From positions 124,001 to 188,000 of the forward strand of contig VBAC01000001.1 of NCBI GenBank assembly GCA_005883305.1: a stretch of 64,000 bases of DNA. Reading direction: 5' to 3'. Positions within the stretch are counted from its first letter, which is position 1. Each line of letters begins with the position of its first letter. The notes under the pieces are model-generated. The model made no database searches, had not been told where the DNA came from, and was given only the letters and a program-made list of their open reading frames with translations. This document shows, in pieces, positions 1-64,000 of this stretch. The translations under genes and the position numbers were made by a program. The stretch comes from Alphaproteobacteria bacterium (lineage in GTDB: Bacteria > Pseudomonadota > Alphaproteobacteria > Sphingomonadales > Sphingomonadaceae).

Positions 1-867
1 GTCGAAGAAGTCCCTGAGGATCGGCGGCCGTTTCGAAGCGAAGTAGAATTCGGGATCGGCGCCGACGTCCGCGTCGGCGGTGAGCTTGAGCTCGTCCTTC
101 CGGGTCACGTCCTCGATGATGCAATAAGCGTGGGTGATGCCGAGCCGGCGCAGGCTGTAGGCCCGGTGATAGCCGTTCTGGAGCAGCACGCGCGATCCGC
201 TGCGGATCGCGCTCAGGAAGTTGGATCCGAAGCCGACCATGATGCCGACCATCGCCGCGACCGGCCCGCTGCTGTCGAGGCCCTCGATCTCTGCCGGACG
301 AAGCAGCCGCGGCTCATGCGCCCGGAAATCGGTCGAGCGGCTGGTGAAGAGGAATCGGTCGCCGGAAAGGCGCTGGATCCGAACGTCCGGCAGATCGCGC
401 TCGAGCGGCAGGCAGAAGCGGAACAGGGTCTCGTCGTCCGGCTCGGGCCCGAGCGTCGCGGCCAACCGGTCGGTGAAGCTGTGCTCGACGCTGTTTTGCG
501 AGACCACCAGCTTGTCCAGCTCGACCCGTGCGAAGGTGAAGGGAAGATTGTCGAACGAGGCGCGAAACCACGGGCTCGCGCACACCGCGTCGACCAGCGG
601 CTGAAGAGCGCCGTCCAGAGGCAGACATTCCACCTCTTCGGCGATTCCCGCCTCGCTCTGCTCAAGATCGTAATAGAGATCGTTCGCGGCCCGCCATTCC
701 TCGGTCAGCTTTCGCGGATCGGCACCGCGCCCGCCCACGACCTTGTGGGCGACGAACTCGAGATAATCGCTGAGGTGCGGCTGGCCGAGCAGCCAGGCCA
801 TCTCGCAGGCGGCTTCCTGCTTGGCGCTCGGCGCGGCGATCGGCTTGTGGCGCAATGCGGCCCCCAT
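1..867 (-). CDS. Uncharacterised protein with a ParB-like motif (3' end outside window)
   Basis: The frame is open from an ATG at 867 to the window edge, giving at least 289 residues; the C-terminus is missing. I do not recognise a named family over the whole length. Near residues 225-250 the stretch NGYHRAYSLRRLGITHAYCI resembles the ParB-type nuclease/effector motif (G-[HY]-[HR]-R followed by a conserved 'lG'), which is only a weak hint. The N-terminal half is acidic and mixed, with no signal peptide and no membrane segment, so a cytoplasmic protein is likely. A purine-rich AGAGGG lies about 10 bases upstream of the ATG. It is encoded in the same direction as, and about 100 bases after, the 55-residue double-glycine peptide gene, but a strong hairpin terminator separates them. 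A role in modifying or regulating that peptide is inference from position only. Confidence 0.7.
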   Translation of the reverse strand, partial: MGAALRHKPIAAPSAKQEAACEMAWLLGQPHLSDYLEFVAHKVVGGRGADPRKLTEEWRAANDLYYDLEQSEAGIAEEVECLPLDGALQPLVDAVCASPWFRASFDNLPFTFARVELDKLVVSQNSVEHSFTDRLAATLGPEPDDETLFRFCLPLERDLPDVRIQRLSGDRFLFTSRSTDFRAHEPRLLRPAEIEGLDSSGPVAAMVGIMVGFGSNFLSAIRSGSRVLLQNGYHRAYSLRRLGITHAYCIIEDVTRKDELKLTADADVGADPEFYFASKRPPILRDFFD

Positions 868-938
868 TGATGCTGCTGCCCTCTCGGGGCGGCCCGGTCT
901 GCCTTAGCGCGGCACCGGTTTGGAATTGGTGAAAATGG

Positions 939-964
939 GCCGGGGCCGCATCGGCGGCCCCGGC
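939..964 (-). terminator. Intrinsic terminator after the double-glycine peptide gene
   Basis: A perfect 11-bp GC-only stem (939-949 with 954-964) encloses a 4-base loop. On the minus strand it is followed by CCATTTTC, a short T run. It begins 10 bases after the stop codon of the small peptide gene, so that gene probably ends its own transcript here. Confidence 0.7.
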
Positions 965-973
965 GACCGGGTC

Positions 974-1141
974 TTAGTAGCAGCGATTCTTCGACCGCTT
1001 GGACTTCGACTTCTTGCTCTTGCTCTTCTTCGACTTGCTCTTGTGCGAACGGCTGCCGCCGCCGCCGCAGCTGCCGCCCTTGCGGCCGCCGCCGCCCGCG
1101 CCATAGACCTGGCTCAGTTCGTTCGTGTCGAGATCGCGCAT
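974..1141 (-). CDS. 55-aa peptide with double-glycine-type leader and Ser/Lys-repeat core
   Basis: This short gene runs from ATG at 1141 to TAA at 974, with GAGGGAG eight bases before the start and a perfect terminator hairpin just after the stop. Residues 1-15, MRDLDTNELSQVYGA, fit the bacteriocin-type double-glycine leader when cleaved after G14-A15: Leu at -12, Glu at -8, Leu at -7, Val at -4, Gly at -2, Ala at -1. The predicted 40-residue core starts with two Gly-rich runs around Cys25. It continues as alternating Ser and Lys (three repeats of the type KSKSK) and ends NRCY, so the only two cysteines sit near its two ends and it is strongly basic. Double-glycine leaders are normally cut by C39 peptidase-type ABC exporters during export; none with an evident C39 domain is in the window. 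A secreted peptide (bacteriocin-like, signalling or nucleic-acid/surface binding) is inference. Low sequence complexity is the main reason for caution. Confidence 0.7.
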   Translation of the reverse strand: MRDLDTNELSQVYGAGGGGRKGGSCGGGGSRSHKSKSKKSKSKKSKSKRSKNRCY

Positions 1142-1354
1142 TTCGAGGACTCCCTCTTCATATCCAGCGGCTTCTCACCGCGGCCTCGAAAAATATCTCG
1201 GCCGGCGTCGTCCCGCACATGATTGTTATGGTTACTGAATCCCAAATCAGGACAGCCGGCCCGGATGTCCCGGCGAAGCCGGCGCGTCTTAAGACCTTGG
1301 AAAGCCCGGCGGACGTACACTCTGCTGTCCGGAAATGGTTTCCGGGGGATGCCG

Positions 1355-1549
1355 ATGCTTGCCATTCAGATCCGGGCCTATGCCTTGCTGATCGCCTGCC
1401 TGCTGGTGGTGGACGCGGCTGCCTTCCATGGCGAGTACCGTCAGGAAGTGGGCGGAAGGATGCTGCGGGTTCTTTCCGCGATCTCACCGGCCCATTGGAG
1501 CGTCGGATCCGGGCGCGACTGGCGCAATCCGGGGCGCCGGCGAGGCTGA
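1355..1549 (+). CDS. Small membrane-anchored hypothetical protein, 64 aa
   Basis: Reading from ATG 1355 (GGGGGA lies just upstream; ATG 1349 is an alternative two codons earlier) gives a 64-residue protein. Residues 5-22 (QIRAYALLIACLLVVDAA) form one hydrophobic segment, followed by a conserved-looking AFHGEYRQEV and a short region ending in PAHW and an Arg-rich tail. I recall similar short proteins with an N-terminal helix and the words 'FHGxYR' and 'PAHW' from sphingomonad genomes, but I know no function. It lies upstream of the ABC exporter on the same strand with a 68-base gap and could be co-transcribed. It is preferred over the overlapping N-terminal extension of the exporter frame because it has transmembrane and start-site logic, and the extension does not. 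Confidence 0.5.
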   Translation: MLAIQIRAYALLIACLLVVDAAAFHGEYRQEVGGRMLRVLSAISPAHWSVGSGRDWRNPGRRRG

Positions 1550-1617
1550 ACCGTCGCGGAGCAACGAGCGCCGCTTTCCCAATGCATTCTGCGAATACGG
1601 CTCTATGCTCCGGTGCG

Positions 1618-3414
1618 ATGAGTGCGGAGCAGGCCAGCCGGATCGGGGAGAGTGGAGCGATCGTCACGGCGGCAGGATCGCTTCCCGCCACCTTGTTCGC
1701 CTTCGCCCGCACTCTGTCCGTCCGCCGTCGCCGTCAGCTCGTCGTCGTGACGGCGATGATGCTTGCCGCCGCAGTCGCGGAGATGGTGACGATCGGCGCG
1801 GTGCTTCCCTTCGTCGCGCTGATCTCGGACCCGGCCCGCGCCGTGCATCTTCCAGGATACGGCCTGTTCCTGGCCATCGCCGGGGGCGCGGATGAAAGAG
1901 AGCTCGCCTTGCGCGCGACCATCCTCTTTGCCGGGGCAATCGGGCTTTCCACCCTGGCGAGGCTGCTCATCCATCGCATGACCTACCGCTTTGCCTACGC
2001 GCTGGGTCACGAGGTCGGAACGGCCGTCTTCGCCCGAATGCTGCGCCAGCCCTACAGCCTCTATGTGAATCGCAATTCCGCCGTGGTTCTCGCTGCAGTC
2101 GACAAGGTGCAGGTGCTGGTTCACCAGGTCGTGTTGCCCCTGATGCAGGGAGTGACCTCCGCGGCGATGGCGCTCGCGATTATCGGGCTTCTCACCGCCA
2201 TCGCCCCGGCGGCCGCAGGGGCAGCTTTGCTCGCCGCTTTGGCCTATCTCGCCGTCGGCTATGCGCTTGCCCGCCGCCTTCGGGCCGAATCGCGAACGAT
2301 CGCCGCGCTGGCATCGGCGCGAATGCAGGCCGTCCAGGAGGGATTGGGAGCGATCCGGGACATCCTGCTGGACCACAGCCAGGAGGTGTTCGAGGCGCAA
2401 TTCCGCCGTCTCGATCACGCTTATCGGCGCGCTCAGACGACGGTTGGGATCGCTGCGGCTACGCCGCGTTATGTGCTCGAGGCGGCCGGGATCGTCGTCA
2501 TCGCATTGATCGCCCTTGAGATGAGCCAAGGTTCCGGGGGGATTTCCGGAGCGCTGCCGATTCTCGGTGCGCTGGCGCTGAGTGCTCAGCGCTTGCTCCC
2601 CTTGCTCAATACGGCGCATGTCGGGTGGACTCAGGCCAGCGGGCATCGCCAGTCCATGGCCGATCTGTTGGCATTGCTGAGCACCGAGACGGTCGTCAGT
2701 CGGCGCATCGCGGATCCGAAGCCGTTCACGACCGATATCGAGTTCGATCAAGTCAGCCTGCGCTGGCCCCGGGGGGAGCAATCGTTGCGAGCCGTGAGCC
2801 TGACGATCGCCAAGGGCGAGCGTATCGGCTTGGTCGGCAAGACCGGCAGCGGCAAAAGCAGCCTCCTCGACCTTCTGATGGGCCTGATCGAGCCCACGAC
2901 GGGGGAAATTCGGATCGACGGACGCAAGCTCGACGACGCCGGACGCGCCAACTGGCAGGCGCAGATCGCCCATGTTCCCCAGAACATCTATCTCGCCGAT
3001 GCGTCCGTCGCCGCGAACATCGCCTTCGCGGAGGCGGAGATAGACATGGCGCGGGTGCGTGAGGCGGCACAACGAGCGCAAATCCACGACTTCATCGAGC
3101 GCCTGCCGAATGGCTATGCGACGTTCGTCGGAGATCGCGGATCCTGGCTGTCGGGCGGCCAGCGTCAGCGCATCGCCATCGCCCGGGCTTTCTACAAGCG
3201 GGCCGACGTGCTGATTCTCGACGAGGCGACCGGCCATCTCGACCGCGAAACCGAGAATGCGGTGGTGAGGGCGGTCGCCGCGGCAGGGCCGGACGTCACC
3301 ATAGTCTTCGTCGCCCACCGGGAATCCGCGTTGACCCTGTGCGACCGCATTTTGCGCCTCGAAGCCGGACGCCTGTGCGAGGATCCCGCTTCCTACCGCC
3401 TGGCGGCGCATTAG
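1618..3414 (+). CDS. ABC exporter, fused permease and ATPase (PglK/MsbA-like)
   Basis: This 598-residue half-transporter joins a six-helix membrane domain (about residues 40-310) to an ATPase domain (about 370-590). The Walker A motif GKTGSGKSS starts near residue 407, the signature LSGGQRQR near 511, Walker B VLILDEAT near 530, and the H-loop is FVAHR. There is no C39 peptidase domain at the N-terminus. The frame is open upstream to 1219, but that extension is Arg/Ser/Pro-rich and not protein-like, so ATG 1618 (MSAEQASR) was chosen. Exporters of this layout move lipids, lipid-linked glycans or peptides out of the cytoplasm. The two glycosyltransferase genes directly downstream (7-base gap, then overlap) favour a glycan or glycolipid flippase of the PglK type. 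A peptide substrate cannot be ruled out. Confidence 0.85.
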   Translation: MSAEQASRIGESGAIVTAAGSLPATLFAFARTLSVRRRRQLVVVTAMMLAAAVAEMVTIGAVLPFVALISDPARAVHLPGYGLFLAIAGGADERELALRATILFAGAIGLSTLARLLIHRMTYRFAYALGHEVGTAVFARMLRQPYSLYVNRNSAVVLAAVDKVQVLVHQVVLPLMQGVTSAAMALAIIGLLTAIAPAAAGAALLAALAYLAVGYALARRLRAESRTIAALASARMQAVQEGLGAIRDILLDHSQEVFEAQFRRLDHAYRRAQTTVGIAAATPRYVLEAAGIVVIALIALEMSQGSGGISGALPILGALALSAQRLLPLLNTAHVGWTQASGHRQSMADLLALLSTETVVSRRIADPKPFTTDIEFDQVSLRWPRGEQSLRAVSLTIAKGERIGLVGKTGSGKSSLLDLLMGLIEPTTGEIRIDGRKLDDAGRANWQAQIAHVPQNIYLADASVAANIAFAEAEIDMARVREAAQRAQIHDFIERLPNGYATFVGDRGSWLSGGQRQRIAIARAFYKRADVLILDEATGHLDRETENAVVRAVAAAGPDVTIVFVAHRESALTLCDRILRLEAGRLCEDPASYRLAAH

Positions 3415-3421
3415 GGGACGT

Positions 3422-4399
3422 ATGTTCAGTATCGTCATGCCGCTTTGGAACAAGCGTCGAACGGTCGAAAGCACGATAGCCAGCGTGCTCGGCCAAACGT
3501 GGCGGGACTTCGAGCTGGTTGTGGTCGACGACGGTTCCACGGATGGGAGCGCCGAACTGGTTTCGGCCTTCCGGGATCCGCGCGTCAGGGTGCTGACGCA
3601 GGCCAATGCCGGTGCCGCCGTCGCCCGCAACGCGGGAATTGAGGCTGCTCGCCACGATTGGATTGCGTTCCTCGATGCGGACGACCTCTGGCTGCCGGAT
3701 CATCTTGTCGAGCTGGACCGAATCCGGAGCCGGTTTCCCGAGGCGGGGCTTATCGGCACCTCGTTCGTGCGCCGCGGACGCGGAGAGTTCCATCCCCTGC
3801 CTCGCGATCCCCCGGAGGTCGCGCTGATCGACTATTTCGCGTTGGAGGCCGGCGGCGCCATGGTCCTGTGCAGCAGCACGGCGGCGATTCCCAGATCGAC
3901 CTACGCCGCGCTCGGCGGGTTCGGCGATTGGGCTCTGGGCCCGGACAGCGAATATTGGGCCCGGATCGCGCTCGACTTGCCGGTCGCGGCGTCGCGCCGG
4001 GTTACCGCCGTCTACCGGCTCGGCACGGGCGGCATGACCGACCGCGCTCTTCGGACGCGGCGGCATGGGCCGCTCCGCGCCCTGGGCGATCTCAACCCAC
4101 TCATGGGACTGCTGGTCGAGCGCTATCCCGGGATTGCGTGCGCCGACCGGCGGGCATCCATCGATCGCCTGATCGACCGCAGGCTGAAGCTCTGCGTCCG
4201 GGGCGCGGCCAAGGCCGGCGACATCGCGGCGTTGCGCGCCGTTTCGCGATTCCTTTCGCGCCCACTGCGCGCGCAAGAGCGGCTCATTCTCGCAATGGCC
4301 AGGCTTCCCGCTCCGGCTGCGCGTGCCCTGTACGATCTGGGCTTCGCCGCAAAGGCCCTGATGCGGGGGCTGAGGCGCAGGCTGCCCCATGCGGGATGA
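3422..4399 (+). CDS. Glycosyltransferase family 2
   Basis: This 325-residue protein starts with the GT-A fold of family 2. The N-terminal FSIVMPLWNKRRTVESTI is followed by VVVDDGSTDGS (nucleotide-sugar binding), NAGAAVARNAG, and the metal-binding FLDADDLW near residue 82. It has no membrane anchor beyond weak C-terminal amphipathic helices, so it probably acts at the inner face of the cytoplasmic membrane, adding a sugar from a nucleotide donor to a lipid-linked or protein acceptor. It starts seven bases after the ABC exporter and overlaps the next glycosyltransferase gene by 11 bases, so the three are almost certainly one operon. The acceptor and sugar cannot be read from the sequence. Confidence 0.9.
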   Translation: MFSIVMPLWNKRRTVESTIASVLGQTWRDFELVVVDDGSTDGSAELVSAFRDPRVRVLTQANAGAAVARNAGIEAARHDWIAFLDADDLWLPDHLVELDRIRSRFPEAGLIGTSFVRRGRGEFHPLPRDPPEVALIDYFALEAGGAMVLCSSTAAIPRSTYAALGGFGDWALGPDSEYWARIALDLPVAASRRVTAVYRLGTGGMTDRALRTRRHGPLRALGDLNPLMGLLVERYPGIACADRRASIDRLIDRRLKLCVRGAAKAGDIAALRAVSRFLSRPLRAQERLILAMARLPAPAARALYDLGFAAKALMRGLRRRLPHAG

Positions 4400-5513
4400 A
4401 AGCCAGGTCCGTATTCTCTTCTGTATCCCCCGGCTTGTCGGCGGGGGCGCCGAGCGTCAGCTCAGCCAGTTGTTGCCGCGGCTCGTCGAGCGCGGAATCG
4501 GCGTATCGCTGTTCAGCCGTCTCACCCGGAACGAGGTGGCGAGCCTGGAGGCGGCAGGGATCGCCTGTTATCCGATCCGGGCCGCCGGCAATCACGATCC
4601 GCGGTTGCTCGGCGAACTCGCTGTCGCGGCGCGGCATTCGCGCGCCGCGATCATTCACAGCTGGCTGACGCAGATGGACGTGCTCGGCGGCGCAGTCGCT
4701 CTAACCACCGGCAGATCCTGGGTGCTGTCGGAGCGCTTATCGAAGGATGGCTATTATGGAGGCTGGAAGGACAGGCTTCGCCGGTTTCTCGGCCGCTTCG
4801 CCGATATTGTCGTCGCTAACAGTGAAGCCGGCCTCGATGCCTGGCCCGGCCATCCCCGGCGGACGATCATCGCCAATGGGATCGACCTGGAGAGGATCGA
4901 CGATGTCGGCGCAGCGGCATGGCCGATTCGCCGCCCTCTGATCGTAACAATGGCGCGTCTGGAAGCGCACAAGGGAGTGGGTTCGGTGCTGAAGGCCGTT
5001 GCCCGGCTTCGGGGGAAATATCCTGATTTGATGCTGGTGATTCTCGGACAGGGCCCGCTGGAAGCCGAACTTAGGGCGCTCGCGGCGGCCCTGGGCATCG
5101 AGGACAATGTCATCTTCGCCGGCTTCCGGCCCGACGCCTGGAGCTGGCTGAAGGCCGCTTGCCTGTTCGTCTCGGCAAGCAGCGTCGAAGGACAGCCCAA
5201 TGCCGTCATGGAAGCGGCGGCGGCCGGGACTCCCCAAGTGCTGTCCGACATCGTCATGCACCGCAATACCGTCGGCGATGGCGGCGCTTTGTTCTTCGAG
5301 CCTTCCGATCCCGAAGCGATGGCGGTGGCCATCGCTGAATTGCTTGAAAATCCCGCCTGTGCCCGAGCGATCGTTGCTTCGGCCCGGTCGAGCGTCGCGG
5401 ATTTCTCCGTGGAGCGCGCAGCCGATCTTTATGCCGCGCTCTACCGGCGAACCGCGAGCGGCTCGCCAATGCCGGAGGCGGGCCGCGGCGCCTCCTGCTC
5501 GAGCGCGGCCTGA
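4389..5513 (+). CDS. Glycosyltransferase family 4 (GT-B)
   Basis: This 374-residue protein is of the WecA/PimA-style GT4 class. It has an N-terminal ILFCIPRLVGGGAERQLSQL acceptor-domain motif, the C-terminal donor site SASSVEGQPNAVMEAAAAGT with the EGQPN...E pair typical of E-x7-E retaining enzymes, and a hinge near IIANGIDLERI. It overlaps the preceding family 2 gene by 11 bases. Its last 73 bases overlap, tail to tail, the convergent minus-strand glycosyltransferase gene, and the final residues (about SGSPMPEAGRG onward) are low-complexity, as if the frame had been extended by loss of an earlier stop. It likely elongates the same glycan handled by the upstream ABC exporter. Confidence 0.9.
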   Translation: MRDESQVRILFCIPRLVGGGAERQLSQLLPRLVERGIGVSLFSRLTRNEVASLEAAGIACYPIRAAGNHDPRLLGELAVAARHSRAAIIHSWLTQMDVLGGAVALTTGRSWVLSERLSKDGYYGGWKDRLRRFLGRFADIVVANSEAGLDAWPGHPRRTIIANGIDLERIDDVGAAAWPIRRPLIVTMARLEAHKGVGSVLKAVARLRGKYPDLMLVILGQGPLEAELRALAAALGIEDNVIFAGFRPDAWSWLKAACLFVSASSVEGQPNAVMEAAAAGTPQVLSDIVMHRNTVGDGGALFFEPSDPEAMAVAIAELLENPACARAIVASARSSVADFSVERAADLYAALYRRTASGSPMPEAGRGASCSSAA

Positions 5514-6676
5514 ACCGCCTCCCAGGTCGCGGCGCCGCACTGCTCCCAAGTGAACATCTTCGCGCGCCGGGCGGCCGCATCGCCGAGACGCCGGCGCGCC
5601 CCCTCGTCGCCGAGCAGGCGATGGATCTCTGCGGCGATCGCGCCCACGTCATAGGGCTCGACATAGGCCAGCTCGGCCCCGCCCAGTTCCGGCATCGGTT
5701 GCCGCGAGGATGCCAGCAACGGGCGGCCGACGCACATCAGTTCAAGCAATGTGACGGGGCAATTTTCGCAGACGGAAAGGAACAGATTGAGCACCGCGCG
5801 GCCCGCGAGATCGAAAACCTGCTCCTGGCGGATCTTTCCAAGCAATATGATCTCATGTTCCAGACCGTGCCGGGCTATCGCGTCGCGAACGCGCCGGGCG
5901 TAAGGCGGATAAACGGGTCCTGCGAGCACCAGCTTTTCCGGGCGATCCCCGCGCTGGCGCAGGGTCGCCCAGGCTTCGACGAGCTCGAGCTGGGTTTTGT
6001 AGGGCTCGATGGCCGACAGATAGAGGACGAACCGCTCCGGCAGACGAGAGGCGATCTCCGGATCGAGCGGCGCCTGGGTCCGTTCGACGCCGTGGCGAAT
6101 CACGGCCGCCCGGCCACACCGGCTCCCGACCAGCTTCTCGGCCACCCGCCGGCCATGGTCGGAAATGAAGATCACGTAATCGGCGCGGCGCATCGCCCAG
6201 CCTTGAACGAACCAGAGCAGCCAATGGCGCAGGCGCATCCAGCCCGGTCGGTACCGGCGCCGCGCCTCCCGGTCGAACGGAAGCATGTTCTGGAAGGTGA
6301 CCACCCTCCTTGCGCGTCTGGGCAGCGACACGTCGAAGCTGCCCCCGCAGTTGAACACGACGTCGAAATCCCGGCGCCGATTCCAGAAGAAGCGAAAGAA
6401 GAAAAAACCGATCACGAAGCGCGGGATCGGCAGCCTCGCCCATCGTGGGGCCGGAATCCAGTCGACGTTGGCGGCGCCCGGTACGCTACCGCACTCCCCT
6501 TCATGGGCAAGGACGGAAAGACTGAGGTCGGGCCGGGATGGAAAGGCCGCAACGATGTTGCGAACATAGGCGATACCGCCTCCGCGGCGTGCGGCCAATG
6601 CGCTTAGGAGGATTTTGGTCATGGCCTCCTTCATCGCACTCGAGGCTTGCCCGCGTAAAGCGGACAAAAGGCCCAT
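5441..6676 (-). CDS. Glycosyltransferase family 4 at the end of the type I secretion operon
   Basis: This 411-residue GT-B glycosyltransferase has RRGGGIAYVRNIVAAF in the N-terminal domain, a mid-protein ISDHGRRVAEKLV, the donor-domain start FVLYLSAIEPYKTQLELVEA and the nucleotide-sugar site FLSVCENCPVTLLELMCVGR. The long start at 6676 follows the hlyD stop directly (TAG then ATG), which suggests translational coupling. An internal ATG at 6622 (MTKILLSAL) with AAGGAG close upstream gives the shorter N-terminus usual for this family and is a real alternative. It is the last gene of the TolC-ABC-HlyD operon. A glycosyltransferase tied to a type I secretion operon is unusual and could decorate the exported substrate or belong to a surface polysaccharide; neither is shown. 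Confidence 0.85.
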   Translation of the reverse strand: MGLLSALRGQASSAMKEAMTKILLSALAARRGGGIAYVRNIVAAFPSRPDLSLSVLAHEGECGSVPGAANVDWIPAPRWARLPIPRFVIGFFFFRFFWNRRRDFDVVFNCGGSFDVSLPRRARRVVTFQNMLPFDREARRRYRPGWMRLRHWLLWFVQGWAMRRADYVIFISDHGRRVAEKLVGSRCGRAAVIRHGVERTQAPLDPEIASRLPERFVLYLSAIEPYKTQLELVEAWATLRQRGDRPEKLVLAGPVYPPYARRVRDAIARHGLEHEIILLGKIRQEQVFDLAGRAVLNLFLSVCENCPVTLLELMCVGRPLLASSRQPMPELGGAELAYVEPYDVGAIAAEIHRLLGDEGARRRLGDAAARRAKMFTWEQCGAATWEAVQAALEQEAPRPASGIGEPLAVRR

Positions 6677-7981
6677 CTATTGCTCGCGGAACGCCGTCTC
6701 GCGGATGCGGGTGATCGGGGTCAGCAGATATTGCAGGATGGTCCGCTTCTCGCCGAGCAGGTCGACTTCGGCGACCATGCCGGCACCGATCGGCAGCGCC
6801 TGGCCGCCGGGCGCGCGAAGCTCGGCCTGATCGGTTCGGACCCGGACGATGTAGAAAGTCTCGCCGGTCCGCTCCTCGGCCACGGCGTCGGGCGAGATGC
6901 CGACCACTCGGCCTTCGAGCACTCCGTAGATCGAGCGGTCGTAGGCGGTGATCGCCACCCGCGCATGCTGGCCGAGATGGACGAAGGCGATATCGTCCGG
7001 CTTGACCCGCGCCTCGATCAGCAGCGTGTCCTCGGAAGGGACGATCTCGACGATCGGCTCGCCGGCGCGAAGCGTGCCGCCCCGGGTGGTGACCAGCACC
7101 CGGTTGACTCGCCCGGGCAGCGGCGCGCGCAGCACGGTCCGCTCCAGGCGATTGGCAAGGCCGGGCAGGGCGCGCTGGCGCGCGGCAAATTCGGCCTGGG
7201 CCGTCGCGAGCTCGGTGGCCGCCTGGGCGCGCCATTCCTGCTGCGCCTGGGCGAGCGTGGATTGGGCCTCGGCGACCCCGCCGCGGGCGCGGCTGACGGT
7301 CTCGGCCGCGGCCTGCATCTCGTTGCGCGCGATATCGGCGGCGCTCTGCGCCTGGACGAGGCTCAGGCGCGGCTCGATTCCGCCCTCCACGAGCGGGCGC
7401 AGGAGGTTGGCCTCGTCGCGCCTCTGTTGATAGGCGTCGGTGCGGGCGCGGTAGGTTGCCTCGGCCTCGGCGACGCTTCGCTCGACCTGGGTGAGCCGCG
7501 CCCGGGCCGCTCCGACGATTGAGGCGAGATCGCCCATGCGCGAGGCGTGAAGCGCCTGCTCGATCCTGATCTGGTCGAGAAGCGCGGGGACGCGGGTGGC
7601 AGGGTAAGCGGGCTCCCGCCCGGTGATCTCGGCCTCCAGCCGGGCGATCTTGATGTTCAGCGCGCTCACCGTCGCTTCGCCGCTGCCGAACTCGGCGCCG
7701 GTCTGGGTCGGGTCGAGCCGGATGAGGACGTCGCCGGCGCGGACCTGCTGGCCCTGGCGGACGAGGATGTCCTGCACCACGCCGCCTTCGAGGTTCGAAA
7801 CCACCTGCAGCCTTGAGCTCGGCACGACGCGGCCCTGGCCGCGTACCGTCCGGTCGAGCTCGGTGAGCGCGGCCCAGACGAAGAAGGCGCCCATGAAGGC
7901 GACGATGAACCACAACAGCATGTTCGACGCCGTGCGCGGCTTGATCCGCGTCGTCAGGTCCTCGAGATGGGTCCCGTGCAT
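6677..7981 (-). CDS. HlyD-family type I secretion adaptor
   Basis: This 434-residue membrane-fusion protein has a short cytoplasmic N-terminus and one membrane helix (about residues 20-40, MLLWFIVAFMGAFFVWAAL). A lipoyl/barrel half (VVSNLEGGVVQDILVRQGQQ) precedes a long Ala/Glu/Arg-rich coiled coil (about 120-275), and the returning lipoyl half carries the HlyD signature region LRAPLPGRVNRVLV. The C-terminal beta domain ends near RTILQYLLTPI. In the LapC/HlyD family it links the inner-membrane ABC transporter to TolC across the periplasm. It follows the ABC gene with a 4-base gap and is followed at once by a glycosyltransferase. No RTX or other obvious large substrate gene lies in the window. 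Confidence 0.93.
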   Translation of the reverse strand: MHGTHLEDLTTRIKPRTASNMLLWFIVAFMGAFFVWAALTELDRTVRGQGRVVPSSRLQVVSNLEGGVVQDILVRQGQQVRAGDVLIRLDPTQTGAEFGSGEATVSALNIKIARLEAEITGREPAYPATRVPALLDQIRIEQALHASRMGDLASIVGAARARLTQVERSVAEAEATYRARTDAYQQRRDEANLLRPLVEGGIEPRLSLVQAQSAADIARNEMQAAAETVSRARGGVAEAQSTLAQAQQEWRAQAATELATAQAEFAARQRALPGLANRLERTVLRAPLPGRVNRVLVTTRGGTLRAGEPIVEIVPSEDTLLIEARVKPDDIAFVHLGQHARVAITAYDRSIYGVLEGRVVGISPDAVAEERTGETFYIVRVRTDQAELRAPGGQALPIGAGMVAEVDLLGEKRTILQYLLTPITRIRETAFREQ

Positions 7982-7985
7982 GAGG

Positions 7986-9713
7986 CTATGCCGCTTTCGG
8001 CCGCATGATCTGCTTCAGCACATTGTCGCGCGGGCCGTCGGAGACGACCTTGCCCTTGTCCATCAGGATGATGCGCTGGACCAGCTGGAGCAGCGGAGGG
8101 CGGTGCGTGATGAGGATCAGGGTGCGGCCCTTCAGCTCCTCCTGGAGCCGCTGGATCAGAGCGCCTTCGGTCTGCGCGTCCATCGCGCTGGAAGGCTCGT
8201 CCATGACGAGGATCGGCGGCCGGCCCGCAAGCGCCCGGGCGATCGAGATGGACTGGCGCTGCCCGCCCGAAAGCCCCTCTCCGCGATCCGCGAGCCGCAG
8301 GTCGTAGCCGTTGGCGATCTGGCCCATGAACTGGTGGGTGCCGGATATTTGCGAGGCGCGCAGCAATTCCTCGTCGGTCACTCCGGCCCGGCCGAGCGCG
8401 ATATTCTCGCGCACCGTGCCCGTCAGAAGCACGCTCTCCTGCATCGCCGCGCCGACATTGGCCCTAAGGCTAGCCGGATCGAGCTGGCGGATGTCGGTGC
8501 CGTCGACCATGATCAGCCCTTCCTCGGGCGGATAGAGGCCGAGGATGAGGCGTGCGATGGTCGATTTGCCGGATCCGACCCGGCCGAGCAGGGCGACATG
8601 CTCGCCGGGCTCCACCGTGAAGCTGAGGCCGTCGAGCGCCCGCTCGGGCGCGCCGGGATAGCGGAAGCCGACGTTTCGGAACTCGATCTTGCCTTCGACT
8701 CCGGAGAGCTTGAGCGCCTCGCCCTCCGGCCCCTCGGACGGCATCTGCATCATCTCGTTGATCTGGCGGTAGGCGGTCCGCGTCGAGGTGATGCGCGAGA
8801 GCAATTGCGAGATCTGGGCCAGAGGCGCGATCGCCCGGCCCGCGAGGATCGAGCAGGCGATGAGGCCGCCCATCGTGAGATTGCGGACCGCGATCTCGTG
8901 CACGCCGACGATCACCACGCCGGCATAGGAGATTGTTCCGGCCGAGGTGGCGAAGGTCACTCCGATCGTCGCCACGAGCCGCTGCCTCAGCGAGCTGTCG
9001 GAATGCTGCTGGATCGCCTTCAGCCAGCGCCGCGAGAGCAGGGGCGCGGCGCCGGAGGTCTTCACCGTCTCCAGCCCGCCGATCGCCTCGACCAGGACGG
9101 ACTGCTTCTGCAGCCCCTCGCCCATCGCCCGCGCCGAAAGCCGCTCGAGCGCCGGATGGGTCAGCCAGCCGACCATGACGACCAGCGGAACCATCAGGCC
9201 GGGCACGAACACCACCGGGCCGCCGATGATCGCCACCAATATGAGGGTGAGAAAGATGAACGGAACGTCGACGACAGCGGTCAGGGTCGCCGAGGCGAAG
9301 AAGTCGCGCAAGGTCTCCAGCTCGCGCATCATGCCGGCCAGAGCGCCGGTCGAGCCTTTCTTGAGCTCGAGCCGCATCGCCAGCAGGCGGTCGAACACCA
9401 CCTCGCCGATGTCGCGGTCGATATTGGCGCCGGCATGGTCGACGAAATAGGCGCGCAGCAGCTTCAGGATGAAATCGAAGATGACGACGATGCCGAGGCC
9501 GATGGTCAGCGCGACCAGCGAGGAGGTCGCGTTGTTGGGCACCACGCGGTCGTAGACCGTCATCGTGAAGAGCGAGGTGAGAAGGCCGAAGATGTTGATG
9601 AAGACCGCCGCGAGCGCGACCTTCCAATAGGTCGATCGGTTCGCCCGCATCGGCCCCGTAAGCCACTCGGCGAGCCGCGGCTTCGGAATCTTGATGAGGC
9701 TGTCGCTGCTCAT
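7986..9713 (-). CDS. Type I secretion ABC transporter, LapB-like, without N-terminal C39 domain
   Basis: This 575-residue fused permease-ATPase has membrane helices from about residue 30 (YWKVALAAVFINIFGLLTSL) to 310. TVYDRVVPNNA is the sequence typical of LapB/LssB-type type I transporters. Walker A GRVGSGKST is near residue 376, signature LSGGQRQS near 481 and Walker B VMDEPSSAMD near 503. Many LapB-family members begin with a 120-residue C39-like (often inactive) domain; this one begins with only about 28 residues before helix 1, so it cannot cleave a double-glycine leader itself. It overlaps tolC by four bases (ATGA) and is followed by hlyD. The signature ends in QRQS rather than QRQR, as in several LapB relatives. 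Likely substrates are adhesins or peptides exported in one step. Confidence 0.92.
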   Translation of the reverse strand: MSSDSLIKIPKPRLAEWLTGPMRANRSTYWKVALAAVFINIFGLLTSLFTMTVYDRVVPNNATSSLVALTIGLGIVVIFDFILKLLRAYFVDHAGANIDRDIGEVVFDRLLAMRLELKKGSTGALAGMMRELETLRDFFASATLTAVVDVPFIFLTLILVAIIGGPVVFVPGLMVPLVVMVGWLTHPALERLSARAMGEGLQKQSVLVEAIGGLETVKTSGAAPLLSRRWLKAIQQHSDSSLRQRLVATIGVTFATSAGTISYAGVVIVGVHEIAVRNLTMGGLIACSILAGRAIAPLAQISQLLSRITSTRTAYRQINEMMQMPSEGPEGEALKLSGVEGKIEFRNVGFRYPGAPERALDGLSFTVEPGEHVALLGRVGSGKSTIARLILGLYPPEEGLIMVDGTDIRQLDPASLRANVGAAMQESVLLTGTVRENIALGRAGVTDEELLRASQISGTHQFMGQIANGYDLRLADRGEGLSGGQRQSISIARALAGRPPILVMDEPSSAMDAQTEGALIQRLQEELKGRTLILITHRPPLLQLVQRIILMDKGKVVSDGPRDNVLKQIMRPKAA

Positions 9714-11119
9714 CCTTCACCTCGCAGCTGGTCGGTGTCGATGTGCAGCGTGTCGAGCAACCGGCCCATGCGCGATAGCAGCACGTAGCGTGCCGCGTCC
9801 AATTCGGTGAGGCCCTGGATGTAGGCGGTGGCGGCCTCGAAATAGCTGTCCTCGGCGTCGACCACGTCGATCAGCGATCCCCGTGCGACCCGGAAGCGCT
9901 CGACGATCACGTCGCGCGAGCGGCGGTTGGCGACGTAGGAGGCTTCGAGCGCCTCGAGCTGGTCCTGGAGCGCCTTCAGGTCGGACCAGGCGATCGAGGC
10001 GTCGCGCCCGGCCTCCTCGCGGATCCGCTGGGCCCTCGCGTCCGCCTGGCGCGCGCGGGCCTCGCCTTGCTCGGCGCGCGCGTCGGCCGCGCCGAAAATT
10101 CGGTAGCGCATGCCGACCCGGGCGCGGATGTCGTAGTCGCGCGGATTTTCGAACACACCATAGCGTCCGGCGTCGATTCCCACCGCGACCTGGGGAAGGC
10201 GGTCGGCGCGCATGGCCCGGGCTTCGTCGCGGGCGGCGTCCGACTGGGCCTCTGCGCTCCGCACCGGCGCCGAGGCTTCGGCTGCGAGCACGACCTCGTC
10301 GCGGGTCGGCGGAAGCGCGGCGGGGATCGGCGCGCGGTCGATCCGCGGGGCGGGCGATCCGATCACCTCGGCATAGCGCGCCTCGGCATTGGCGGCGAGG
10401 CGGCGAAAGCGAGCGAGGCGGGACTGGGCCTGGGCGATGTAGGAATCGACCCGGGCGAGATCGCCCTCCGCCGAGACGCCCTGGCGGATTCGCTCTTCGA
10501 CCGCCGAGCGAAGCTCGTGCTGGCTGGCGACGAACGCCTCGGTCAGCGCGACCAGCGAGCGAAAGGCGAAGACGTCGTACCAGGAGGCGATGGCGCCGAG
10601 CGCGATCCGGTCCGCGGCCACCTCGAGGTCGGCGCCGGCCGAGCGCAGCCGTGCCCCCGCGGCCGTAATTCGCCGCGCGGTGGCTCCGAAATCGAAGACG
10701 GTCTGCTGTACGGTGAGGATCGCGTCGGTGCGCTGCTCGGGCCGCGAGCGCTCGAGGATGTTGTCGGGATCGTTGGAGAATTCGCGCGAGATGACCCGGT
10801 AGGAGGTGAGCGAGAGATCGACGCTCGGCAGGCCCATCGCGCGCGCTTCCTCGAGCGCGGCGAGCGCCTCGTCCTCGCCGGCGGCGGATTCGGCGGTGCC
10901 GGGATGGCGCTCGACCGCGGTGGCGATCGCCTCGCGGAACTGCTCGTAGCCGCTATGCTGGCGGGCGAGCGTCAGAACCGGGTCGTTGGCGAAGTCGATC
11001 GACATCGGCCGGCCGCTGGCAGAGGGCAGGGGCGCGCTCGATGCAGCCGTCTGCGCCAGCGCCTGGGCGCTGGTCGCGAGACAGGCGAAAGCCATCGCAA
11101 CGCGTGATTTGATGCGCAC
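9710..11119 (-). CDS. TolC-family outer membrane efflux/secretion protein
   Basis: This 469-residue protein has a cleavable signal peptide (MRIKSRVAMAFACLATSAQALA). It shows the internally duplicated TolC pattern: two stretches of long Ala/Arg/Glu-rich helices, with SVDLSLTSYRVISR and LPQVAVGIDAGRYGVFENP as the paired beta-strand segments. VVDAEDSYFEAATAYIQGL is close to the C-terminus. It would form the trimeric outer-membrane channel of the type I system. It is the first gene of the operon and overlaps the ABC gene start by four bases. About 100 bases separate it from the upstream nhaA stop, room for its own promoter, though I see no clear -35/-10 pair. Confidence 0.92.
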   Translation of the reverse strand: MRIKSRVAMAFACLATSAQALAQTAASSAPLPSASGRPMSIDFANDPVLTLARQHSGYEQFREAIATAVERHPGTAESAAGEDEALAALEEARAMGLPSVDLSLTSYRVISREFSNDPDNILERSRPEQRTDAILTVQQTVFDFGATARRITAAGARLRSAGADLEVAADRIALGAIASWYDVFAFRSLVALTEAFVASQHELRSAVEERIRQGVSAEGDLARVDSYIAQAQSRLARFRRLAANAEARYAEVIGSPAPRIDRAPIPAALPPTRDEVVLAAEASAPVRSAEAQSDAARDEARAMRADRLPQVAVGIDAGRYGVFENPRDYDIRARVGMRYRIFGAADARAEQGEARARQADARAQRIREEAGRDASIAWSDLKALQDQLEALEASYVANRRSRDVIVERFRVARGSLIDVVDAEDSYFEAATAYIQGLTELDAARYVLLSRMGRLLDTLHIDTDQLRGEG

Positions 11120-11218
11120 TATTCCCCACCGATACGGACCGAGCGGGGCGATGTAGTGGCGGTGAGTGCGAAATACCAGCTTTTGATGCTTCGGCCGGGG
11201 ACGCTTTCGGTCGAGAGG

Positions 11219-12394
11219 TCAATCGCTTGCGGCAGGGCGAGGGGATTCGTCGCCGCCTTGCGCGGGCGCGGGCGCGCAACGCAGCACGAAATAGCCGGCC
11301 AATGCCGAGAGCAGCGAGCCCAGCAGGATGCCGGCCTTGGCCTGCTCGACGCGCTCGGGATCGCCGGCGAAGGCGAGTGCGCCGATGAACAGGCTCATGG
11401 TGAAACCGATTCCGCACAGGAGCGAGAGCCCGTAAATGTGCCGCCACCCGCTTGCCGCCGGGCGCGGCGCCACGCCGAGCCTGTCGCAGAGCCATATCGC
11501 GGTGAAAATCCCGGATTGCTTGCCGAGGAACAGGCCGAGCGCGATCGCCAGCGGCAAGGCGAGCCCGAGTCCGCCGAGGCCGAGCGCGACTCCGGCATTG
11601 GCGAAGCCGAACAACGGCAGGATCAGATAGCCGACCCAGGGCGCGAGGTCGTGCTCCAGCCGGTAAAGGGGTGAGCTTTCGCCGCCGCGGCTGGGGACGG
11701 CCAGCGCCGCCATCACGCCAGCGATCGTCGCGTGGACTCCGGAGAGATGCACGAGATACCAGAGCAGCAGCGCCGCCGGCACGAACAGGGTGATGTGGAA
11801 CAGGCCCTGCCGGCCGGCGAGCCACAGCCCTGCGAACAGGGCGAGGGCCGCCGCCAGCGCGGCAAGGTTCAGACTCTGGGTATAGACCAGCGCAATGATC
11901 GCGACGGCGCCGAGATCGTCGGCGATGGCGATGGTCGCCAGCAAGAGCCTGAGCCCGGCCGGCACCCGCGACCCGAGCAGCGCGAGAACGCCGAGCGCGA
12001 AGGCGATGTCCGTGGCCGCTGGAACCGCCCAGCCCCGCCGAAGCGCCGGATCGCCGCCGGCGACCGCCAGGTAGATCAGGGCCGGCACGGCCATGCCCGC
12101 GGCCGCGGCGACCAGCGGCAGGCGCCGTTCCCGCCACGTCGCGAGGTTGCCCGAGACGAGCTCGCGCTTGATCTCCAGGCCGACGAGCAGGAAGAAGACT
12201 GCCATCAGCGCGTCGTTGACCCACGAATGCACCGTCAAAGGTCCGAGCGGCCTGTCCAGCAGCGCCCGATAGGCGCCGGCCGCGCCGCTGTTCGCGGCGA
12301 GCAAGGCGAGGGCGGCGGCCCCCATCAGCAGCAGGCCTCCGCGCGCCTCGCTGTCGAGAAAGCGCCGCAGCGCCGAAGCCATCCTTGCCGCCAT
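11219..12394 (-). CDS. nhaA: Na+/H+ antiporter NhaA
   Basis: This is a 391-residue multi-helix antiporter. Diagnostic stretches are VFFLLVGLEIKRELVSGNL, AATDIAFALGVLALLG, and AIADDLGAVAIIAL holding the adjacent Asp pair that binds Na+ and protons in NhaA. SLLCGIGFTMSLFIGALAF is near the C-terminus. It exports sodium in exchange for protons and serves salt and alkaline pH tolerance. The frame is open to an ATG at 12430. ATG 12394 and 12382 are also possible, and the middle one was taken because it gives the usual NhaA N-terminus. It has no evident link with the neighbouring secretion genes. Confidence 0.93.
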   Translation of the reverse strand: MAARMASALRRFLDSEARGGLLLMGAAALALLAANSGAAGAYRALLDRPLGPLTVHSWVNDALMAVFFLLVGLEIKRELVSGNLATWRERRLPLVAAAAGMAVPALIYLAVAGGDPALRRGWAVPAATDIAFALGVLALLGSRVPAGLRLLLATIAIADDLGAVAIIALVYTQSLNLAALAAALALFAGLWLAGRQGLFHITLFVPAALLLWYLVHLSGVHATIAGVMAALAVPSRGGESSPLYRLEHDLAPWVGYLILPLFGFANAGVALGLGGLGLALPLAIALGLFLGKQSGIFTAIWLCDRLGVAPRPAASGWRHIYGLSLLCGIGFTMSLFIGALAFAGDPERVEQAKAGILLGSLLSALAGYFVLRCAPAPAQGGDESPRPAASD

Positions 12395-12523
12395 GGCGAC
12401 CGCTTCTACGAGACCCGGATCGAAGGGCAAGGCGGCGCGCCGCGGCCGCGGCGAATATTTTGGTTAAGGCGGCGAAAGATTCGACTCGGTCCCGAGACTA
12501 GGATGGCGGGAGGAGAGAGCGAC

Positions 12524-12712
12524 GTGCGCTATCGGTATCGTACCTCGGTCCTCACCGGTCCCTGGCGCGAGGCCCGCGAAGACGCGGTGAGCGACGCGGT
12601 GCGCGCCAAGCAGGCGGAAATCGAGGATCAATCGTTGGGCAAGGTGCGCTGGATCGTCCCCGGGGTGATCGAGGAGCGCGACGGCGAGATGTCAGGGCGC
12701 GCTCTGGGCTGA
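12524..12712 (+). CDS. Short hypothetical protein, 62 aa
   Basis: A GTG at 12524 preceded by GGAGGAGAG at about the right distance starts a 62-residue protein; ATG 12503 is an in-frame alternative. The sequence has a basic-aromatic N-terminus (RYRYRTSVLTGPWRE), a charged amphipathic helix (AREDAVSDAVRAKQAEIE) and a VRWIVPGVIEERDG tail. I have the impression of a small conserved sphingomonad protein, but know no function. It overlaps the 3' end of the convergent cupin/HEAT gene by 21 bases. The frame being open far upstream (to 11732) is an effect of nhaA on the other strand. Confidence 0.5.
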   Translation: MRYRYRTSVLTGPWREAREDAVSDAVRAKQAEIEDQSLGKVRWIVPGVIEERDGEMSGRALG

Positions 12713-13630
12713 TCCGCCTTCGATCCAGCCGCGGCCGGCGGAGATCCTGGCGGCTTCCATGGCGCTCATCGCGGCGATGAACCGGCTGGCGCCGGCGCCC
12801 GCCGCGAGCCGCTCGATCGCCGAGTCGACGTCCGGCTCCGCGGCGGCGAGCTCGCGCAGCGCCGCGAATTGGATCCGCTCGCACGGATGACCGGCCGCGA
12901 AATGCTCGACCAGGTCGCGGCCGTTTCCGTCGCGCTGCTGTGCCGCAAGCGCCAGCAAGGCCTCGGTGGAGCTCTTGTTCAGGATTTCGGCGATCTCGCA
13001 AGTCTTCACGTCGAACCGGTATTGGTTGAGGAAGGCCAGGCTCGGGGAGGCGTGCATGATGTTGATCGAAACCGACATGTCGTCGGCCGGCAGCTGGTTG
13101 TGGACGTCGCGGTGCGCCCGGTAGAGCATCACCTTGCCCGGCTCGAGCCGCGATTTCTCGACGAACCTCAGGTCCACCTTCTCGCCCGGGATTCCGGTCA
13201 CTGCCCCGAAATCATATTCGTAATATTCGCTCCAATAGCCGGGGCCGAGATAGCCGACGGTGAGGAACGAGAAATTGTGGTCGTGCGGAACGTGGTAGAA
13301 GAAAGGCGAATTGCCGCTCGTCTTGAACACGCTGTCGCGCTCGGAAGGCCAGAAATTGGCGCGGATGAAATATTTCTCCGACGCCCGGTGAAGCATGATG
13401 ACCTGGCTGCTGTAGCGGTTATCGATGCCCTGGCGAGCGCAGCGGTCCTTGAGTTCGGCAACGGCGATGTCCGCGAGGAAGCCGCGATTGTTGGCGAGGC
13501 GCTTCAGGAGCGGCGCCGCCGCGGCGAAGCTGTCCTCGTCGCCGGGATCGAAGCCGTCCTCGTTGAGCGCGGCGATCAGGTCGCCGAGCTCGATCGAATC
13601 GTCCTCGTCGCAGGGGATTACGCGTGGCAC
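12692..13630 (-). CDS. Cupin-like protein with HEAT-like tail (paralogue A)
   Basis: A GTG at 13630 begins a 312-residue protein, two bases after the stop of the neighbouring paralogue, so the two are co-transcribed. Residues around 115-200 look like a beta-barrel metal site: FFYHVPHDHNFSFLTVGYLG supplies a His cluster, and VMLYRAHRDVHNQLP supplies later His residues. This is the spacing seen in cupin/2-oxoglutarate-oxygenase folds, but I cannot confirm a metal triad. The C-terminal 70 residues (HPCERIQFAALRELAAA) look like one to two HEAT-type helical hairpins and align with the same region of the paralogue. It has no signal peptide. Together with the paralogue and the small peptide gene 14713-14859 it may form a peptide-modifying unit; that is inference. 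Confidence 0.65.
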   Translation of the reverse strand: MPRVIPCDEDDSIELGDLIAALNEDGFDPGDEDSFAAAAPLLKRLANNRGFLADIAVAELKDRCARQGIDNRYSSQVIMLHRASEKYFIRANFWPSERDSVFKTSGNSPFFYHVPHDHNFSFLTVGYLGPGYWSEYYEYDFGAVTGIPGEKVDLRFVEKSRLEPGKVMLYRAHRDVHNQLPADDMSVSINIMHASPSLAFLNQYRFDVKTCEIAEILNKSSTEALLALAAQQRDGNGRDLVEHFAAGHPCERIQFAALRELAAAEPDVDSAIERLAAGAGASRFIAAMSAMEAARISAGRGWIEGGSAQSAP

Positions 13631-13631
13631 G

Positions 13632-14612
13632 TCAGGCGGCCTTTCTGGAATTGCCGGCTTCGATCCGCTCGATCAGCGCGCCCGCCGCTCGGCGCGGCTC
13701 CGGGTGCGGATCGCCCGCGGCCATCGCGCGCAGGCGGGGCAGCGCCGCCGCGAGGTCGATTCCGAGCAACTCGCGCATCGCGTGCCAGCGGACGAAGAAA
13801 TCCTCGTGGTCGAGGAAACCGGCGATCGCGGCGAAGGCCTGCGGCGCCTCGAGCTTGCGCAGGAGCGTGGTCAGCATCTGGATTCGCGAGGCCCCGTCGC
13901 CATTGGCGCTGCAGCCGACATAAAGGCCGGTCGCGGAATCGAACTCGACGCTGACCGGCGCCTGATCGAGCATGATCTCGGCCTGGAGGATGAGCAGGCT
14001 GGAGCGGGCGTGCTCGACGACATAGCTCTGCCGCCGGCCATCGATAATCAGGACGTCGCCGTCCGCGAGCCGCCGCTCCCCGGTGCGGACGCAGGATCCG
14101 GCGCTCGCAGCGCTGAAATCGGCGCCGACCTGGGGCGCTTCCCAGAGCGAGATGCGTGCATCGCCGGCGTTGAGGAATTTGAACACGCTCATCCGCCCGC
14201 TCAGGCCGACCGAGGTGGCGCCGCGCGGCCGGCTCTTGCGCGCGGCGAGTGCGCCGATCGCCATCACCCCGGCGGCGATCGTCAGGCGCGGGTCCTCGAA
14301 GACGATGAGGCCGTGATGGACCTCGGTGGCGAGGGGCGGGAAGGGCGGCTCGAAGAACGGGTCGACCGAGAGCTCGGCGGAGAGGCTTCCGATCAGCGTG
14401 TCGAGCCAGGCGCCGTCCGAGAAGAGGCCGAGCATCGCGTCGGCGATCGCCTCGGCGGTCTCGCAGGGCAGGGCCGCCATCGCCGCATCGAAACGGGCGT
14501 GGACCGGGCCGCGCCCCCAGCGCGCGGCGCATGCGTCGACGCGCCGCTGGGTGGTCCGCCGCGCGGCCGGGTCGGCAAGCCAATGTTCGAAGCTTTGTGC
14601 GGGATTGCGCAT
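13632..14612 (-). CDS. Putative beta-barrel protein with HEAT-like tail (paralogue B)
   Basis: This 326-residue cytoplasmic protein starts 100 bases after the small hydrophobic peptide gene and two bases before paralogue A. Residues about 130-235 are rich in short beta strands (HHGLIVFEDPRLTIAAGV, then DGDVLIIDGRRQSYVV), suggesting a cupin-like barrel. The His cluster of paralogue A is not obviously kept here, so it may be non-catalytic. The C-terminus (FLDHEDFFVRWHAMRELLG, then LPRLRAMAAGDPHPEPRRAA) is a HEAT-like repeat pair. It aligns with the tail of paralogue A by the shared pattern [HD]-x4-R-x2-A-x-REL. I do not recognise a named family. A binding partner/enzyme pair acting on a common target is a reasonable reading. 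Confidence 0.6.
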   Translation of the reverse strand: MRNPAQSFEHWLADPAARRTTQRRVDACAARWGRGPVHARFDAAMAALPCETAEAIADAMLGLFSDGAWLDTLIGSLSAELSVDPFFEPPFPPLATEVHHGLIVFEDPRLTIAAGVMAIGALAARKSRPRGATSVGLSGRMSVFKFLNAGDARISLWEAPQVGADFSAASAGSCVRTGERRLADGDVLIIDGRRQSYVVEHARSSLLILQAEIMLDQAPVSVEFDSATGLYVGCSANGDGASRIQMLTTLLRKLEAPQAFAAIAGFLDHEDFFVRWHAMRELLGIDLAAALPRLRAMAAGDPHPEPRRAAGALIERIEAGNSRKAA

Positions 14613-14660
14613 TCGCGGCTTCTAGCTGGCGAACCTTGCGAACTTGCTAAAGAGGCCACG

Positions 14661-14690
14661 GCCACGCGAACGTTCGGGCGCTCGCGTGGC
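14661..14690 (-). terminator. Candidate hairpin after the 48-aa peptide gene
   Basis: A 9-bp inverted repeat (GCCACGCGA at 14661-14669 with TCGCGTGGC at 14682-14690) lies 23 bases past the stop codon of the small peptide gene. On the minus strand it is followed by a short CTCTTT. It could partly terminate transcription, giving more peptide mRNA than downstream mRNA, an arrangement common for precursor peptide genes. The T run is weak. Confidence 0.4.
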
Positions 14691-14712
14691 TCGTCGGCCG
14701 GTCGGCGAAAAT

Positions 14713-14859
14713 TCAGGCTGTGCCCAGATAGAGCGCGATTCCGGCAGCGACGCCGAGACAAATGCCACCGCCGACTTCCTGTTGCTTGACGGAGCCAGCG
14801 ATTGCGACTTCCGTGTCGAGCTCGGGGAGCTCTTCGACCGTTAAACGAATCTTGTCCAT
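14713..14859 (-). CDS. 48-aa small peptide with hydrophobic Gly-rich C-terminus
   Basis: The frame runs from ATG 14859, with GGGAAGGGAAA just upstream as a clear ribosome site, to TGA at 14713. The N-terminal 28 residues are acidic and leader-like (MDKIRLTVEELPELDTEVA). The C-terminal 19 residues, GGGICLGVAAGIALYLGTA, are hydrophobic and Gly-rich with a GxxxG pattern and a single Cys, as in pore-forming or two-peptide bacteriocins. The GGG could be a processing site, but the -4/-7/-8 positions do not fit the standard double-glycine consensus. A hairpin follows it, and then two paralogous cupin/HEAT-like genes in the same direction, a layout seen for precursor-plus-maturation gene sets. A TATAAA (14919-14924, minus) upstream may be part of its promoter but lacks a well-spaced -35. 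Confidence 0.6.
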   Translation of the reverse strand: MDKIRLTVEELPELDTEVAIAGSVKQQEVGGGICLGVAAGIALYLGTA

Positions 14860-14968
14860 TGCTTTCCCTTCCCCAGAGCTATTGGCTTCGTAGGAAAGAT
14901 GCTCTTCGCATGGAGAGGTTTATATTTCGCTAATCGGGCCTTGTTTGTCGACGGCGTGGGAATAGTTG

Positions 14969-15589
14969 CTAATAATTGCTCGACTTTCGCTCCTCGCGGA
15001 AGGAATCGCGCATTGCCGCGAGGCGTTGCAATTCGCGTCGGATGCGACGGATCGAGAGCAGCAGGAAGATGGCGAATCCCGCGATTGCGGCGAGCCCACC
15101 GACGCCGAGCAGCACACGGAGCATCGGAAACGAACGAATCAGGAAGACGAGGCTATGGTCGGACGATAGATTCGCGCTCGCCGCAAAGAGGAGGCCGACC
15201 AGGATCGCGGGGGCGAATGCGATCAGCGTGACGCGATTGTATTTCAGGCTGGCCTCGAGTCGTTCGGTCGACTGGTCGAGCATGTTCTCGGTCGTCCCGG
15301 TAAGGCTGCGAAGCTCGAGCTGGCGGACCCGTCGCGAACGGATGTTGCCGTAAAGCAGGACGAGGATCGCCGCCGATCCCATCAGAACCGTGGTGCGCTG
15401 CGGATATGCGAAGACGATGAAAAGGACCACGACCGCGACCGCGGTCGCCGCGGCAATGTCAAACAGCTGCGCCCGGCGCGCGCGCCGGCTAACCGAGGCG
15501 GCGCTGCGCTTCAGCTTCTCCATCTCGGCTGGATCGGGTTGCTGGCGCCAAACGTCCCCCAGCCGATCGAGGTCAAGATCCGTGGTCAT
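14969..15589 (-). CDS. Four-helix membrane protein paired with the ECF sigma factor
   Basis: This 206-residue protein has four predicted membrane helices (about residues 42-63 and 67-84, then 121-140 and 158-180 by eye). A soluble N-terminus (DLDRLGDVWRQQPDPAEMEK) and a basic C-terminal tail RRIRRELQRLAAMRDSFREE flank them. Its start overlaps the sigma factor stop by four bases (ATGA), so the two are translated together. Membrane proteins encoded directly after ECF sigma genes are often anti-sigma factors, but this one lacks a recognisable zinc-binding anti-sigma motif (HxxxCxxC), so that role is inference. The N-terminal 'W(R/K)xQP' wording recalls small membrane proteins downstream of sigma genes in sphingomonads. 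Confidence 0.75.
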   Translation of the reverse strand: MTTDLDLDRLGDVWRQQPDPAEMEKLKRSAASVSRRARRAQLFDIAAATAVAVVVLFIVFAYPQRTTVLMGSAAILVLLYGNIRSRRVRQLELRSLTGTTENMLDQSTERLEASLKYNRVTLIAFAPAILVGLLFAASANLSSDHSLVFLIRSFPMLRVLLGVGGLAAIAGFAIFLLLSIRRIRRELQRLAAMRDSFREERKSSNY

Positions 15590-16134
15590 CCGGTTTGCTC
15601 CAGCATGGATTTGAGCGCGGCCTTGGCGCGCGACAGGCGCAGCGCCAGCGCATTGGGGGCGATTCCGAGCATCTCGGCGATCTCGGAATAGTCGAATCCC
15701 TCGAGCACGAGGATGATTACCTCGCGCTGGGGAGGGGGAAGCCGGCGAGTGGCTTCGATCAGCGAGCGCCGCTCACTCGCCTCGATCGCATTGTCCTCGG
15801 GATTGGGCATGTCCGCCTCGAGCTTTTCGGGAATCTCGGCGACGGGCGGCTGGCGCACCTGCTTGGTGACGAAGGAGATCGACCGGTTCTGCGCCACTCG
15901 GGCGATGAACGTCTTCAGCGACGAATCGGCGCGAAAGCTGGGCAGCGCCTGCCAGACGGCGAGGAAGATCTGCTGGGTCAGGTCCTCGCGCAGGCTGGGA
16001 TCGGCTTCGTAGGACATGGCGATGCGCGAGATGAGCGGGCCGTAATCGGCCACGATCCGCTCGAACGGCGGGATCGCGCCATTCCCCCCATCGCCGCGAT
16101 TCGCGGCTGGCGCACCGGATCGTGAGACGTCCAC
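15586..16134 (-). CDS. ECF-type sigma-70 family RNA polymerase sigma factor
   Basis: This 182-residue sigma factor has region 2 at SLREDLTQQIFLAVWQALPS with the -10 recognition stretch SSLKTFIARVAQNRSISFV. Region 4 is LPPPQREVIILVLEGFDYSE then IAEMLGIAPNALALRLSRAK, a helix-turn-helix for the -35. GTG 16134 was taken as start because GGGGG lies four bases upstream and the preceding in-frame residues are not protein-like; the frame is open back to 16218. It is the first gene of a two-gene unit with a membrane protein. No regulated target is evident, although the small peptide gene at 14859 lies directly downstream and could be part of its regulon. Confidence 0.88.
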   Translation of the reverse strand: MDVSRSGAPAANRGDGGNGAIPPFERIVADYGPLISRIAMSYEADPSLREDLTQQIFLAVWQALPSFRADSSLKTFIARVAQNRSISFVTKQVRQPPVAEIPEKLEADMPNPEDNAIEASERRSLIEATRRLPPPQREVIILVLEGFDYSEIAEMLGIAPNALALRLSRAKAALKSMLEQTG

Positions 16135-16283
16135 ATTCCCCCTATGTGAATACTTGCCCGCACGCGCGTTATAGGCGCAGTCGCCGGTGAAGTCGCGAAG
16201 AACCCGCGCCGCCGCCAATCTTGTTTCGATACGGGCCGGTGTTGACGCGGGCGCGGCTCAGGTGGCAGTGGGGCGCCGGTCGC

Positions 16284-16357
16284 GCGGGTATAGCTCAATG
16301 GTAGAGCACTAGCCTTCCAAGCTTGTGACGCGGGTTCGATTCCCGCTACCCGCTCCA
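16284..16357 (+). tRNA. tRNA-Gly (anticodon TCC)
   Basis: This is a 74-base cloverleaf with encoded CCA. The acceptor GCGGGTA pairs with TACCCGC, the D stem GCTC/GAGC encloses AATGGTA, the anticodon loop CTTCCAA carries TCC, and the T stem GCGGG/CCCGC encloses TTCGATT. The anticodon stem CTAGC/GCTTG contains one T-T mismatch. It reads glycine codons GGA and GGG. Confidence 0.97.
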
Positions 16358-16442
16358 CCCTCCGCCTGCGTGCCCGCGCGGATTCCCCCTTTACTGATAC
16401 CGGCTTGGCTGGCCTATTCGCCCCTCAAGGCAGGGGGCGGGC

Positions 16443-17255
16443 ATGGATTCGATCGGTTATCTCGGCATCTTCGTCGCGCTCGTCGGCCTGGCGGGCGCTT
16501 TGTGGAGCGCGCTGGCCCACAGCCGGGCGCGCTCGCGCTCGCAGGCTGCCGAGCGCTGGCCGACTGCCGCCGGCCGGGTCACCGACATCGACATCCAGCT
16601 CAGGAACGGCGGTGCGGGGCGCTCCCACCATTCCTACTACGTCCCGGCGATTCGCTACGTCTATTCGGTCAATGGCCGCGAGCGCGAAGGCCGCACCATC
16701 CGCTTCGGAATGCCGGCCACCACCACGCGCGGCGCGGCGGAGGCGATCCTCGCCCCCTATCCGGTCGGATCGACTCCCCAGGTTCGCTACAATCCGGAAA
16801 ATCCGGAGGAAAGCGTTCTCGAGCATCGCAAGATCGGCAAGAACCTGATCGGCAGCGCGATCGTTTGCGCCCTGATCTTCGCGGTTGGCGTCGCGATCGT
16901 GATCATGGCCGTCCGCGGCACGTTCAGCGCCGATACCGACGGCCGCTGGCACGCCCGCTTCCAGATCGACGGCGTGGTCTACGAAGGCGATCTCGAGGTC
17001 CGCCGCAATCGGGGGCCGCTCACGGTGACCTACAATGGCGAGCGGGGACAAAGCCGCGCCGTCGAGCAATGCACGCTCCGGCGCGAAGGCCAGCGCGTGA
17101 CGATCGGTTGCCGCGACCCTAGGCTGCTCGCCGGCGAAGGCACCTATTCGCCCGACAATTTCGATCTGAGCTTCGCCAACGCGAACACGCTTCAGGGCAG
17201 CATCACGTCCCAGGACGGAGCGTCGGCCGGTTCGGCGATTTTCGTCCGCCGCTGA
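16443..17255 (+). CDS. DUF3592-type membrane protein
   Basis: This 270-residue protein has an N-terminal membrane helix (about 5-25) and a second near residues 140-162. Between them is the beta-rich domain typical of DUF3592: WPTAAGRVTDIDIQ, then VPAIRYVYSVNGREREGRTI, then YPVGSTPQVRYNPENPEES. The C-terminal 100 residues form an extra domain with two Cys (VEQCTLRR and TIGCRDPR) that could form a disulfide outside the membrane. The family's function is unknown; members are thought to be envelope proteins. It stands alone between the tRNA and the convergent PilZ gene, and its stop directly abuts the PilZ stop. Confidence 0.82.
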   Translation: MDSIGYLGIFVALVGLAGALWSALAHSRARSRSQAAERWPTAAGRVTDIDIQLRNGGAGRSHHSYYVPAIRYVYSVNGREREGRTIRFGMPATTTRGAAEAILAPYPVGSTPQVRYNPENPEESVLEHRKIGKNLIGSAIVCALIFAVGVAIVIMAVRGTFSADTDGRWHARFQIDGVVYEGDLEVRRNRGPLTVTYNGERGQSRAVEQCTLRREGQRVTIGCRDPRLLAGEGTYSPDNFDLSFANANTLQGSITSQDGASAGSAIFVRR

Positions 17256-17885
17256 TTATTTCAGGGTTTTGAGCCAGGCGATCAGCTCGCCGAACGGGAC
17301 CAATTGGTTGAAGGCGATGCCGCAGCTCGTGCCCTGCGACCAGCGGACCACGCCGGAGACCGCGCCGAGCCCCTCGAGATCGAGCACGACCGGGGTGTCC
17401 GGTTCCGGCGGCTCGTCGGTTTCCACCTTGATCCCGCCCTGGGAAACGTCGCGCGCCTGGACCCAATAGGTGCGGTAGCCGGCGCGAAGCGTCGCCAGGC
17501 AGTCGATCTCGACCCGCGGCGTGCGCGGGCGCCAGCCGTTTTCGAGCACCGGCGGGTTGGCGAGCAGCTCCGAAATCTCGATCGGGACGTCGAACTTGAT
17601 CCCGGCATTGGAATCGCGGAACCAGATAACGCGACCAGCCACCGGCTGGCTCGTCTTGAGCTCGACGGAAACCGGCGCTCCCGGCTGCAGCCGCGAGTAG
17701 ACGTGCGCCATCACTCCGCCGGCCGAAATGTTGCGAATGAGGCAGAGCTCGCGGCGGCCGTCGACGATCAGCGTCCCGACGCGAAGGATCTTCAGGTGGC
17801 GCTCGTTTTGGCGGCGCTCCGGCGGAGGCGGCACGGCGTGCGAAAAGGAGAAACCCGTCTCCACCACGCAATCCTCGACGAACAT
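17256..17885 (-). CDS. Protein with two PilZ-like domains
   Basis: This 209-residue protein reads as two tandem PilZ-type beta barrels. The first has RRQNERHLKILRVGTLIVDG (an Arg-rich R-x3-R start) and IRNISAGGVMAHV, matching the [DN]-x-S-x2-G part of the c-di-GMP motif. The second has RVEIDCLATLRAG and ARDVSQGGIKVET, again D-x-S-x2-G. Such proteins bind cyclic di-GMP and change motility, polysaccharide or adhesion output. ATG 17885 was chosen because AAAGGAAG stands seven bases upstream; ATG 17909 would add eight residues without a good ribosome site. It has no signal peptide. Confidence 0.85.
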   Translation of the reverse strand: MFVEDCVVETGFSFSHAVPPPPERRQNERHLKILRVGTLIVDGRRELCLIRNISAGGVMAHVYSRLQPGAPVSVELKTSQPVAGRVIWFRDSNAGIKFDVPIEISELLANPPVLENGWRPRTPRVEIDCLATLRAGYRTYWVQARDVSQGGIKVETDEPPEPDTPVVLDLEGLGAVSGVVRWSQGTSCGIAFNQLVPFGELIAWLKTLK

Positions 17886-18059
17886 ATGCTGCTTCCTTTC
17901 GGAGCCCACTCCAGTTGCGGAAGAAGCATTGCGCCACGATCGCTTTAAGAATCCCTTACCCGCTACCCCGTTGCATCCGTATTGGAATTCAAGGTGCCGA
18001 GCCTCTTCGCCGGGCTTGCGTTCACTGCTTGCTTACGACTTTGCGCTACGAACCGCGGC

Positions 18060-19391
18060 ATGAACGCGCCGCTCAATCCTTCATTCGAAGTCGCCGCCAC
18101 CTTCCGTCACGATCCGCGGCCGCGCTCGGCCGTGAGCACGATGACGGGCGTGGTCGGGCTGCTCGGCCTCATTGCCTGGAGCGCCGTGGCGCGCGGCTAC
18201 GGCATGGTCGGGCCGCTCGCGGCGCTGACCGCGGCGATCGCCTGCGGCGTGCCGATGGTCCTCTGGTCGCTGCTGGTCGACAAGGTGCACCGCAATCCTT
18301 CGACCGGGATCGACTGGGATTCGCCGCCGCGCCCTTTTTCGGAAAGCCTCGACATCAGCCTCGCCAAGATCGCCGGCCTGTGGGGCATCTGGGCGGCCAT
18401 CGCGGGCTTCTACTGCGTGGGCCGCTGGTATTGGTCCGGCCAGTACCTCTTCTCGATGTACGTGCTTGGAATCGCGATCGTGCCCATGCTCGTCCTGTCG
18501 GTTCCTTACGTGCTGTGGATCGACCGGCGCCTCAGGGAGCCGCGCGACGGGGCCTGGCATTTCGGCCAGTGGCTGATCGGCCATGGCGAGCGCGCGGATC
18601 GGCAGGAGCTGCACCATTTCTTCCGCGCCTGGGCGGTGAAAGGCTTCTTCCTGGCCTTTATGATCGCGATCGTCCCGGGCAATTGGGTGGAGGCGATTCG
18701 GCCCACTTCGGACTGGATCACGGCGAGCCCGGTCAATTTCGCCAACTGGCTGATCGCATCGATGTTCATGATCGACGTGACCTTCGCCACGGTCGGCTAC
18801 GTGCTGACGCTCAAGCCGCTCGACGCCCATATTCGAACGGCCAACCCCTATGCGGCGAGCTGGACCGCGGCCCTGATCTGCTACCCGCCCTTCGTTCTGA
18901 TGACCAACGGTGGGCCGCTCGACTATCATCCGGGAATCGGCGATTGGACCGCCTGGCTTTACAGCTATCCGCTCGTCTCGGCCCTGTTCGGGGCGTGGCT
19001 GGTGTTCCTCACCGGCGTCTATGCCTGGGCGACCGTCGCCTTCGGCCCCCGCTTCTCCAACCTCACGAATCGCGGCATCCTCACCAACGGGCCTTACGCT
19101 TGGTCGAAGCACCCGGCCTACCTGTCGAAGAACCTCTTCTGGTGGTTCGCGATGCTGCCGTTCCTCGCTGCCAGTGGCAGCGCGCTCGATGCGATCCGCA
19201 ACACGGCGATTCTCGCCATGGTCAGCGGCGTCTATTACTGGCGCGCGCGGACCGAGGAGCGGCATCTCTCCTCCGATCCGGCCTATATCGAATATGCCGG
19301 GTGGATGGAGCGCAACGGCCCCATCCCGCGGCTGATCAACTGGCTCAAGCCGCGTTCGTCCTCTTCCGCGGCGCCGGTCGCCGCCGAATGA
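18060..19391 (+). CDS. Isoprenylcysteine carboxyl methyltransferase-like membrane protein
   Basis: This 443-residue membrane protein has about ten hydrophobic segments. The C-terminal quarter holds the ICMT/phospholipid-methyltransferase signature GILTNGPYAWSKHPAYLSKN followed by a helix and EERHLSSDPAYIEYAGW, where such enzymes bind S-adenosylmethionine. The long N-terminal part (about residues 40-300) is extra compared with the 150-200-residue bacterial members. Bacteria have no CaaX proteins, so the acceptor is unknown; lipids, quinone precursors or Cys compounds are possible. ATG 18060 (MNAPLNPSF) is preferred over 17982 because the 26 preceding residues are not conserved-looking. The gene lies between two minus-strand genes and stands alone. 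Confidence 0.78.
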   Translation: MNAPLNPSFEVAATFRHDPRPRSAVSTMTGVVGLLGLIAWSAVARGYGMVGPLAALTAAIACGVPMVLWSLLVDKVHRNPSTGIDWDSPPRPFSESLDISLAKIAGLWGIWAAIAGFYCVGRWYWSGQYLFSMYVLGIAIVPMLVLSVPYVLWIDRRLREPRDGAWHFGQWLIGHGERADRQELHHFFRAWAVKGFFLAFMIAIVPGNWVEAIRPTSDWITASPVNFANWLIASMFMIDVTFATVGYVLTLKPLDAHIRTANPYAASWTAALICYPPFVLMTNGGPLDYHPGIGDWTAWLYSYPLVSALFGAWLVFLTGVYAWATVAFGPRFSNLTNRGILTNGPYAWSKHPAYLSKNLFWWFAMLPFLAASGSALDAIRNTAILAMVSGVYYWRARTEERHLSSDPAYIEYAGWMERNGPIPRLINWLKPRSSSSAAPVAAE

Positions 19392-20153
19392 TTACTGGCT
19401 GACCCACAGGCGGTAGCGCCCGGTGGAGCCCTCGCCGAACGAGGTCACCCGAACGATATAGTCGCCGGCTTCCTCGGCCTGGAAGGCGAGCAGCGAATTG
19501 AGGCCGACGCCGCTGTCGTCGTCCTGGTCGGCCGCATCGCCCTCGCGCTCGGCGGCCGCGAGGATCTCGATCATCGGATCCCAGTCGCCGACCGCTTCCA
19601 GCGAGACGAAGCGGCGCTGGCCGGCATCGAAATGGACCAGATAATCGACATAGTGCCGGCCGTCGCGATCGGGATCGGTGTCGGCGAGCGCGCCTTCCCA
19701 CAGCGACCAGGTGCCGGTCGTGCTGACCGCGGTCCCGGCGGTGGAAATGGGCGCCGGGAGCGGCGGGGCCTGCTCGACCCTGGCGGTATAGGGGCCGCGC
19801 GCCTCGGCGGCGAAGCCGGTGACCCGAAGGATATAGTCGCCGCTCTCGGCCGGGCTGTAGGCGATCCGCGAATTGAGCCCCTCGCCATAATCGTCATTCT
19901 CGGCGACCGGCTCTTCCTGACCGTCGCGCATCAGCCGGGCGACCGTGTCGAAGCCCTCGGCCTCGACCGTGATCCGGTAGCGCTGGCCCGCTTCGAGGCG
20001 GATTCGATGATCGTCGTAGCGATGATCCTCGTCGCCCTTCGCGTCGCTATCCTCGAGCGCGCCGGTGACGGTCAGCGGGGCGCCGGGCCCCTGCGCAAGT
20101 GCCGACGTGGCGGCGAGAGCGGCGAGCGAAACGGCGATGGTCGCGATGCGCAT
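19392..20153 (-). CDS. Secreted protein with two PPC-type beta domains
   Basis: This 253-residue protein has a signal peptide (MRIATIAVSLAALAATSALA) and two repeats of a bacterial pre-peptidase C-terminal (PPC)-like domain. The first contains GQRYRITVEAEGFDTVARLM, then NDDYGEGLNSRIAYSPAESG, then DYILRVTGF. The second contains FDAGQRRFVSLEAVGDWDPM, then DDDSGVGLNSLLAF, then DYIVRVTSFGEGSTGRYRL. The repeated DDxxGxGLNS stretch is a likely calcium-binding turn. No protease domain is attached, so this is a stand-alone periplasmic or surface binding protein. Its stop codon directly abuts that of the convergent methyltransferase-like gene. Confidence 0.85.
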   Translation of the reverse strand: MRIATIAVSLAALAATSALAQGPGAPLTVTGALEDSDAKGDEDHRYDDHRIRLEAGQRYRITVEAEGFDTVARLMRDGQEEPVAENDDYGEGLNSRIAYSPAESGDYILRVTGFAAEARGPYTARVEQAPPLPAPISTAGTAVSTTGTWSLWEGALADTDPDRDGRHYVDYLVHFDAGQRRFVSLEAVGDWDPMIEILAAAEREGDAADQDDDSGVGLNSLLAFQAEEAGDYIVRVTSFGEGSTGRYRLWVSQ

Positions 20154-20243
20154 GATCGGATGGTCCCCCTGTATACGATTCGGTCAGGAGCAAAGTCCTA
20201 GCCGCTGGTGCGCCGGGATGCCAGTTACGGCGAAGTAACGGCT

Positions 20244-22582
<2,339 letters not shown>

Positions 22583-22591
22583 GAAGCGCCC

Positions 22592-23335
22592 TTAGCCGCG
22601 CCGGGGTTGGCTGCGCCAGTCCCCCGCCGCCGCCATCCACAGGCTGATCGCGGTGAGCGCCGCGGTGTCGGCGCGAAGGATGCGCGGGCCGAGCGATACG
22701 GGCTTCGCTTGAGGCAGGGCGCGAATCGCGTTTCGCTCCTCGTCGGTGAAGCCGCCCTCCGGGCCGATCAGGATCGCCGCCGGGCCGGGCGCCGCCACGA
22801 ACGCCTCGCCGCCGCCCTCGTCGGCGAAGTAGAGCGCGCGATTCGCGGGCCAGTCCTTGAGAACCGCCTCGAGCTTTCGCGGCTCGGCCAGCGCCGGAAG
22901 CGCGGTGCGCTCGCATTGCTCGGCCGCCTCGACCGCATGGGCGCGCAGGCGCTCCAGGTTCAGCCGCTCGACGATCGTCCGGCGGGTCACCACCGGCCGA
23001 AGGCTCGCGACGCCGAGCTCGGTCGCCTTCTCCACCAGCCAGTCGATCCGCCCCCGCTTGACCGGCGCGAAGAGGAGCCAGAGATCGGGAACCGCCTCGC
23101 GCTCGCGAAGCCGCTCGCCGACCACCAGCGTCGTCCGCTTCTTCCCCGCCTCAGCGATCTCCGCGAGCCATTCGCCGCTGCGATCGTCGAACAGCTTCAC
23201 CTTGTCCCCCGGCGCGAGACGAAGGACAGCGCCCAGATAGGTGCCCTCGACAGTGATGCTCGCGCCCTCTCTCAGCGCATGATCAACGAACAGGCGCGGC
23301 AGGCTGTGCGGTGGCCAGGCGGGGGTGGCAGGCAC
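22592..23335 (-). CDS. rsmE: 16S rRNA (uracil1498-N3)-methyltransferase
   Basis: This 247-residue SPOUT-class methyltransferase uses S-adenosylmethionine to methylate U1498 of 16S rRNA. The N-terminal PUA-like part (LPRLFVDHALREGASITV) is followed by the RsmE signature WLVEKATELGVASLRPV, the knot-forming ILIGPEGGFTDEERNAI, and LGPRILRADTAALTAISL at the cofactor site. The length matches the family. It is the first gene of the rsmE-gshA-pip operon. Confidence 0.95.
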   Translation of the reverse strand: MPATPAWPPHSLPRLFVDHALREGASITVEGTYLGAVLRLAPGDKVKLFDDRSGEWLAEIAEAGKKRTTLVVGERLREREAVPDLWLLFAPVKRGRIDWLVEKATELGVASLRPVVTRRTIVERLNLERLRAHAVEAAEQCERTALPALAEPRKLEAVLKDWPANRALYFADEGGGEAFVAAPGPAAILIGPEGGFTDEERNAIRALPQAKPVSLGPRILRADTAALTAISLWMAAAGDWRSQPRRG

Positions 23336-23341
23336 GCGCGT

Positions 23342-23779
23342 TCAGGCCGCTTGCCGCTTGTCATAGCCTTCGGTCGCCAACATCACCGTTTTCGGCACCG
23401 GTTGCTCGCCGCTTAGATAATAAGCGATCGTCCGGCGCGAGAGTCCGAGCGCTTCGGCCGCCCCGTCCAGCGTCAGATGGTTGCGCTCCATCCAGCCGCG
23501 GAAAGCCGTCGCCGGCATCGCTTCGCCCGACTGCTCGTCCGCCCAGCGCCTGAGCTGCGCGGCGCCGAAATCGATTCCGCAACTTGGCCATTCGACGGAC
23601 CAGCCGTCCTCAGCGAGGTGGATGCGATTGAAAACCTCGGGATCGCCGAGCGACGCCAGCGCGGGGCGCCCGGAGACGATCGGGCCGAGATCGACCTCCG
23701 CCCGCCATCCGTCATCCCAGGCGAGGACGAGGATGGAGCCGTTGCGCGTGATCGCACTCTCCAGCCTGCCGATGCTCAT
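23342..23779 (-). CDS. DUF2442 domain fused to an XRE-like helix-turn-helix
   Basis: This 145-residue protein has an N-terminal DUF2442-like part (about residues 1-85: WDDGWRAEVDLGPIVSGRP then WSVEWPSCGIDFGAAQLRRW). Its C-terminal half is a helix-turn-helix, AAEALGLSRRTIAYYLSGEQ. DUF2442 proteins are commonly paired with DUF4160 proteins in toxin-antitoxin-like modules, and here the DUF4160 gene overlaps its start by four bases. The fused DNA-binding part suits an autoregulating antitoxin. ATG 23779 was chosen since it overlaps the upstream stop (ATGA); the frame opens to 23806. Confidence 0.82.
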   Translation of the reverse strand: MSIGRLESAITRNGSILVLAWDDGWRAEVDLGPIVSGRPALASLGDPEVFNRIHLAEDGWSVEWPSCGIDFGAAQLRRWADEQSGEAMPATAFRGWMERNHLTLDGAAEALGLSRRTIAYYLSGEQPVPKTVMLATEGYDKRQAA

Positions 23780-24009
23780 TGCCCTTCTCCCGAATATTCG
23801 GCCCACTTGCGTTCGAGCAGCGGCCGGTTTTCAGCCGCCCAGTCCAACCCCTCGCGAAGGTCGATCCGGCCGCTCGACGCGATCACCTCCAGCGTGTCGA
23901 TCCGCACCTGCGCCGCTCCTTCCCGCCCGAGAACGTGGAAGTGTGGCGGATTGTGATCCGCGAAGAACATCGCGATCTCGGTGGCGGAGAGGCGGTGGAG
24001 CCGCGGCAC
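23776..24009 (-). CDS. DUF4160 protein (toxin-antitoxin-like partner)
   Basis: This 77-residue protein matches DUF4160 over its full length. MPRLHRLSATEIAMFFADHN and PPHFHVLGREGAAQVRI include the family's HxPPHFHV-like core, and the protein ends with the helix GLDWAAENRPLLERKWAEY. It is translated together with the DUF2442-HTH gene (ATGA overlap). The pair is widespread and thought to behave as a type II toxin-antitoxin module, but a toxin activity for DUF4160 has not been established to my knowledge. It diverges from ubiA. Confidence 0.85.
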   Translation of the reverse strand: MPRLHRLSATEIAMFFADHNPPHFHVLGREGAAQVRIDTLEVIASSGRIDLREGLDWAAENRPLLERKWAEYSGEGQ

Positions 24010-24100
24010 GATTATCTTTCTAGTGCAATGGTTGCACTAATGCAAGCCCGCGACCTGCCGCCGCTCGACTTTGCCGCCCGCTATTGCCACTGGTCCTTCA

Positions 24101-25012
24101 ATGTCAGACGCGACCGACATCGTCCCCGACAGCGAGCAGCGCGGCCTGATCGGCGCGCTCCCGGCCTCCATGCGCCCGTATGCCTCGCTGATCCGGCTCG
24201 ACCGGCCGATCGGGGCGTGGCTGCTGTTCTGGCCGTGCGCCTGGAGCGTGGCGCTGGCCGGAATGGGGCAGGGGGGCTGGCGGCTGATCCTTTGGCTGGC
24301 GCTCGGGGCCTGGGCGATGCGCGGCGCCGGCTGCGTCTACAACGATATCGTCGACAAGGATCTCGACGCCAAGGTGGAGCGTACCCGGCTGCGGCCGCTG
24401 GCGAGCCGCCGCGTTTCCCTCAAGGGCGCATGGGTGCTGCTCGTGGCGATGACCCTGATCGGCCTCGTCGTGCTCATTCAGCTCCAGCGGACGGCGCAGA
24501 TCGTCGCGCTTGTGAGTCTCGCCCTCGTCGCCGCCTATCCGTTCATGAAGCGGATCACCTGGTGGCCGCAGGCCTGGCTCGGGCTGGTCTTCTCCTGGGG
24601 CGCATTGGTCGGGTGGCCGGCGGTGCGCGGCGATCTCGATGCGCCCGCATGGCTGCTGTGGGGCGGGGCGGTCTTCTGGGTGATCGGCTACGACACCATC
24701 TACGCACTTCAGGACAAGGAAGACGACGCTCTGGTCGGAGTGCGCTCCTCGGCCCTCGCGCTCGGGCGGCACGCCCGGCCCGGCATCGCCCTCTGCTATC
24801 TGGTCGCGCTCGCTTTTTGGGCCGCTTCGCTCCATTTCGTCCGCCGCGAATGGTTCGCTTTGCTCGCCCTCGCGCCGATGGCGCTCCACCTCGCCTGGCA
24901 GGCCGCGACTTTGAAGCCGGAGGCGGGCGAGGACGCGCTGGCCAAGTTCCGCTCGAACCGCTTCGCCGGCCTGCTGATGTTCGCCGCCTGCTGGGTGGTC
25001 GGCAACGCCTGA
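24101..25012 (+). CDS. ubiA: 4-hydroxybenzoate octaprenyltransferase
   Basis: This 303-residue membrane prenyltransferase attaches the polyprenyl chain to 4-hydroxybenzoate in ubiquinone synthesis. Both Asp-rich motifs are present: GCVYNDIVDKDLDAKVERTR (first, about residue 78) and GYDTIYALQDKEDDALVGVR (second, about 200). About eight hydrophobic helices surround them, with RPIGAWLLFWPCAWS near the N-terminus. ATG 24101 (MSDATD) is the likely start; an in-frame ATG at 24071 would add ten residues. The gene stands alone and diverges from the DUF4160 pair. Confidence 0.94.
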   Translation: MSDATDIVPDSEQRGLIGALPASMRPYASLIRLDRPIGAWLLFWPCAWSVALAGMGQGGWRLILWLALGAWAMRGAGCVYNDIVDKDLDAKVERTRLRPLASRRVSLKGAWVLLVAMTLIGLVVLIQLQRTAQIVALVSLALVAAYPFMKRITWWPQAWLGLVFSWGALVGWPAVRGDLDAPAWLLWGGAVFWVIGYDTIYALQDKEDDALVGVRSSALALGRHARPGIALCYLVALAFWAASLHFVRREWFALLALAPMALHLAWQAATLKPEAGEDALAKFRSNRFAGLLMFAACWVVGNA

Positions 25013-25030
25013 AGTTGCTACCGCCCCGCC

Positions 25031-26377
25031 ATGCTTGATCCCCGGGAAGCCGAAGCGCGCGCCGCGGCGCTGATCGACGCCGCCGTGAAGGCCGGCGCCG
25101 ACGCCGCCGACGTCCTCTACATCGGGGACGCCTCGACCGAGGTGCAGGTGCGGCTCGGCGCGCTCGAGGACGTGACCCGCTCCGAGGGCGAGGAGATCGG
25201 CCTTCGCTTCTTCCTCGGCCGCCGCTCGGCGAGCGTTTCCTCCTCGGATCTGTCGGCCGAGGCTCTGTCGGCGTTGGTCGAGCGCGCGGCGGCGATGGCC
25301 CGCGAGGCCCCGGAGGATCCCGATTCGGGTCTCGCGCCCGAGGATCGGCTGATGCGCGGCCAAGGGCCGGACATCGACGCCGACGACGGCGGCGATCCGT
25401 CGCCGGTCGCGCTTCGCGAGCTCGTTACCGCGATCGAGGAAAGCGCCCGCGCCGTGCCGGGCGTGACCAATTCCGAAGGCGCGGGCATCGGCGCCGGCCG
25501 GATGGTGATTGCCCTCGCGACGAGCGCCGGCTTCGCACGCGCCTATACGAACAGCTCCTATTCGGCCTCGGCGAGCGTGATCGCGGGGACCGGCAGCGCG
25601 ATGCAGCGCGATTATGCCAGTCATTCGGTCCGCCATTTCGAGGATCTCGATTCGGCCGAGGCGATCGGCCGCCTCGCCGGCGAGCGCGCGGTGCGTCGGC
25701 TGAATCCGATCCGCCTCGCCAGCGGGACCATGCCGGTGGTGTTCGATCCGCGCGTCGGCGGAAGCCTGATCGGCAGCCTGATCGGCGCCATGTCCGGCCC
25801 CGCGATCGCCCGGCGCACCAGCTTCCTGCTCGGCCGCGAGGAGGAGGAATTGTTCGGGCCCGGAATCGTCATCGTCGACGATCCGCACCGTCGCGGCGGC
25901 CTTCGCTCCAAGCCGTTCGACGGGGAGGGGGTCGCCACCGCGCCGCGCCGGCTGGTCGAGGGCGGCAGGCTGACCGGCTGGCTCCTGAACAGCGCGTCGG
26001 CGCGCCAGCTCGGGCTGGAGACGACCGGCCACGCCGCGCGCGGCATCGGCGGATCCCCCGGCGTCGGCGCAACCAACGTTCACATGGAGCCGGGGGCGGT
26101 CAGCCCTTCGGCTCTTATTGCCGGCATAAAGCGCGGGGTCTACGTCACCGAGATGATCGGTCAGGGCGTCAACGCGGTCACCGGCGATTACAGCCGCGGC
26201 GCATCGGGCTTCGTCATCGAAAATGGCGAGATCGGCGCGGCGGTGGACGAGATCACCATCGCCGGCAATCTGATCGACATGTTCCGCACCCTCGTGCCCG
26301 CCGACGACCTCGATCATCGCCGGGCGATCAACGTCCCGACGCTGAGAGTGGAAGGGATGACGGTCGCCGGTGCTTGA
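25031..26377 (+). CDS. pmbA: TldD/PmbA family metalloprotease-like protein
   Basis: This 448-residue protein is the PmbA (TldE) type of the TldD/TldE pair, which degrades unfolded peptides and matures microcin B17 and CcdA in Escherichia coli. The N-terminal half has EVQVRLGALEDVTRSEGEEI. The conserved C-terminal half has VFDPRVGGSLIGSLIGAMSG, GLETTGHAARGIGGSPGVG, and GVYVTEMIGQGVNAVTGDYS near GASGFVIENGEI. PmbA lacks the HExxxH zinc site of TldD, and none is seen here. No tldD gene is in the window. It overlaps the inositol-monophosphatase-like gene by eight bases. Confidence 0.93.
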   Translation: MLDPREAEARAAALIDAAVKAGADAADVLYIGDASTEVQVRLGALEDVTRSEGEEIGLRFFLGRRSASVSSSDLSAEALSALVERAAAMAREAPEDPDSGLAPEDRLMRGQGPDIDADDGGDPSPVALRELVTAIEESARAVPGVTNSEGAGIGAGRMVIALATSAGFARAYTNSSYSASASVIAGTGSAMQRDYASHSVRHFEDLDSAEAIGRLAGERAVRRLNPIRLASGTMPVVFDPRVGGSLIGSLIGAMSGPAIARRTSFLLGREEEELFGPGIVIVDDPHRRGGLRSKPFDGEGVATAPRRLVEGGRLTGWLLNSASARQLGLETTGHAARGIGGSPGVGATNVHMEPGAVSPSALIAGIKRGVYVTEMIGQGVNAVTGDYSRGASGFVIENGEIGAAVDEITIAGNLIDMFRTLVPADDLDHRRAINVPTLRVEGMTVAGA

Positions 26378-27131
26378 ACGCGTGGCCCGAATCGCCGCGG
26401 AGGCCGGGCGGATCGCCGCCGGCCGCTGCGGCAGCGGCTACAGGCAGTGGGAGAAGGCGCCCGGCCACCCGGTCTGCGAGGTCGACCTGGAGGTCGACGC
26501 CTATCTGCGCGAGCATCTCGCCGCGCTCGATCCCGGCGCCGGATGGCTTTCCGAGGAAACGCTCGACGACTCCGACCGGATCGAAAAGCCGCGCTTGTGG
26601 GTCGTCGATCCGATCGACGGGACCCGGGACTATCTGCGCGACCGCCCCGGCTGGTGCGTGTCGGTCGCGCTGGTCGAGGACCGCGTTCCCGTGCTTGGCG
26701 TACTGGCCGCGCCGGTCAGGGGGGAGCTGTGGACCGCGGCGCGTGGCGAGGGCGCGTGGCGCAACGGCGCGCCGATCAGGGTCAGCCCGCGCGCGGAGCT
26801 CGCCGGCGCTCGCGTCCCTTCCGACACTCTGCCCGAGGCGGACAGCGATCTCCTCGCCGTCGCCAAGCCGAATTCGATCGCTCTTCGAATCGCGATGGTC
26901 GCCGCCGGCGAGGCGGACCTCGTCGCGACTCTCCGCTGGGGCTTCGAATGGGATATCGCCGCCGCCGCTTTGATCGCCGGGGAGGCGGGAGCGACGGTGA
27001 GCGGGGCCCTTGGCCAGCCGCTCGCCTTCAACACCGCCTCGGGCGAGGCGTTCGGCGTGCTCGTCGCCACCCCTGGAATCCACGCGGCGGCGGTCGAGCG
27101 GCTGCGCGAACGGGCCTTGGCCGTCGTCTAA
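26370..27131 (+). CDS. Inositol monophosphatase-family phosphatase (CysQ-like)
   Basis: This 253-residue enzyme has the metal-binding motifs of the IMPase superfamily: SEETLDD (first metal ligand), WVVDPIDGTRDYLRDRPGWC (D-x2-DGT motif) and EWDIAAAALIAGEAGA (second motif). Candidates are inositol-1-phosphatase or 3'(2'),5'-bisphosphate nucleotidase (CysQ). The order downstream of pmbA is often annotated as the latter in alphaproteobacteria, but substrate cannot be told from the motifs. A GTG start inside the pmbA end (eight-base overlap) is required, as no ATG is available nearby. Confidence 0.88.
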   Translation: MLERVARIAAEAGRIAAGRCGSGYRQWEKAPGHPVCEVDLEVDAYLREHLAALDPGAGWLSEETLDDSDRIEKPRLWVVDPIDGTRDYLRDRPGWCVSVALVEDRVPVLGVLAAPVRGELWTAARGEGAWRNGAPIRVSPRAELAGARVPSDTLPEADSDLLAVAKPNSIALRIAMVAAGEADLVATLRWGFEWDIAAAALIAGEAGATVSGALGQPLAFNTASGEAFGVLVATPGIHAAAVERLRERALAVV

Positions 27132-27218
27132 GCAGCGCGGCCGTTCGTCGAACGGGATTTCCGCTTTTCGTCCAAAGGGCCTATCGTCCGCTCGATTGCT
27201 GATTGGGATCGAAAGCCG

Positions 27219-28202
27219 ATGAGTCGCCGCCCTTCTTCCCTGTGGTTCGCGGGGCTCTCCTGCGCCCTGGTCCTGTCGAGCCCACTTCGCGGCCAGCAGC
27301 AGCCAGCGGCGGCACCGGAGCCGGGCACGGAGACGATCGACTACCACGTCCTCGAAACGCGGATGACCGTACCGGTGAGCATCGGCGCTCACGGGCCTTT
27401 CAATTTCATCGTCGATACCGGCTCGGAGCGGACGGTCGTGTCCGAGGAGCTGGCGCGCGATCTGGCGCTCGGTCCGGGCCGCACCGCCACGGTTCACAGC
27501 ATGACCGAGGTCAGCCAGATCCCGACCGTCATCGTTTCCGACCTTCGCATCGGCCAGCGGACCATGGAGGACGACATCCACGCCCCGGCGCTCGCCCGCA
27601 CCAATCTCGGCGCGGCCGGAATCCTCGGCGTCGACACGCTCCAGCAGCAGCGCGTGATGTTCGATTTCAAGCGGCACGAAATGACGGTGATGCCCTCCCA
27701 GGCGTCGCCGGGGCGCTGGCCGGAAGGCACGATCGTGGTCACCGCGCGCAGCCGCTTCGGGCGGCTGATGCTGGTGGACGCGGCGGTCGATGGCGAGCGT
27801 GTCTACGTGATCATCGATACCGGCGCCCAGGTCACGGTCGGCAACACCGCTCTGCGCCGCGCGCTGGAGCGCCGCAGCCGGCTCGGGCCGACCGCCCAGG
27901 TGCGGATGATCAGCGTCACCGGCGGCCAGTTCACCGCCGATTATACGGTCGCCCGCCGGATCCGCATCGGCGGCGCGGACATCGTCAACCTGCCGATCGC
28001 CTTCGCCGACGTTCACCCGTTCAACGCGCTCGAGCTTCTCGACCGCCCCGCCATCCTGCTGGGCATGGACGCGCTGGGGCTGTTCGAGCGGGTATCGGTC
28101 GATTTCGCCAACCGCCGGGTGCGCCTGCTGACTCCGGCTTCCTCGCTCGACGGCGCCGTCATCCATATCGCCGGGGGCGGCTCGACCCGGCTGGGCAGCT
28201 AA
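27219..28202 (+). CDS. Secreted retropepsin-like aspartyl protease
   Basis: This 327-residue protein has an N-terminal signal sequence (WFAGLSCALVLSS, cleaved near SPLRG) and two retropepsin-like halves. Each has an active-site triad: FNFIVDTGSERTVVSEELA (about residue 67) and VYVIIDTGAQVTVGNTAL (about 200). Each is followed by the flap and the hydrophobic-hydrophobic-Gly element (AAGILGVDTL, and AILLGMDALGLFERVSVDF). The duplicated D-T-G pattern implies a pepsin-like intramolecular pair rather than a homodimer. It likely acts in the periplasm. It follows the phosphatase gene with an 87-base gap and ends overlapping a convergent membrane-protein gene by four bases. Confidence 0.88.
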   Translation: MSRRPSSLWFAGLSCALVLSSPLRGQQQPAAAPEPGTETIDYHVLETRMTVPVSIGAHGPFNFIVDTGSERTVVSEELARDLALGPGRTATVHSMTEVSQIPTVIVSDLRIGQRTMEDDIHAPALARTNLGAAGILGVDTLQQQRVMFDFKRHEMTVMPSQASPGRWPEGTIVVTARSRFGRLMLVDAAVDGERVYVIIDTGAQVTVGNTALRRALERRSRLGPTAQVRMISVTGGQFTADYTVARRIRIGGADIVNLPIAFADVHPFNALELLDRPAILLGMDALGLFERVSVDFANRRVRLLTPASSLDGAVIHIAGGGSTRLGS

Positions 28203-29191
28203 GCGAAAATCTCCGCATCGTCGGTCGCGGTGTGGAGAGACCGGAAGATTCCGCCGGGGACCATCACGCCGAGATAGGCGATCGGGATGCCGACGATCAG
28301 GCCGATGGCGAAGAGGATCGCGGTGCCCTGCTGCGGCGCGGGATTGAATTGAAGGGCGGCCGCCGCGCCGAGCCCGACCACGATCATCACTGCGAGGAAG
28401 ACGGCGAGGAGCCCGAATCCGAGCAGCGCCAGATAGCGCAATATGCCCCACTGCTCCTCCCAGGTCAGCCGCCAGGATTCGCGAACGGCGGCGACGAGGT
28501 TGAGGCTTTTGCGTTCGGCCATGATCGCGGCCGTGCAGCTCAGGCGCGCGGTCAGCCACAGCCAGACGAGGCCCAAGGCGATCAGCATCACCGCGATCGC
28601 ACCGCTGCCGCCGACCATGGTGGCCGCCATTCCGATATTTCCCGTCGCTGCGCCGATCATCATCATCAGCAGCAGGACAGTCACCACACCCACCGCCATC
28701 ACCGCCGACATCAAAGTATAAAACACCGCCGACGCCACGATCACCGGCGCCGCGGCGAGTATTCCGAGCAGGAGCGCGAGGCCCGGCTGGGCCATCATCT
28801 GTGCGAAGGTGACGGCGCCGATCGCGATCGCGCCGGCAAGTATGGCAACGGCCATCACTCCCGTTGGGAGCCCGAAGAGCAAAGCGGGGCCGAGCGACGC
28901 CTCGCGGCCGAGGCCGACGCGCAGCGATCCGAAATAGCCGGCCGTCTGCAAAACGTAGCCCAGCGCGACGGCGGCGAGCAAGGCGGCGCCGTATGCCGGT
29001 CCCGCCCCGACGCCATTGGCCCCCAGCAAGGCGGGATTGGGCGTCCCGGCGAGCGTTCCGGCCATGCCGAGTTGCAGGGCCATGGGAGCGAGGATGCCGA
29101 GGCCGATCAGCAATATTGCGTGATAAAGCGGCTTGCGCGTGACCAGCGCATATCCGAGCGACCACGCTCTGCCGAACCTGAAATCTTCCAT
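28199..29191 (-). CDS. Polytopic membrane protein of unknown function
   Basis: This 330-residue protein starts with a short soluble segment (MEDFRFGRAWSLGYALVTRK) followed by about seven to eight hydrophobic helices, many Gly/Ala-rich (for example IGAVTFAQMMAQPGLALLLG and VMAVGVVTVLLLMMMIGAAT). The only notable soluble loop is ERKSLNLVAAVRESWRLTWE. The layout resembles the membrane domain found in some glycerophosphodiester phosphodiesterase-associated proteins (DUF-type 'GDPD membrane domain'), but I cannot assign it firmly. The tail overlaps the protease gene. No ligand or catalytic motif is seen. Confidence 0.78.
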   Translation of the reverse strand: MEDFRFGRAWSLGYALVTRKPLYHAILLIGLGILAPMALQLGMAGTLAGTPNPALLGANGVGAGPAYGAALLAAVALGYVLQTAGYFGSLRVGLGREASLGPALLFGLPTGVMAVAILAGAIAIGAVTFAQMMAQPGLALLLGILAAAPVIVASAVFYTLMSAVMAVGVVTVLLLMMMIGAATGNIGMAATMVGGSGAIAVMLIALGLVWLWLTARLSCTAAIMAERKSLNLVAAVRESWRLTWEEQWGILRYLALLGFGLLAVFLAVMIVVGLGAAAALQFNPAPQQGTAILFAIGLIVGIPIAYLGVMVPGGIFRSLHTATDDAEIFA

Positions 29192-29242
29192 ATTTTCTTC
29201 CCCCTTGCCCGACGACCCTTGTCGGCAAGGCGGGGCGCGGGA

Positions 29243-29680
29243 TCAAGCCGCGGAATCGACTTTCGGGACTCCCAGGCGGGGAATTTCGATTTTGGGACAA
29301 CGGTTCATGACGACCTTGAGGCCGGCCGCTTCGGCCCGGGCCGCGGCTTCCTCGTTGATCACGCCGATCTGCAGCCAGACCGCCCTGGCGCCGGCGGCGA
29401 TCGCCTCGTCAACCGCTTCGCCCGCGGCCATCGGCCGGCGGAAGATGTCGACCAGGTCGATCGGCTCGCCGATCTGCGCGAGCTCGCGCCAGACATATTC
29501 GCCGTGGATATGCTCGCCGGTGATCTGGGGGTTCACCGGCAGGACTCGGTAGCCCTGGCGCTGGAGGAAGGCCATCACGCCGTAGCTCGGGCGGTCGGGC
29601 CGGTCGGAGGCGCCGATAATGGCGATCGTCCGGGTTTCGGCGAGCAGCTCGTAAATGTCCTCGTCGCGCTCAAGCGGCAT
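29243..29680 (-). CDS. CoA-binding domain protein (YccU type)
   Basis: This 145-residue protein is a single Rossmann CoA-binding domain as in YccU: ETRTIAIIGASDRPDRPSYG near the N-terminus, VLPVNPQITGEHIHGEYVW, DLVDIFRRP, and WLQIGVINEEAAARAEAAGL before VVMNRCPKIE. Members bind CoA in structures but have no known reaction. ATG 29680 (MPLERDED) is preferred; it overlaps the mrp stop by 11 bases, so it is co-translated with mrp. Confidence 0.9.
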   Translation of the reverse strand: MPLERDEDIYELLAETRTIAIIGASDRPDRPSYGVMAFLQRQGYRVLPVNPQITGEHIHGEYVWRELAQIGEPIDLVDIFRRPMAAGEAVDEAIAAGARAVWLQIGVINEEAAARAEAAGLKVVMNRCPKIEIPRLGVPKVDSAA

Positions 29681-30638
29681 CGCCGGCTCCTTCAACCTGT
29701 TCGAGCAGCCTAACGGCCAGGCCGCGGAAGATATCCGCTTCCTCGCCTTCGCCGGCGGCGGGCGGCCGGCCGGCGTCGGAGGCTTCGCGGATTGAGAGGC
29801 GCAGGGGAATGCGCCCGAGAAAGGGGATTCCCATCGTCAGCGCAGCCGCCTCGGCTCCGCCGCTGCCGAAGGGGTCGCTGGCCTCGCCGCAATGGGGGCA
29901 TGTGTAGCCCGCCATGTTCTCGACGAGGCCGATCACCTCGACGTGCATCTTGCGAAACATATCGATCGCCCGGGCGGCGTCCATCAGCGACAGGTCCTGC
30001 GGCGTCGAGACGATCACCGCGCCCGCCGGCTTCCACTTCTGGATCAGGGTCATCTGCACGTCGCCCGTGCCCGGCGGCAGATCGACGACCAGCAATTCGC
30101 AATCGCCCCAGTCGCCCTCCATCAGGTTGGAAAGCGCGCTCGCGGTCATCGGGCCCCGCCAGGCCACCGCCGTGTCCGGCTCGATCAGCTGGCCGATGGA
30201 CAGCATCCTGACGCCATGGGTGGATGCCGGCACGATCTGCTGGCCGGCGAGCTCGGGCCGGCTCGCATTGCCCATGATGCGCGGCTGGGAGGGGCCGTAA
30301 ATGTCCGCGTCGACGAGGCCGACCTTCTTTCCCATCCGCCCGAGCGCGACGGCGATATTGGCCGATACGGTCGATTTGCCGACCCCGCCCTTGCCGCTGC
30401 CGATGGCGATGATCGTGCGCTGGACCTTCTCGGCGGTCATCGCCACGCGGGTTTCGGCGACATCCGCCAGGCCGGCGGTGGCGGCGCGCACCTGATGCTC
30501 CATCTCGGCCCGTTGCCCGGCGGAGAGGCCGGTGGCGTCGAGCATGATCGTGGCGACGGCGTCTTTCACCCGTACCAACGTTACGCGCTCGCCAACATCG
30601 GCAATCCCGGCCAGCACTTTTTCAAGCTCTTCGCTCAT
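29670..30638 (-). CDS. mrp: Mrp/ApbC Fe-S cluster carrier ATPase
   Basis: This 322-residue P-loop ATPase loads Fe-S clusters onto target proteins. A DUF59-like N-terminal region (VLAGIADVGERVTLVRVKDA) precedes the deviant Walker A SGKGGVGKSTVSANIAVAL, the MRP signature VDADIYGPSQPRIMG and LLVVDLPPGTGDVQ. The cluster-binding CxxC is in GYTCPHCGE. The start at ATG 30638 (MSEELEK) matches family length; the frame extends upstream to 30893 only because of low-complexity sequence antisense to hflK. It diverges from hflK. Confidence 0.94.
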   Translation of the reverse strand: MSEELEKVLAGIADVGERVTLVRVKDAVATIMLDATGLSAGQRAEMEHQVRAATAGLADVAETRVAMTAEKVQRTIIAIGSGKGGVGKSTVSANIAVALGRMGKKVGLVDADIYGPSQPRIMGNASRPELAGQQIVPASTHGVRMLSIGQLIEPDTAVAWRGPMTASALSNLMEGDWGDCELLVVDLPPGTGDVQMTLIQKWKPAGAVIVSTPQDLSLMDAARAIDMFRKMHVEVIGLVENMAGYTCPHCGEASDPFGSGGAEAAALTMGIPFLGRIPLRLSIREASDAGRPPAAGEGEEADIFRGLAVRLLEQVEGAGDAA

Positions 30639-30711
30639 CGGCCCGCGCGATAGGCAATGGATCGCGGCTTGGCACTGTTTTTCCGCAAGGGGCCTTCCTA
30701 TAAGGCCGTCC

Positions 30712-31803
30712 ATGATACGAATTTTCGGCCGCGGCGCGCGGGACGGCGCATCGCTCAGCGACAATCGAGGCGGCCCCTGGGGCCCGGGCGGCGGCGGCGA
30801 CGACGACGGCTCCGGTGGAGACGGCGGTCGTCCGCGCAACCCCTGGGGGCAGCGGCGGCGAAGGCCCTCCTCCGGCGGCGACGGCGGCCCCAATCCGTTC
30901 GAGGACCTCCTCAGGAGGGGTCGGGAGCGTTTCGGCGGCGGGATGCCGCAAAGCGGGAGGCCTTATTGGCTTTACGGGCTGATCGCCTTCATCGCCTTGT
31001 GCTTCCTGTGGACCACGACACATCAGATCAACTCGCGCGAGCGCGGCGTCGTCACCACCTTCGGCTATTATTCCCGCACGCTCGGCCCCGGCCTCGGATT
31101 CACCATGCCGTGGCCGATCAGCAGCGTCGAAGTGATCGACGTCGAGGAGATCCGTGATCTCACCATTCCCGATGGCCAGACGGAAAACCTGATCCTGACC
31201 GGCGACCAGAATGTGGTCAATCTTGCCTACACGGTTCGGTGGAACATCAAGAACCCCGAGCGCTACCTGTTCCAAATCTCCAATCCCGAGCAAACCATCC
31301 AGGAGGTGGCCGAGAGCGCCATGCGTGCCGTGCTCGCGCGGGTCAGCCTCGACGACGCGCTCGGATCGGGCCGGGCGGAGATCGGGCGGCGCGTCCAGGA
31401 GAATATGCAGCAACTGCTCGACGATTACGGCTCGGGCGTTCAAATCCAGAGCGTGTCGATCAATCAATCGGTGCCGCCCGCCGCGGTCAACGACGCGTTC
31501 CTCGACGTCTCGGCCGCGCAGCAGCAGGCGCAAAGCGCGATCAATCAGGCGCGTGCCTATGCGTTGCAGCAAACGGCGCGAGCCGAAGGAAGCGCCGCGG
31601 AATTCGAGAAAATCTACACTCAGTATCGCGCGGCTCCCGAGGTCACCCGGCGCCGCCTCTACTACGAGACGATGGAACGCATTCTTTCCCAGGTCGACAC
31701 GACGGTGATCGAGGCGCCCGGGGTTACGCCCTATCTGCCGCTCCCGGAGGTGCCGCGCGGCGCCCCCAGGCCTGCTCCCGCCGAAGGAGTGCCGGCGCGA
31801 TGA
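30712..31803 (+). CDS. hflK: FtsH protease modulator HflK
   Basis: This 363-residue SPFH-family protein has a Gly/Asp/Arg-rich cytoplasmic N-terminus (about 85 residues). One membrane helix (YWLYGLIAFIALCFLWTTT, about 85-103) and the band-7 domain (RERGVVTTFGYYSRTLGPGL, then DQNVVNLAYTVRWNIKNPER) follow, then a coiled-coil stretch (VSAAQQQAQSAINQARAYAL). With HflC it forms a cage around the FtsH protease in the inner membrane. It overlaps hflC by four bases. The frame opens upstream to 30532, but ATG 30712 gives the standard N-terminus. Confidence 0.95.
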   Translation: MIRIFGRGARDGASLSDNRGGPWGPGGGGDDDGSGGDGGRPRNPWGQRRRRPSSGGDGGPNPFEDLLRRGRERFGGGMPQSGRPYWLYGLIAFIALCFLWTTTHQINSRERGVVTTFGYYSRTLGPGLGFTMPWPISSVEVIDVEEIRDLTIPDGQTENLILTGDQNVVNLAYTVRWNIKNPERYLFQISNPEQTIQEVAESAMRAVLARVSLDDALGSGRAEIGRRVQENMQQLLDDYGSGVQIQSVSINQSVPPAAVNDAFLDVSAAQQQAQSAINQARAYALQQTARAEGSAAEFEKIYTQYRAAPEVTRRRLYYETMERILSQVDTTVIEAPGVTPYLPLPEVPRGAPRPAPAEGVPAR

Positions 31804-32663
31804 TCCGAGCGATGAGAAATCCGATCGCGCTCGTGCTCGTCGCGATCCTGCTGCTGATCCTGGTCGCCAACACCTTCTCGATCGTGCCCGAGACCAAGCA
31901 GGCGGTGGTCGTCCGCTTCGGCCAGCCGCAGCGAATCCTGAACCGCTACCGGCCGAACGAGGATTTCGGCCAGACCGGGGCGGGGCTCGCGGTGCGCATG
32001 CCCTTCGTCGACCGGATCGTGTGGATCGACAAGCGCATCCAGTCGCTCGAAATGGAGAACCAGCAGGTGATCTCGAGCGATCAGCTGCGCCTTCAGGTCG
32101 ATGCCTTCGCGCGCTACCGGATCGTCGATCCGCTGCGCATGTACATGTCGGCACGGACCGAGGCGCGGGTCAGCGAGCAGCTTCAGCCGATCCTCGGCTC
32201 GGCGCTCCGCAACGAGCTCGGCCGCCGCCCGTTCGCGGCCTTGCTGAGCCCCGAGCGCGGGCAGATGATGGACAATATCCAGGAAGCGCTGAACCGGGTC
32301 GCCAGACAATATGGCGCGGAGATCGTCGACGTTCGGATCAAGCGCGCCGACCTTCCCGACACCACCCTGGAATCGGCCTACGACCGGATGCGCACGGCGC
32401 GGCAGCAGGAGGCCGGCAACATCCGCGCCCAGGGCCAGCGCCAGGCGCAGATCATTCGCGCCGAAGCGGATGCGGAGGCCGCCGCGACCTATGCCGGCGC
32501 CTTCAACCAGGATCCGCAATTCTACGATTTCTGGCGGGCCATGCAGTCCTACCAGATCACCTTCCTGTCGCCCGGCACGGCGGAAAACCCGCGCGGGCGA
32601 TCGAGCATCATCCTGTCGCCCAACAACGACTATTTGCGGCAGTTCAGGGGCGCCAGCCGCTAA
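31800..32663 (+). CDS. hflC: FtsH protease modulator HflC
   Basis: This 287-residue partner of HflK has an N-terminal membrane helix (PIALVLVAILLLILVANTFS), the SPFH domain (VVVRFGQPQRILNRYRPNED, then AVRMPFVDRIVWIDKRIQSL), and a C-terminal coiled coil rich in Ala, Gln and Arg (RQQEAGNIRAQGQRQAQIIR). It starts within the hflK stop (ATGA at 31800), so the two are translated together. It is followed after about 100 bases by degP, a common alphaproteobacterial order of membrane quality-control genes. Confidence 0.95.
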   Translation: MIRAMRNPIALVLVAILLLILVANTFSIVPETKQAVVVRFGQPQRILNRYRPNEDFGQTGAGLAVRMPFVDRIVWIDKRIQSLEMENQQVISSDQLRLQVDAFARYRIVDPLRMYMSARTEARVSEQLQPILGSALRNELGRRPFAALLSPERGQMMDNIQEALNRVARQYGAEIVDVRIKRADLPDTTLESAYDRMRTARQQEAGNIRAQGQRQAQIIRAEADAEAAATYAGAFNQDPQFYDFWRAMQSYQITFLSPGTAENPRGRSSIILSPNNDYLRQFRGASR

Positions 32664-32764
32664 AACCGGGGTGGCCATCATTCAAACTTCGTTCAGACGC
32701 CTTACATAGCGTGGCAATAGTGCCGGAGGGCTCCCGGCAGAGCATCTAGGAAGGAAGCAAGACC

Positions 32765-34342
32765 GTGCGTTACGTCTATGGCATTACCGGCGCCATTCTC
32801 CTCGGCGGCGCCGCCGCGACACTGAGCCTCAACCCAGTCACCGCGCAGACGGCGCAGAACGAGCCCGGCACGATCGCCGCCACCGCTCCGGGCGGCGCGC
32901 CGATGAGCTTCGCCAACCTCGCCGAGCGGCTCCAGCCGGCGGTGGTCAACATCTCGACTCGCCAGAGCGTCACCACCCAGCGCCGGCAGATGCCGCCGGG
33001 CTTCGAGGAATTCTTCCGCCGCTTCGGCGGCGAGGCCCCGAACAGCCAGGACGAGGGCCCGGTGACCCAGCGGGGCGGATCGCTCGGCTCGGGCTTCATC
33101 ATCTCGGCCGACGGCTACATCGTCACCAACAACCACGTCGTCGCGCCGGCGCGGACCGACGCGGTGGTCGAGCAGATCACCGTCACCCTCGCGGATCGCA
33201 CCGAATATGAGGCCGAGGTGGTCGGCCGCGACGTCGCCTCCGACATCGCACTGCTGAAGATCACGCCGGCCCGGCCGCTGCCGTTCGTCCGCTTCGCCGA
33301 TTCGACGCGGGTGCGGGTCGGCGACTGGGTGCTGGCGATCGGCAACCCGTTCGGCCTCGGCGGCACGGTCACCGCCGGAATCGTCTCGGCGCTTCACCGC
33401 AACATCGGCGCCGGCCTCTACGACCGCTACATCCAGACCGACGCCTCGATCAATTCGGGCAATTCGGGCGGCCCGATGTTCGATCTCAACGGCAACGTGA
33501 TCGGCATCTCGACCGCGCTCATCTCGCCCACGGGCGGCAATGTCGGCATCGGCTTCGGCATTCCGGCCGAGCAGATCCGGCCGATCGTCGAAACCCTTCG
33601 GCGAGGCGAGCACGTCCGGCGCGGGTATATCGGAGTCGGCATGCAGGACGTGGACGAGGGAGTCGCGGCAGCGCTCGGAATCGACCGCAACCGCGGCACG
33701 CTGATCCGCTCGGTCACCCCGGGCGGCCCGGCCGCGCGTGCCGGCCTCCAGCCGGGCGACGTCGTCGTCAGCGTCGCCGGGCAGCCGGTGACTCCCGATC
33801 AGACCCTCGCCTACATCGTCGCCCAGCAGGCGGTCGGCGCGCGCGTGCCGATCGAGCTGATCCGCCAGGGCCAGCGGCGCAACGTCACCGTCGCCGTGGC
33901 CGAACGGCCGAGCGAGGAGGAGCTCGCGCGGCTCAACGGGATCGAGGACGACAGCGCCGCAACCGATGGCGGCGGCGGAGGCAAGCCGACCGCGGCGCCG
34001 GAATCGTCCGGCCAGCGCTCGACCCAGCAGAGCCTCGGCGTTGCGGTCGAGCCGCTGACTCCGTCAATGGCCCAGCGGCTCAATATCCGCGATGCCAGCG
34101 TGCGCGGCCTGGTCGTCGGCCGGGTCGATCCCAACAGCGACGCGGGGCAGAAGGGCCTTCAGGCCGGCGACGTCATCCTGTCGATCAACCAGCAGCCGAC
34201 CACGACGCCCGAGGCGGCAGCTTCGATCGTCGACGCGGCGCGCCGCGCCGGGCGCAACACCGTGCTGCTGCAGGTGAAGCGGGGCAACAACCCGCCCGCC
34301 TATATCGGCGTGGAGCTGGCGCGGGCCACGCCCGCGCGCTGA
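32765..34342 (+). CDS. degP: Do-family serine endoprotease/chaperone DegP (HtrA)
   Basis: This 525-residue periplasmic protease has a signal segment (YGITGAILLGGAAATLSLNP), a trypsin-like domain and two PDZ domains. The catalytic triad is visible: His in IVTNNHVVAP, Asp in VASDIALLKI, Ser in NSGNSGGPMFD. PDZ1 starts near YIGVGMQDVD and PDZ2 near SLGVAVEPLTPSM, with a Gly/Ser linker between them. The GTG start at 32765 is supported by AGGAAGG about ten bases upstream; no closer ATG exists. It refolds or degrades damaged envelope proteins. Confidence 0.95.
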   Translation: MRYVYGITGAILLGGAAATLSLNPVTAQTAQNEPGTIAATAPGGAPMSFANLAERLQPAVVNISTRQSVTTQRRQMPPGFEEFFRRFGGEAPNSQDEGPVTQRGGSLGSGFIISADGYIVTNNHVVAPARTDAVVEQITVTLADRTEYEAEVVGRDVASDIALLKITPARPLPFVRFADSTRVRVGDWVLAIGNPFGLGGTVTAGIVSALHRNIGAGLYDRYIQTDASINSGNSGGPMFDLNGNVIGISTALISPTGGNVGIGFGIPAEQIRPIVETLRRGEHVRRGYIGVGMQDVDEGVAAALGIDRNRGTLIRSVTPGGPAARAGLQPGDVVVSVAGQPVTPDQTLAYIVAQQAVGARVPIELIRQGQRRNVTVAVAERPSEEELARLNGIEDDSAATDGGGGGKPTAAPESSGQRSTQQSLGVAVEPLTPSMAQRLNIRDASVRGLVVGRVDPNSDAGQKGLQAGDVILSINQQPTTTPEAAASIVDAARRAGRNTVLLQVKRGNNPPAYIGVELARATPAR

Positions 34343-34361
34343 CGGGTTTGGGCACCACGTC

Positions 34362-34446
34362 CGTTCGCCCTGAGCCTGTCGAAGGGCCTTCCTTCTTCCT
34401 CTCGAAAAGGGGAAGAGGAGGGCTTCGACAGGCTCAGCCCGAACGG
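34362..34446. repeat. Inverted repeat of the TGAGCCTGTCGAAG type
   Basis: Arms at 34362-34388 and 34420-34446 read CGTTCGCCCTGAGCCTGTCG and its near-complement, ending CAGGCTCAGCCCGAACGG, with a 31-base spacer that carries CCTTCTTCCTCTCG/GGGGAAGAGGAGG. This short palindrome is of a kind widely scattered in sphingomonad intergenic DNA. It lies between degP and the OPT transporter gene and could also act as a transcription terminator for degP. Confidence 0.8.
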
Positions 34447-34481
34447 GCAAGCTTGATCACCGTGTTCCGGGAGAGACGAGC

Positions 34482-36431
34482 TTGAGCGACGCCGCAGCCG
34501 GAACCGCCCTTCGCGAGCTGACGCTTCGGGGCGTCCTCCTCGGCGGCCTCATCACGCTCGCCTTCACCGCGGCCAACGTCTATCTCGGCCTCAAGGTCGG
34601 CCTGACCTTCGCCACCTCGATTCCGGCCGCGGTGATCTCGATGGCCGTGCTTCGCTGGTTTCGCGACAGCTCGATCCTCGAGAACAACATCGTCCAGACC
34701 ATCGCGTCCGCGGCGGGCACTCTGGCGGCGATCATCTTCGTCCTCCCGGGCCTGGTGATGATCGGCTGGTGGCAGGGCTTCCCCTTCCTGACCACTGCGG
34801 CGATCACCGCCACCGGCGGCATTTTGGGTGTCATGTTCTCGGTTCCGCTGCGCCGGGCGCTCGTCGTCGACAGCGACCTTCCCTATCCTGAGGGCCGCGC
34901 CGCGGCCGAGGTGCTCGAGGTCGGCTCGGGCAGCCGCGAGGGCGCCGCGGAAAGCGCCGCCGGCCTCAACATCCTCATCTGGGGCAGCCTCGTCTCCGCC
35001 GGTTTCGCGCTTCTCACCCAGATGAAGCTCGCGGTCGCCGAAGCCTCGACCTGGTTCCGCGTCGGGCGCGGGGCGACAGGCCTTGCGGGAGGGCTTTCCT
35101 TCGCCTTGTTCGGAGTCGGCCATCTGGTCGGCCTGTCGGTCGGTCTCGCCCAGCTCGTCGGCGTGATCACCGGCTCCTGGCTGCTCCTTCCGATCCTCAC
35201 CAACCTTCATCCCGCCGAAGGGGAGGCCGAGGCGGTCGCCGGCGCGACCTTCGGCAATGACGTGCGCTTCTTCGGCGCCGGGGTCATCGGAGTCGCCGCC
35301 GTTTGGACCCTGCTCAAGATCGCCGGCCCGGTGATCGGCGGCATCCGCTCGGCGATGCGCGCCAGCGCGGCCCGGCGCGGGGGCGAGGCGCTGGCGCTGG
35401 AGGAGCGCGATCTCCCGATCTCGGTGGTCGGCTTCGGCTCGCTCGCTATCCTGGTGCCGATCGCCTGGCTGCTGTGGAGCACGATCGCCGGCGGTCCGCT
35501 CGAAGGGGCGGCGGTGGCGCTGATCGCCGGCGCGTTGCTGTTCGTGGTCGTGATCGGGCTGATGATCGCGGCGGTCACCGGCTACATGGCCGGACTGATC
35601 GGGGCCTCGAACAGCCCGGTCTCGGGCATCGGCATCCTTTCGGTGCTCGCCTCCTCGCTGCTTCTGGTCGCCTTGTTCGGGCGCGACGTTCCGCCCGGCA
35701 CTTCGCAGGCGCTCGCCGCCTATGCGCTGATCGTCACCGGAATCGTGTTCGGCGTGGCGACGATCGCCAACGACAATCTGCAGGACCTGAAGACCGGCCA
35801 ATTGGTCGGCGCGACGCCCTGGAAGCAGCAGGCGGCGCTGATCGTCGGAGTCGTCTTCGGCTCGCTCGTCGTGCCCCCGGTCATGGACCTGCTCAACGTC
35901 GCCTTTGGCTTCGTCGGCGCTCCCAATGCGGGCCCCAACGCGCTGGCCGCGCCCCAGGCGGGGCTGATCTCGACGCTCGCCAAGGGCGTGCTGGGTGGCG
36001 ACCTCAACTGGACCATGCTCGGCTGGGGCGCGCTGGCCGGAATCGGCTTCGTCCTCCTCGACGCGCTGCTCGGCCGGGCGAAGATGCTTCGCCTGCCGCC
36101 GCTGGCGATCGGAATCGGAATCTATTTGCCGATGGCCGTGATCCTGCCGGTCACGATCGGCGCCGTGGTCGGCTGGTTCTACGATCGCTGGGCCGAGAAG
36201 CGCCCCGATCCCGAGCTCGCCAGGCGCTTCGGCACGCTGACGGCGACGGGAATGATCGTCGGCGAGAGCCTGTGGGGCGTCGCCTTTGCCGGAATCGTCG
36301 CCGCATCCGGCAGCGATACGCCGCTGGCGATCGTCGGAGACGGCTTCGAGCCGGTGGCGCTCATCGGCGGCACCTTGCTGTTCGTGGGGCTCGTGTGGCT
36401 GCTTTACGCACGGACGAAGCGGGTCGCTTAA
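34482..36431 (+). CDS. OPT-family oligopeptide/metal-chelate transporter
   Basis: This 649-residue protein has about 15 membrane helices. Family-typical stretches are ANVYLGLKVGLTFATSIPAA near the N-terminus, LPYPEGRAAAEVLEVGSGS, NSPVSGIGILSVLASSLLLV and, near the end, IYLPMAVILPVTIGAVVGWF. OPT transporters import small peptides or metal chelates with protons; bacterial members of this size are often called tetrapeptide transporters, but the substrate here is not known. The ATG-less start at 34482 is TTG (preceded by GGGAGAGACGAGC); an alternative start further in is possible. It stands alone between two repeat elements. Confidence 0.88.
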   Translation: MSDAAAGTALRELTLRGVLLGGLITLAFTAANVYLGLKVGLTFATSIPAAVISMAVLRWFRDSSILENNIVQTIASAAGTLAAIIFVLPGLVMIGWWQGFPFLTTAAITATGGILGVMFSVPLRRALVVDSDLPYPEGRAAAEVLEVGSGSREGAAESAAGLNILIWGSLVSAGFALLTQMKLAVAEASTWFRVGRGATGLAGGLSFALFGVGHLVGLSVGLAQLVGVITGSWLLLPILTNLHPAEGEAEAVAGATFGNDVRFFGAGVIGVAAVWTLLKIAGPVIGGIRSAMRASAARRGGEALALEERDLPISVVGFGSLAILVPIAWLLWSTIAGGPLEGAAVALIAGALLFVVVIGLMIAAVTGYMAGLIGASNSPVSGIGILSVLASSLLLVALFGRDVPPGTSQALAAYALIVTGIVFGVATIANDNLQDLKTGQLVGATPWKQQAALIVGVVFGSLVVPPVMDLLNVAFGFVGAPNAGPNALAAPQAGLISTLAKGVLGGDLNWTMLGWGALAGIGFVLLDALLGRAKMLRLPPLAIGIGIYLPMAVILPVTIGAVVGWFYDRWAEKRPDPELARRFGTLTATGMIVGESLWGVAFAGIVAASGSDTPLAIVGDGFEPVALIGGTLLFVGLVWLLYARTKRVA

Positions 36432-36451
36432 CCCGTATTCTGCTTTCTAAT

Positions 36452-36552
36452 CCCTCCCCCTGAGGGGGAGGGTAGGGTGGGGGTTTACGGCGTTCGTGGT
36501 TATTCGCGAACGCCGGAACCCCTCACCCCAACCCTCTCCCCATGGGAGAGGG
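36452..36552. repeat. Palindromic element, divergent copy of the CCCTCCCC family
   Basis: Outer arms CCCTCCCCCTGAGGGGGAGG and CCCTCTCCCCATGGGAGAGG (each self-complementary) surround GTAGGGTGGGGGTT and AACCCCTCACCCCAACC. In the centre GGCGTTCG (36489-36496) pairs with CGAACGCC (36507-36514). The layout matches the three copies at 52849, 56801 and 59079, but the central hairpin sequence differs. It sits between two convergent genes (OPT transporter and aminopeptidase). Confidence 0.8.
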
Positions 36553-36561
36553 AGTGTACCT

Positions 36562-39222
36562 CTACCCCCGTCGCGCCTCGAACCAGCGGGTGATGTCGGG
36601 CAGCCGGTCCTGCCGCACGCGCAGCCGGTCCTGGATCGAGGCGATCGCGCGGTCGGCAGGGGCCCGCGATTGCGGAGTCATGTGCTGCTCGGCGTAGCGG
36701 CGGAGCTTGTCGACCATCGCCGGATCGGTCGAGCGCGAGCCCAAGCCGGCGATATAGCGCGAGCGCGAGGAGGCATCGACCAGCCGGTCGACCTGCTCGC
36801 GATGGGCCAGCGCGTAATCGAACGCCATGTCGGGATGGCCGCCGGAAACGGCCGAGATCAGCGAGCTGGAATTGGTCGTTCCCGGCTCGTCGGTCAAAGC
36901 GAGGTCGAGCGCGCGCTGCGACAGCGCCGGATCGCGCGCCGCGCCGAGCAGCCGGTAGAGCTGCTGGCGGACCAGCGGGTTGCGCTCGGCGCGGGCCATT
37001 TCGTGGAGGCGGTCCCAGGTGGCGGAGTTGGCGTTGCGGGCGACCACTCCGAGGATCGTCTCGCGCAAGGGGCCGGCGGTCACCGAGGGGTCGCCCGCGG
37101 CGAAGCGGCGGTTCGCTTCGGCGACGACCGCCGGGTCGCCCAGCCCTCCGAGCGTGCCGATCAGCTCGTCGCGGAGCACCGAATCCTTGGCCGGCTCGCC
37201 CCGCCGCGGAGTCCAGCCCAGGCGGGCGAGGAGAGGGGAAAGCCTGGCCGAGGCGTAGCGCGAGACCAGCGCCTGGTGCGCCGGGTCCCCGTCGTACATG
37301 CCGTGGATCTGGGAGAGGATGGCCGCGATCCGCGCCCACAGGCGGCTGTTGGCCGCTGGCGGGGCAGCGTCGGCCATGTCGAGCGCGAGCGAAGCGTTCT
37401 GGTAGCCGGCGAGGCCGAGCGACCAATTGTCGGCGAGAAGGCCGATCTGATCGACCGGACGCAGCCGCGCGAAGCTGCCGGTGAGGCGCTGAAGCAAGGC
37501 CGGCGCGTAGAGCGTGCGGTAATAGCCCGTCTGGCCGTAATTGACGACCAGAGGGCCGCATCCGGGAACGGTCAGCCGTCCAGCGCCGCCTTCGACCAGG
37601 GTCCGCGCCGGAGCGCCGCCGGCGCCGGCGATCACCGGCACGCGCCAGCGCAAGGGCTGGCCCTCGCGATTGTCGCGGCTGAACTGGCTCTGCTCGAGCG
37701 CGACCTGGGTGCGGCCGCCGGCGCACGAGGCGCTGGTTACCCTGACCAGCGGGACGCCGGGCTGGAGGGTGAAATCGTGGGCGATGGCGGTGATCGGCCG
37801 CCCCGCGGCGGTCTCGACGCTTCGCCACAGATCGTCGGTCAGCGTGTTGTTGAGGCGATGGCGGGCGACGTAGGAGCGAACGCCCGTCCGCCACGCAGTC
37901 TCGCCGACATAATCCTCGAGCATGGCGATCACCGCCTCGCCCTTCTGGTAGGTGATCGCGTCGAAGGCCTGGCTCATCTGGTCGACGGTGCGGATGTCCT
38001 GGACGATCGAGTGGGTGGTGCGCAGCGAATCGAGGCTGATCGCGGCCTCGCGCCCGTCGATCCGGCCGAGCAGGGGCTCCCATTCCGGGTGAAGCGCGGC
38101 GCTGGCCTTGGTCTCCATCCACGAGGCGAAGCCTTCGTTGAGCCACAGGTCGTTCCACCAGGCCATGGTGACGAGATCGCCGAACCATTGGTGCGCCATT
38201 TCGTGGGCGGCGACGGTGAAGATGTCCTGGCGGCGGGATTCGGTGGTGATCGCGGGGTCGACCAGGAGAACGCTTTCGAAGGTGAAGATCGCGCCCCAAT
38301 TCTCCATCGCGCCGAAGAACTGGCTGCTGCCCGGGCCGGCGACGTTGTCGAGCTTGGGCAGCGGGTAGTTGGTTCCGAAATAAGTGTTGTACCAGGGCAG
38401 GATCCGCGCCGCGCTCTCAAGCGCCCAGCGGCCCTGCTCGCCGGCGCCGCGGCGGGTGACGACGCCGATCTCGGTCCCGGCCGAGCGGGTCGTGATCCGG
38501 TCGAACTCGCCGACTCCGAGGAAGAGCAGGTAGGAAGACATGGCCGGCGTGGTCTGGAAGGTGACGAGGCTCGTGCCGTCGCTCTGACGCTCGGTTCGCG
38601 CGGCGGGCATGTTGCCGACCGCCATCTCCCCGGCGGGGACGACGACGCTGAGATCGTAGGGCGTGCGGAATTGCGGCTCGTCCCAGCCCGGGAAGAAGCG
38701 GCGGGCGTCGGGCGCCTCGAACTGGGTGAAGAGCGCGCGCTTCGCGGCGCCGGAGGCATCGTTGTAGTCGAGCGCGAACAGGCCCGCGGCCTGGGTCTCG
38801 ATCTTTCCGGAATAGTCGATGCGCAACTGGTAGCGGCCGGGGGCGAGGCGGTCGGCGAAGCGGAAGGTGACCGTCTGGTTCTCCTCGTCGCTGCTCCTCC
38901 CCGTGCCGCGGATGTTGGTGCCGCCGGGGCCGATCAGGCTGACCGAGTTGAAATCCAGGTCGAGCGCGTTGAGCGTGATCCGGTCGGTCGGCTCGAGCAC
39001 GGCGAGCTCGATCGTCTCGATACCGCTGAAGCGCAGGTTCGCGGCGTCGGGCCGGACCCGGATCGTGTAGTGGAGCGGCCGGACGCTGCGCGGCAGCTGG
39101 CTCGGCACGTCGGTACGGACCGGCTGGACCGCCGCAGGCGTGGGCGCGCGCTGGGCCGCGCCAGGGGCGGTGGCGGCAATGGCAATGGCCAGGGTGGAGA
39201 CGAGCGGGAGCCTGCGCAGCAT
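36562..39222 (-). CDS. M1-family metallo-aminopeptidase, secreted
   Basis: This 886-residue enzyme starts with a signal peptide (MLRRLPLVSTLAIAIAATAP, cleaved near GAAQ). The M1 hallmarks follow: exopeptidase motif FGAMENWGA, zinc site VAAHEMAHQWFGDL (HExxH) with the third ligand in WLNEGFASW, and a catalytic Tyr region near ITYQKGEAVIAML. The C-terminal half is the helical ERAP-like domain. It removes N-terminal residues from peptides, most likely in the periplasm. ATG 39222 is preferred over 39261 because the extra 13 residues (MRLRGGQIRK...) would spoil the signal peptide. Confidence 0.93.
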   Translation of the reverse strand: MLRRLPLVSTLAIAIAATAPGAAQRAPTPAAVQPVRTDVPSQLPRSVRPLHYTIRVRPDAANLRFSGIETIELAVLEPTDRITLNALDLDFNSVSLIGPGGTNIRGTGRSSDEENQTVTFRFADRLAPGRYQLRIDYSGKIETQAAGLFALDYNDASGAAKRALFTQFEAPDARRFFPGWDEPQFRTPYDLSVVVPAGEMAVGNMPAARTERQSDGTSLVTFQTTPAMSSYLLFLGVGEFDRITTRSAGTEIGVVTRRGAGEQGRWALESAARILPWYNTYFGTNYPLPKLDNVAGPGSSQFFGAMENWGAIFTFESVLLVDPAITTESRRQDIFTVAAHEMAHQWFGDLVTMAWWNDLWLNEGFASWMETKASAALHPEWEPLLGRIDGREAAISLDSLRTTHSIVQDIRTVDQMSQAFDAITYQKGEAVIAMLEDYVGETAWRTGVRSYVARHRLNNTLTDDLWRSVETAAGRPITAIAHDFTLQPGVPLVRVTSASCAGGRTQVALEQSQFSRDNREGQPLRWRVPVIAGAGGAPARTLVEGGAGRLTVPGCGPLVVNYGQTGYYRTLYAPALLQRLTGSFARLRPVDQIGLLADNWSLGLAGYQNASLALDMADAAPPAANSRLWARIAAILSQIHGMYDGDPAHQALVSRYASARLSPLLARLGWTPRRGEPAKDSVLRDELIGTLGGLGDPAVVAEANRRFAAGDPSVTAGPLRETILGVVARNANSATWDRLHEMARAERNPLVRQQLYRLLGAARDPALSQRALDLALTDEPGTTNSSSLISAVSGGHPDMAFDYALAHREQVDRLVDASSRSRYIAGLGSRSTDPAMVDKLRRYAEQHMTPQSRAPADRAIASIQDRLRVRQDRLPDITRWFEARRG

Positions 39223-39301
39223 GACAGCGGCCTTTCTAATCTGTCCCCCGCGCAGCCGCATGGAGCCGCCGGCGGGCGAGTGTCAAACGAAAGAATGATA
39301 T

Positions 39302-40333
39302 TCAGTATCCGAAGCCCGCGGCGCCGCGATGGTTGCGAAGCACGTGGGCGCGCAGCTCGGCGCTGCTCCAGGTGCGGTGGACTCCGGCTTCCGCCTGATG
39401 GACGAGGCTGACGATCTCCTCGTTGACGGGCGCTCGGCGGCCGAGGGAGTAAGCGAGCCTCACCACCTCTCCGTTCAGATAGTCGATCTCCGTCGGCCGT
39501 CCGGCGCCGAAATCGTCGGCCATGGAGGAACGCGCATTGGCGTCGATCTTCTGCCGCTTGAGCACCAGCTGGCGGAAGACGAAATCGGGCGCGCCGATCA
39601 CGTGCGGCATGAGGTGCGGCGCGATCGGCCCGGTCTTGGCCGGCACGATCCCGGCGGCCTTGAGGATCCCGAGCGCCTCGATCTGAAGGGCCGCCATCAC
39701 GCGCCGGTAATTGCGGTCGGCGAGCTGCTCGAGCAGCGGCTTGCCTGAGAGCGCGTTGACCGCATTGTTGAGGTTGATGAGGAGCTTGCCCCAGGCGACT
39801 GCGACCATGTCGTTCGAGAGGTGGAGCCGGCCCGAATTCTTGCCGATACGCTCGGAAAGAGCGCGGGTGAGAGGGTGGTCCTCGACCCAGAGCGTCCCGG
39901 CGACGCCCTTGTGCCAGCGGCCGTTGCCGAGCGCGGCGACGTTGAACGGCACCATCCCGCGAAGGACCGTCGCGTTGGGCAATTCGGCCTTGAGGAGGTC
40001 GACGTTGCTGACGCCGTTCTGGAAGCTGATCACGGCCACGTCCTTTCGCGCGTGGCGGGCGATCTCCTTGGCCGCGGCCTCGGTTCCGGTGCTCTTGACG
40101 CACAAAGCGATGAGGTCGGCGCCCGCGAGGTCCTTCGGGCGGGAGGCGAAACCGATCTCGTCGGGCCTGAGCTCGATCCGCCGCCCTTCGCTGTCGGTCA
40201 GCGTCAGGCCGTTCTCGGCGATCTCCTGTCCGATCCGCTCGCGGCCGATCAGGGTCACGTCCAGCCCCGCCGCGGCCCAGGCGCCGCCGACGTAGCAGCC
40301 GATCGAGCCGGCGCCGTGGACGGCGATCTTCAC
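39302..40333 (-). CDS. Ketopantoate reductase-family dehydrogenase
   Basis: This 343-residue NAD(P)H-binding protein opens with the Rossmann motif KIAVHGAGSIGCYVGGAWAA. It has FQNGVSNVDLLKAELPNATV (conserved in PanE/ApbA), GKLLINLNNAVNALSGKPLL containing the catalytic-Lys and Asn positions of the family, and PTEIDYLNGEVVRLAYSLGR in the C-terminal domain. It would reduce 2-dehydropantoate to pantoate, or another 2-ketoacid, since many genomes carry several PanE-like paralogues. No other pantothenate gene is nearby, so I leave out a gene symbol. Confidence 0.9.
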   Translation of the reverse strand: MKIAVHGAGSIGCYVGGAWAAAGLDVTLIGRERIGQEIAENGLTLTDSEGRRIELRPDEIGFASRPKDLAGADLIALCVKSTGTEAAAKEIARHARKDVAVISFQNGVSNVDLLKAELPNATVLRGMVPFNVAALGNGRWHKGVAGTLWVEDHPLTRALSERIGKNSGRLHLSNDMVAVAWGKLLINLNNAVNALSGKPLLEQLADRNYRRVMAALQIEALGILKAAGIVPAKTGPIAPHLMPHVIGAPDFVFRQLVLKRQKIDANARSSMADDFGAGRPTEIDYLNGEVVRLAYSLGRRAPVNEEIVSLVHQAEAGVHRTWSSAELRAHVLRNHRGAAGFGY

Positions 40334-40339
40334 TTAAGA

Positions 40340-40453
40340 GTCATCCCGGCGAAGGCCGGGACCCATGAACTCGGGAACGGGGAATCCGGCTTCAACGTCG
40401 ACGCCGAACGCCAACCGAAGGTGTTCATGGGTCCCGGCTTTCGCCGGGATGAC
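40340..40453. repeat. Inverted repeat GTCATCCCGGCGAAGGCCGGGAC
   Basis: Left arm 40340-40370 (starting GTCATCCCGGCGAAGGCCGG) and right arm 40423-40453 (ending CGGCTTTCGCCGGGATGAC) are nearly perfect complements over 31 bases. Each contains a small hairpin of its own. The 52-base spacer is unlike the arms. A related element with different but mutually compensating stem bases occurs at 60357. It lies between the minus-strand ketopantoate-reductase-like gene and queF, so it is downstream of queF. Confidence 0.85.
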
Positions 40454-40496
40454 TCCCTGATTGTCGGCTTGGCCCACTCTTCTAACCAAATGCACT

Positions 40497-40943
40497 CTAG
40501 CCCCGGCCGCGATAGGGCGCCACGCCCTGGTCCGGCAGCCACAGGCCCTCGGGCGGGGCGCCGCTCTGCCAGAAGACGTCGATCGGGATTCCCCCGCGTG
40601 GATACCAATAGCCGCCGATCCGCAGCCAGCGGGGCTTCATCTCCCCGGCGAGCCGCTGCCCGATGCCCACCGTTACATCCTCGTGGAAGCCGCAATGGCT
40701 GCGGAACGAGGCGAGGAACAGCTTCAGCGACTTGGATTCGACGATCTGCTCGTCCGGCGCGTAGTCGATCACGAGATGGGCGAAATCGGGCTGGCCGGTG
40801 ACCGGGCAGAGCGAGGTGAATTCGGGCGCCGCGAAGCGCACCAGGTAGAGCGCGCCCGGCCGCGGATTGGGCACGTAATCGAGCTTTGCCTCTTCGGGCG
40901 AGGCGGGAAGCTTGCTGCTTCGGCCGAGATGGGTCAGCGCCAT
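40497..40943 (-). CDS. queF: NADPH-dependent 7-cyano-7-deazaguanine reductase
   Basis: This 148-residue short-type QueF reduces preQ0 to preQ1 in queuosine synthesis. The catalytic Cys lies in [13 protein letters not shown], and the family motif is [25 protein letters not shown] follows, and the C-terminus has [15 protein letters not shown]. The start at ATG 40943 ([10 protein letters not shown]) fits the family; the frame opens further upstream only because of AI-2E gene antisense. It diverges from the AI-2E-type permease gene. Confidence 0.95.
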
Positions 40944-41004
40944 GCGTGCCTCTCTAACCGCTCGCCTGTGTTGGCGGAAGGGTTCGGCTGCGTTAGGGAA
41001 CATC

Positions 41005-42063
41005 ATGGACGAAGCCCCCGCGCGCGCGCGCCCGACCCTGTTCGCCTCCTGGATCGGCTTCGTCCTCGCCGCCGCGGCGGCGGTCGTCGCCCTGTGGTTT
41101 CTCGAAAAGATCGTCATCGCCATCCTGCTGCTGTTCTTCGCTGTGGTGGTTGCGATCGCGCTTTCGGCGCCGGTCGAATGGTTCGTCCGGCGGGGCATGT
41201 CGCGCCACGGCGCGGGTTTGCTGACCCTGCTGCTGTTCTTCGCCGCGATCGGCTTGCTCGGGGCGCTCGTCATTCCGCAGATCGCGGCGCAGATCGTTCT
41301 GCTGGTCAATCAGCTGCCGGAGTTCATCGTCAGGATCGACGGCCAGATCGCGGCGCTGTTCGCGCGCTATCCCGAGCTTCACGCCTATTTCAGCGGCGGC
41401 GCCGGCACCGCGTCGCTCGCGCCTCCTCCAGCCGCCGTCTTCGAGGGGCTGAGCGGCATTTCGCTGTCGCTCCTGGCGCTGGTCGCTCTGGCGATCATCT
41501 TCCTCAGCACGGTCGCCTATATCGTGCTCGATCCGAAGCCGATCCTCAGGGCCTATCTCTACAGCCTGCCGCGCCATTCGCTGGCGCCGGGCATGCGCGC
41601 CTATCGCCGTGCGCGCCATTCGGTGATCGGCTGGACCAAGGCGAGCCTCGTCATCGGCGCGATCCAGTCGGTCGGCGTGTTCGTGTTCCTGAGCCTGATG
41701 CACGTTCCGGGCGCCCTGGTCTGGGCGGCGCTCGCCTTCTTCGCCGACTTCATCCCGCGCATCGGCGGCTATGTGATGGCAGCGCCGCCGATCCTGCTGT
41801 CGCTGACGGTGGGGCCGATGACCCCGGTCTGGGTGACGCTCTACTATCTGATCTCGAACGAGATATTGGGGAGCGTCGTCGCGCCCAAGATCCGCGGCGC
41901 GACGATGCAGCTTCACCCGGTGCTGCTGCTCTTCTTCACGCTCGCCTTCGCGCTCGCCTTCGGCCTGCTCGGCGCGATCGTCGCGACCCCGGCGGCGGCT
42001 TTCTTCCAGGCCTATTACAGCGAATTCTACCTGAAGCGGCCGCTGCGCCGGGCGCGCGCATGA
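41005..42063 (+). CDS. AI-2E family permease
   Basis: This 352-residue membrane protein has the TqsA/PerM layout. Two N-terminal helices ([20 protein letters not shown] and [20 protein letters not shown]) are followed by a third helix, a soluble loop of about 80 residues, then four to five helices. [19 protein letters not shown] and [18 protein letters not shown] are typical of the family's C-terminal part. Members export varied small molecules or Na+/Li+; the name from autoinducer-2 is historic. It starts at ATG 41005 and overlaps the M28 peptidase gene by four bases, so the two belong to one operon with the DipZ-like gene. Confidence 0.88.
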
Positions 42064-44027
42064 CGCTCCTGGGGGCATTGCTGCTGCTCGCTCAGGACGC
42101 CTCCGCGCCGCCGCTTCTGCCGCCCGAGCAGGGCCGCGCGATCGCCGCCGAGGTTTCGGGATCGATGGCGCTGCGGACGGTGCGCACGCTCTCGCAGCAT
42201 CACCGGATGCGCGGCTCGGAAGGCTATCGCGCCGCCGCCGGGGCGATCGCGGAGCGCTTGCGCGAATACGGCCTCGAAGGGGTCGAAATTCTCTCGCTGC
42301 CGGCCGACGGCACGATCTTCTACGGCACCCAGCGCTCGCGGCCCGCCTGGAACGCCCGCTTCGCGGAATTGTGGGAGGGACAGGAGCGGATCGCCTCCTG
42401 GGCGGAAAATCCGATCGGCCTCGCGCAGGACAGCGTCTCGGGCCGGGCCGATGCGGACCTGGTCGATATCGGCGCGGGAACCGCGGAGAGCGACTATGCG
42501 GGCAAAGAGGTGCGCGGGCGGCTGGTGCTGACCTCGTCGCAGCCCGAAGCGGTCGAAGCGCTCGCCGTCGGCCGCTTCGGGGCGGCGGGGATCGTCTCCT
42601 GGGCACAGAACCAGCGCACCGCCTGGTGGGGCGAGGACGAGAGCCTGGTCCGCTGGGGCCATCTCGATACCTTCCCCGAACACCCGACCTTCGCCTTCAT
42701 GGTCTCGCCCGCCCGGGCCCACGCCTGGCAGGCGAGGCTGGCTCGCGGCGAGCGCGTCCACTTGCGCGCCGAAGTGGATGCCGCCCGCAGCGCCGGCGCC
42801 TATCTAATTCCCACCGCGGTCATCCCCGGCCGCGACCGGGCGCACGAGATCGTCTTCTCCTGCCACCTCGATCATCCCTCGCCGGGCGCGAACGACAACG
42901 CCTCGGGCTGCGCCGGCGAGCTCGAGGCCGCCCGGGCGTTGAGCCGGCTCGTCCGCAGCGGCGCGCTGCCGCGGCCCGAGCGAACGATCCGCTTCCTCTG
43001 GCCGTGCGAGGTCGAGTGCACGATCTCGCTGCTCAACGCGCGGCCGGAATTCGCCCGCCGCGCGCTGGCGACGATCCACCTCGACATGATCGGCGGCGAC
43101 ACCGAGATCACCAAGTCGGTGCTTCGAGTCCACGGCTCGCCGCCCAGCCTGCCGAGCTTCGTCTCCGACGTGGGCTTCACCTTCGGCCGCTGGGTCAACG
43201 CCCAGTCGATGGCCTATGCCGATACCGGCCGGGCCGATTTCCCCTTGCTCGACCCACAGGGCAGCCGCCGCGCGCTGCAGGCGGAGATCGGCGGCTTCAA
43301 CGAGGGCAGCGACCACGAGGTCTGGGCCGAGGGCAGCTGGCGCGTGCCGGTGATCTACATCGCCGACTGGCCGGACCGCTACATCCACACCCAGCGCGAC
43401 GTTCCCGACAATCTCGATCCGACCAAGATGCGCCGCGCCATCTTCATCGCCGCCGCCTCGGGCTGGTATCTGGCGAATTTGACCGGCGGTGAGGGCATTC
43501 TGTCGGCGATCCGCACTGGAGAGCTGGAGCGCGCGGCGCGGACCGAACAACATGTCGCGGAGCTTCGCGCTTCGGGGGCGACCGAGGACGATCTTCTCGC
43601 GCCGTGGCGGCATTATCGGTGGGCCTATGGCGAGGTGCTCCGCTCGATGCAGCGTTTCGCTCCGATCATCATTGGCGATGAAGGGCGACTCACCAATGCG
43701 CTGTCGCTGGCTCGGCCAGCCATGCCATCCGGTCCCGTCTATCGCCGGGTCCGCAGCGAAGGGCCGATGAATGGATTCGGCTGTTCCTGGTTCGACGATC
43801 ACTTGGCGCGCGCACATCTGCCGCGGCCGCGCCTCCTGGCCCGCGAGCCGGACGGGGAGGGGGCATCGTTCGGCTACGAGGCGCTCAACCTCGTCGACGG
43901 GCATCGAAGCGTCGGCGAGATCCGCGACGAGCTCACCGCGACGGTCGGCGCCGTGCCGCAGGAGGACGTCGCCGAATATCTCGAAACGCTGGCGCGGCTG
44001 GGGGTGATCGCGCGGACCGGAGGCTAA
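42060..44027 (+). CDS. M28-type aminopeptidase-like protein with C-terminal PqqD-like domain
   Basis: This 655-residue protein has an N-terminal hydrophobic segment ([18 protein letters not shown]) that may be a short signal peptide. It has an M28 catalytic domain with an inserted PA-like region (VRGRLVLTSSQPEAVEALAV). Probable zinc ligands are in FSCHLDHPSPGANDNASG, WPCEVECTISLL, IHLDMIGGDTE and GSDHEVWAEG. The last 50 residues (ALNLVDGHRSVGEIRDEL, then VAEYLETLARLGVIARTG) look like a PqqD/winged-helix-type domain, unusual for a peptidase. The start overlaps the AI-2E gene stop (ATGA). The frame is open upstream to 40461 but that is antisense queF and AI-2E DNA. Confidence 0.82.
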   Translation: MTLLGALLLLAQDASAPPLLPPEQGRAIAAEVSGSMALRTVRTLSQHHRMRGSEGYRAAAGAIAERLREYGLEGVEILSLPADGTIFYGTQRSRPAWNARFAELWEGQERIASWAENPIGLAQDSVSGRADADLVDIGAGTAESDYAGKEVRGRLVLTSSQPEAVEALAVGRFGAAGIVSWAQNQRTAWWGEDESLVRWGHLDTFPEHPTFAFMVSPARAHAWQARLARGERVHLRAEVDAARSAGAYLIPTAVIPGRDRAHEIVFSCHLDHPSPGANDNASGCAGELEAARALSRLVRSGALPRPERTIRFLWPCEVECTISLLNARPEFARRALATIHLDMIGGDTEITKSVLRVHGSPPSLPSFVSDVGFTFGRWVNAQSMAYADTGRADFPLLDPQGSRRALQAEIGGFNEGSDHEVWAEGSWRVPVIYIADWPDRYIHTQRDVPDNLDPTKMRRAIFIAAASGWYLANLTGGEGILSAIRTGELERAARTEQHVAELRASGATEDDLLAPWRHYRWAYGEVLRSMQRFAPIIIGDEGRLTNALSLARPAMPSGPVYRRVRSEGPMNGFGCSWFDDHLARAHLPRPRLLAREPDGEGASFGYEALNLVDGHRSVGEIRDELTATVGAVPQEDVAEYLETLARLGVIARTGG

Positions 44028-44030
44028 GCC

Positions 44031-45761
44031 ATGCTGTTCTTCCTCCTCGCCTATGTCGGCGGCATTCTGACGATCCTGAGCCCATGCGTTTTGCCGGTCC
44101 TTCCGTTCGTCTTCGCACGGGCGAACCGCTCCTTCCTGCGCAGCTCGCTGCCGCTGCTCGCCGGCATGGCGATCACCTTCGCGTTGGTCGCAACCCTGGC
44201 GGCGGTCGGGGGCGGCTGGGCAGTGCAGGCCAATCAGGCGGGCCGCTGGGCGGCGCTCGCGCTGCTCGCCTTCTTCGGCGTCACCTTGCTCTTTCCCCAT
44301 CTCGCCGACCGGGCGATGCAGCCGCTGGTCCGCCTCGGCGCGCGCCTCTCCAGCGCCGCCGATCGGGGCGAGGAGCGGATCGGCTCGTCGCTGCTGCTGG
44401 GCATTGCGACCGGCCTGCTCTGGGCCCCTTGCGCGGGTCCGATCCTCGGCGCGATCCTGACCGGCGCAGCGCTGAGAGGCGCGAGTGTCGGCACGACCTT
44501 CCTGTTGCTCGCTTATGCGCTCGGCGCCGCGACCTCGCTGGCGCTGGCGCTGCTCGTCGGCGGCCGAGTCTTCGCCCTGATGAAGCGCTCGCTCGGCGCC
44601 GGCGAGTGGGTGCGCCGCGGGCTCGGGCTTCTGGTGCTCGCCGCCGTCGCCGCGATCGCGCTCGGCCTCGACACCAATTATCTGGCGCGGCTTTCCAGCG
44701 CCCAGACCGAGAGGATCGAGCATTGGATCGCCGACAGGCTCGGCACGGATATGCCGCGCGGCGATACGGCGTTGCGCGAAGGAGAAAATGGGGCGCTGGT
44801 CCTCCCGGTCGAAGGCCAGATGCCGCCGCTCGACGGGATCGTCCAATGGCTGAACTCCGATCCGCTGACGCGCGAGCGCCTGCGCGGGCGTGTCGTGGTG
44901 ATCGATTTTTGGACCTATTCGTGTATCAACTGCCTGCGCTCCATCCCCTATGTGCGCGCCTGGGACGAGCGCTACCGCCGCGACGGCCTGGTGGTGATCG
45001 GAGTCCATGCGCCGGAATTCGCCTTCGAGCGCGACATCGCCAATGTCGAGCGTGCCGTCCGCGATCTCGGCATCCGCTATCCGGTGGCGATCGACAACGA
45101 TTACCGGGTGTGGCGCGCGTTCCAGAACCGCTTCTGGCCGGCGCATTACTTCATCGATGCCCAGGGGCGGGTCCGCTACCACCATTTCGGCGAGGGCGAA
45201 TATGACGTGTCGGAGCGCGTCATCCGCCAGTTGCTGGCCGAGGCCGGCCATCCGCCCGCCGGGGCCGGGGCTCGGGCCGAGGCGGCCGGGGTCGGTGCCA
45301 AGGCGGCGCAGCGCAGCCTCGTCTCGGGCGAGACCTATGTCGGCTATGCCCGCGCCGAGAATTTCGCCTCGCCGGGAGGACAGGTGCGCAATTCAAGCCA
45401 CGACTATCGGGCGGCCACGCTGGCGCTCAACCAATGGTCGCTGGCGGGCGCCTGGACGGTGGGTCAGCAGAGCGCGCGGCTCGACCGCGCCGGCGGCCGG
45501 ATCGCCTTCCGCTTCCATGCGCGCGATCTCCACCTCGTTCTCGGCAGCGCCACGGGACGCCCGGTGCGCTTCCGAGTCACCATCGATGGGCATCCGCCCG
45601 GAATCGATTCGGGCATGGACGTCGGGGCCTCCGGCGAGGGCGTGGTGACGGTCCAGCGGCTCTACCAGCTCGTCCGCCAGCGCGGAGCGATCGCCGACCG
45701 CACTTTCGAGATCGAGTTCCTCGATCCCGGCGCCGAGGCCTTCGCCTTCACCTTCGGCTGA
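44031..45761 (+). CDS. DipZ-like CcdA-thioredoxin fusion
   Basis: This 576-residue protein joins three parts. Residues 1-225 are a CcdA-like six-helix domain with the paired Cys motifs ILSPCVLPVLPF and LLWAPCAGPILGAI. Residues 265-405 are a periplasmic thioredoxin-like domain with active site FWTYSCINCLRSIPY. Residues 430-576 are a beta-rich carbohydrate-binding-like domain (FRVTIDGHPPGIDSG, then VVTVQRLYQLVRQRG). The same architecture is known from mycobacterial DipZ. It carries electrons across the membrane to reduce periplasmic disulfides or peroxides. It starts three bases after the M28 peptidase gene and is followed by a large repeat element. Confidence 0.92.
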   Translation: MLFFLLAYVGGILTILSPCVLPVLPFVFARANRSFLRSSLPLLAGMAITFALVATLAAVGGGWAVQANQAGRWAALALLAFFGVTLLFPHLADRAMQPLVRLGARLSSAADRGEERIGSSLLLGIATGLLWAPCAGPILGAILTGAALRGASVGTTFLLLAYALGAATSLALALLVGGRVFALMKRSLGAGEWVRRGLGLLVLAAVAAIALGLDTNYLARLSSAQTERIEHWIADRLGTDMPRGDTALREGENGALVLPVEGQMPPLDGIVQWLNSDPLTRERLRGRVVVIDFWTYSCINCLRSIPYVRAWDERYRRDGLVVIGVHAPEFAFERDIANVERAVRDLGIRYPVAIDNDYRVWRAFQNRFWPAHYFIDAQGRVRYHHFGEGEYDVSERVIRQLLAEAGHPPAGAGARAEAAGVGAKAAQRSLVSGETYVGYARAENFASPGGQVRNSSHDYRAATLALNQWSLAGAWTVGQQSARLDRAGGRIAFRFHARDLHLVLGSATGRPVRFRVTIDGHPPGIDSGMDVGASGEGVVTVQRLYQLVRQRGAIADRTFEIEFLDPGAEAFAFTFG

Positions 45762-45786
45762 GGGCGTTGTCTGTACTATCCTTCTC

Positions 45787-45964
45787 CGCTCATCCTGAGG
45801 AGCCCCTTCGACTGCCTGCCAAGGCAGGCGCTCAGGGTAAACTTGCGAGCTTGTCGAAACGGCGTCTCGAAGGACGATCCTTCGAGACGGGCCTTCGCGG
45901 GCCCCATGAAAGTAATACTTTCATGGGAACCCTCCCAAGCTCAGTCCCTCCTCAGGATGAGCGG
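45787..45964. repeat. MITE-like element with 14-bp terminal inverted repeats (long copy)
   Basis: The element begins CGCTCATCCTGAGG and ends CCTCAGGATGAGCG, perfect 14-bp inverted ends. Inside are GCCTGCCAAGGCAGGC (hairpin), GTCTCGAAGGACGATCCTTC pairing with GAGAC, and near 45902-45928 a separate hairpin CCCATGAAAG/CTTTCATGGG. The other copy at 58223 shares the first ~110 bases almost identically but lacks the CCCATGAAAG hairpin. It fills the gap between the DipZ-like gene and sseA and holds no gene. Confidence 0.88.
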
Positions 45965-46007
45965 AGGAGTGGTTCAAACTGATCGATCAATGCTCTAGAG
46001 TTTCCTC

Positions 46008-46844
46008 ATGGACTCGCTGGTCTCGACCGAATGGCTGGAAGCCGAGCTCGGCGCGCCGGACCTGCGCGTGATCGACGCCACCACCTTCCTCCCCGGCTCC
46101 GGCCGCGACGCCCGCGCCGAATATGAGACCGGGCATATCCCCGGCGCGGTCTTCGTCGACATCGACGAGGTCTCGGATTCGGCGAGCCCGCTGCCGCACA
46201 TGCTGCCGCCGGCGCATCAATTCGCCAGCCGGATGCAGGCGCTGGGCCTGGGCGACGGCCACCGCTTCGTCGTCTACGACAACAGCCCGCTCCACAGCGC
46301 GGCCCGAATCTGGTGGATGTTGCGCCTATTCGGCGCGCCTCATGTCGCGCTGCTCGATGGCGGCCTCGCCAAGTGGAAGGCCGAGAGCCGCCAGCTTGCC
46401 GTCGGGAGCGAGCGATACCGTCCCGGCCATTTCACGGCGATCCTCGATCGCGCCCAAGTGGCCGACAAAAGTGCGGTGATGGCGCTGGAGCGCGGGGAGA
46501 TCGTCGACGCGCGGCCCGCCTCGCGCTTTCTTGGGGACGGTGCGGAGCCGCGGCCGGGAGTCGCGCCCGGCCACATTCCGGGCTCCAGGAACGCGCCGCA
46601 GAGCGAGTTCTTCAACCCCGACGGCACCTGGAAGCTGGGCGACGACCTGCGCGCCGTGTTCGGCGCCGCGGGCGTCGATCTTTCCAAGCCGATGGTCACG
46701 ACCTGCGGCTCGGGAGTCACCGCGGCGGTGATCCTGTTCGGCGCGCACCTGCTCGGCAAGGACGACGTCCGGCTCTACGACGGCAGCTGGTCCGAGTGGG
46801 GCGCGGATCCCGACACGCCCAAGGCGCGGGGCGCCGCCGCGTGA
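46008..46844 (+). CDS. sseA: 3-mercaptopyruvate sulfurtransferase (rhodanese family)
   Basis: This 278-residue protein has two rhodanese domains. The N-terminal inactive one has VSTEWLEAELGAPDLRVIDA. The C-terminal catalytic one has EIVDARPASRFLGDGAEPRP and the active-site Cys loop TTCGSGVTAAVILFG. CGSGVTA rather than CRxGx is the mercaptopyruvate-sulfurtransferase-type loop. It transfers sulfur from 3-mercaptopyruvate to cyanide or thiols. It overlaps metC (GTGA) and forms a sulfur-metabolism operon with it. Confidence 0.94.
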   Translation: MDSLVSTEWLEAELGAPDLRVIDATTFLPGSGRDARAEYETGHIPGAVFVDIDEVSDSASPLPHMLPPAHQFASRMQALGLGDGHRFVVYDNSPLHSAARIWWMLRLFGAPHVALLDGGLAKWKAESRQLAVGSERYRPGHFTAILDRAQVADKSAVMALERGEIVDARPASRFLGDGAEPRPGVAPGHIPGSRNAPQSEFFNPDGTWKLGDDLRAVFGAAGVDLSKPMVTTCGSGVTAAVILFGAHLLGKDDVRLYDGSWSEWGADPDTPKARGAAA

Positions 46845-48013
46845 AGGGCAAGGCGCCGGAGACCCGGCTCGTCGAGGCCGGCCGGCGCGCGGAATGGACT
46901 CTGGGAATCGTCAACCCGGCGGTGTGGCGCGCCTCGACCGTGCTGTTCGAAAGCGTCGCGGAGATGCAGGCGGCCAACCCGCCCGAGGACGGCACGCTCC
47001 ATTACGGACGCAACGGCACGCCGACGAGCTGGGCGCTGCAGGAGGCCCTTACCGAGCTCGAGCCCGGCGCCGCGACGACTCGGCTCTATCCATCGGGCGC
47101 GGCGGCGGTCGCTGGGGCGCTGCTGGCGGTGCTGGAGGCCGGCGACGAGCTTTTGATGGTCGACAGCGTCTACGGGCCGACCCGTGCGCTCTGCGAGGGC
47201 CTCCTCAAGCGCTTCGGCGTGACGACGACCTATTACGACCCGATGATCGGCGCCGGGATCGCGGACCTGATCGGCGAACGGACCCGGGCGGTGTTCATGG
47301 AGAGCCCGGGCACGCATACGTTCGAGGTGCAGGACGTGCCGGCGATCTGCGCCGCAGCCAAAGCGCGCGGGCTGGTCACTCTGATCGACAACACCTGGGC
47401 GACTCCGCTCTTCTTCAGGGCGATCGCGGCGGGTGTCGACCTGTCGATCGTCGCCTGCACCAAATATATCGGCGGCCATGCCGATCTGATGCTCGGTTCG
47501 GTGACGGCGAGCGAAGCGGCGGCCGAGCGGCTGATCCGAGCGCACCGCTTGATCGGCCAGGCCGCCGGGCCGGACGATTGCTGGCTGGCGCTACGGGGGC
47601 TTCGGACGCTCGACGTGCGGCTGAAGCGGCATCAGGAGAACGGCCTCGCCGTCGCGCGCTGGCTGGAGCGCCAGCCGCAGGTGGCGCGGGTGCTCCACCC
47701 GGCGCTGCCGTCATGCCCGGGCCACGAATATTGGGCGCGCGACTTTACCGGCGCGAGCGGTCTCTTCTCCTTCGCTCTCGACGGCGGGGCCGCCGCCGAC
47801 GCGGCGCGGCTGATCGACTCGCTCGAATTGTTCGGCATCGGCTATTCCTGGGGCGGCTTCGAAAGCCTCGCTCTGCCGGCCGATCCTGTGCGCACGGCGA
47901 CCGGGCTCGCGCTCGAAGGTCCGCTCGTGAGGCTCCACATCGGTCTTGAAAATCCCGACGACCTGATCGCCGATCTCGCCCAGGCGCTCGCCGCTTACGG
48001 GAGGAGCGGGTGA
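46841..48013 (+). CDS. metC: Cystathionine beta-lyase
   Basis: This 390-residue PLP enzyme splits cystathionine to homocysteine, pyruvate and ammonia in methionine synthesis. Typical stretches are YGRNGTPTSWALQEALTELE, YPSGAAAVAGALLAVLEAGD, VDSVYGPTRALCE, IDNTWATPLFFRAIAAGVDL, and the PLP-lysine loop ACTKYIGGHADLMLGSV. The C-terminus has FGIGYSWGGFESLALPAD, the MetC form. It begins with GTG at 46841 overlapping the sseA stop, and its own stop overlaps the mechanosensitive channel start by four bases. Confidence 0.93.
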   Translation: MKGKAPETRLVEAGRRAEWTLGIVNPAVWRASTVLFESVAEMQAANPPEDGTLHYGRNGTPTSWALQEALTELEPGAATTRLYPSGAAAVAGALLAVLEAGDELLMVDSVYGPTRALCEGLLKRFGVTTTYYDPMIGAGIADLIGERTRAVFMESPGTHTFEVQDVPAICAAAKARGLVTLIDNTWATPLFFRAIAAGVDLSIVACTKYIGGHADLMLGSVTASEAAAERLIRAHRLIGQAAGPDDCWLALRGLRTLDVRLKRHQENGLAVARWLERQPQVARVLHPALPSCPGHEYWARDFTGASGLFSFALDGGAAADAARLIDSLELFGIGYSWGGFESLALPADPVRTATGLALEGPLVRLHIGLENPDDLIADLAQALAAYGRSG

Positions 48014-49305
48014 GCCCGGATCTCGGCCTCGCAATGCCCGATCAGGCCGCGCTCGCCGCAACCGGCGCCGCCGCGGCGATCGTTTTCGGCGCGGGCGCGT
48101 TCGCCTGGCTGGCGGGGCGCTGGGCGGGGCCGATGATCGCCGGGCTGTGGCAGCGGCGGACCGGAGGCCAGAGCGAGGGCATGATCCCGCGCGCCTGCGC
48201 CCTCGTCCGCTACCTGATCCTCTGGCCGGTCCTCGCCAGCGCGCTTCGTTTCTATCCCTGGCCGCCGCTCGCTTCGTTCCTGCTCGGCTTCTTCGCCGCG
48301 CTCGCCGCCGCGCTCGTCATCCGCAACATCGTTCGCGGTCTCAATCTGTCGCGCTGGATCGCCTGGACTCTGGCCCTGTTCCTGTTCGTCGCCATCCTCG
48401 CCGACGCGCTCGGCGGGCTCGACAACGTCACTCGGCCGCTGGACGCGCTCGCCTTCACCATCGGCTCGCGCCGACTGTCGCTGCTGGCGATCCTGCAGAT
48501 TTCGATCGCCCTGCTCGCCCTCTACGCCGCGGTGAAGCTGATCAACCAGCTGATCGGCCAGTCGCTCAAGCATGCCGACGCGCTCGATCCCACCCAGCGC
48601 CTGCTGACTCAGAAGCTGCTCGCGATCGCCACCGTTGCGATCGCCTTCTTCATCGGCATCGACCTCGCCGGGATCGACCTCACCGCGCTCGCCTTCTTCT
48701 CCGGCGGCGTGGGCCTCGCCATCGGCTTCGGGCTGCAGAAGACGTTCGGCAACCTTATCGCCGGGATCATCCTGCTGATGGATCGCTCGATCAAGCCGGG
48801 CGACGTGATCTCCGTTGGCGAGAGCTTCGGCCAGGTGAACAAGATCGGCGTTCGCGCGGTCTCGATCGTCACCCGCGACGGCAAGGAATATCTGATCCCC
48901 AACGAGCTCCTCATGACCCAGGAGGTGGTCAACTGGTCCTACTCGACCCGCGACGTCCGGATCAGCATCCCGATCACGATCGACTATGCCTGCGACGTCA
49001 GGCTCGCCCAGCGGCTGATGATCGAGGCGGCCGACGCCTCGCCCCGGGTGCTGGAAACGCCGAAGCCGAACGTGTGGATGAAGGCCTTCGGCGAGAACGG
49101 CATCGATCACGAGATCCGCGTGTGGATCCTCGATCCGGAAGCCGGCATCGGTCCGGTTCGCTCGGACATCCTCAATCGCCTGTGGGAGCTGTTCAAGGAA
49201 AACGGGATCAAGGTGCCGGCGCCGCAGCGCGCGGTCCGGATCGAGGGCTGGCCTATCGATCCAGCAGGCGGCTCATCTGGTCCAGCGCCCGCTCCAGCGA
49301 CCTAG
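48010..49305 (+). CDS. MscS-family mechanosensitive ion channel
   Basis: This 431-residue membrane protein has about five N-terminal helices before the MscS pore helix ALAFFSGGVGLAIGFGLQKT and FGNLIAGIILLMDRSIKPGD. The beta domain (VNKIGVRAVSIVTRDGKEYL, then LIPNELLMTQEVVNWSYS) and a C-terminal alpha/beta domain (PNVWMKAFGENGIDHEIRVW) follow. It opens on membrane tension to release solutes. Start is GTG at 48010 within the metC stop. Its last 53 bases overlap, tail to tail, a convergent hypothetical gene. Confidence 0.93.
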   Translation: MSPDLGLAMPDQAALAATGAAAAIVFGAGAFAWLAGRWAGPMIAGLWQRRTGGQSEGMIPRACALVRYLILWPVLASALRFYPWPPLASFLLGFFAALAAALVIRNIVRGLNLSRWIAWTLALFLFVAILADALGGLDNVTRPLDALAFTIGSRRLSLLAILQISIALLALYAAVKLINQLIGQSLKHADALDPTQRLLTQKLLAIATVAIAFFIGIDLAGIDLTALAFFSGGVGLAIGFGLQKTFGNLIAGIILLMDRSIKPGDVISVGESFGQVNKIGVRAVSIVTRDGKEYLIPNELLMTQEVVNWSYSTRDVRISIPITIDYACDVRLAQRLMIEAADASPRVLETPKPNVWMKAFGENGIDHEIRVWILDPEAGIGPVRSDILNRLWELFKENGIKVPAPQRAVRIEGWPIDPAGGSSGPAPAPAT

Positions 49306-49606
49306 CGAGGCGCTCGGCCGCTGCCCTCGGGGTCTTGGAAGGCGCGGCCGCGAGCAGCGCCTCGACGCCCAAGGCCGCCCAGGCCGAGGTTTCCGCGGCC
49401 ACTGCCTCGAATCGGCGGCGGGCGATCGGCAAGGCGCGGTCGTAGGCGTCGCTGATCCGGGCGGCTTCGTCGAGGCCCACCTCATGGCCCGCGCCCTCGC
49501 GCCCCGCGATCCGCTCCACCAGCCGAAGCGCCTCGCGCAGCTGAGCGACCTGGCGGCCGGGGTCGGTCCCGGGCGGAATCGGGGAGGGCCGCGCGTGGTG
49601 GGTCAT
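49253..49606 (-). CDS. Hypothetical helical protein, 117 aa
   Basis: This 117-residue Ala/Arg/Glu-rich protein contains helical stretches such as GRQVAQLREALRLVERIAGR and AAERLARSLERALDQMSRLL with heptad-like leucines. It has no signal peptide, Cys or catalytic motif. The first 20 residues are Pro-rich. I do not recognise it. It overlaps the end of the mechanosensitive channel gene by 53 bases on the other strand, so part of its sequence is constrained by that gene, which lowers confidence. Confidence 0.5.
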   Translation of the reverse strand: MTHHARPSPIPPGTDPGRQVAQLREALRLVERIAGREGAGHEVGLDEAARISDAYDRALPIARRRFEAVAAETSAWAALGVEALLAAAPSKTPRAAAERLARSLERALDQMSRLLDR

Positions 49607-49686
49607 TGGAATTATGCTACTGCGTGGGCGCCAAGGAACCGTTAACGATGGTTGCGCGCTGCGCGCCGCTAGGGCAGGCCTCCGCC

Positions 49687-50442
49687 ATGCTGAAGTCCCT
49701 TGTCGCTGCCGTCCTCGCCCTGATCGCCGCCGCCCCCGCTTTCGCGCAGGACGAGGAGCCGGCCCCGGCGGCCTCGCCGAGCGCGTTCGACGTCAGCGGC
49801 GAGATCAACCTGATGAGCGATTATCGCTTTCGCGGCGTTTCGCGGTCCGACGAAGATCCGGCCGCTCAGGCGGGCGTGCAGGTGCGCCATTCGAGCGGCT
49901 TTTACCTGGGCGCGCGCGGCACCACGCTCCAGGGGCAGGACGCTTTCCGCCTGCGCAATCCGGCCTATGTCGACCAGGGCAGCGCCGAATTCGATCTCTA
50001 CGGCGGCTACAGCCTTGATCTCGGCGGCGGCTTCGATCTCGACGGCGGCCTCATGTACTACGCCTTCTCAGGCGCCCCGGGGGCGACCGATTATGCCGAG
50101 CCCTATGCCTCGCTCTCCTACCTGATCGGCCCCGCGCAGCTCAGCGCCGGCGCTAAATACGCGCCCTCGCAGGCCGCCACGGGCAACGAGGACATGCTCT
50201 ACCTGTTCGGCCAGCTCGACGTCAGCATTCCCTTTCGCCCCTGGAGCTTCACGGCGCAGGCGGGGCACCAGGATTGGGGTGTCTACGGCGATTATTGGAA
50301 CTGGTCGCTGGGCCTTCGCTACCACGTCCAGATCGAGGGGCTGCCGAACGCCGAGATCGGCATCGGCTATGTCGACACCGACCTGCCGAGTCTCGCCGGG
50401 CAGGACGCGGGAGTCAGGGTGACTCTCGAAACGAGCTTCTAG
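49687..50442 (+). CDS. TorF-family outer membrane beta-barrel protein
   Basis: This 251-residue protein has a signal peptide (MLKSLVAAVLALIAAAPAFA) followed by alternating beta strands. The TIGR02001/TorF start VSGEINLMSDYRFRGVSRSD is followed by SSGFYLGARGTTLQG, EFDLYGGYSLDL, GLMYYAFSG, YAEPYASLSY and the closing strand RVTLETSF with a C-terminal Phe typical for outer membrane insertion. The family's function is unknown; a porin-like role is inferred. ATG 49687 is chosen for the signal peptide; the frame opens to 49606. Confidence 0.88.
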   Translation: MLKSLVAAVLALIAAAPAFAQDEEPAPAASPSAFDVSGEINLMSDYRFRGVSRSDEDPAAQAGVQVRHSSGFYLGARGTTLQGQDAFRLRNPAYVDQGSAEFDLYGGYSLDLGGGFDLDGGLMYYAFSGAPGATDYAEPYASLSYLIGPAQLSAGAKYAPSQAATGNEDMLYLFGQLDVSIPFRPWSFTAQAGHQDWGVYGDYWNWSLGLRYHVQIEGLPNAEIGIGYVDTDLPSLAGQDAGVRVTLETSF

Positions 50443-50444
50443 CT

Positions 50445-50858
50445 TTAGTTGGGAACCGTAACCCGGGCTTCCTGGCCGTCGCCCTGAGGAAGCTGGAGCA
50501 TGGTCTGCACGAGCGTCCCGCGGCTGACGACGGCGGTCTGGGGATCGCCGGCGACGGAGCGGGCGCCGAGGGCGGCGCGGTCGACATGGGCCTGCTGAAG
50601 CAGATTGTTCTCGACCGCGCTGCGCGGCTGCGGGCCGCCGAACAGGGCCTGGAGCGCCTGGGCGCGCGGATCGGTGCCGCTTGTATCGGCCTCGCCCGGG
50701 CGCGGCGGAGTCAGCGCGAAATCGGGCGGGACCACCAACGGCGCGTTGCGCGCCACCGCGAACTCGTCCGGACGGGCGCGGTTGAACGGGCCGCCTCCCG
50801 CGCAACCGGCGAGCGTGAAGGCGGCCGACGCTGCCAGGACGAAAAGGGGGGTACGCAT
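50445..50858 (-). CDS. DUF3035 lipoprotein
   Basis: This 137-residue protein has a lipoprotein signal (FVLAASAAFTLAGC with lipobox LAGC) and the DUF3035 body: RARPDEFAVARNAPLVVPPD followed by FALTPPRPGEAD. It is encoded directly after lspA, the signal peptidase that would cut it, with a 3-base gap. DUF3035 genes beside lspA and ileS are a standard alphaproteobacterial arrangement. Function unknown. Confidence 0.88.
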   Translation of the reverse strand: MRTPLFVLAASAAFTLAGCAGGGPFNRARPDEFAVARNAPLVVPPDFALTPPRPGEADTSGTDPRAQALQALFGGPQPRSAVENNLLQQAHVDRAALGARSVAGDPQTAVVSRGTLVQTMLQLPQGDGQEARVTVPN

Positions 50859-50861
50859 CGA

Positions 50862-51422
50862 TCAGGATTCCTTCTTCTTCGCCCGTCCATCGCGCATCAG
50901 GAGCGCGCGGACAAGCAAAAGCAACACGCCGACGGTAATCGCCGCGTCGCCGACATTGAAGACCAAAAAGGGCCGCCATTCGCCGAAGTGGAGGTCGGCG
51001 AAGTCGACCACATAGCCGTAGCGGACGCGATCGACGATGTTGCCGAGCGCGCCGCCGAGCACGAGCGCCAGCGCGAACGAATCGTCGCGGCGCTTCTCCC
51101 GCCACAGCCAGGCGGTAACGAAGATCGCGATCCCCGCGGTCATCGCCACCAGCAGCCAACGGCCGAGCTCGCTGTCGGCCGTGAGCAGGCCGAGCGACAC
51201 GCCCTTATTCTCCACCCATCGAAGGTCGAAGAAATCGAAGAGCTGGATTTCGCGCCGGAACTGGAGCTGGAGCGGATAGGTCACGACCCATTTGGAGGCC
51301 TGGTCGAGTGCGAAGACGAGAAAGGCGACGACCGTCGCGAAGGCGCGGTTGCGCTTGAGCCGAAGCTGCTCGGGCAGGGCGCCCGAGCGCATCGCCGCCA
51401 TTTCGATCCGGGCCTCAGCCAT
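50862..51422 (-). CDS. lspA: Lipoprotein signal peptidase II
   Basis: This 186-residue inner-membrane aspartyl protease cleaves prolipoprotein signal peptides. Four helices are seen, with VVAFLVFALDQASKWVV first. The conserved WVENKGVSLGLL and the two catalytic Asp motifs ALGNIVDRVRYGYVVDF and FNVGDAAITVGVLLLL are present. ATG 51422 (MAEARIEMAAM) overlaps the ileS stop by eight bases, so it is co-translated with ileS. Confidence 0.94.
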   Translation of the reverse strand: MAEARIEMAAMRSGALPEQLRLKRNRAFATVVAFLVFALDQASKWVVTYPLQLQFRREIQLFDFFDLRWVENKGVSLGLLTADSELGRWLLVAMTAGIAIFVTAWLWREKRRDDSFALALVLGGALGNIVDRVRYGYVVDFADLHFGEWRPFLVFNVGDAAITVGVLLLLVRALLMRDGRAKKKES

Positions 51423-54339
51423 TGACCACGTCCTCGCAGCGCGCGCACAGGCCGCCATCCTCGGCGACCTCCGGAAGCAGCCGCCAGCAGCGGCCGCATT
51501 TCTCGTTCTCGCTTCGAGTCACCTCGATCCCCTCGCCCTCGCCCCGCACCACTTCGGACACGATGTAGATTTCCGCAAGGTCGGCCGGCTCGGCGCGGGT
51601 CAGGCCCAGTTCCGATTCGGGAAAGACCACGCGCGCCTCGAGGCTGGAGCCGATGACCTTGTCGCGCCTGAGCGGCTCGATGCATTCGGTGACTCGTTCG
51701 CGGGTCTCGCGGATGATGTCCCATTTGCCGCCGAGCGCCTCGTCCTTCCACGCAGGATCGACCGCGGGCCATTCGAGCAGGTGGACGGAACCGCCTTCCG
51801 GATAGCGCGTCGCCCATACCTCTTCGGCGGTGAAGCAGAGGATCGGGCTGATCCACCGGACCAGCGCCTGGAAGACGTGATCGAGCACGGTCCGGTAGGC
51901 GCGCCGCTTCGGATTGGTCGGCGCGTCGCAATAGAGGCTGTCCTTGCGGATATCGAAGAAGAAGGCGGAGAGGTCGTCGTTGGCGAAGGTCGCGATCGCC
52001 CGCGCGTAGCGGTTGAACTCGAAGCCCTCGGCCGCCTCCTTCAGCTCCGCGTCGAGCGCGGCGAGGCGGTGGAGCACCCAGCGCTCCAGCTCGGGCATGT
52101 CCGCCGCCTTCACCGCCTCGTCGGCCGAAAAACCGTCGAGCGCCCCGAGCAGGTAGCGGAAGGTGTTCCTGAGCTTGCGATAGGCGTCGGTGGTGGTGGC
52201 GAGCACCTCCTTGCCGATCCTGACGTCCTCGAAATAGTCGGTCGAGGCGACCCACAGCCGCAGGATGTCGGCGCCGTTGTCGCGGATGATCGCCAGCGGA
52301 TCGACGACGTTGCCGAGGCTCTTCGACATCTTGCGCATGTTCTGGTCGAGCGCGAAGCCGTGGGTCAGCACCGCGTCGTAGGGCGCGCGGCCGCGGGTCC
52401 CGGAGGATTCGAGCAGGCTCGACTGGAACCAGCCGCGATGCTGGTCGGAGCCTTCGACATAGAGGTCGGCGCGAACGCCTTCGCCATAGCGCGCCTCGAT
52501 CACGTAGCTGTGGGTCGCGCCCGAATCGAACCAGACGTCGAGAATGTCCTTCTGCGGCTCGTAATCCTCGAGCTTGTAGCCGTTGCCGAGCAGGGCCTGA
52601 TGATCGGCGTCGAACCAGGCGTCGGCCCCGCCCTCGTGGAAGGCGCGGATGATCCGCGAATTGACCGCCGGGTCCTTCAGATACTCGCCGGTCTTGCGGT
52701 TCACGTAGAGCGCGATCGGAACGCCCCAGGCGCGCTGGCGGCTGATCACCCAATCGGGGCGTCCCTCGACCATGGCGCGGATGCGGTTCTTCGACTTCTC
52801 GGGGACCCAGCGCGTGTCATCGATCGCGGCGAGGGCGGTGGCCCTTAGCCCCTCCCCCTTGTGGGGAGGGGTTGGGGTGGGGGTGCGCTCCTCCGGAGCG
52901 CGCGGCTGCTCCGCAGCCGCACCCCCCTCCCTGCCCTCCCCCACAAGGGGGGAGGAGAAATCGCGGTCCATCGGAATGAACCATTGCGGGGTGCAGCGGT
53001 AGATGACCTTGGCCTTGGAGCGCCACGAATGCGGATAGCTGTGCTGGAAATCCGCGCTGGCGGCGAGCAGCGCGCCGGCCTCGCGCAGGTCGGTGCAGAT
53101 CGGCCCCTCCGGCGCATTGAACTTGGCGTTGATCACGCTCCCCTGGCCGCCGAGCCACTCCCAGTCCGCCCGGTAGAAGCCGCCGTCGTCGACCGCGAAC
53201 ACCGGATCGATCCCCGCCGCCTTGCAGACCAGGAAATCCTCCTCGCCATGGTCGGGCGCCATGTGGACGAGCCCGGTACCGGCGTCGGTGGTGACATGCT
53301 CGGCCGGGAGGAAGGGACGTGGGCGGGCGAAGAAGCCGCCGAGATGGTGCATCGGGTGGCGGGCGACGGTTCCGGCGAGGTCGGAGCCCTTGCCCTGCCA
53401 GATCGGCTTCAAGCTCATAGCTTGAAAAGCTGCCCTGCCTCGGAACTCGTCGAGAAGCGATCCGGCCACCAAAATTATGCCATCCCACACCGTCTCCAAG
53501 TTCTCTGAGAAAGGGGGAACCGATGTGTCGATCAGCTTCAACTGAGTCCCGGCCATCGCCACATATTCGACCTCTGACCCATAGGCGATCGCCTGGTTCA
53601 CCGGGATCGTCCACGGCGTTGTGGTCCAGACCACCGCGTGGGCGCCGACCAACTCCTTGATTGGGCTCTCGACGATCTCGAACGCCACGTCGATCTGCGT
53701 CGAGACGATCTCCTCATATTCCACCTCGGCCTCGGCCAGCGCCGTCTTCTCGACCGGCGACCACATCACCGGCTTGGCGCCGCGGTAGAGCTGGCCGCTC
53801 TCGGCGAAACTCAGCAGTTCCTCGACGATCTTCGCCTCGGCCTCGTGCTTCATGGTGAGGTAGGGATCGTCCCACTCGCCCTGGACCCCGAGCCGCTGGA
53901 ACTGCCCGGACTGAATATTCACCCACTTTTCCGCATAGGCCCGGCATTCGGCGCGGAACTGGGCGGTCGGCACCTCGTCCTTGTCGAGCTTCTTCTTGCG
54001 ATACTGCTCCTCGACCTTCCATTCGATCGGAAGGCCGTGGCAGTCCCAGCCGGGAACGTAGGGCGCGTCCTTGCCGAGCAGCGACTGCGACCGAACGACG
54101 ATGTCCTTGAGGATCTTGTTCATCGCATGGCCCATGTGGATGTCGCCATTGGCGTAGGGCGGGCCGTCGTGGAGGATGAAGCGTTTCCGCCCTTTGCGGA
54201 CGCCCCGCAGCTGCTCGTAGAGCTTCGTCTCCGCCCAGCGCGCGAGGATCGCCGGCTCCTTCTGCGCGAGGCCGGCTTTCATCGGGAAATCCGTCTTCGG
54301 CAGGAAGACGGTCGAGCGGTAATCGGGCTTTTCGGACAT
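51415..54339 (-). CDS. ileS: Isoleucyl-tRNA synthetase with an in-frame palindromic-element insertion
   Basis: This 974-residue class I synthetase charges tRNA-Ile. The HIGH-type motif is PPYANGDIHMGHAMNKILKD, the editing domain has VWTTTPWTIPVNQAIAYGSE, KMSKS is in RKMSKSLGNVVDPLAIIRDN, and the C-terminal zinc motif is EKCGRCWRLL with CARCEDV. After QWFIPMD (about residue 455) stand 39 residues of Pro/Gly/Glu-rich sequence (SPLVGEGREGGAAAE to PTPTPPHKGEG) before LRATALAAIDDTRWVPEKSK, where homologues have only a short loop. This insert is translated from the repeat at 52849-52955. All catalytic motifs downstream remain in frame, so the enzyme is probably active. First gene of ileS-lspA-DUF3035. 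Confidence 0.95.
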   Translation of the reverse strand: MSEKPDYRSTVFLPKTDFPMKAGLAQKEPAILARWAETKLYEQLRGVRKGRKRFILHDGPPYANGDIHMGHAMNKILKDIVVRSQSLLGKDAPYVPGWDCHGLPIEWKVEEQYRKKKLDKDEVPTAQFRAECRAYAEKWVNIQSGQFQRLGVQGEWDDPYLTMKHEAEAKIVEELLSFAESGQLYRGAKPVMWSPVEKTALAEAEVEYEEIVSTQIDVAFEIVESPIKELVGAHAVVWTTTPWTIPVNQAIAYGSEVEYVAMAGTQLKLIDTSVPPFSENLETVWDGIILVAGSLLDEFRGRAAFQAMSLKPIWQGKGSDLAGTVARHPMHHLGGFFARPRPFLPAEHVTTDAGTGLVHMAPDHGEEDFLVCKAAGIDPVFAVDDGGFYRADWEWLGGQGSVINAKFNAPEGPICTDLREAGALLAASADFQHSYPHSWRSKAKVIYRCTPQWFIPMDRDFSSPLVGEGREGGAAAEQPRAPEERTPTPTPPHKGEGLRATALAAIDDTRWVPEKSKNRIRAMVEGRPDWVISRQRAWGVPIALYVNRKTGEYLKDPAVNSRIIRAFHEGGADAWFDADHQALLGNGYKLEDYEPQKDILDVWFDSGATHSYVIEARYGEGVRADLYVEGSDQHRGWFQSSLLESSGTRGRAPYDAVLTHGFALDQNMRKMSKSLGNVVDPLAIIRDNGADILRLWVASTDYFEDVRIGKEVLATTTDAYRKLRNTFRYLLGALDGFSADEAVKAADMPELERWVLHRLAALDAELKEAAEGFEFNRYARAIATFANDDLSAFFFDIRKDSLYCDAPTNPKRRAYRTVLDHVFQALVRWISPILCFTAEEVWATRYPEGGSVHLLEWPAVDPAWKDEALGGKWDIIRETRERVTECIEPLRRDKVIGSSLEARVVFPESELGLTRAEPADLAEIYIVSEVVRGEGEGIEVTRSENEKCGRCWRLLPEVAEDGGLCARCEDVVNG
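52849..52955. repeat. Palindromic element inside ileS
   Basis: About 107 bases starting CCCCTCCCCCTTGTGGGGAG and ending CTCCCCCACAAGGGGGGAGG, with a central inverted repeat around GCGCTCCTCCGGAGCGCGCG and GGCTGCTCCGCAGCC. The same frame of outer arms and GGGGTGGGGGTGCG/CGCACCCCCC recurs at 56801 and 59079. Here it lies wholly inside ileS and encodes residues about 462-497 in frame. Confidence 0.92.
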
Positions 54340-54373
54340 TGCGGGCGGACTTAGCGAGCGCGGCGGAGGAATG

Positions 54374-55330
54374 CTAGCGCACGAGCGCGCGGCCGACCGC
54401 GTGCATGTCCTCGATCAGCAAAAGGCCGTGAAAGTCGTGGGGCACGTCGCCGAGCTGCTCGGCCTCGGTGAGGCCGGCGAGGCGGCCGCCGGGGGAATCG
54501 CCGGCGATGAACAGGCGCGCGCCGCCGCCGCTCATCCTGGCGAAGAAGCGGTAGGGCCAGCCCCACATCGTCCATTCGCCGCGCCGGGGCAGGATCAATG
54601 TCGTACCGCGGCACGAGTCCGGCACCTGGCCGATCCAGCCCCAGGCACGGTAGCCGGAGAGGCAGGCATCGCTCGCCCGGGTGTCGAGCAGCCAGCCCGC
54701 CTGGGTCAGCTGCCGAAGCCGCGCCAGCGCCTCGGGAGGGCCGGCAAAGCCGTGGGTGTCGGCGATCGCAACGCCGGCCCGGGCGAAGGCCGCGACGAGG
54801 GCGTCCGCGTCCCGCGGCTCGGAGAGGCTGAAGATCAGGATTCTGTCCGGAACGCCGCGAAGCACCTCCTCGACGACCGGCATTCCGCCGACGCCGCGGC
54901 CGCGGAGCGGAAAGGTGCGCCCTCCATCCGCTGTGTAGCCGTAGCCGACGTCCAGCCCGCGCAGGTAGGCGAACGGGCGATCCGCGATCCGGCCGTTGCC
55001 GTCGGTTCGGCAGCCGAGGTCGGAATCGCGGAAGATCATCGCCCGGCCGTCCGCGCTGGTATGGACGTCGAGCATCAGTGCTCCGGCGCCGAAGCGGACC
55101 GCGTTCTGCATCGAGAAGATCGTGTTCTCGATGAAATTATGGCCGGAGACGCGCATGTGCCGGGCGCCGCAGCCGTCGGCGGGGGAAAGCTCCTCCGGCT
55201 GGGCGATGCCGCGGTGCGCGACGACCCTCAGCACGCCGGGCGGCTTGGACGCGGTCCAGGACGCGTTCCAAAGCGACAGCGCGACGGCCGCGGCCGCGAC
55301 GAGCAGCAATGCGATCCGCGACGGCCTCAA
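54374..55330 (-). CDS. Glycerophosphodiester phosphodiesterase-like membrane-anchored protein
   Basis: This 318-residue protein begins with TTG at 55330 inside the ribF stop, which is the only start keeping its N-terminal helix (SRIALLLVAAAAVALSLWNA). The GDPD-like catalytic residues follow: VVAHRGIAQPE, HNFIENTIFSMQNAVRFGAG, then LMLDVHTSADGRAMIFRDSD in place of the usual E-x-D...V-x-HD. It would hydrolyse glycerophosphodiesters in the periplasm. The C-terminal part (GGGARLFIAGDSPGGRLAGL) is less usual. It is translationally coupled to ribF. Confidence 0.75.
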   Translation of the reverse strand: MRPSRIALLLVAAAAVALSLWNASWTASKPPGVLRVVAHRGIAQPEELSPADGCGARHMRVSGHNFIENTIFSMQNAVRFGAGALMLDVHTSADGRAMIFRDSDLGCRTDGNGRIADRPFAYLRGLDVGYGYTADGGRTFPLRGRGVGGMPVVEEVLRGVPDRILIFSLSEPRDADALVAAFARAGVAIADTHGFAGPPEALARLRQLTQAGWLLDTRASDACLSGYRAWGWIGQVPDSCRGTTLILPRRGEWTMWGWPYRFFARMSGGGARLFIAGDSPGGRLAGLTEAEQLGDVPHDFHGLLLIEDMHAVGRALVR

Positions 55331-56253
55331 GCGGCGAGCCTCGCTTTGGCCGCCTCGGCGTCGCGCCCGATCTGGGCCTTGAGGCCTTCGACATCGTCGA
55401 ACGTCTGCTCGTCGCGGATGAAGGAGATCAATTCGATTTCGAGGCGCTGATCGTAAAGGTCCTCGTCGAAGCCGAAGAACCAGGGCTCGAGCAATTCCTT
55501 CCCGTCGAACATCGGTCGCGTACCGAGATTGGCCACGCCGTCCAGCAGGCGGCCGTCGGGCAGCCGCCCGCGCACCGCATAGACGCCGAAGCGTGGGCGC
55601 TGATATTTGCCCAGGGTAATGTTGGCGGTGGGAAAGCCGAGCTCGCGGCCGCGCTTGTCGCCATGCTCGACCATGCCCTCGATCGCGAACGGGCGGGTGA
55701 GCAGGCGCGCCGCGGTTTCGCAATCGCCCGCCCGAAGCGCCTCGCGGACCCGGCTCGATGAGACCGGCTCGCCGTCTTCGCCGACCACGGGCGCGACCGA
55801 ATCGACGGAGATCCGGTTGGCCTGGCCAAGCAGCTTCAGCACCTCGACATTGCCGCCGCGGCCCTTGCCGAAGGTGAAATCCTCGCCGGTCACCACCCCG
55901 GCCGCGCCGATCCGGCTGACCAGATGGTCGGTGACGAAATCGGAGGCGTCGACCGAGGCAAGCTCGGGACCGAAGTGGAAGACCAGCATCGCGTCCGCCC
56001 CCGCCGCGCCGAACAGGCGCTCGCGCTGGTCGAGCGTGGTCAGTCGAAAGGGCGGCAAATCGGGCTTGAAGAAGCGCACCGGGTGCGGGTCGAACGTGGC
56101 GACGAGCACCGGACGCCCCTCGGCCCGGGCGCGCGACACGGCGCGCCCCACCACGGCCTGGTGGCCTTCGTGAAATCCATCGAAATTTCCGAGCGCGACG
56201 ATGCCACCGCGAAGCGGGGCGGGAACCGCCGAGCTCCCGTCCAGGCGCTCCAT
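55327..56253 (-). CDS. ribF: Bifunctional riboflavin kinase/FAD synthetase
   Basis: This 308-residue enzyme phosphorylates riboflavin to FMN and adenylates it to FAD. The N-terminal nucleotidyltransferase half has VALGNFDGFHEGHQAVV and GEDFTFGKGRGGNVE. The C-terminal kinase half has FEG-like AIEGMVEHGDKRGRELGFPT, ANITLGKYQRPRFGVYAVRG and the ending DEDLYDQRLEIELISFIRDE. The length fits. The stop codon overlaps the TTG start of the phosphodiesterase gene. Confidence 0.95.
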   Translation of the reverse strand: MERLDGSSAVPAPLRGGIVALGNFDGFHEGHQAVVGRAVSRARAEGRPVLVATFDPHPVRFFKPDLPPFRLTTLDQRERLFGAAGADAMLVFHFGPELASVDASDFVTDHLVSRIGAAGVVTGEDFTFGKGRGGNVEVLKLLGQANRISVDSVAPVVGEDGEPVSSSRVREALRAGDCETAARLLTRPFAIEGMVEHGDKRGRELGFPTANITLGKYQRPRFGVYAVRGRLPDGRLLDGVANLGTRPMFDGKELLEPWFFGFDEDLYDQRLEIELISFIRDEQTFDDVEGLKAQIGRDAEAAKARLAA

Positions 56254-56316
56254 GCGGAGGCTATAGGGAAGCCGCTCGCGACCTTCAATCAGCCCCCGGC
56301 TGTCGCGCGCGAACCC

Positions 56317-56787
56317 CTATTTCTTCAGGAGATGGACGAAGCTGTAGCCGTCGTGATCCTCGCGCGCCGCTTCCCGCCAACGTGCGGTGTCGAACGGGGG
56401 CATGAACGTGTCGCCGTCGGGCGCGCCGCGGACCTCGGTCAGTTCGATGGCCTCGGCCAACGGCTCGAACAGGGCGAAGATCTCCGCGCCGCCGATGATC
56501 GAGACGCGCTCGTCCCCGGCCAGCGCCAGCGCCTCCTCCGTCGAATGTGCGATCTCGGCCCCCTCGGCGCGCCAGGCCCGATCGCGGGTCAGCACGATGT
56601 GGCGGCGGCCGGGGAGGAGGCCGGGAAGGCTCTCGAACGTGCGCCGGCCCATGATCATCGCCGAGCCCATCGTCACCCGTTTGAAGTGCTTGAGATCTTC
56701 GGAGAGGCGCCAGGGAAGGCCGCCGTCCCTGCCGATCACGCCATTATCGGCCCGGGCAACGACCATGGTGATTCGAGTCTCTTTCAC
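56317..56787 (-). CDS. folA: Dihydrofolate reductase
   Basis: This 156-residue enzyme reduces dihydrofolate with NADPH. It has the N-terminal VVARADNGVIGRDGGLPWRL (substrate and Trp/Leu loop), MIMGRRTFESLPGLLPGRRH (cofactor motif), IIGGAEIFALFEPLAEAIEL and a C-terminal DHDGYSFVHLLKK. The start is taken as GTG 56787 (MKETRITM); ATG 56766 would remove the first strand. Upstream the frame runs through the palindromic element 56801-56907, which is not counted as coding. It is downstream of thyA on the same strand, the classic thymidylate pair. Confidence 0.93.
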   Translation of the reverse strand: MKETRITMVVARADNGVIGRDGGLPWRLSEDLKHFKRVTMGSAMIMGRRTFESLPGLLPGRRHIVLTRDRAWRAEGAEIAHSTEEALALAGDERVSIIGGAEIFALFEPLAEAIELTEVRGAPDGDTFMPPFDTARWREAAREDHDGYSFVHLLKK

Positions 56788-56800
56788 CGGCACCACGCCG

Positions 56801-56907
56801 CCCCTCCCCCTTGTGGGGAGGGGTTGGGGGTGGGGGTGCGCGGCCTCGCCGCGCGCGGGCCGAAGGCCCGCACCCCCCTCCCTGCCCTCCCCCACAAGGG
56901 GGGAGGG
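56801..56907. repeat. Palindromic element between thyA and folA
   Basis: About 107 bases with outer arms CCCCTCCCCCTTGTGGGGAG and CTCCCCCACAAGGGGGGAGG and central complementary tracts GCGGCCTCGCCGCGCGCGG and GGGCCGAAGGCCCGC. It begins 14 bases before the folA start and ends 26 bases after the thyA stop, so it must be transcribed if the two genes share an mRNA. It could affect folA translation by folding. Confidence 0.92.
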
Positions 56908-56932
56908 AAAATCACGGTGGCTCCCCACGCTC

Positions 56933-57727
56933 TCAAACCGCGACCTCGGCCTTGATGTGCGGGTGCGGATCGTAGCCCGATATCTCGAAATCCTCGAAGC
57001 GGTATTGGTCGATCGCCTCGGGCCTCCGAAGCATCGTCAGCTTCGGCAGCGGGCGGGGTTCGCGAGTCAGCTGCTCGCGCGCCTGCTCGAGATGGTTGGA
57101 GTAGAGGTGGCAGTCGCCGCCGGTCCATACGAACGTCCCCGGCTCGAGCCCGCATTGCTGGGCGAGCATGTGGGTGAGCAAGGCGTAGCTGGCGATGTTG
57201 AACGGCGCGCCGAGGAAGACGTCGGCGCTGCGCTGGTAGAGCTGGAGGTTGAGCCGCCCGCCCGCGACCTGGGTCTGGAACAGGCAGTGACAGGGGGCGA
57301 GCGCCATCAGGTGGAGCTCGGCCGGGTTCCAGGCGGTGACGATCTGGCGCCGCGAGGCGGGATCGCGCTTGATCAGGTCGATGAGGCCCGCGATCTGGTC
57401 GATCTCGCGGCCGTCCGCCGCTTCCCAATGGCGCCATTGCTTGCCGTAGACCGGGCCGAGATCGCCCGCCTCGTCCGCCCATTCGTCCCAGATGCTGACC
57501 CGCTGCTCCTGAAGCCAGCGGACATTGGTGTCGCCGCGAAGGAACCAGAGCAATTCGATCAGGATCGACCGCAAATGGAGCTTCTTGGTCGTCAGCAGTG
57601 GGAAGCCTCGAGAGAGGTCGAAGCGCATCTGGTGGCCGAATACCGAATAAGTGCCGACGCCGGTACGGTCTTCTTGCCGGACGCCTTCGTCCAGGATTCG
57701 CCGGAGGAGTTCGAGATAGGGCTGCAT
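56933..57727 (-). CDS. thyA: Thymidylate synthase (ThyA)
   Basis: This 264-residue folate-dependent enzyme makes dTMP from dUMP. It has the N-terminal [58 protein letters not shown], the catalytic Cys motif [15 protein letters not shown], and [20 protein letters not shown]. The ending [16 protein letters not shown] is the family signature C-terminus. It is followed by a palindromic element and folA, as in many bacteria. Confidence 0.96.
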
Positions 57728-57833
57728 AAGCGGATTCTATGGCCGCTCGGCCTGCTCAATTCCAATCCAAAATGGATATCGAAACGGATCGATCTCGGGC
57801 CGCCTCGACCATTGCGCGTGCCAAGGAGCGCCG

Positions 57834-58193
57834 ATGGAAATCGGCACCGCCCGCGACGCGGAACGCCTGCTCGCGCCCTGTTTCGCCGGGGCGGAGGCGG
57901 AAAAGCTTGCGATCCTCCACCTCGACGGCGATCGGCGCGCCATCGCGGTCGACGAGCGGCCGTCCTGCGATCTGCCGCTGCGCGCGATCGTCCGCGCGGC
58001 GCTGGAGCGGGAGGCGGCGGGCCTGATCGTCGCCCACAACCATCCGAGCGGCGACCCGACGCCGAGCCCGGAGGACATCGAGGCGACCCGGGCGCTCGCC
58101 GAGGTCGCGGCCCGACTCGGCATCCAACTCCACGACCACCTCATCTTCGCCGGCGGCGAATGCACCAGCTTCAGGGCGTTGGGGCTGCTTTAG
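57834..58193 (+). CDS. RadC-like JAB-domain protein, short form
   Basis: This 119-residue protein has only the JAB/MPN domain of RadC: LAILHLDGDRRAIAVDERPS, the metal motif VAHNHPSGDPTPSPEDIEAT, then LHDHLIFAGGECTSFRALGL. The helix-hairpin-helix N-terminus of full-length RadC (about 220 residues) is absent, and no start upstream would supply it; the N-terminus here looks freshly begun. RadC's role in recombination is unsettled, and the short form is of unknown function. It is followed by a MITE-like element. Confidence 0.87.
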   Translation: MEIGTARDAERLLAPCFAGAEAEKLAILHLDGDRRAIAVDERPSCDLPLRAIVRAALEREAAGLIVAHNHPSGDPTPSPEDIEATRALAEVAARLGIQLHDHLIFAGGECTSFRALGLL

Positions 58194-58222
58194 GCAAAGG
58201 GAAATTTGAAGTGTATCCACCT

Positions 58223-58367
58223 CGCTCATCCTGAGGAGCCCCTTCGACTGCCTGCCAAGGCAGGCGCTCAGGGTAAACTTGCGAGCTTGTCGAAACGGCG
58301 TCTCGAAGGACGGCCCTTCGAGACGGGCCCTCGACAAGCTCGGTCCCTCCCTCCTCAGGATGAGCGG
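58223..58367. repeat. MITE-like element with 14-bp terminal inverted repeats (short copy)
   Basis: Same ends as the 45787 copy (CGCTCATCCTGAGG and CCTCAGGATGAGCG) and the same first ~110 bases, including GCCTGCCAAGGCAGGC and GCGAGCTTGTCGAAACGG. From GACGGGCCCT on, it reads TCGACAAGCTCGGTCCCTC where the other copy has an extra hairpin. It lies between two convergent genes and holds no gene. Confidence 0.88.
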
Positions 58368-58390
58368 CTTAAGCTCGATTTCAGATGGAC

Positions 58391-59062
58391 CTACGGATTG
58401 CAGGCGGGGATGTCGCGCGGCTCGGGGCGGGGGGCGCGGGCCTCGAACTGGGCGAAATAGGATTCGCTGTCGGGCAGGCGCTCGAAGCGGGTCAGGCCGT
58501 AGCCGAGCGCGTTGAACTCGCAGACCAGAAGGCGCTGAGGCGTGCCGTGGCGGTCGGTCGGCCGGTCCGCGTCGACCACGATCACCCGCCCGTCGCTCTT
58601 GAGCGCGGCGCGCAGGTTCCACAGGAACTCGGATGGCCGCGCGATCTCATGGTACATGTGAATCAGAAAGACGCGGTCGAACGAGCCGGCGGGGAGCTGC
58701 GGGTCGTTCGCCTGGCCCAGGCGGATCGCGACATTGTCGAGCCGCTCGCGGTTGATCCGGGTGCCGAGCGCCCGGATCGTCTCGGGCACGATGTCCTCGG
58801 CGAGCACGCGCCCCTTCGGCCCGACCAGAGGCGAGAGCCGCACCGTATAATAGCCCTCGCCGGCCCCGATGTCGGCGACGAACATGCGCGGCCTCACGTC
58901 GGCGAGCCGGGTCACGGTGGCGAACTCGCCCAGGCTGTCGCGGGAATCCTCGTTCAGATAGCGCGAGGAGATCGGGGCGACCGGCCGGTGCGGCTCGGGG
59001 AAGGGCGATTCCTTCTCCTGCGGCTGCTGGCGGCAGGCAGCGAGCAGGACGAGCACGGTCAA
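58391..59062 (-). CDS. Lipoprotein-like class I SAM methyltransferase
   Basis: This protein of about 223 residues has a class I methyltransferase core. MFVADIGAGEGYYTVRLSPL is the cofactor site, VLAEDIVPETIRAL and LGQANDPQLPAGSFDRVFLI follow. The N-terminus contains LTVLVLLAAC, a lipobox, so the protein may be anchored in the membrane, an odd place for a methyltransferase. No ATG lies near: TTG 59062 is the best local start but leaves a very short signal. The frame continues open through the adjacent palindromic element to ATG 59218, so the true 5' end may have been replaced by the repeat. Substrate unknown. Confidence 0.7.
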   Translation of the reverse strand: MTVLVLLAACRQQPQEKESPFPEPHRPVAPISSRYLNEDSRDSLGEFATVTRLADVRPRMFVADIGAGEGYYTVRLSPLVGPKGRVLAEDIVPETIRALGTRINRERLDNVAIRLGQANDPQLPAGSFDRVFLIHMYHEIARPSEFLWNLRAALKSDGRVIVVDADRPTDRHGTPQRLLVCEFNALGYGLTRFERLPDSESYFAQFEARAPRPEPRDIPACNP

Positions 59063-59078
59063 GGCCGCAACCCTAAAG

Positions 59079-59185
59079 CCCCTCCCCCTTGTGGGGAGGG
59101 GTTGGGGGTGGGGGTGCGCGGCCCCGCCGCGCGCGGCCCGCCGGGCCGCACCCCCCTCCAAGCCTCCCCCACAAGGGGGGAGGAG
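59079..59185. repeat. Palindromic element upstream of the methyltransferase gene
   Basis: About 107 bases with the same outer arms (CCCCTCCCCCTTGTGGGGAG and CCTCCCCCACAAGGGGGGAG) and central tracts GCGGCCCCGCCGCGCGCGG and CCCGCCGGGCCGC. It occupies the gap between prfB and the methyltransferase-like gene and merges with the latter's 5' end. Confidence 0.92.
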
Positions 59186-59207
59186 AGATTGTGCTGCGCG
59201 CGCCGGT

Positions 59208-60335
59208 TTAATCGACATCTTCCACTTCGACCTTCTCGCCGGTGACCCGCTGCGAGAGCGCGGCGGCCATGAAGCGGTCGAGATCGCCGTCGAGCACGTC
59301 GCCCGGCGCGGTGGAGGTGACGCCCGTCCTGAGATCCTTCACCAGCTGGTAGGGCTGCAGCACGTAGGAGCGGATCTGGTGGCCCCAGCCGATGTCGGTC
59401 TTGGCCGCCGCGGTGGCGTTCGCCTCCACTTCGCGCTTGCGCAGCTCGTTCTCGTAGAGCCGGGCGCGAAGCTGGTTGTAGGCCTCGGCGCGGTTCTTGT
59501 GCTGCGATCGCTGGTTCTGGCACTGGACGACGATGCCCGTCGGCAAATGCGTGATGCGCACCGCCGAATCGGTGGTGTTGATATGCTGCCCGCCGGCGCC
59601 CGAGGCGCGGTAGGTGTCGATCCTGAGGTCGCCCTCGTTGACCTCGATGTCGATATTCTCGTCGACCACCGGATAGACCCAGACGCTCGAAAAGCTCGTG
59701 TGGCGCCGCGCGTTGCTGTCATAGGGGCTGATCCGCACCAGCCGGTGAACGCCGCTCTCGGTCTTGGCATAGCCATAAGCATTCTCGCCCTTGACCAGCA
59801 GGGTCGCCGACTTGATCCCGGCCTGCTCGCCGGCATGATAGTCGATGAGCTCGACCTTGTAGCGGTGGCGCTCGGCCCAGCGCGTGTACATGCGCTGGAG
59901 CATCTCGGCCCAGTCCTGGCTCTCTGTGCCGCCGGCGCCTGCATTGACCTCGATATAGGTGTCGTTGGCGTCGGCCTCGCCCGCGAGCAGCGCCGCGACC
60001 TTGTCCTTCTCCGACCGGTCGGCGAGCTCGGCGAGCGCCTTGACCGCGTCGTCGACCAGCCCTTCGTCTCCCTCGGCCTCGGCCATCTCCATCAGCTCGA
60101 CCGTGTCGGCCAGCTCGCGCTCGATCGCTCGCGTCGCGCCGATCGCTTCCTCGAGCCTGCGCCGCTCGCGCATGACGATTTGCGCCGCCTTGGGATCGTC
60201 CCATAGGGTCGAATCCTCGACCTTGTCGTTGAGCTCCTCAAGCCGCTTCAGCGCCCGGTCCCAGTCGAGGAACCGGCGCAGGAGCGCGAGGGCCGACCGG
60301 ATCTGGTCGATAGAGGCTTGCGCTTCGGCGCGCAT
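59208..60335 (-). CDS. prfB: Peptide chain release factor 2
   Basis: This 375-residue factor releases peptides at UGA and UAA. The GGQ motif is in [18 protein letters not shown]. The stop-codon reading loop is [20 protein letters not shown], with SPY in place of the SPF of Escherichia coli; this variant is, to my knowledge, usual in alphaproteobacteria. The ending [13 protein letters not shown] fits RF2. Start is ATG 60335 (MRAEAQAS), which removes a short leader in the same frame. No in-frame UGA or slippery CTTTGA site is present, so the autoregulatory +1 frameshift of enterobacterial prfB is absent. Confidence 0.95.
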
Positions 60336-60356
60336 GAACTGAATCTCCAATTCAAT

Positions 60357-60436
60357 CGTCATTCCCGCGAAGGCGGGAATCCAGCTTTTCTATCTCGGCG
60401 GAAGGCAGCTGGATTCCCGCTTTCGCGGGAATGACG
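60357..60436. repeat. Inverted repeat CGTCATTCCCGCGAAGGCGGGAAT
   Basis: Left arm 60357-60386 (starting CGTCATTCCCGCGAAGGCGG) and right arm 60407-60436 (ending TTTCGCGGGAATGACG) are near-perfect complements over 30 bases, spaced by 20 bases. The layout is as at 40340 with compensating stem changes (TCCCGC/GCGGGA here, CCCGGC/GCCGGG there). It separates the genes for PBP1A and RF2. Confidence 0.88.
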
Positions 60437-60450
60437 AGGATGGCGCGGAC

Positions 60451-62976
60451 CTAATAGATGCCGCCCTCGCTTTGCAAGAAGTCGCTGTCGCGATGATCGG
60501 TGCGGGCGGTCGCGGCGGCGACCCGGCGGGGAGCCGCGCGGGCCATCTCCTCGCGGGTTGCGGTGCGGCGCGGCTCGCTTTCGGGCTTGAACGCTTCCCA
60601 GATCACCGCGGCGTGCGGATCGTTCGCCGGCCAGATTCCGAAGGCGCGGTGCCCGGAGCGCCGGTCGATCGCCACCATCCTGACGCCGTAGGGCGCACGG
60701 AACGGGATCACCGGCATGCCTTCGAACGATTCGCGCGCGAACTGGCGGAAGATCGGCGCTGCGAGCGTTCCGCCCTGGGCATAGCCGCCCATCGGCCGCG
60801 GCCGATCGAAGCCCATATAGACCCCGGCGACGATCTGTTGCGATCCCCCGATGAACCAGACGTTGGTCGGGCCGGAGGTCGTCCCCGTCTTGCCGAACAG
60901 GGGCCGGCCGAGATCGCGCAATATGGTGGCGGTGCCGCGCTGGACGACGCCTTCGAGCATGTGGACGATCTGGTAGGCGGTCATCGGATCGACAACCTGG
61001 CGGGTGCGAAGCGGCGGGCGAGGCATCGGCCGCCCGTTCCAGTCCGGCGCGTTGCAGCCCTCGCACGGACGGGTGTCGGCCCGCCAGATCGCGCGCCCAT
61101 GGCGGTCCTGGATATAGTCGATCAGCGTCGGGGTCATCGCCCGGCCCTGATTGGCGAAGGTAGCGAAGGCGTTGACCATCCGCGACACGGTCGTCTCCCC
61201 GGCGCCCAGCGCGATGGCGAGATAGGGCCGGTAGTCGCCGACTCCCATCTGGCGCGCGCGGCGAACGACGTTGGTCATTCCGATCTGGTTGGCGGTGCGC
61301 ACCGTCATCAGGTTGCGCGACTGTTCGAGGCCCCAGCGCATCGTCTGCGGGCCGGCATAGCCGCCGGAGAAGTTGCGGAAGCATTTCTGCTGCGGCGTGC
61401 CCTGGTTGGTGCAGAACGGGCCGTCGATGATGATCGAGGCGGGTGTCATTCCGTTGTCGAGCGCCGCCGAATAGACGATCGGCTTGAACGTCGATCCGGG
61501 CTGGCGCAGCGCCTGGGTGGCGCGGTTGAAGTTCGCGCCGCGAACGTCCCAGCCGCCCTGCATCGCGAGGACCCGGCCCGAGCCGACCTCCTCGACCACC
61601 ATCCCGCCCGAGATTTCGGGGATGGAGCGAAGCGCCCAAACATTGCCGGCGCCGCCGCCTTCCTGCTCGACGGCGATCACCGCGCCGGGGCGCAGGGCGT
61701 CGAAAGCGGAGCCTCCCGAGCCGCGCCGGGGCATCGAGGCGAGGCTTGCCGGCATTTGCCCGGTCGAGCCGTCGGTGAAGCCGAGCGTCGCGCTGCCACC
61801 TTCCTTTGACAGGACGACGGCCGAGCGCCAGGCGCCGGGGCCGAGCGGGGCGACGGCGAGCTGGCTTCGCCAGTCCCTCGAAATGTCGATGGTCAGGCCC
61901 GGATCGCGCCAGCCGCGGCCGCGCTCGTAGCGGGCGAGGCCGTCGCGAAGCGCCGCCTCGGCGGAGCGCTGCATGTCGGGATTGTAGGAGGTCCGCACCC
62001 AAAGGCCGCCGGCATAGACGCTGTTGGGGTGATCGGGCGACGCGCTCTCGCCGTAGCGCTCGATCAAATTGCGGCGGACTTCCTCCATGAAATAGCCGCC
62101 GACATTGCGGGTGATGTCCTGCCCGGTGCCGCGCGCCGTCTCGATCGGCGTGGCGAGCGCCTCGTCATATTGCGCGCGGGTGATGAAATTGTTGCGGAGC
62201 ATCTCGTTCAGCACGAAATTGCGCCGCTGCAGCGCGCGGTCGTGGTGGCGGACCGGATCATAGTTGGACGGCGATTTGGGAAGGATGGCGAGGAAGGCGC
62301 ATTCGGCGACCGAAAGCTGGCCGACGTCCTTGTTGAAATAGGCCCTGGCGGCGGCCTGGACGCCATAGGCGTTCCGGCCGAGGAAGATCTGGTTGAGGTA
62401 GAGCTCGAGGATCTGCTCCTTCGACAGCGCCGATTCGATTCGCCGGGCGAGGAAAGCTTCGCGGATCTTTCGGGTCACCGAATATTCGTCGCCGACGAAG
62501 AAGATCTTGGCGACCTGCTGGGTGATGGTCGATCCGCCGCGCGCGCGTTCGCCCGACCCTGCCTTGGAGACATAGTCCCAGACCGCGCCGACCATGCCCG
62601 GATAGTCGATTCCGCTGTGCGAGAAGAAGGTCCGGTCCTCCGCCGCGAGGAAGGCGTTGATCAGCGGGACCGGGAATTCCTCGTAGGCGAGCTGGACTCG
62701 CCGTTCGCGGGCGAAGCTCTGCACCGGAGCGCCGTTCACGTCGCGGACGTAGGTCGGCAGGATCGGCTCGTAGCTCAGCAGGCTCTCGGCCGAGGGCAGG
62801 CCGCGGGCGAACAGCAGCCAGAGGATGAAGTAGAGCACCACCGGGATGGCGGCGAGGATCGCCAGCCAGCGCACCCAGCGCCGCTTCCAGGCGCGCCCCA
62901 CGAAGGCGCGGGCGCCGGCGATTCGGCTGTCGGTGCGGCGGAGGGTGATGCGCTGGGCGGGCTGGTCGGCACTCAT
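60451..62976 (-). CDS. mrcA: Class A penicillin-binding protein 1A
   Basis: This 841-residue bifunctional enzyme builds and cross-links peptidoglycan. It has a basic N-terminus and one membrane helix (WLAILAAIPVVLYFILWLLF, about 37-57). The glycosyltransferase domain has AAEDRTFFSHSGIDYPGMVG and GGSTITQQVAKIFFV, then RRIESALSKEQILELYLNQI. The transpeptidase domain has QPGSTFKPIVYSAAL (Ser nucleophile with STFK), SxN near EQSRNLMTV and GKTGTTSGPTNVWFIGG. The Pro/Ala-rich tail is short. It stands alone between the repeat 60357 and the toxin-antitoxin-like genes. The mrcA symbol is by family size and motifs. Confidence 0.93.
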   Translation of the reverse strand: MSADQPAQRITLRRTDSRIAGARAFVGRAWKRRWVRWLAILAAIPVVLYFILWLLFARGLPSAESLLSYEPILPTYVRDVNGAPVQSFARERRVQLAYEEFPVPLINAFLAAEDRTFFSHSGIDYPGMVGAVWDYVSKAGSGERARGGSTITQQVAKIFFVGDEYSVTRKIREAFLARRIESALSKEQILELYLNQIFLGRNAYGVQAAARAYFNKDVGQLSVAECAFLAILPKSPSNYDPVRHHDRALQRRNFVLNEMLRNNFITRAQYDEALATPIETARGTGQDITRNVGGYFMEEVRRNLIERYGESASPDHPNSVYAGGLWVRTSYNPDMQRSAEAALRDGLARYERGRGWRDPGLTIDISRDWRSQLAVAPLGPGAWRSAVVLSKEGGSATLGFTDGSTGQMPASLASMPRRGSGGSAFDALRPGAVIAVEQEGGGAGNVWALRSIPEISGGMVVEEVGSGRVLAMQGGWDVRGANFNRATQALRQPGSTFKPIVYSAALDNGMTPASIIIDGPFCTNQGTPQQKCFRNFSGGYAGPQTMRWGLEQSRNLMTVRTANQIGMTNVVRRARQMGVGDYRPYLAIALGAGETTVSRMVNAFATFANQGRAMTPTLIDYIQDRHGRAIWRADTRPCEGCNAPDWNGRPMPRPPLRTRQVVDPMTAYQIVHMLEGVVQRGTATILRDLGRPLFGKTGTTSGPTNVWFIGGSQQIVAGVYMGFDRPRPMGGYAQGGTLAAPIFRQFARESFEGMPVIPFRAPYGVRMVAIDRRSGHRAFGIWPANDPHAAVIWEAFKPESEPRRTATREEMARAAPRRVAAATARTDHRDSDFLQSEGGIY

Positions 62977-63087
62977 ACCGGCGCCGGTCTAGCGGATGGG
63001 CGGGGAGGGGGAAAGTGTTCGGTGCGGGCGAAAGTTGAGGCTGACGGGCGGCTGGCCGAATCCGGCAAATCGGCTAATCCCTGAAGC

Positions 63088-63390
63088 GTGACGCTGACGG
63101 TTCTGCAAACACCGACCTACGCCCGCTGGTTTGCCGGCCTTCGCGACGAGCGTGCCAAGGCGCGCATTCTCGCTCGTATTCGCCGGGTCTCGGTTGGAAA
63201 TTTCGGCGATGCGAAGTCGGTCGGCGAAGGTGTCAGCGAGCTGCGGATCGACTATGGGCCGGGCTATCGCGTCTACTTCACCCAGCGTGGTGCGACACTC
63301 CTATTGTTGCTGACCGGAGGTGACAAATCGCGTCAGTGGGCCGATATTGCGAAGGCGCGCGAGATCGCCGCGCAGTGGGAAGGTGAATGA
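63088..63390 (+). CDS. RelE/ParE-superfamily toxin (HigB-like)
   Basis: This 100-residue protein matches the TIGR02683-type addiction-module killer proteins over its length. TPTYARWFAGLRDERAKARI is followed by RRVSVGNFGDAKSVGEGVSE, LRIDYGPGYRVYFTQRGATL, and the C-terminal LLLLTGGDKSRQWADIAKA. These toxins cleave mRNA on the ribosome or block growth. It starts with GTG at 63088 and overlaps the antitoxin-like gene by four bases. The conserved Arg, Tyr and Lys of the fold are present, so it may be active. Confidence 0.9.
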   Translation: MTLTVLQTPTYARWFAGLRDERAKARILARIRRVSVGNFGDAKSVGEGVSELRIDYGPGYRVYFTQRGATLLLLLTGGDKSRQWADIAKAREIAAQWEGE

Positions 63391-63632
63391 TGGGCATCGA
63401 AACCACCAAGTGGGACGCCGCGGACCATCTGGCCAGTACGGAGGCCGTGCTCGCGTATCTCGAAGCGATATTCGAGGACGGCGACCCGGAGTTGGTTGCC
63501 GCCGCGCTCAACGACGTCGCTCGCGCCAAAGGTCTGGACAGTTCCGAGCAGCTGACTGGCGCGACGGACCTGTCGTCCGTGATCCGCACCCTGAAATCGC
63601 TGGGGCTGGAGCTGACGGCGAAGGTTGCATAG
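63387..63632 (+). CDS. HigA-like antitoxin lacking the recognition helix
   Basis: This 81-residue partner of the preceding toxin starts with the family hallmark TKWDAADHLASTEAVLAYLE, then AIFEDGDPELVAAALNDVAR. Homologues (about 95-100 residues) then have a helix-turn-helix of the form ARETGLSREGLYKALS before a final VLKALGLKL. Here ARAKGLDSSEQLTGATDLSS passes straight to VIRTLKSLGLELTAKVA, so the recognition helix appears deleted by about a dozen residues. It may still bind the toxin but not the operator. Overlap with the toxin gene is ATGA. Confidence 0.8.
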   Translation: MMGIETTKWDAADHLASTEAVLAYLEAIFEDGDPELVAAALNDVARAKGLDSSEQLTGATDLSSVIRTLKSLGLELTAKVA

Positions 63633-63656
63633 CTCGATGAGGCTGAGCCGATATCG

Positions 63657-63923
63657 ATGATCAGGGTCGTTTCGATCCGGCCGGCAGGCGGGGCGGCGCT
63701 GGAGCTTGGCTTCAGCGACGGCAGCAGCGGCATCTGGTCGGCAAAGGCGCTGATCGCGCGCGACACGGTCCTGACCCGCCCGCTTGCCGGCACTGCCTAT
63801 TTCGCGCGCGCGTTCATCGAGGCTGGCGCGCTCGCCTGGCCGAATCGGTTGGAATTGTCGGCTCACAGCCTGCAGCGGCGGCTGGATGAAGCGGGCCTCC
63901 TGCGGCGGGAGGCGGCTTGCTGA
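63657..63923 (+). CDS. DUF2442 protein
   Basis: This 88-residue protein has the DUF2442 core: VVSIRPAGGAALELGFSDGS followed by GIWSAKALIARDTVLTRPLA, and ALAWPNRLELSAHSLQRRLD as the conserved helix at the C-terminal end. DUF2442 proteins are often antitoxin-like partners of DUF4160 proteins. No DUF4160 gene lies beside it within the window, but the next unit (63917 on) reads as the start of another DUF2442 domain. It follows the HigB/HigA-like pair by 24 bases. Confidence 0.8.
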   Translation: MIRVVSIRPAGGAALELGFSDGSSGIWSAKALIARDTVLTRPLAGTAYFARAFIEAGALAWPNRLELSAHSLQRRLDEAGLLRREAAC

Positions 63924-63997
63924 CCATTTCGGCCAGGCCCACCGCGGTCCGCTTTGACGACGCGATGATGTGGGTCGATCTCGAGCGGGTGATTTAA
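63917..63997 (+). pseudogene. Fragment of a second DUF2442 gene, apparently frameshifted at the window end
   Basis: A TTG at 63917 overlaps the previous stop by seven bases. It begins a frame reading LLTISARPTAVRFDDAMMWV then DLERVI before TAA at 63995. DUF2442 proteins typically start ARPxAVRFDDxxxWVxLxDGR and continue into VPLAWFPRL, so the stop comes right where the conserved part should continue. Removing one T of the TTT at 63993-63995 would restore the frame (RVIKV). The window ends three bases later, so this is a suspicion; a sequencing error is equally possible. Confidence 0.45.
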
Positions 63998-64000
63998 GGT

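Follow-up and report, generated by a model that had tools for sequence, protein, structure and literature searches.

Microcin-type exporters are usually seen as delivering antibacterial weapons. According to the part of PMC9746304 that was available, the export set of the class II microcins consists of a precursor with a GG or GA leader, a C39 peptidase-ABC protein, a membrane-fusion protein and a TolC-like protein, and the immunity proteins of microcins are highly variable, as are the microcins. The locus described here, the precursor gene of which lies in a 64 000-nucleotide stretch of Sphingomonadaceae DNA (the whole stretch analysed; the window), resembles the class II microcins of Enterobacterales in its type of leader and in the possession of C39-ABC, membrane-fusion and TolC-like proteins. 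It differs from them in its core, a Ser/Thr-Lys/Arg repeat of low complexity and with very few hydrophobic residues, in a conserved ParB/sulfiredoxin-like partner that occupies the place expected for a variable immunity gene, and in its distribution, the loci being found mostly in Alphaproteobacteria. Because leader, C39 peptidase-ABC exporter, membrane-fusion and outer-membrane genes are present, it is assigned to the class II microcin type of export locus; its cargo is undescribed, and its partner probably uses a nucleotide. The export principle is known; the cargo family is undescribed.

The precursor gene (974..1141, minus strand; ORF translation, homologues and alignment) encodes 55 amino acids followed by a stop codon (MRDLDTNELSQVYGAGGGGRKGGSCGGGGSRSHKSKSKKSKSKKSKSKRSKNRCY), made up of a double-glycine leader and a Ser/Lys repeat core. 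The leader MRDLDTNELSQVYGA (1097..1141, minus strand) gives the product the N terminus MRDL-x3-EL-x2-VYGA. The initial annotation had proposed a double-glycine leader, and its Leu at −12, Glu at −8, Leu at −7, Val at −4 and Gly-Ala at −2/−1 are all present, with the cleavage position after A15. Two further statements of that annotation, two Cys in the product and a ribosome site of its own for the gene, were confirmed: the Cys are residues 25 and 54, and sequence reading placed a Shine-Dalgarno-like GAGGGAG (1150..1156, minus strand) 8 bases 5′ of the ATG. Residues M1, R2, L4, E8, V12 and G14 were unchanged in 18 of 18 aligned precursors, and the other positions drift. The leader pattern recurs in same-genus genomes and in distant taxa and is, judged from sequence, more than chance. 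Conserved leader positions together with a linked C39 peptidase-ABC exporter strongly support the double-glycine reading, and on the same grounds C39 cleavage of the precursor is predicted after A15. Profile searches gave no Pfam and no NCBIfam match for the precursor, and the PHROGs match to a family of unknown function (E 0.048) was not usable. The similarity of one homologue to NCBIfam NF033629 (RiPP_CPAC), with E 0.035 and 14.3 bits against a cut-off of 60, was not accepted as membership.

A single-sequence search of 26 same-genus genomes returned matches at E ≤1 in 23, mostly weak and of low complexity; only leader-bearing matches were kept, which left a leader-bearing precursor in seven of the 26 genomes, the genome of the window included. 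Two tandem precursor genes are carried by one of these seven. An eighth same-genus genome (G022) was reached via its ParB-like gene. Such a leader, joined to a variable cationic core of Ser/Thr and Lys/Arg, was identified at 22 loci from Alphaproteobacteria, Steroidobacter and one Candidatus Eisenbacteria MAG; the locus occurs on chromosomes and on plasmids. Among its carriers are the cultured bacteria Sphingomonas parva, Hansschlegelia zhihuaiae and Blastomonas sp. RAC04. In the plasmid gene tables the partner and three of the four precursors are labelled "hypothetical protein", and the Paracoccus precursor is absent from its table, which is known to be incomplete. Judged by titles and abstract starts, no paper about the precursor-partner locus was among the matches listed.

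The core encoded in the window (977..1096, minus strand; translation and composition table) has 40 amino acids and a net charge of +15, and consists of a Gly-rich part, a Ser/Lys repeat and an NRCY end. Repeats in the cores of homologues include KSKSKKSKSK, GSKGSKGSK, SRSRSRRSRRSRR, NTNKQNTNK, KHSTKKHST and SNSNSNSRSRS. The 19 tabulated cores contain 16–36 % Ser/Thr and 20–50 % Lys/Arg and have net charges of +9 to +16; of the 18 precursors tabulated for FWYILVM residues, 17 have 0–2 of them in the core and one (L055) has 5. Five of the 23 ParB-adjacent precursors have no core Cys (L048, L054, L057, L074 and L075) and three have a single one (L047, L076 and L077). The disulfide-closed peptide suggested by the initial annotation is thus unsupported across the family, and the Cys-free cores rule out disulfide closure as a family feature. 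A constant leader combined with a core of varying repeat number had also been set as a test by that annotation: core length and repeat unit do vary, but no close pair was found that differs in repeat number alone. The tandem precursors of G018 were ruled out as such a pair, their cores of 40 and 43 residues having three KHST units each.

The partner gene (1..867, minus strand; homologues, AlphaFold model and motif alignment) encodes the first 289 of 319 residues within the window, with the last 30 outside it. Profile searches gave no Pfam and no NCBIfam match for the partner; no Pfam ParB model matched any of the 16 partner-family members scanned at E up to 10, the L045 homologue had no PHROGs match, and no phage record matched the ParB-like partner. 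In its AlphaFold model the partner is similar to members of the ParB/sulfiredoxin superfamily (sulfiredoxin, free serine kinase), and the fold is predicted over roughly residues 93–301. GxxR is given as the nucleotide-binding motif of this superfamily in the available part of PMC12704722, and it was found in the partner in the form NGxHR, with N231, G232, H234 and R235 invariant in 25 of 25 sequences. The GxxR motif is shared with SerK and SbnI (free serine kinases), sulfiredoxin and ParB, and the predicted fold resembles theirs. The partner departs from the superfamily in its linkage to a secreted peptide, in the missing Pfam ParB match and in an extra N-terminal helical part. When modelled alone (from alignment A4, comprising 15 of the 16 A3 proteins) this part gave a poor model (pLDDT 78.2, pTM 0.48), and Foldseek found no match in the PDB below E 6.5 for this low-confidence model, a result that shows neither a new fold nor the absence of one. 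No residue of the partner could be assigned as the counterpart of the catalytic Glu of SerK. Binding of a nucleotide by the partner is considered likely. We know of no such peptide-export locus in which this fold has been described.

Relatives of the partner were identified in 15 loci by a pattern-based scan (one genome per species), which reaches only fairly close kin. They were also present in genomes of the family (3 of 298), the genus (8 of 26) and the phylum (3 of 398) and on four plasmids; these sets overlap and include the genome of the window, and distinct loci (n=25) were used for counting. Compared with the L045 protein, the 15 other rows, from distant taxa, are 36–64 % identical. 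At 22 of the 25 partner loci the gene immediately upstream, on the same strand, encodes a leader-bearing precursor; at all of these the partner is at least 42 % identical to the protein of the window or of L045, and at each of the 22 loci with leader and cationic core the precursor is directly upstream of a partner of about 319 amino acids. The plasmid set served as a test of the predicted pairing, which held in four of four. Among the 298 family genomes, partner and precursor were each found in three, the same three genomes, with a precursor profile built from partner-linked rows. No precursor was found at three partner loci, L058 (37 %), L063 and L064 (32 %), the partners of which are set apart from the others in the tree (support 96/99). 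No leader peptide was found near the distant ParB-like relatives of L063 (7788–8714, minus strand) and L064 (9185–10111, plus strand); the ParB-like family exists outside this type of locus.

Six leader kin with other, weakly charged cores were found in G000, G240, G020 and G023, with no ParB-like neighbour beside them in the stretches read; G000 and G240 carry a ParB-like gene elsewhere in the genome. The K+R fraction is 0.04–0.15 in these kin versus 0.20–0.50 (p 3e-4; samples small and not independent). A second precursor with the same leader from the genome of the window (MRDLHAFELSQVSGAG; L072 8119–8307, plus strand; G000 contig 1, about 1330118) has a weakly charged core rich in Cys, Pro, Thr, Asn and Gly and lies directly 3′ of a 2OG-Fe(II) oxygenase gene (7172–7966). 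The product of this gene shares 53–54 % identity with the oxygenases of L049 and L050, the genes of which adjoin the ParB-like gene; in L049, L050 and L076 a 2OG-Fe(II) oxygenase gene is directly 3′ of the partner. Further small leader-bearing ORFs (L073 8267–8581 and 8604–8753; L039 9858–10245; L040 6300–6515) encode weakly charged cores rich in Gly, Asn, Ser and Pro, two of which share the stretch GPGNSGPGDKNS, and possibly represent a second class of cargo. The Blastomonas plasmid locus L076 encodes a second leader peptide (3516–3698, plus strand) with an SGAG site and a Pro/Lys/Asn/Gly-rich core; because this peptide follows a 2OG-Fe(II) oxygenase, L076 seems to hold both types of cargo. 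Variety among the loci is also suggested by the additional genes that some of them carry.

In the genome of the window the sole C39 peptidase hit is situated just outside the window, about 3 kb from the precursor gene. It belongs to a C39-ABC protein of 730 amino acids, encoded about 1.0–3.2 kb away, in which the Cys of QSEAAEC and a His and an Asp further on presumably form the catalytic triad. Its gene adjoins that of an HlyD-type adaptor (L002 6558–7790, plus strand; HlyD_3 match), which is divergent from the outer-membrane efflux gene for a TolC-like outer-membrane protein (L002 5010–6407, minus strand; OEP match). A C39-ABC gene was found in the fetched stretch or, from C39 hits, within about 3 kb at 19 of the 22 loci. 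None was present in the 7.3 kb examined at L047, where the contig starts 154 bases before the precursor, or on the whole 20 kb contig of L051 (seen as L038), a genome with C39 hits on its other contigs; the genome of L053, in which the locus is on a 6.6 kb contig, gave no C39 hit. The order precursor, ParB-like gene, HlyD, C39-ABC on one strand was observed at L048, L054, L055, L056, L057, L074, L075 and L077. Export of the precursor by the C39 system is well supported and regarded as very probable. The link to type I secretion made by the initial annotation therefore needed a change of system: the one in the window lacks a peptidase part, but a fitting C39 exporter is located just outside. 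The former, an LssB-type type I secretion operon (6677–11119, minus strand; HlyD, ABC and TolC-like genes), encodes an ABC protein whose match to a model of 696 positions begins only at position 133; the N-terminal peptidase-like part is therefore absent, and the system was ruled out as exporter.

An MsbA/PglK-like ABC transporter gene (1618–3414, plus strand) adjoins the precursor gene, and a 48 % relative of its product is encoded beside a homologous locus in one of eight stretches examined (L038, the contig of L051, without C39-ABC). The protein was not counted as part of the locus. The flanking glycosyltransferases were rejected as glycosylating enzymes, as none of the three was matched at E 1e-5 in eight stretches, six of them with the locus.

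A hairpin of 11 uninterrupted pairs (939..964, minus strand; folding and terminator scan) separates the precursor gene from the ParB-like gene, the next gene on the same strand; the z value of the 61-nt stretch is −3.48. The perfect terminator proposed for this site stands as a strong hairpin, but only four T's follow it, and the terminator scan found no terminator 3′ of the precursor. Against dinucleotide shuffles, the 100 nt 3′ of the precursor gene gave z ≤−2 in 19 of 22 loci (median −2.6), with L052, L074 and L077 falling short of −2.

Taken as a whole, the locus is best explained, with moderate confidence, by a secreted peptide that may be modified by the partner before export and may act through its bulk charge. 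The ORF would encode the precursor of this peptide, and the exporter's C39 domain would recognise the 15-residue leader and remove it by cleavage after Gly-Ala; anatomy and synteny suggest that the 40-residue cationic core would then leave through the C39-ABC protein, the HlyD-type adaptor and the TolC-like protein. With moderate confidence, the ParB/sulfiredoxin-fold partner would act on the precursor before export, probably binding a nucleotide through NGxHR and modifying Ser/Thr residues in the repeat; phosphoryl transfer would be the simplest such modification. Ser modification, the other fate suggested by the initial annotation, is made more plausible by the conserved ParB/sulfiredoxin-like partner. 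Phosphoryl transfer to Ser/Thr, although proposed only tentatively, is the most attractive explanation because leader and partner are constant and the Ser/Thr-basic core drifts. The product might be an extracellular polycation, or a polyampholyte if phosphorylated, that binds anionic surfaces or matrix. Since the cores have no conserved Cys, contain few hydrophobic residues and keep their composition while their sequence drifts, such a bulk-charge role is weakly favoured over a receptor-specific or membrane-lytic microcin.

An ordinary, unmodified antibacterial class II microcin with the ParB-like neighbour as immunity protein or regulator would account for the GA-site leader, the C39-ABC protein, the HlyD-type adaptor and the TolC-like protein, which match the export set in the available part of PMC9746304. 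It could also accommodate a response regulator gene with an "ATP-binding protein" gene (probably a sensor kinase) at two loci, L074 and L075, and a FemA/FemB-type gene at two others, L055 and L077. However, the high variability of immunity proteins described in the same source contrasts with a partner that is well conserved relative to L045 while the cores vary freely. A non-systematic reading of the loci revealed no immunity-like gene; the recurring extra gene in them was the ParB-like one. The scarcity of FWYILVM residues also argues against this explanation, which is judged improbable. Membrane-active microcins are unlike cores with so few of these residues.

Slightly less improbable, yet still unlikely, is a partner without catalytic function: as a chaperone or escort, this ParB-fold nucleotide switch would bind to the leader and shield the polycationic core from nucleic acids until export. 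That leader and partner stay constant while the core drifts points to recognition of the leader by the partner, and roles of ParB folds as switches or in non-catalytic binding are discussed in the available part of PMC12704722; the restriction of the partner to cationic Ser/Thr cores (small sample) fits an enzyme and a charge-shielding escort equally. The refuting alternative of the initial annotation, a cytoplasmic protein with a nucleic-acid-binding tail whose N terminus resembles a leader by chance, draws on the resemblance of Ser/Lys-rich repeats to basic nucleic-acid-binding tails. It loses ground to the leader positions, which are the most conserved part of the protein, and to the linkage of C39-ABC genes in 19 of 22 loci, and is thought very improbable.

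Diatom silaffins and eukaryotic SR-repeat proteins, in which Ser alternates with Lys or Arg, are known phosphorylation substrates. The cores described here show the same alternation, by analogy only: no homology is claimed, and the bacterial peptides are short, carry a C39-type leader and are putative phosphorylation substrates. In its most specific form, the modification reading is a speculative and rather doubtful one: a ParB/sulfiredoxin-fold peptide kinase would read the double-glycine leader and phosphorylate Ser/Thr of a Ser-Lys, Ser-Arg or Thr-Lys repeat, and the C39-ABC protein would release silaffin-like or SR-repeat-like polyampholytes. If true, the peptides would form a previously undescribed secreted class, and a ParB-fold peptide kinase would be a new kind of peptide-modifying enzyme.

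At this locus the machinery of microcin-type export is tied to Ser/Thr-Lys/Arg peptides of low complexity and strong positive charge, and also to a conserved partner, the predicted fold of which includes serine kinases. If the partner does modify the repeat, ribosomal peptides would gain a further modifying-enzyme fold, and repeat phosphopeptides a bacterial source; without modification, the locus would still represent an unannotated family of secreted peptides with short operons that are directly testable.
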